The position numbers and the translations under genes were made by a program. From positions 1 to 10,527 of the forward strand of contig WLJF01000011.1 in the NCBI GenBank assembly GCA_009701945.1: a DNA stretch of 10,527 nt, given 5' to 3'. Positions 1 to 10,527 of this stretch are shown here, piece by piece; the first letter of the stretch is position 1; each line of letters starts with the position of its first letter. The notes beneath the pieces were generated by a model. It worked only from the letters and a program-made list of their open reading frames with translations. It was not told the DNA's origin and did no database searches. This DNA is from Actinomycetota bacterium (GTDB lineage: Bacteria; Actinomycetota; Actinomycetes; Nanopelagicales; Nanopelagicaceae).

Positions 1-1595
1 GAGAAGCGCTTCTGCCCAACAAACTTAGTTTGCAAGAAAGATTCGAAAGCTTCTGCGCTATTGAGTTTACGCAAAATACGTATCTGCTCTTCGCGTTCGA
101 TAGATGGTAGACCTACTTCGATATGTTGTTGCATCCACTGACGTTCTTCAGGGTTTGAGATATGCATATATTCGACACCGATAGATCGGCAATATGAATC
201 ACGCAAAACTCCAAGAATTTTGCGTAGTGGAAGGAATGGTTTTCCACCGAATCCACCTGTTGCAAATTCGCGATCAAGATCCCAAAGCGTGAGTCCGTGC
301 GTCACAACGTCTAGGTCAGGGTGAGTGCGTTGCACATAAACAAGAGGATCAATATCTGCCATGAGATGGCCCCAGGTGCGATAAGCCTGGATAAGTTGCT
401 GAACGCGAGCCGTCTTATCGATTTCATCATCTTTGGTGAAGGCAAAATCAGATGCCCAACGAATTGGCTCGTATGGAATACGCAACGCTGTGAAAATTTC
501 GTCATAGAAATTATCTGCACCAAGTAGGTATTCATTGATGCGCTTTAAGAAATCTCCTGATTGCGCACCTTGAATAACTCGGTGGTCATATGTACTGGTG
601 AGCGTGATGACCTTGCTAATAGCCATGCGGGCAAGGGTTGCTTCACTCGCACCCTGGAATTCGGCAGGGTAATCCATAGCGCCAACGCCGATAATCAATC
701 CCTGACCTTGAACGAGACGGGGAACCGAGTGAACAGTTCCAATAGTTCCTGGGTTTGTGAGAGACACAGTTGTTCCTGCGTAATCTTCAACTGTCAGCGT
801 TCCACCGCGAGCTTTCTTCACAATCTCTTCATAGGCGACCCAGAACTGACCGAAATCAAGTTCTTCGCAACCCTTGATTGATGGAACAAGTAGTTGACGA
901 GTTCCATCCGGCTTTGCCAAGTCGATGGCAATACCTAAATTGATATGTTCTGGTTTTCCAAGAGCAGGCTTTCCTTCGAGTTCACCATAAAAGGCATTCA
1001 TCTCTGGCATTGCACGAAGTGCCTTGATCATTGCGTAGGCAATGAGATGAGTGAATGAAACTTTTCCACCGCGTGTTCGCTTGAGATGGTTATTGATAAC
1101 AATTCTGTTATCAATCATCAACTTGGCAGGAATTGCGCGCACTGATGTTGCTGTTGGAACTGTCAGCGATGCTTCCATGCTCTGCACAACACGAGCTGCC
1201 ACTCCGCGAATTGGTTCCAGAGTTGAGGCGCTCTGTGTTGCAAGAGTTGGAATAGGTTTTGCAACTGGCTGTGCTGGTGTTGCAGGAGCTGCATTGACGT
1301 TACGAACAACAGGTTGTGTCTGCACGGGTGCGGCAACAACAGGAGCTGCAGGTGTTGGTGCAGCAGGTGCAGTGCCAGGCATTGAAATATTAGGTGGAGT
1401 TACAGTTTTCGGAGTTGGCGGAGTTCCACCTTTTGGTGCGCCAGAAACCGGTGCACTCGTAGTTCCTGCTTGAGGATTATTCTGGAAGTGGGTAATCCAC
1501 TCAGGTGGAACGGAGGTTGGATCGGCTTGATATCGCTCGAACATTTCTTCGACGAGCCAATCATTTGCGCCGAAGTCCTGACCTGATTGCGACAC
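1..1595 (-). CDS. kgd: Multifunctional 2-oxoglutarate dehydrogenase/decarboxylase (Kgd/OdhA), N-terminal part, cut by window edge
   Basis: This is the fused E1-E2 component of actinobacterial 2-oxoglutarate metabolism. It converts 2-oxoglutarate towards succinyl-CoA or succinic semialdehyde in the TCA cycle, in the cytoplasm. The first 531 residues are visible by translating the minus strand. Residues about 6-37 are the short E1-type N-terminal segment (ANDWLVEEMFERY). Residues about 40-115 form a Pro/Ala/Thr-rich linker. Residues about 120-355 are an E2-type acyltransferase domain ending in DHRVIQGA (337-344, His338). The E1 dehydrogenase part begins near 365 (AYRTWGHLMADIDPL, then IGVEYMHI). 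No lipoyl domain precedes the E2 part, as expected for this family. The start is GTG at 1595: AAAGGAG lies 6 nt upstream, and the N-terminal motif begins immediately after it. The full protein is usually above 1,200 residues, so the thiamine-diphosphate-binding half lies outside the window. Confidence 0.96.
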   Translation of the reverse strand, partial: MSQSGQDFGANDWLVEEMFERYQADPTSVPPEWITHFQNNPQAGTTSAPVSGAPKGGTPPTPKTVTPPNISMPGTAPAAPTPAAPVVAAPVQTQPVVRNVNAAPATPAQPVAKPIPTLATQSASTLEPIRGVAARVVQSMEASLTVPTATSVRAIPAKLMIDNRIVINNHLKRTRGGKVSFTHLIAYAMIKALRAMPEMNAFYGELEGKPALGKPEHINLGIAIDLAKPDGTRQLLVPSIKGCEELDFGQFWVAYEEIVKKARGGTLTVEDYAGTTVSLTNPGTIGTVHSVPRLVQGQGLIIGVGAMDYPAEFQGASEATLARMAISKVITLTSTYDHRVIQGAQSGDFLKRINEYLLGADNFYDEIFTALRIPYEPIRWASDFAFTKDDEIDKTARVQQLIQAYRTWGHLMADIDPLVYVQRTHPDLDVVTHGLTLWDLDREFATGGFGGKPFLPLRKILGVLRDSYCRSIGVEYMHISNPEERQWMQQHIEVGLPSIEREEQIRILRKLNSAEAFESFLQTKFVGQKRF

Positions 1596-1601
1596 TGAGC
1601 G

Positions 1602-1608
1602 CTCCTTT
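1602..1608 (-). promoter_or_regulatory. Ribosome-binding site fixing the GTG start of kgd
   Basis: AAAGGAG on the minus strand ends 6 nt before the GTG at 1595. There is no ATG nearby that would preserve the conserved N-terminus, so this strong Shine-Dalgarno decides the start codon. Confidence 0.8.
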
Positions 1609-1632
1609 GCAAATTCCAGTATTTTCAGGCTA

Positions 1633-1661
1633 AGACTATCGGCTGCGAGAGCGCGAGTTAA
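1633..1661 (-). promoter_or_regulatory. Predicted sigma-70-type promoter of kgd
   Basis: On the minus strand, TTAACT (1661-1656) is followed by a 17-nt spacer and TAGTCT (1638-1633). This fits the actinobacterial TANNNT -10 pattern, with four of six -35 positions matching TTGACA. Transcription would begin near 1626, giving a leader of about 30 nt before the GTG start, which contains the AAAGGAG ribosome-binding site. It is a pattern match only; no regulator site was recognised. Confidence 0.5.
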
Positions 1662-1722
1662 ATGGCTTTAAGGGCTAGATATCGCGAGATTGCGCACATT
1701 TTCAACGGTCATAACCCGTCCT

Positions 1723-1739
1723 CTGCCTTCGAAAGGCGG
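1723..1739 (+). other. Short hairpin in the leader/promoter region of the SDR gene
   Basis: CTGCCTT, a CGA loop and AAGGCGG can form a 7-bp stem with one T-G wobble (on the plus-strand transcript), ending about 30 bp before the ATG of the dehydrogenase. No T-run follows, so it does not look like an intrinsic terminator. It may be a 5'-leader structure or chance. The rest of the kgd-SDR gap shows no convincing plus-strand -10 box and no RNA gene. Confidence 0.35.
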
Positions 1740-1768
1740 GGTATCCCAAACTTTGAGAGAGTTGGTTC

Positions 1769-2524
1769 ATGTCATCTCAGAGCATCCGCCCGCTTGCGAT
1801 TATCACCGGTGGAAGTCGCGGTCTTGGGTTTGAGGTCTCAAAGGCGCTCACTTTGCAAGGTTTCGATATTGCGCTGATTGCAAAAGATGACCAACGTCTG
1901 GAAGCTGCTGCAAAACTTATTCGCGAGGCAGATCGTTATCACAACGGAGTGTCCACCTCACATATATCAACATTTACATGCGATCTTGAACAACCAGATC
2001 TAGTGCGAAAGCTGATTGATTCACTTAAGCAATCACTTGCTACTCCATCAGTCTTAATTCTCGCCCATGGGGTTATGAGCGAGAAGATGTCTAAGACTTT
2101 GAAAACTAATGACGCTGAATGGCGACGCGTGATGGCGATCAATCTCGACTCTGTTTTCCAACTCGTAAATGGGATTGCGCCCGCGATGGCAGATGCTCGT
2201 AACGGCCGTGTCATTATCTTCTCTGCCTGTCTCGGCAGAATGTCAGGACCTGGAAATGCAGGTGGACTTGCCCCATATCGAATTAGCAAAGCGGGAGTTA
2301 ATGCATTAGTTCGTAACCTCGCACATGAGACTGGTCTTGGTGCACGCGGATTCCTAGTCGATGCAACATGTCCAAATCATTCACGGACCGATATGGGCGG
2401 TCCCGATGCGCCTCGTTCTGCGGAAGAAGGTGCAGCGACTGCAATTTGGCTCGCAATCAGGCCATTCAACGCGGGAGATGTAACGGGAGTTCTCTGGGAG
2501 GACAAGCAAGTTGTTGAATGGTGA
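1769..2524 (+). CDS. Short-chain dehydrogenase/reductase (SDR) family oxidoreductase
   Basis: This is a 251-residue classical SDR, a cytoplasmic NAD(P)(H)-dependent oxidoreductase of unknown substrate. The Rossmann dinucleotide motif TGGSRGLG is at residues 13-20, followed by CDL (71-73) for adenine contact and LAHGVM (98-103) in place of the usual NNAG. The catalytic tetrad reads N125 (AINLDSVF), S152, Y170 and K174 (YRISK). The basic K39 after the second strand hints at NADP(H). The C-terminal part resembles carbonyl-reductase-like SDRs (RTDMGGPDAPRSAEEGA), but the usual CPGxVRTD loop reads CPNHSRTD, which is odd next to the substrate pocket. The start is ATG 1769 because an in-frame stop lies at 1754; GAGAG 7 nt upstream is a weak Shine-Dalgarno. 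It is divergent from kgd and convergent with the next gene. Family assignment is firm; substrate is unknown. Confidence 0.92.
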   Translation: MSSQSIRPLAIITGGSRGLGFEVSKALTLQGFDIALIAKDDQRLEAAAKLIREADRYHNGVSTSHISTFTCDLEQPDLVRKLIDSLKQSLATPSVLILAHGVMSEKMSKTLKTNDAEWRRVMAINLDSVFQLVNGIAPAMADARNGRVIIFSACLGRMSGPGNAGGLAPYRISKAGVNALVRNLAHETGLGARGFLVDATCPNHSRTDMGGPDAPRSAEEGAATAIWLAIRPFNAGDVTGVLWEDKQVVEW

Positions 2525-2539
2525 TGCGTATCCGCATCA
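2522..2539. terminator. Palindrome built from two convergent stop codons; candidate bidirectional terminator
   Basis: TGATGCG, TATC, CGCATCA is a perfect 7-bp inverted repeat with a 4-nt loop. Its left TGA is the stop of the SDR gene and its right TCA is the reverse complement of the TGA stop of the convergent membrane-protein gene. A hairpin between convergent genes suggests transcription termination in both directions, but there is no T-rich tail on either side, so the strength is uncertain. Confidence 0.5.
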
Positions 2540-2944
2540 GCCTTCATTCTTAGCAATAGTGAAGGCAAAATAGAGCGTTGGTATAGCAAGGGCAAGAATG
2601 ATTATTGCGCCGATGTAGAAGGCCCCTTGAATCTGATAGTAAGCAACTCCCAATGCAATTAAGTTCGACAAGATTGCTGGAGATCTCCCGTAATTCTTAC
2701 CCCGCACATATCCTCGGCCTGCAGCAAAAAGTCCGATGGCACCCAGAATTGCAAATGAAATCTCGCCCAATAGCGGAGCGACTTCCTCATTTTCATGGGT
2801 AAAGCTAAAGAAGACTAGCCATAAACCTAGGGCGAGCACGATTGCCGATTCAATATAGAGAAGGGTTGCCACCGTTGAACGGTGTGGTGACTTGCCGGAA
2901 TCATCCTTGCTTGTGGATTCACCAGACCCAGATTTATTTGGCAT
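2537..2944 (-). CDS. Small actinobacterial integral membrane protein, function unknown
   Basis: A 135-residue protein with a polar, Ser/Lys/Asp-rich N-terminus (1-24) and four predicted transmembrane helices at about 26-48, 58-78, 88-106 and 108-130. A basic loop, RGYVRGKNYGRSPAI (77-91), joins helices 2 and 3. That loop resembles small actinobacterial membrane proteins with an Arg-rich, Trp/Tyr-Ala/Gly-Arg-x-Pro-Ala loop, which have no assigned function; this is recollection, not a search. It ends 12 bp from the SDR stop and is divergent from the GGDEF-like gene, with a 42-bp gap. No Shine-Dalgarno precedes ATG 2944, but TAAAGT lies 7 nt upstream, compatible with a leaderless message. No catalytic motif is visible, so I assign no function. 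Confidence 0.8.
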   Translation of the reverse strand: MPNKSGSGESTSKDDSGKSPHRSTVATLLYIESAIVLALGLWLVFFSFTHENEEVAPLLGEISFAILGAIGLFAAGRGYVRGKNYGRSPAILSNLIALGVAYYQIQGAFYIGAIIILALAIPTLYFAFTIAKNEG

Positions 2945-2951
2945 AGGCCGG

Positions 2952-2957
2952 ACTTTA
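2952..2957 (-). promoter_or_regulatory. Candidate -10 box of a leaderless transcript for the membrane-protein gene
   Basis: TAAAGT (fits TANNNT) on the minus strand is separated by 7 nt from ATG 2944, placing the expected transcription start at or next to the start codon. No Shine-Dalgarno is present. No good -35 hexamer was found. Confidence 0.4.
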
Positions 2958-2986
2958 TCAGCCGCCTGGGATTCATTCTTGTTCCG

Positions 2987-3463
2987 ATGACATTTTCACA
3001 TGATGGTTTGCGAGATTCATTGACGCACCTAGCCGCACCACCATACTTCTATGAAAATCTTCGCCGAGATTTAGCGACGGCAGAAAGAAATCGAAGCCGA
3101 GTCACACTCATTCGTTTCCAGATATTTCCAACTGATCAGAACGTAGAAAGTGATGATGATGAAGATAATCCAGTGCAGCAATCATATTATGAGGTTGCAA
3201 TTCTTTCCTTTGCTGAAATTCTGAAAAGAAACATTAGGGTGGAAGATCTTTGTGCACGCCTGGGAAGATTTGAGTTCACTCTAATTTTGCGAGCTGGGCA
3301 CGATGTAGCAGACACTCTCTCTAAGCGAGTGCTACATCAATGGAGAAATGATCTATTCATTTGCAAGTCGTCATACACCTCAGCCGTTCGTGGTGAGAGT
3401 TCGCTGGAGCTTCTTAATCGCCTTGATAACCAAGAGTTACAAGGGTTGACTGAAAGTAGTTGA
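2987..3463 (+). CDS. Stand-alone degenerate GGDEF-domain protein, predicted catalytically inactive, with intact I-site motif
   Basis: The 158-residue protein is essentially one GGDEF domain with no membrane segment or partner domain. DSLTHL (10-15) corresponds to the DxLTGL start of diguanylate cyclases. RVEDLCARLGRFEF (84-97) aligns with the RxxD-x5-GGDEF signature, and SSLELLNRLDNQ (138-149) with the C-terminal saeeLlxrAD segment. The signature is degraded to GRFEF (93-97), losing the third-position acid. The metal-binding Asp strand is replaced by RFQIF (43-47), and the ND-GH-GD region by an acidic stretch, VESDDDEDNP. The inhibitory-site RxxD (84-87) keeps its exact 5-residue spacing. I infer no cyclase activity but possible cyclic-di-GMP binding. 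It sits 70 bp upstream of tadA on the same strand, suggesting a pilus-linked regulatory role. Start ATG 2987; its Shine-Dalgarno is poor. Confidence 0.75.
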   Translation: MTFSHDGLRDSLTHLAAPPYFYENLRRDLATAERNRSRVTLIRFQIFPTDQNVESDDDEDNPVQQSYYEVAILSFAEILKRNIRVEDLCARLGRFEFTLILRAGHDVADTLSKRVLHQWRNDLFICKSSYTSAVRGESSLELLNRLDNQELQGLTESS

Positions 3464-3520
3464 ACACCTAATCAATCCACATGCACTCAATTTCCCCAGA
3501 TAAAGATGTCAGAGAGGTCC

Positions 3521-3526
3521 TACCTT
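3521..3526 (+). promoter_or_regulatory. Candidate -10 box of a leaderless transcript for tadA
   Basis: TACCTT fits TANNNT and ends 7 nt before ATG 3534, so transcription could start at the start codon. The only purine-rich stretch (AGAGAGG, 3511-3517) is too far upstream, 16 nt, for a good ribosome-binding site. No clear -35 box was seen. Confidence 0.35.
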
Positions 3527-3533
3527 CTCGGCT

Positions 3534-4523
3534 ATGGAAACGATGGATCCCGACGTTGTCTTTGGACCGATTGCACATCTCATCGCTGACCCAAATGTAG
3601 AAGAAATCTGGATCAATTCACCGCAAAGAATCTTTGTAGCCCGAGGGGGCAAGAGCCAACTCATCAATCTCGTACTTACATCAGAAGCCGTCAGAGACCT
3701 TGTAGATAGAACTCTCATATGGAGTGGAAGACGGTTGGATCTATCTCAACCTTTTGTTGACGCGCGATTACCTGATGGAAGTCGTCTTCATGTCGCCATT
3801 CCTGAGGTTACCGCTGAGCACTGGGCAGTAAATATACGCAAGCATATTATGCGCCAGAAATCTCTCAATGAATTAGCGTCGCTGGGAGTCATGACAAAAG
3901 GAATTGCAGACGAACTTTCCGAAGCGGTCAAGACCGGAAGAAATATCCTCATAAGTGGCGGCACGCAAGCAGGTAAAACCACTCTTCTTAATGCACTCAT
4001 TTCAGAAACACCACTTGCTCAACGGGTAATCACTATCGAAGAAGTATTTGAACTTCAACCGCGAGTTCCAGACCTCATTCAGATGCAGACCCGTGGACCC
4101 AATCTTCAAGGCGAGGGAGAAATCACACTTCGGCAACTGATTAAGGAGGCTCTACGTATGCGCCCTTCACGAATCATTGTTGGAGAAGTTCGACAAGCGG
4201 AAGCTTTAGATCTCTTACTTGCTCTCAACTCGGGCCTACCTGGGATGGGCACTTTGCACGCCAATTCTGCTCGTGACGCGATTACGAAGTTGCAAACTCT
4301 TCCACTTCTGGCTGGAGAGAACATTTCTCACAAATTTATTGCACCGACTGTTGCATCAGCAATAGACCTGGTGGTGCAAGTCTCTCTTGCAAACAATGGA
4401 ACTCGAAGAATTACAGAAGTATCAAGAGTAACTGGCCGGTATGAAAATGATCGAGTGGAAATAGAAAATGTATGGCGTTGGAATGGGGAGAATTACGAGC
4501 GGGGATTGGGGTCCATGCTTTGA
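3534..4523 (+). CDS. tadA: Tad/Flp pilus assembly ATPase TadA (CpaF family, type II/IV secretion motor)
   Basis: This is the hexameric cytoplasmic ATPase that powers pilin assembly at the TadB/TadC platform. In 329 residues it shows the N-terminal CpaF-type segment (DPNVEEIWINSPQRIFV, 19-35; FVDARLPDGSRLHV, 74-87). Walker A is GGTQAGKT (142-149), slightly off the common GGTGSGKT. The Asp-box equivalent is TIEEVFEL (167-174), with Glu replacing the usual Asp. Walker B is RIIVGEVR (213-220, Glu218) and the His box is GTLHANSARDA (239-249, His242). It lacks the roughly 100-residue N-terminal extension of longer CpaF proteins, so it is a compact form. The frame is open only back to 3504, with no earlier ATG, GTG or TTG; the second ATG at 3543 is an alternative. 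It is the first core gene of the Tad operon and overlaps or abuts tadB. Confidence 0.95.
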   Translation: METMDPDVVFGPIAHLIADPNVEEIWINSPQRIFVARGGKSQLINLVLTSEAVRDLVDRTLIWSGRRLDLSQPFVDARLPDGSRLHVAIPEVTAEHWAVNIRKHIMRQKSLNELASLGVMTKGIADELSEAVKTGRNILISGGTQAGKTTLLNALISETPLAQRVITIEEVFELQPRVPDLIQMQTRGPNLQGEGEITLRQLIKEALRMRPSRIIVGEVRQAEALDLLLALNSGLPGMGTLHANSARDAITKLQTLPLLAGENISHKFIAPTVASAIDLVVQVSLANNGTRRITEVSRVTGRYENDRVEIENVWRWNGENYERGLGSML

Positions 4524-5266
4524 TAGAGAAAATCACCTTTAGCAAAGAAACCATGACCTCCCTTATGTTCGTATTTGCAGCATTCCTTATTTCATTAATT
4601 TTTTCGCATTCGACAATGATCGCAATTTCATTTGCTCTTTTCGTGGCGATTTTTACCTTGATTGCCAAGCGGAGTAGTGATTCGAAGCGGAAGTCAGCTA
4701 TCCATAGTGCATGTCCTGAATTAATCGACATCCTTATTTCTGGCGTGCAGTCCGGACTATCAATCAACGAATGTCTTGCTGGCTTAGCGTTACGAGGACC
4801 TGAAATCTTGAGGACCGATTTTGAATATTTCGCTGAAAATCTCTACTCCGAGGGCAATTTCAGTAAGGCTCTTATAGAAGTGAAAGAATCAATTGCTCAT
4901 CCCAGCTTCGATTTGATAATTGAAGCCCTCCTAATTGCCAGAGAATTAGGGGGTGCGGAATTGCTTAATATATTGCGCTTACTATCAAAGTTTATCCGTG
5001 AGGATTTATCGCTTCGCAGGGAAATTGAAGTAAAACAAAGCTGGATTAAAAACTCAGCACATTTGTCCGCAGCAGCACCCTGGATACTTCTCCTACTCCT
5101 ATCAACTCAGCCATCTACGTCACAGGCATTCTCAACACCCACTGGTGTTCTAATTCTTGGCACAGGACTGGGTCTTACGGCGGTCGCCTACTTTTGGATG
5201 AATTCTCTCAGCCGAATTCCTGCTCCAAATCGCATATTCATAGATCTGCCCTCAAGGAGACAATGA
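4520..5266 (+). CDS. tadB: Tad pilus inner-membrane platform protein TadB (T2SF/GspF domain)
   Basis: One of two paired platform proteins anchoring the TadA motor in the membrane. Two hydrophobic segments lie near the N-terminus, encoded at about 4556-4660. A cytoplasmic T2SF-type helical domain follows (CPELIDILISGVQSGLSINE ... LLIARELGGAELLNILRLLS). Two C-terminal membrane helices end the protein (AAAPWILLLLLSTQP; TGVLILGTGLGLTAVAYFWM). The start is uncertain. TTG 4520 overlaps the tadA stop as TTGA, with GGGG 8 nt upstream. ATG 4553 would begin directly at the first membrane helix, as in many TadB proteins. ATG 4472 would overlap tadA by 52 bp and is least likely. It ends in an ATGA overlap with tadC. 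Family assignment rests on the T2SF pattern, membrane topology and gene order. Confidence 0.88.
   Translation: MIEKITFSKETMTSLMFVFAAFLISLIFSHSTMIAISFALFVAIFTLIAKRSSDSKRKSAIHSACPELIDILISGVQSGLSINECLAGLALRGPEILRTDFEYFAENLYSEGNFSKALIEVKESIAHPSFDLIIEALLIARELGGAELLNILRLLSKFIREDLSLRREIEVKQSWIKNSAHLSAAAPWILLLLLSTQPSTSQAFSTPTGVLILGTGLGLTAVAYFWMNSLSRIPAPNRIFIDLPSRRQ
5254..5259 (+). promoter_or_regulatory. Ribosome-binding site that fixes the tadC start
   Basis: AAGGAG lies inside the end of tadB, 3 nt before ATG 5263 and 6 nt before ATG 5266. It supports a start at the ATGA junction rather than the longer open frame beginning at 5194. Confidence 0.75.
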
Positions 5267-6063
5267 TGCGGAATTCTCTTTCAGTTACAGCTCTTGTATT
5301 GATTCCCGTGTTCTTCTTGCTTGCCGACGATTTTTCGTGGGAAAAATCAATTTTAAGACACATCATGAAAATAAGAGATCGAACGAATGTCCGAGAGAAA
5401 TTGATTGAACTTGGGTACACAAGTGAGCGTAGCTACGAGAATTTCCGCATCCGTCAATTAATTCTCATATGTCTTCTTCTTTCTACAGAATTTATCGCAT
5501 CTGTTGTCATCAATCTCTCTGCACTTTCTCTTGTTCTCCTAGCATTACTATCTGTATTTTCCGTGGTTCTCTTTACAGAGCAAAGTTTGAGTAACGAGTT
5601 AAAGAATCATCGAGAATCTATTGAATCTGATTTTCCTGCAATAATTGAGGCATTAACACTTGCCCTTTCGGCAGGAGAGTCACCACTCACTTCTATGCGT
5701 CGTATATCTGCACGAGGCCAGGGAGCCTTAGTGAAGGAATTTTCAAAAGTAATCGAGTCGGTAACGGAAGGCAATCCATTTGCTTCTGCACTTGATTCAA
5801 TGGGACGGAGAATCCAATCAATTACGATCCGTCGATTTGTTGATTCAGTTGTAATTGCAATAACACGTGGCGCCCCGCTAATTGATGTGCTTCATAGCCA
5901 TGCTCGTGAAGCTCGGGACGGCCAACGCAATCAAGTTCTTGCAGCTGCTGCAAAGGCAGAGCTCTCGATGATGATCCCCGTCGTGTTTCTAATTCTGCCA
6001 ATTTCCATTCTTTTTGCGCTCTGGCCATCACTCTCAAATTTAAACCTATTCGCCCAAAACTAG
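5263..6063 (+). CDS. tadC: Tad pilus inner-membrane platform protein TadC (T2SF/GspF domain)
   Basis: The second platform subunit, about 266 residues. An N-terminal hydrophobic segment (VTALVLIPVFFLLA) is followed by a basic cytoplasmic loop and two membrane helices (LILICLLLSTEFIASVVINL; LSLVLLALLSVFSVVLF). The T2SF domain follows (SDFPAIIEALTLALSAGESP ... GNPFASALDSMGRR ... RRFVDSVVIAITRGAPLIDV), then a final hydrophobic helix (MMIPVVFLILPISILFALWP), the usual end of TadC. The start is ATG 5263, overlapping the tadB stop as ATGA, with AAGGAG at 5254-5259. The adjacent ATG 5266 has better spacing (6 nt) and differs by one residue. A longer frame back to 5194 lies inside tadB and is not credible. 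Together with TadA and TadB this completes the motor-platform set. Confidence 0.9.
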   Translation: MMRNSLSVTALVLIPVFFLLADDFSWEKSILRHIMKIRDRTNVREKLIELGYTSERSYENFRIRQLILICLLLSTEFIASVVINLSALSLVLLALLSVFSVVLFTEQSLSNELKNHRESIESDFPAIIEALTLALSAGESPLTSMRRISARGQGALVKEFSKVIESVTEGNPFASALDSMGRRIQSITIRRFVDSVVIAITRGAPLIDVLHSHAREARDGQRNQVLAAAAKAELSMMIPVVFLILPISILFALWPSLSNLNLFAQN

Positions 6064-6081
6064 TAAAGAAAGAGGAATGCA

Positions 6082-6321
6082 ATGAATGAAGTAATCGCAA
6101 TCAAAATGGCAGCTGTAACAACGTATTTTACTATCCGAATTCTGGAATTTAAGAAGTCGAGGTTTTATAAGGCATTCAGTGATGATCGAGGCGATGTGCC
6201 AGGATGGGTTTTGGTTGTATTGATGACAACTGGGTTAGTGACAGCTCTGTGGACAATTGCCGCTCCTCGACTCACTGCAATTCTCAAGAACTCTCTCGAT
6301 GCTATGAATGGTATTCGGTAG
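6082..6321 (+). CDS. Short Flp-pilin-like one-helix protein of the Tad cluster
   Basis: A 79-residue protein with a polar/basic N-terminal part, the motif DDRGDVPGW (34-42) and one hydrophobic helix (about 42-61, WVLVVLMTTGLVTALWTIAA), then a short C-terminal tail. Size, topology and position right after tadC match the Flp pilin slot. The leader is unlike a standard class III prepilin, however: it has DRG directly before the helix but no Glu at +5 after the Gly, and it carries PGW instead. Similar DRGDVPGWVL proteins occur in actinobacterial Tad loci as I recall; no search was run. AGAGGA about 6 nt before ATG 6082 supports the start. It could be the major pilin with a divergent processing site or a membrane-anchored accessory protein. 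Confidence 0.72.
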   Translation: MNEVIAIKMAAVTTYFTIRILEFKKSRFYKAFSDDRGDVPGWVLVVLMTTGLVTALWTIAAPRLTAILKNSLDAMNGIR

Positions 6322-6686
6322 TGGGTTTTTCACTTGTTTCAAGATTTCTGAAAGATGAAAAGGGAAGTGCTGAAAGTTCTTTGGTGCTAATTCCCCTGCT
6401 CACTGTCTTCCTCATTGCAGCTCAGCTTAGCGTTGCTCTTCATGCCAGGAATATGGAGAAAATTTCTGCTCAAGACGAAGCATCAAGTAGAGCCATTAGT
6501 GGTGAGTTCAAGGATTCAGATACCTTCCTCCAGATTTATTCACCTGACCCAAATCAGAATCTCGACCTCATCATCAGTCACCGGAAGAAATCCCTGGTTC
6601 AGTTAATTCCAGGTCTATCGCAAATCACAGGTTCAAATCCGCAGATAGATGTGAGCGGGATAGCCATTGTTGAAAATCAGAGGTAA
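6321..6686 (+). CDS. TadE-like minor pilin/pseudopilin (first copy)
   Basis: About 121 residues from the GTG at 6321. The N-terminus is short and basic, followed by DEKGSAESSLVLIPLLTVFL (12-31), which resembles the TadE entry segment RGSATVEFALVLPLL, and one hydrophobic helix to about residue 40. The rest is a mostly polar extracytoplasmic domain (41-121) without recognised motifs. The Glu sits at +3 after the Gly rather than the standard +5. The start is the GTG whose G is the last base of the preceding TAG stop (TAGTG), implying translational coupling; no Shine-Dalgarno was seen. A longer frame back to 6204 lies inside the preceding gene and is rejected. Expected role: an inner-membrane pseudopilin priming or tuning Flp pilus assembly, by analogy with TadE. 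Confidence 0.75.
   Translation: MGFSLVSRFLKDEKGSAESSLVLIPLLTVFLIAAQLSVALHARNMEKISAQDEASSRAISGEFKDSDTFLQIYSPDPNQNLDLIISHRKKSLVQLIPGLSQITGSNPQIDVSGIAIVENQR
6679..6683 (+). promoter_or_regulatory. Ribosome-binding site supporting an AUC start of the second tadE-like gene
   Basis: AGAGG at the end of the first tadE-like gene lies 8 nt before ATC 6692 and only 2 nt before ATC 6686. It is the only Shine-Dalgarno-like sequence placed to translate the conserved signal segment. Confidence 0.4.
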
Positions 6687-6691
6687 TCCCG

Positions 6692-7108
6692 ATCAAGAAT
6701 CGATTCCTGCGCCTAATAGGTGAAGAACGAGGAAGTGCCTCCGTTGAATTCGTTGCGTTGGCTATTCCTCTTTTTGTTCCGCTATTCATTTACATGAATA
6801 GTTTCGCATCGGTTACTGATGGGAATGATTCGTTGCGCACATTAGCGCGCGAAGCAACAAGAGGTTTTGTTACGAGCGCTAATGATGAGATCGCATTTGG
6901 GGTTGCATTTCAAATTGTTTCAAAAGGAGCGAGCCTATTGGGATTCGAGGGATCCTTAGAAAGTGGAGAATTAGAAATGACTATTGAATGTAGTGCTCGT
7001 CCATGCATTAGCCCAGAAACTGCAGTTCGAATTACATTGACGCAAAATGCACAGACGCATCCCAAGATTAAAGTTTCAGCAATTGAATACGTATCTCCAT
7101 GGGCCTAA
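6692..7108 (+). CDS. TadE-like minor pilin/pseudopilin (second copy) with non-canonical start
   Basis: About 138 residues with the best prepilin-type signal in the cluster: EERGSASVEFVALAIPLFVP (11-30), with Gly14 at the predicted cleavage point and Glu19 at +5, followed by one hydrophobic helix and an extracytoplasmic domain containing a Cys pair (CSARPC). The frame is open back to a stop at 6671, yet it has no ATG, GTG or TTG before the TTG at 6758, which lies inside the hydrophobic helix and would remove the signal. I therefore place the start at ATC 6692, with AGAGG 8 nt upstream. ATC 6686 overlaps the preceding TAA (TAATC) and is the main alternative, possibly a mutated TAATG. It ends 10 bp inside the next gene. 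The TadE assignment is good; the exact start is inferred. Confidence 0.7.
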   Translation: MKNRFLRLIGEERGSASVEFVALAIPLFVPLFIYMNSFASVTDGNDSLRTLAREATRGFVTSANDEIAFGVAFQIVSKGASLLGFEGSLESGELEMTIECSARPCISPETAVRITLTQNAQTHPKIKVSAIEYVSPWA

Positions 7109-7683
7109 AATCAAGCAAGTCCGCACTGGTCAATATCAAATTCTTGCTGAGAGATGATCGGGGATCTCTGTCCGTACTAATTCTCAGTCTATTCATGACA
7201 ATTCTTATTACACTAATGATTCTGACTGATATTTCCTCGGTCTATTTCGCTAAACGTTCACTGACTCAGGCAACGGAAGCTGCCGCACAACGTGGCGTGA
7301 AAAGTCTGGACCTGAATGCTTATTACAGAGGCGAATACAACCTCATTAGTTTTATACGTAACTTAGGCGAGGGCGAAACAGATCCAGGCATTCCCATCGA
7401 TTGTGAAAAAGGAAAATGGAATTCGATTGATGCGATTAATGAGCTCAATAGAAACAGAAGGGATGTATTTGGTCCACAACTCGGTGAAATGAGAGTAAAT
7501 CAAATCTCATGCGACGGCTACCAACTATCAATACAGACTTCCTCAACTGCACGACTTCCGTTTGTCATACCTTTTATAAATATAGATTCTGTAGAAATTA
7601 CCTCGCATGTGGGCACCTTTGACGAGCGAAAAATTACGACCAACTACTACGGCCTTAATCTAGGCAACCTAAATCAGAGGTAA
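7099..7683 (+). CDS. TadG-like (TadE/TadG family) pilus-assembly-associated protein
   Basis: A 194-residue protein with a short cytoplasmic N-terminus, [20 protein letters not shown] (19-38) leading into one membrane helix to about 45, and then [27 protein letters not shown] (45-71). This is the pattern of the N-terminal segment of the Tad/TadG family, in which a helix is followed by a run of Ala/Gln-rich residues. The remainder is probably extracytoplasmic, with two cysteines (102 and 138). No von Willebrand A domain is present, so it is a short form. ATG 7099 overlaps the previous gene by 10 bp. It is the last gene of the Tad cluster; 35 bp separate it from prfB, with no obvious terminator. 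Likely an envelope component of the pilus machinery. Confidence 0.72.
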
Positions 7684-7706
7684 ATTCAAAAACTAGAACT
7701 TGTCGC

Positions 7707-7712
7707 TATCCT
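7707..7712 (+). promoter_or_regulatory. Candidate -10 box of a leaderless prfB transcript
   Basis: TATCCT fits TANNNT and ends 6 nt before ATG 7719, so the transcript could begin at the start codon. TTCAAA (7685-7690), with a 16-nt spacer, is a plausible -35. No Shine-Dalgarno exists between the tad cluster and prfB. Confidence 0.5.
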
Positions 7713-7718
7713 TCATCT

Positions 7719-8822
7719 ATGGCCCGCGAATACATCCTCGAAATCAACGAGATTGGTGCGACCCTTACCTCGATTGAAAAAGTCTTAGATCTTCCTAAGC
7801 TCGAGGCCGAAGCCGTTGAATTGGAAGCCGCGGCTGGAGTTCCAAATTTATGGGACAACCCTGAAAAGGCTCAAGCAGTCACAAGTAAGTTATCTAGAGT
7901 GCAATCAACAATTGCCCGGCTTAAAGGTTTGCGTCGCAGGGTAGATGATTTGCCCGTTCTCTTTGAATTAGCAGCGGGTGAACCTGGTGGTTCTGCTCTG
8001 CATGATGCAGAGAGCGAACTTGATGCAACAATCAAAGCAATTAGCGAACTTGAAGTAACCACTCTTCTCAATGGAGAATACGATGATCGCGATGCATTGA
8101 TCACCATTCGCTCAGAGGCAGGTGGGGTTGAAGCAGCTGATTGGGCAGAGATGTTGATGCGCATGTATCTGCGTTACTGCGAACGTCATGAATACAAAGT
8201 TGACGTTCTTGAAACTTCTTATGCCGAAGAGGCGGGAATCAAGTCCACTACTTTCCGAGTTACTGCGCCTTATGCATATGGAACGTTATCGGTCGAGCAA
8301 GGAACACATCGCTTAGTTCGCATTTCTCCCTTTGATTCACAATCTCGTCGACATACTTCTTTTGCAGGCGTCGAAGTAGTTCCAGTAGTTGAGCAGAGTG
8401 ACCACATTGAATTGGACGAGAAGGAAATTCGCGTCGATGTTTATCGTTCATCTGGTCCGGGCGGACAAGGCGTTAATACAACTGACTCTGCCGTGCGCTT
8501 GACCCATATTCCAACTGGAATTGTTGTCTCGTGCCAAAACGAACGGTCACAGATTCAAAACAAGGCCACTGCGATGGCCGTGCTGCAATCGAAATTACTC
8601 GAACGTCGACGTCAAGAAGAACAGGCAAAAATCAATGCGCTTAAGGGCGATAACACTGGATCATGGGGAAATCAGATGCGTTCCTACGTGCTAGCCCCTT
8701 ATCAAATGGTTAAAGATCTTCGTAATAATCATGAGACTGGTAATACTTCGGCTGTGTTAAATGGCGAAATAGATGATTTCATCGAAGCGGGAATTCGCTG
8801 GCGGCGTAGCGCTTCACAATAA
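7719..8822 (+). CDS. prfB: Peptide chain release factor 2
   Basis: The 367-residue RF2 recognises UGA and UAA codons in the ribosomal A site and triggers peptide release. The coiled-coil N-terminal domain spans about 1-110. The RF2 anticodon-mimic SPF is at 203-205 ([15 protein letters not shown]). The peptidyl-hydrolysis motif GGQ is at 248-250 ([17 protein letters not shown]), followed by a basic C-terminal region ending in [11 protein letters not shown]. Length matches the family. The reading frame is continuous: there is no programmed +1 frameshift site of the kind found in E. coli prfB. ATG 7719 is the natural start, and TATCCT 6 nt upstream suggests a leaderless message. Its position ahead of ftsE and ftsX is the standard actinobacterial arrangement. 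Confidence 0.97.
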
Positions 8823-8836
8823 TTTTCACCTGATTT

Positions 8837-8919
8837 AGCAGCTATTTCACGCCTGCTGTGATAATTCTTTCGTCTGTGAATTCTCATAAAAAGCTCGAAT
8901 TAACCCAGAAATAGCAGCT
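8837..8919. repeat. Imperfect inverted repeat in the prfB-ftsE intergenic region
   Basis: AGCAGCTATTTC (8837-8848) and GAAATAGCAGCT (8908-8919) are inverted copies matching at 11 of 12 positions, separated by 59 bp. A smaller nested hairpin is possible (AGCAG 8837-8841 with CTGCT 8853-8857). The whole 8823-8959 gap has no open gene. It could hold a prfB terminator, a two-half-site operator or a structured ftsE leader; no T-run supports a standard terminator. Confidence 0.4.
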
Positions 8920-8927
8920 TCGCTCCA

Positions 8928-8938
8928 TAAACTAGGGT
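8928..8938 (+). promoter_or_regulatory. Candidate -10 region for ftsEX
   Basis: Two overlapping TANNNT boxes, TAAACT (8928-8933) and TAGGGT (8933-8938), lie about 20-30 bp before the GTG start of ftsE and upstream of its AAAGGAG (8947-8953). No convincing -35 hexamer at standard spacing was found. Confidence 0.35.
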
Positions 8939-8959
8939 CAGGTCTCAAAGGAGCAGCGT

Positions 8960-9649
8960 GTGATTAAGTTTGAAAATGTTACGAAGATTTACTCGGGTCA
9001 GGATCGCCCTGCTCTGGAGGGTGTAAATATTGAAATCCTCAAGGGGGAGTTTGTCTTCCTTGTAGGTATGTCAGGTTCAGGAAAATCTACATTTTTGCGA
9101 TTGATTCTCCGCGAAGAACGTCCAACAACAGGAGTCATCCATGTTGCTGGAAAAGATCTTGGGACTCTTGCAAATCATAAAGTTCCAGAACTTCGCCGCC
9201 AAGTAGGAACCGTTTTCCAAGATTTCCGCTTACTCCCCAACAAAACAATTTCTGAGAACATTGCATTTTCACTTCATGTCCTCGGATATTCGCAGAAAGA
9301 AATCAATCGCGAAGTACCCGAAATGCTGGAGCTCGTGGGACTTGAAGATAAAGGTGATCGCTTGCCTTCAGAAATCTCAGGTGGCGAACAACAGCGCGTA
9401 GCGATTGCAAGAGCATATGTGACTCGTCCATCAATCATTATTGCCGATGAACCAACTGGAAACTTAGACCCCGCGCTATCTGTGGGAATTATGAAATTAC
9501 TTGATCGCATTAACCGTGAAGGCACAACTGTTCTCATGGCTACACACGATTCAGGGATTGTTGATCAGATGCGCAAACGAGTAATTGAACTCGATGGCGG
9601 CCATGTTATTCGCGATCAAGTTCGCGGCGTCTACGGATACACGGGATAA
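8960..9649 (+). CDS. ftsE: Cell-division ABC-type ATPase FtsE
   Basis: The 229-residue nucleotide-binding subunit of the FtsEX complex at the cytoplasmic face of the division septum. It uses ATP to switch FtsX and thereby peptidoglycan hydrolases outside the cell. Motifs in order: Walker A GMSGSGKST (36-44), the Q-loop segment VGTVFQDFRLLPNKT, the ABC signature SGGEQQRVAIARA, Walker B IIIADEPTGNLDP, and the H-loop ATHD. The phrase FQDFRLLP is characteristic of FtsE. The start is GTG 8960: AAAGGAG (8947-8953) lies 6 nt upstream and the protein opens with the usual MIKFENVTKIY. ftsX follows 11 bp downstream, so the two are co-transcribed. Confidence 0.97.
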   Translation: MIKFENVTKIYSGQDRPALEGVNIEILKGEFVFLVGMSGSGKSTFLRLILREERPTTGVIHVAGKDLGTLANHKVPELRRQVGTVFQDFRLLPNKTISENIAFSLHVLGYSQKEINREVPEMLELVGLEDKGDRLPSEISGGEQQRVAIARAYVTRPSIIIADEPTGNLDPALSVGIMKLLDRINREGTTVLMATHDSGIVDQMRKRVIELDGGHVIRDQVRGVYGYTG

Positions 9650-9660
9650 GGGGCAGATAG

Positions 9661-10527
9661 ATGCGCGCAGGATTCTTAATGAGCGAAGTCCGAATTGGAC
9701 TTCGTCGTAATCTCACCATGACATTTGCTGTCATAGTGACTGTTGCAATCTCACTTTCTCTCCTTGGGATTGGATTGCTTTCTAATTCGCAAGTAAGTGC
9801 GATGAAAGATTATTGGTATGACAAAATCGAAGTCTCAGTATTTCTTTGTGGCTCACTCTCTGAATCTCCATCCTGCGGAGCGGGAGTAGTTTCGCCAGAT
9901 CAACGATCATCAATTAAGGCAGATCTTGAAGCACTTCCAGTAGTTCAGAGCGTCTTCTATGAATCACAATCTGAAGCATTCAAGCGATTCCAAGAGCGAT
10001 TTAAAAACTCTGCAATTGCTCAGAATGTGACTGCAGATCAGCTGCCAGAATCATTCCGTGTCAAACTAAAGGATCCAACACAATTTGATGTTGTTGTCAG
10101 TGCATTTAGTGGACGTCCTGGTGTTGATATCGTTCAAGATCAGCGCACAATCCTTGAGAAATTCTTTAAGTTACTCGCAGTTCTCCGTAATGGCGCACTC
10201 ATTGTCGGACTTCTTTCAGTGCTCACTGCTTCACTTCTGATAAGCAACACACTGCGCATTGCTGCATTTAATCGACGTCGCGAAACTGGAGTTATGAGAC
10301 TCGTTGGTGCCTCGTCTTGGTCAATACAACTTCCATTCCTTCTCGAAGGAGTTTTCTCTGCATTCGTCGGATGGATCTTGGCAACTGGATTACTTAGCGC
10401 ACTTAAGTATGTTGTTCAGGAAAAGGTTGCTCCACTGCTGACCTTTACTAAGTTCTTTGGGTGGGGCGAAGTCGCAGCGGCATCAGCATGGCTCTTGCTA
10501 ACAGGTCTCGTTGTATCGACCATCGCA
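9661..10527 (+). CDS. ftsX: Cell-division membrane protein FtsX, C-terminal end cut by window edge
   Basis: The membrane partner of FtsE; 289 residues are visible by translating from ATG 9661 and the frame is still open at the window end. Topology is the FtsX pattern: a cytoplasmic N-terminus with RIGLRRNLTMT (11-21), TM1 about 20-42, a large extracytoplasmic domain about 43-173, TM2 about 175-196, TM3 about 226-248 and TM4 starting near 270. The motif FNRRRETGVMRLVGAS (203-218), conserved in FtsX, follows TM2. Two cysteines in the extracytoplasmic domain (Cys63, Cys72) could pair. Actinobacterial FtsX is about 300 residues, so only a short tail is missing. AAGGGG overlapping the ftsE stop, 7 nt before the ATG, fixes the start. 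smpB is the usual next gene, outside this window. Confidence 0.95.
   Translation, partial: MRAGFLMSEVRIGLRRNLTMTFAVIVTVAISLSLLGIGLLSNSQVSAMKDYWYDKIEVSVFLCGSLSESPSCGAGVVSPDQRSSIKADLEALPVVQSVFYESQSEAFKRFQERFKNSAIAQNVTADQLPESFRVKLKDPTQFDVVVSAFSGRPGVDIVQDQRTILEKFFKLLAVLRNGALIVGLLSVLTASLLISNTLRIAAFNRRRETGVMRLVGASSWSIQLPFLLEGVFSAFVGWILATGLLSALKYVVQEKVAPLLTFTKFFGWGEVAAASAWLLLTGLVVSTIA

Follow-up and report, generated by a model that had tools for sequence, protein, structure and literature searches.

A gene for a stand-alone GGDEF protein lies directly ahead of the tad pilus genes in an actinobacterial genome, and the protein lacks the signature of an active diguanylate cyclase. This raises the question for which purpose a GGDEF domain is kept after its catalytic residues were lost. 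The locus was analysed in a stretch of 10,527 nucleotides (the window), which stems from a 0.79-Mb assembly that is 55% complete, and was compared across 151 genomes of its taxonomic family. The family is very probably Nanopelagicaceae, as judged from the closest relatives that carry a name, namely ‘Ca. Planktophila’ and further Nanopelagicaceae/Actinomycetota records. The gene order is SDR, small membrane protein (minus strand), degenerate GGDEF, tadA, tadB, tadC and small pilin, followed by TadE/TadG-like genes, prfB and ftsE, the last two names being assigned by eye (Table 1). We think that the dead GGDEF domain has probably been kept as a c-di-GMP receptor and forms part of the Nanopelagicaceae Tad (type IVc) pilus unit. 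A receptor acting on Tad had been proposed in the preliminary description of this DNA; this interpretation is supported at the level of sequence, from which we infer c-di-GMP binding and an action on TadA.

Table 1. Features of the window, with positions counted from its first nucleotide
Feature	Position	Strand	Evidence or remark
Small integral membrane protein, 135 aa, conserved neighbour	2537..2944	-	found in receptor-lacking genomes too
Degenerate stand-alone GGDEF protein, 158 aa, proposed c-di-GMP receptor	2987..3463	+	ORF; PF00990, 30.4 bits
R34 codon, aligned to WspR R198	3086..3088	+	R in 92/92
Q45 codon, at metal-binding Asp position (PleD D327)	3119..3121	+	alignment
RVED, RxxD I-site (R84 = PleD R359, D87 = D362)	3236..3247	+	R in 92/92, D or E in 92/92
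GRFEF, lost GGDEF catalytic signature	3263..3277	+	G[GA][DE][DE]F in 0/92 family members
R114 codon, third I-site residue (PleD R390)	3326..3328	+	R in 85/92
tadA (CpaF-type ATPase), following the dead GGDEF gene directly	3534..4523	+	PF00437, 136.5 bits; TIGR03819, 263 bits, under the 373-bit cut-off
tadB-like platform protein, start uncertain	4472..5266	+	T2SSF PF00482, 31.1 bits
tadC-like platform protein, start uncertain	5194..6063	+	T2SSF PF00482, 56.6 bits
Flp-pilin-like small protein	6082..6321	+	position and DVPGWVLVVLMT segment, the latter also in relatives; 0 matches in Pfam search
TadE-like ORF	6204..6686	+	PF07811, 16.2 bits, under cut-off 22.9; true start probably downstream because the listed start overlaps the pilin
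Small tad-block protein	6758..7108	+	matches in many linked relatives; 0 matches in Pfam search
TadG/TadE-like protein	7099..7683	+	PF13400, 21.2 bits, just under cut-off 22.3

The 158-aa protein had been described as a single GGDEF domain with DSLTHL at its start, and this was found to be the case. GGDEF is the sole domain found in a Pfam scan (PF00990, 30.4 bits at a cut-off of 23.8, E 3.9e-7), and the structural check that had been suggested gave a GGDEF-like fold: the AlphaFold2 model (pLDDT 91.9) groups in Foldseek and VIA-align with GGDEF domains, several of which were solved with c-di-GMP. Moreover, an 88-row family profile (alignment A1) matches 48 PDB sequences at E 0.001, the best being SiaD (7e6g, 2.6e-15). 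Profile searches gave no ParA/MinD ATPase domain in the protein, which by its domain is thus not a TadZ/CpaE protein. Additional N-terminal domains or transmembrane segments of the PelD type are absent, as Pfam gives GGDEF only and the GGDEF structures cover residues 5–156.

Relatives were found in 92 of the 151 family genomes, including the window’s own (E 0.001), and their pairwise identity is low (median 25%, minimum 12%). With the A1 profile, 155 genomes in a sample of 201 from the order gave a match at E 0.001, 139 of these being strong. In a class-level search of 374 genomes, all matches listed outside the family lie in frames of at least 254 aa (best E 6.4e-19); these look like ordinary GGDEF proteins and were set aside, while short distant relatives may lie beyond the matches listed. 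The alignment of 92 rows comprises all 91 relatives and the window protein, and A1 comprises 87 relatives and the window protein, with L084, L107, L108 and L123 omitted as long or truncated. One locus with runs of N (L010) and nine other loci stand outside every count; RxxD is kept in all nine uncounted loci that were read.

It was shown by alignment that the catalytic residues of this family are lost. The degenerate signature had been noted before and is present as described, GRFEF (residues 93–97) replacing GGDEF and RFQIF replacing the strand with the metal-binding Asp. hmmalign, MAFFT and hhalign agree in placing Q45 at PleD D327 and E69 at PleD D344. An ordinary diguanylate cyclase was rejected, as the signature is lost in all 92 members and the metal-binding Asp at the position of PleD D327 occurs in a single one. 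By entropy, the catalytic columns (45, 48, 69, 93–96) rank 25 to 126 of 136 in A1. The acidic loop that was thought to replace the substrate site does not extend to the family: the stretch around residues 54–61 is variable in length, columns 54–59 have no preferred residue and columns 60–65 are gaps in 88–90 of the 92 relatives.

The residues of the inhibitory site (I-site) have a different fate. RVED (84–87) lies exactly five residues ahead of GRFEF, as had been claimed, and the three alignment methods agree that R84, D87 and R114 correspond to PleD R359, D362 and R390. RxxD is conserved in the relatives, as the preliminary description had proposed to check: D10, R34, R84 and R91 are invariant among the 92 aligned members and position 87 is always acidic (D in 73, E in 19). 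R114 is kept in 85, and the seven members in which it is missing or unaligned all belong to genera g10 and g13, one being a truncated copy. The entropy ranks in A1 (88 rows) are 2 for R34, 3 for R84, 8 for R114 and 11 for D/E87, placing all four columns inside the 11 most conserved of 136; the probability of this is 2.4e-5, a rough figure that assumes a random draw of columns and ignores kinship. Part of the conservation is structural, since R91 and D10 are equally invariant yet are not I-site residues. As similarity to the window protein (E 0.001) was the basis for choosing the members, conservation is perhaps slightly overstated. A partial check on this bias is given by ten sequences outside the 92, which were also found by profile (four from g1, two extra copies of genome G143 and, in g6/g15, four genes next to tadA that match weakly): R84, D87 and R114 are kept in 10/10 and R34 in 6/10, being absent from the four g6/g15 forms checked.

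R34 was also considered as the counterpart of PleD R313, which we take to be part of a secondary site of PleD. This was discarded since hmmalign, MAFFT and hhalign all place R34 at L316, three residues off. R114 was likened to PelD R402, a correspondence that we assume from its role with no alignment behind it. R34 aligns to WspR R198, and R114 aligns to a Lys in WspR. In WspR, R198 is reported to be supplied by a neighbouring GGDEF domain and to complete the I-site (PMC2270323).

Intact GGDEF domains of the same genomes allow a direct comparison. In a set of 30 such domains (29 of the 30 best-scoring and the domain from the window’s genome), the ranks of the catalytic columns lie between 7 and 30 of 138, those of columns 84, 87 and 114 are 65, 105 and 70, and column 34 is mostly gap. 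Judged from these alignments, conservation in the dead family mirrors that of the enzymes, with I-site and catalytic columns swapped. The domains were extracted from 30 loci by the pattern GG[DE][DE]F (29 gave a cyclase, L149 has an in-frame stop), so that the selection itself accounts for part of the conservation in the cyclase signature columns, but not in columns 45, 48 and 69. Longer proteins are among the set, and three of these carry RxxD. In 20 further genomes the main cyclase was typed: the GGDEF motif is present and RxxD is found in 0/20, alike in 11 genomes with the dead protein and in nine without it.

Across the family, GGDEF matches occur in 144 of 151 genomes and are strong in 139, usually with one protein of ~460 aa; in five genomes (G044, G116, G122, G138, G145) the matches are weak only and perhaps stem from the dead protein or from a fragment. 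The search for active enzymes in the window’s own genome, proposed earlier, yielded an intact GGDEF protein and no EAL protein in this 55% complete assembly. EAL was found in 12 of the 151 genomes (11 over cut-off), HD-GYP in 0/151 and PilZ in 0/151.

The dead GGDEF protein was shown by gene content and gene order to be co-inherited with tadA, the exceptions being mainly genera g8 and g17. In 65 of 91 relatives, the dead GGDEF gene is directly followed by tadA. The unlinked loci are 17/17 of g8, 6/6 of g17, one of g10 and two of g4, whereby one g4 locus and the g10 locus, which is split over two contigs, were scored as unlinked though contigs end or differ, and in three g8 loci the contig ends less than 450 bp from the dead GGDEF gene. 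In g8 and g17 tadA is beside the gene in 0/23 loci (G143 may involve a contig break), and among the tad loci listed for these genera no GGDEF gene precedes tadA. Genome G143 (g8; L090, L215, L216) contains three dead GGDEF copies and three tadA matches, with two diverged copies directly before tadA; this could be a mixed assembly.

The co-occurrence with tadA that had been suggested as a check was found in the order sample: of 201 genomes 127 have both genes, 49 have neither and 25 have one (receptor only 12, tadA only 13; Fisher 2.4e-23, uncorrected for kinship). In these counts, 16 of the 155 genomes with a profile match are taken as without receptor because the match is weaker than ~5e-15, and G012, G026, G154 and G183 are taken as without tadA (weaker match or not at ≥50% identity). 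Since these weak matches include the genes that occupy the slot in g6 and g15, the tadA-only count is too high. The receptor without a tadA match occurs in nine g8/g17 genomes, including the 98% complete G065, and in other genera in G013, G204 and G211; outside g8/g17, 98 of the 105 genomes that have both genes carry tadA immediately after the receptor gene. The preliminary description had named orthologues unlinked to Tad as evidence against it, and this applies in part, namely to g8/g17 with their 0/23 loci and nine genomes lacking a tadA match. Furthermore, loci were read in 15 of ~21 genomes (hand count) in which the membrane protein occurs but neither receptor nor tadA does. In seven of the 15 (G061, G115, G025, G027, G072, G008, G114) the whole receptor-tad block is lacking, the membrane-protein gene adjoining prfB with a gap of 37–201 bp (six measured), which indicates that receptor and tad are absent as one block in genomes of several genera. 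Of the remaining loci, that of G079 has one other large ORF at this place and seven have other contexts.

The membrane-protein neighbour, ~120–170 aa long when counted from the listed starts, has some three hydrophobic segments, and its core G-R-x-P-x-x-x-x-N-x-I hardly varies (alignment A2). Its gene adjoins that of the dead GGDEF protein at 91 of 92 loci, the 92nd being at a contig end; 82 of the 91 are divergent and nine are assigned by coordinates, two of these cut by contig ends. The pair persists in g8 and g17 despite tad being elsewhere. An obligate partnership is not supported, as matches to the membrane protein occur in 137 of 151 genomes, including some that lack the receptor. In two g17 loci (L114, L126) an oligoribonuclease-like gene (orn, by eye) is convergent and directly follows the dead GGDEF gene.

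Based on these comparisons, the following mechanism is proposed. The usually single, membrane-bound diguanylate cyclase without I-site would make c-di-GMP, which would bind to R84, D87 and R114 of one receptor subunit and to R34 of a second. The ligand would thereby drive or stabilise a GGDEF–GGDEF dimer of the receptor as in WspR, and the dimer would act on the neighbouring gene product TadA or on assembly of the motor. This would switch pilus extension or retraction on or off. The arrangement would be analogous to FimX with PilB, the receptor being reduced to one ~150-aa domain. The step involving the arginine in trans would not apply to the four g6/g15 forms that lack R34. Moreover, Tad may not be the sole client, as the receptor is found in nine g8/g17 genomes without a tadA match, and a dynamic signal is harder to picture as most genomes are without a recognised c-di-GMP phosphodiesterase.

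The position of the dead GGDEF gene next to tadA resembles that of the CpaE gene, which in other actinobacterial Tad loci presumably adjoins tadA as well. The preliminary description had found no TadZ/CpaE gene in the window, and this extends to the family: TIGR03815 (actinobacterial CpaE) is over cut-off in 0/151 genomes, with weaker ParA-like matches in 151/151. CpaE proper was therefore dismissed for these genomes; a divergent ParA could do the same job. A few genomes have a second tadA (34–40% identical), and in five of six such loci read a CpaE/ParA-like gene, called from ORF positions and weak TIGR03815 matches, lies directly upstream (G080, G056, G026, G012, G009; not G014), suggesting that the same slot is held by a CpaE-like or a dead GGDEF gene in two kinds of Tad locus. 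At L228, L229, L231, L232 and L233, the second tadA is 36–39% identical and directly preceded by the CpaE/ParA-like gene.

This arrangement, together with the description of CpaE as a ubiquitous Tad component (PMC13170226), would suit a scaffold without ligand, in which the dead GGDEF protein in the slot before tadA would structurally organise the TadA motor in place of CpaE/TadZ, its I-site residues serving for folding or dimerisation only. CpaE/TadZ is a ParA/MinD-type ATPase with a receiver-like domain (PMC13170226), and its fold is unrelated to GGDEF. We consider a pure scaffold unlikely, as it does not account for R84, R114, R34 and an acid at position 87 outlasting almost every other residue, although the cyclases of the same genomes dispense with R84, D87 and R114. 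The protein might instead be a receptor for another nucleotide (for instance a different cyclic dinucleotide or a guanosine tetraphosphate), or it might sense c-di-GMP in general and mainly serve something other than Tad; its persistence away from tad in g8/g17, the 12 of 201 genomes that carry it without a tadA match and the constancy of the membrane-protein neighbour fit with this. The residues kept are, however, those of the c-di-GMP I-site, and the tight linkage in other genera as well as the absence of the whole block in seven of 15 loci argue against it, making it rather improbable.

It was further considered that the dead paralogue pairs with the lone I-site-less cyclase and supplies its product feedback in trans. 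The dead protein keeps the RxxD that the main cyclase lacks in all 20 genomes typed, yet its absence from the cyclase is just as complete in the nine genomes that have no dead protein. Moreover, the distribution of the dead protein tracks tad and not the enzyme (92 of 151 genomes, as against 139 with strong GGDEF matches), so that this pairing appears very improbable. We therefore prefer a c-di-GMP receptor that belongs to the Tad unit. A more specific and doubtful, yet possible, version of it would be a split circuit, in which the lone cyclase, its I-site lost, makes the signal and the dead paralogue, reduced to the I-site face, reads it by dimerising on c-di-GMP, replacing CpaE/TadZ as both organiser and switch of TadA.

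Dead GGDEF receptors with an I-site are already known (PelD, PopA), and the case in a Tad operon is apparently new. PelD of Pseudomonas and relatives, which we take to be a membrane protein with further domains, acts in exopolysaccharide export, whereas the window protein is one soluble ~150-aa domain in a pilus operon. Common to both is the loss of the GGDEF motif, and in PelD the RxxD and a downstream Arg are needed for binding of c-di-GMP (PMC2170427). PopA of Caulobacter is likewise a c-di-GMP effector with a degenerate GGDEF motif and an intact RxxD; in contrast to the window protein, it is described as a response regulator paralogous to PleD that functions in the proteolysis of CtrA (PMC12564702). 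FimX of Pseudomonas and Xanthomonas is a c-di-GMP effector with degenerate GGDEF that acts on the pilus ATPase PilB (PMC11656802, PMC12564702). It differs by its size (~700 aa) and REC-PAS-GGDEF-EAL architecture, by binding c-di-GMP via the EAL domain, which the window protein lacks, and by serving twitching (type IVa) rather than Tad pili. The I-site residues of the window protein align to PleD (R84, D87, R114) and to WspR (R34), both of which differ from it in being active cyclases that are inhibited by their product through the I-site. For Caulobacter, c-di-GMP is reported to change Tad pilus behaviour (PMC6581867). Among the open-licence papers listed in the searches, none was found that names a receptor encoded inside a Tad operon, or that describes a dead GGDEF I-site receptor in connection with such an operon or with this family.

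Nanopelagicaceae-type bacteria are among the most abundant freshwater bacterial groups. If the split circuit is true, pilus activity would be directly ligand-gated in such a group. Moreover, a one-domain receptor co-inherited with the motor gene, usually one cyclase and the lack of PilZ would give a nearly complete path from signal to machine, which could be rebuilt in vitro. The analysis also corrects the annotation: members are recorded in the sources as ‘GGDEF domain-containing protein’, ‘hypothetical protein’ or ‘diguanylate cyclase (GGDEF)-like protein’, despite the lost catalytic residues. Finally, a g15 gene near tadA (G014, L198, 4077–4643, minus strand) encodes GNDDF and keeps both the metal-binding Asp and RxxD; by its sequence this form is possibly an intermediate between enzyme and dead form and perhaps still active.
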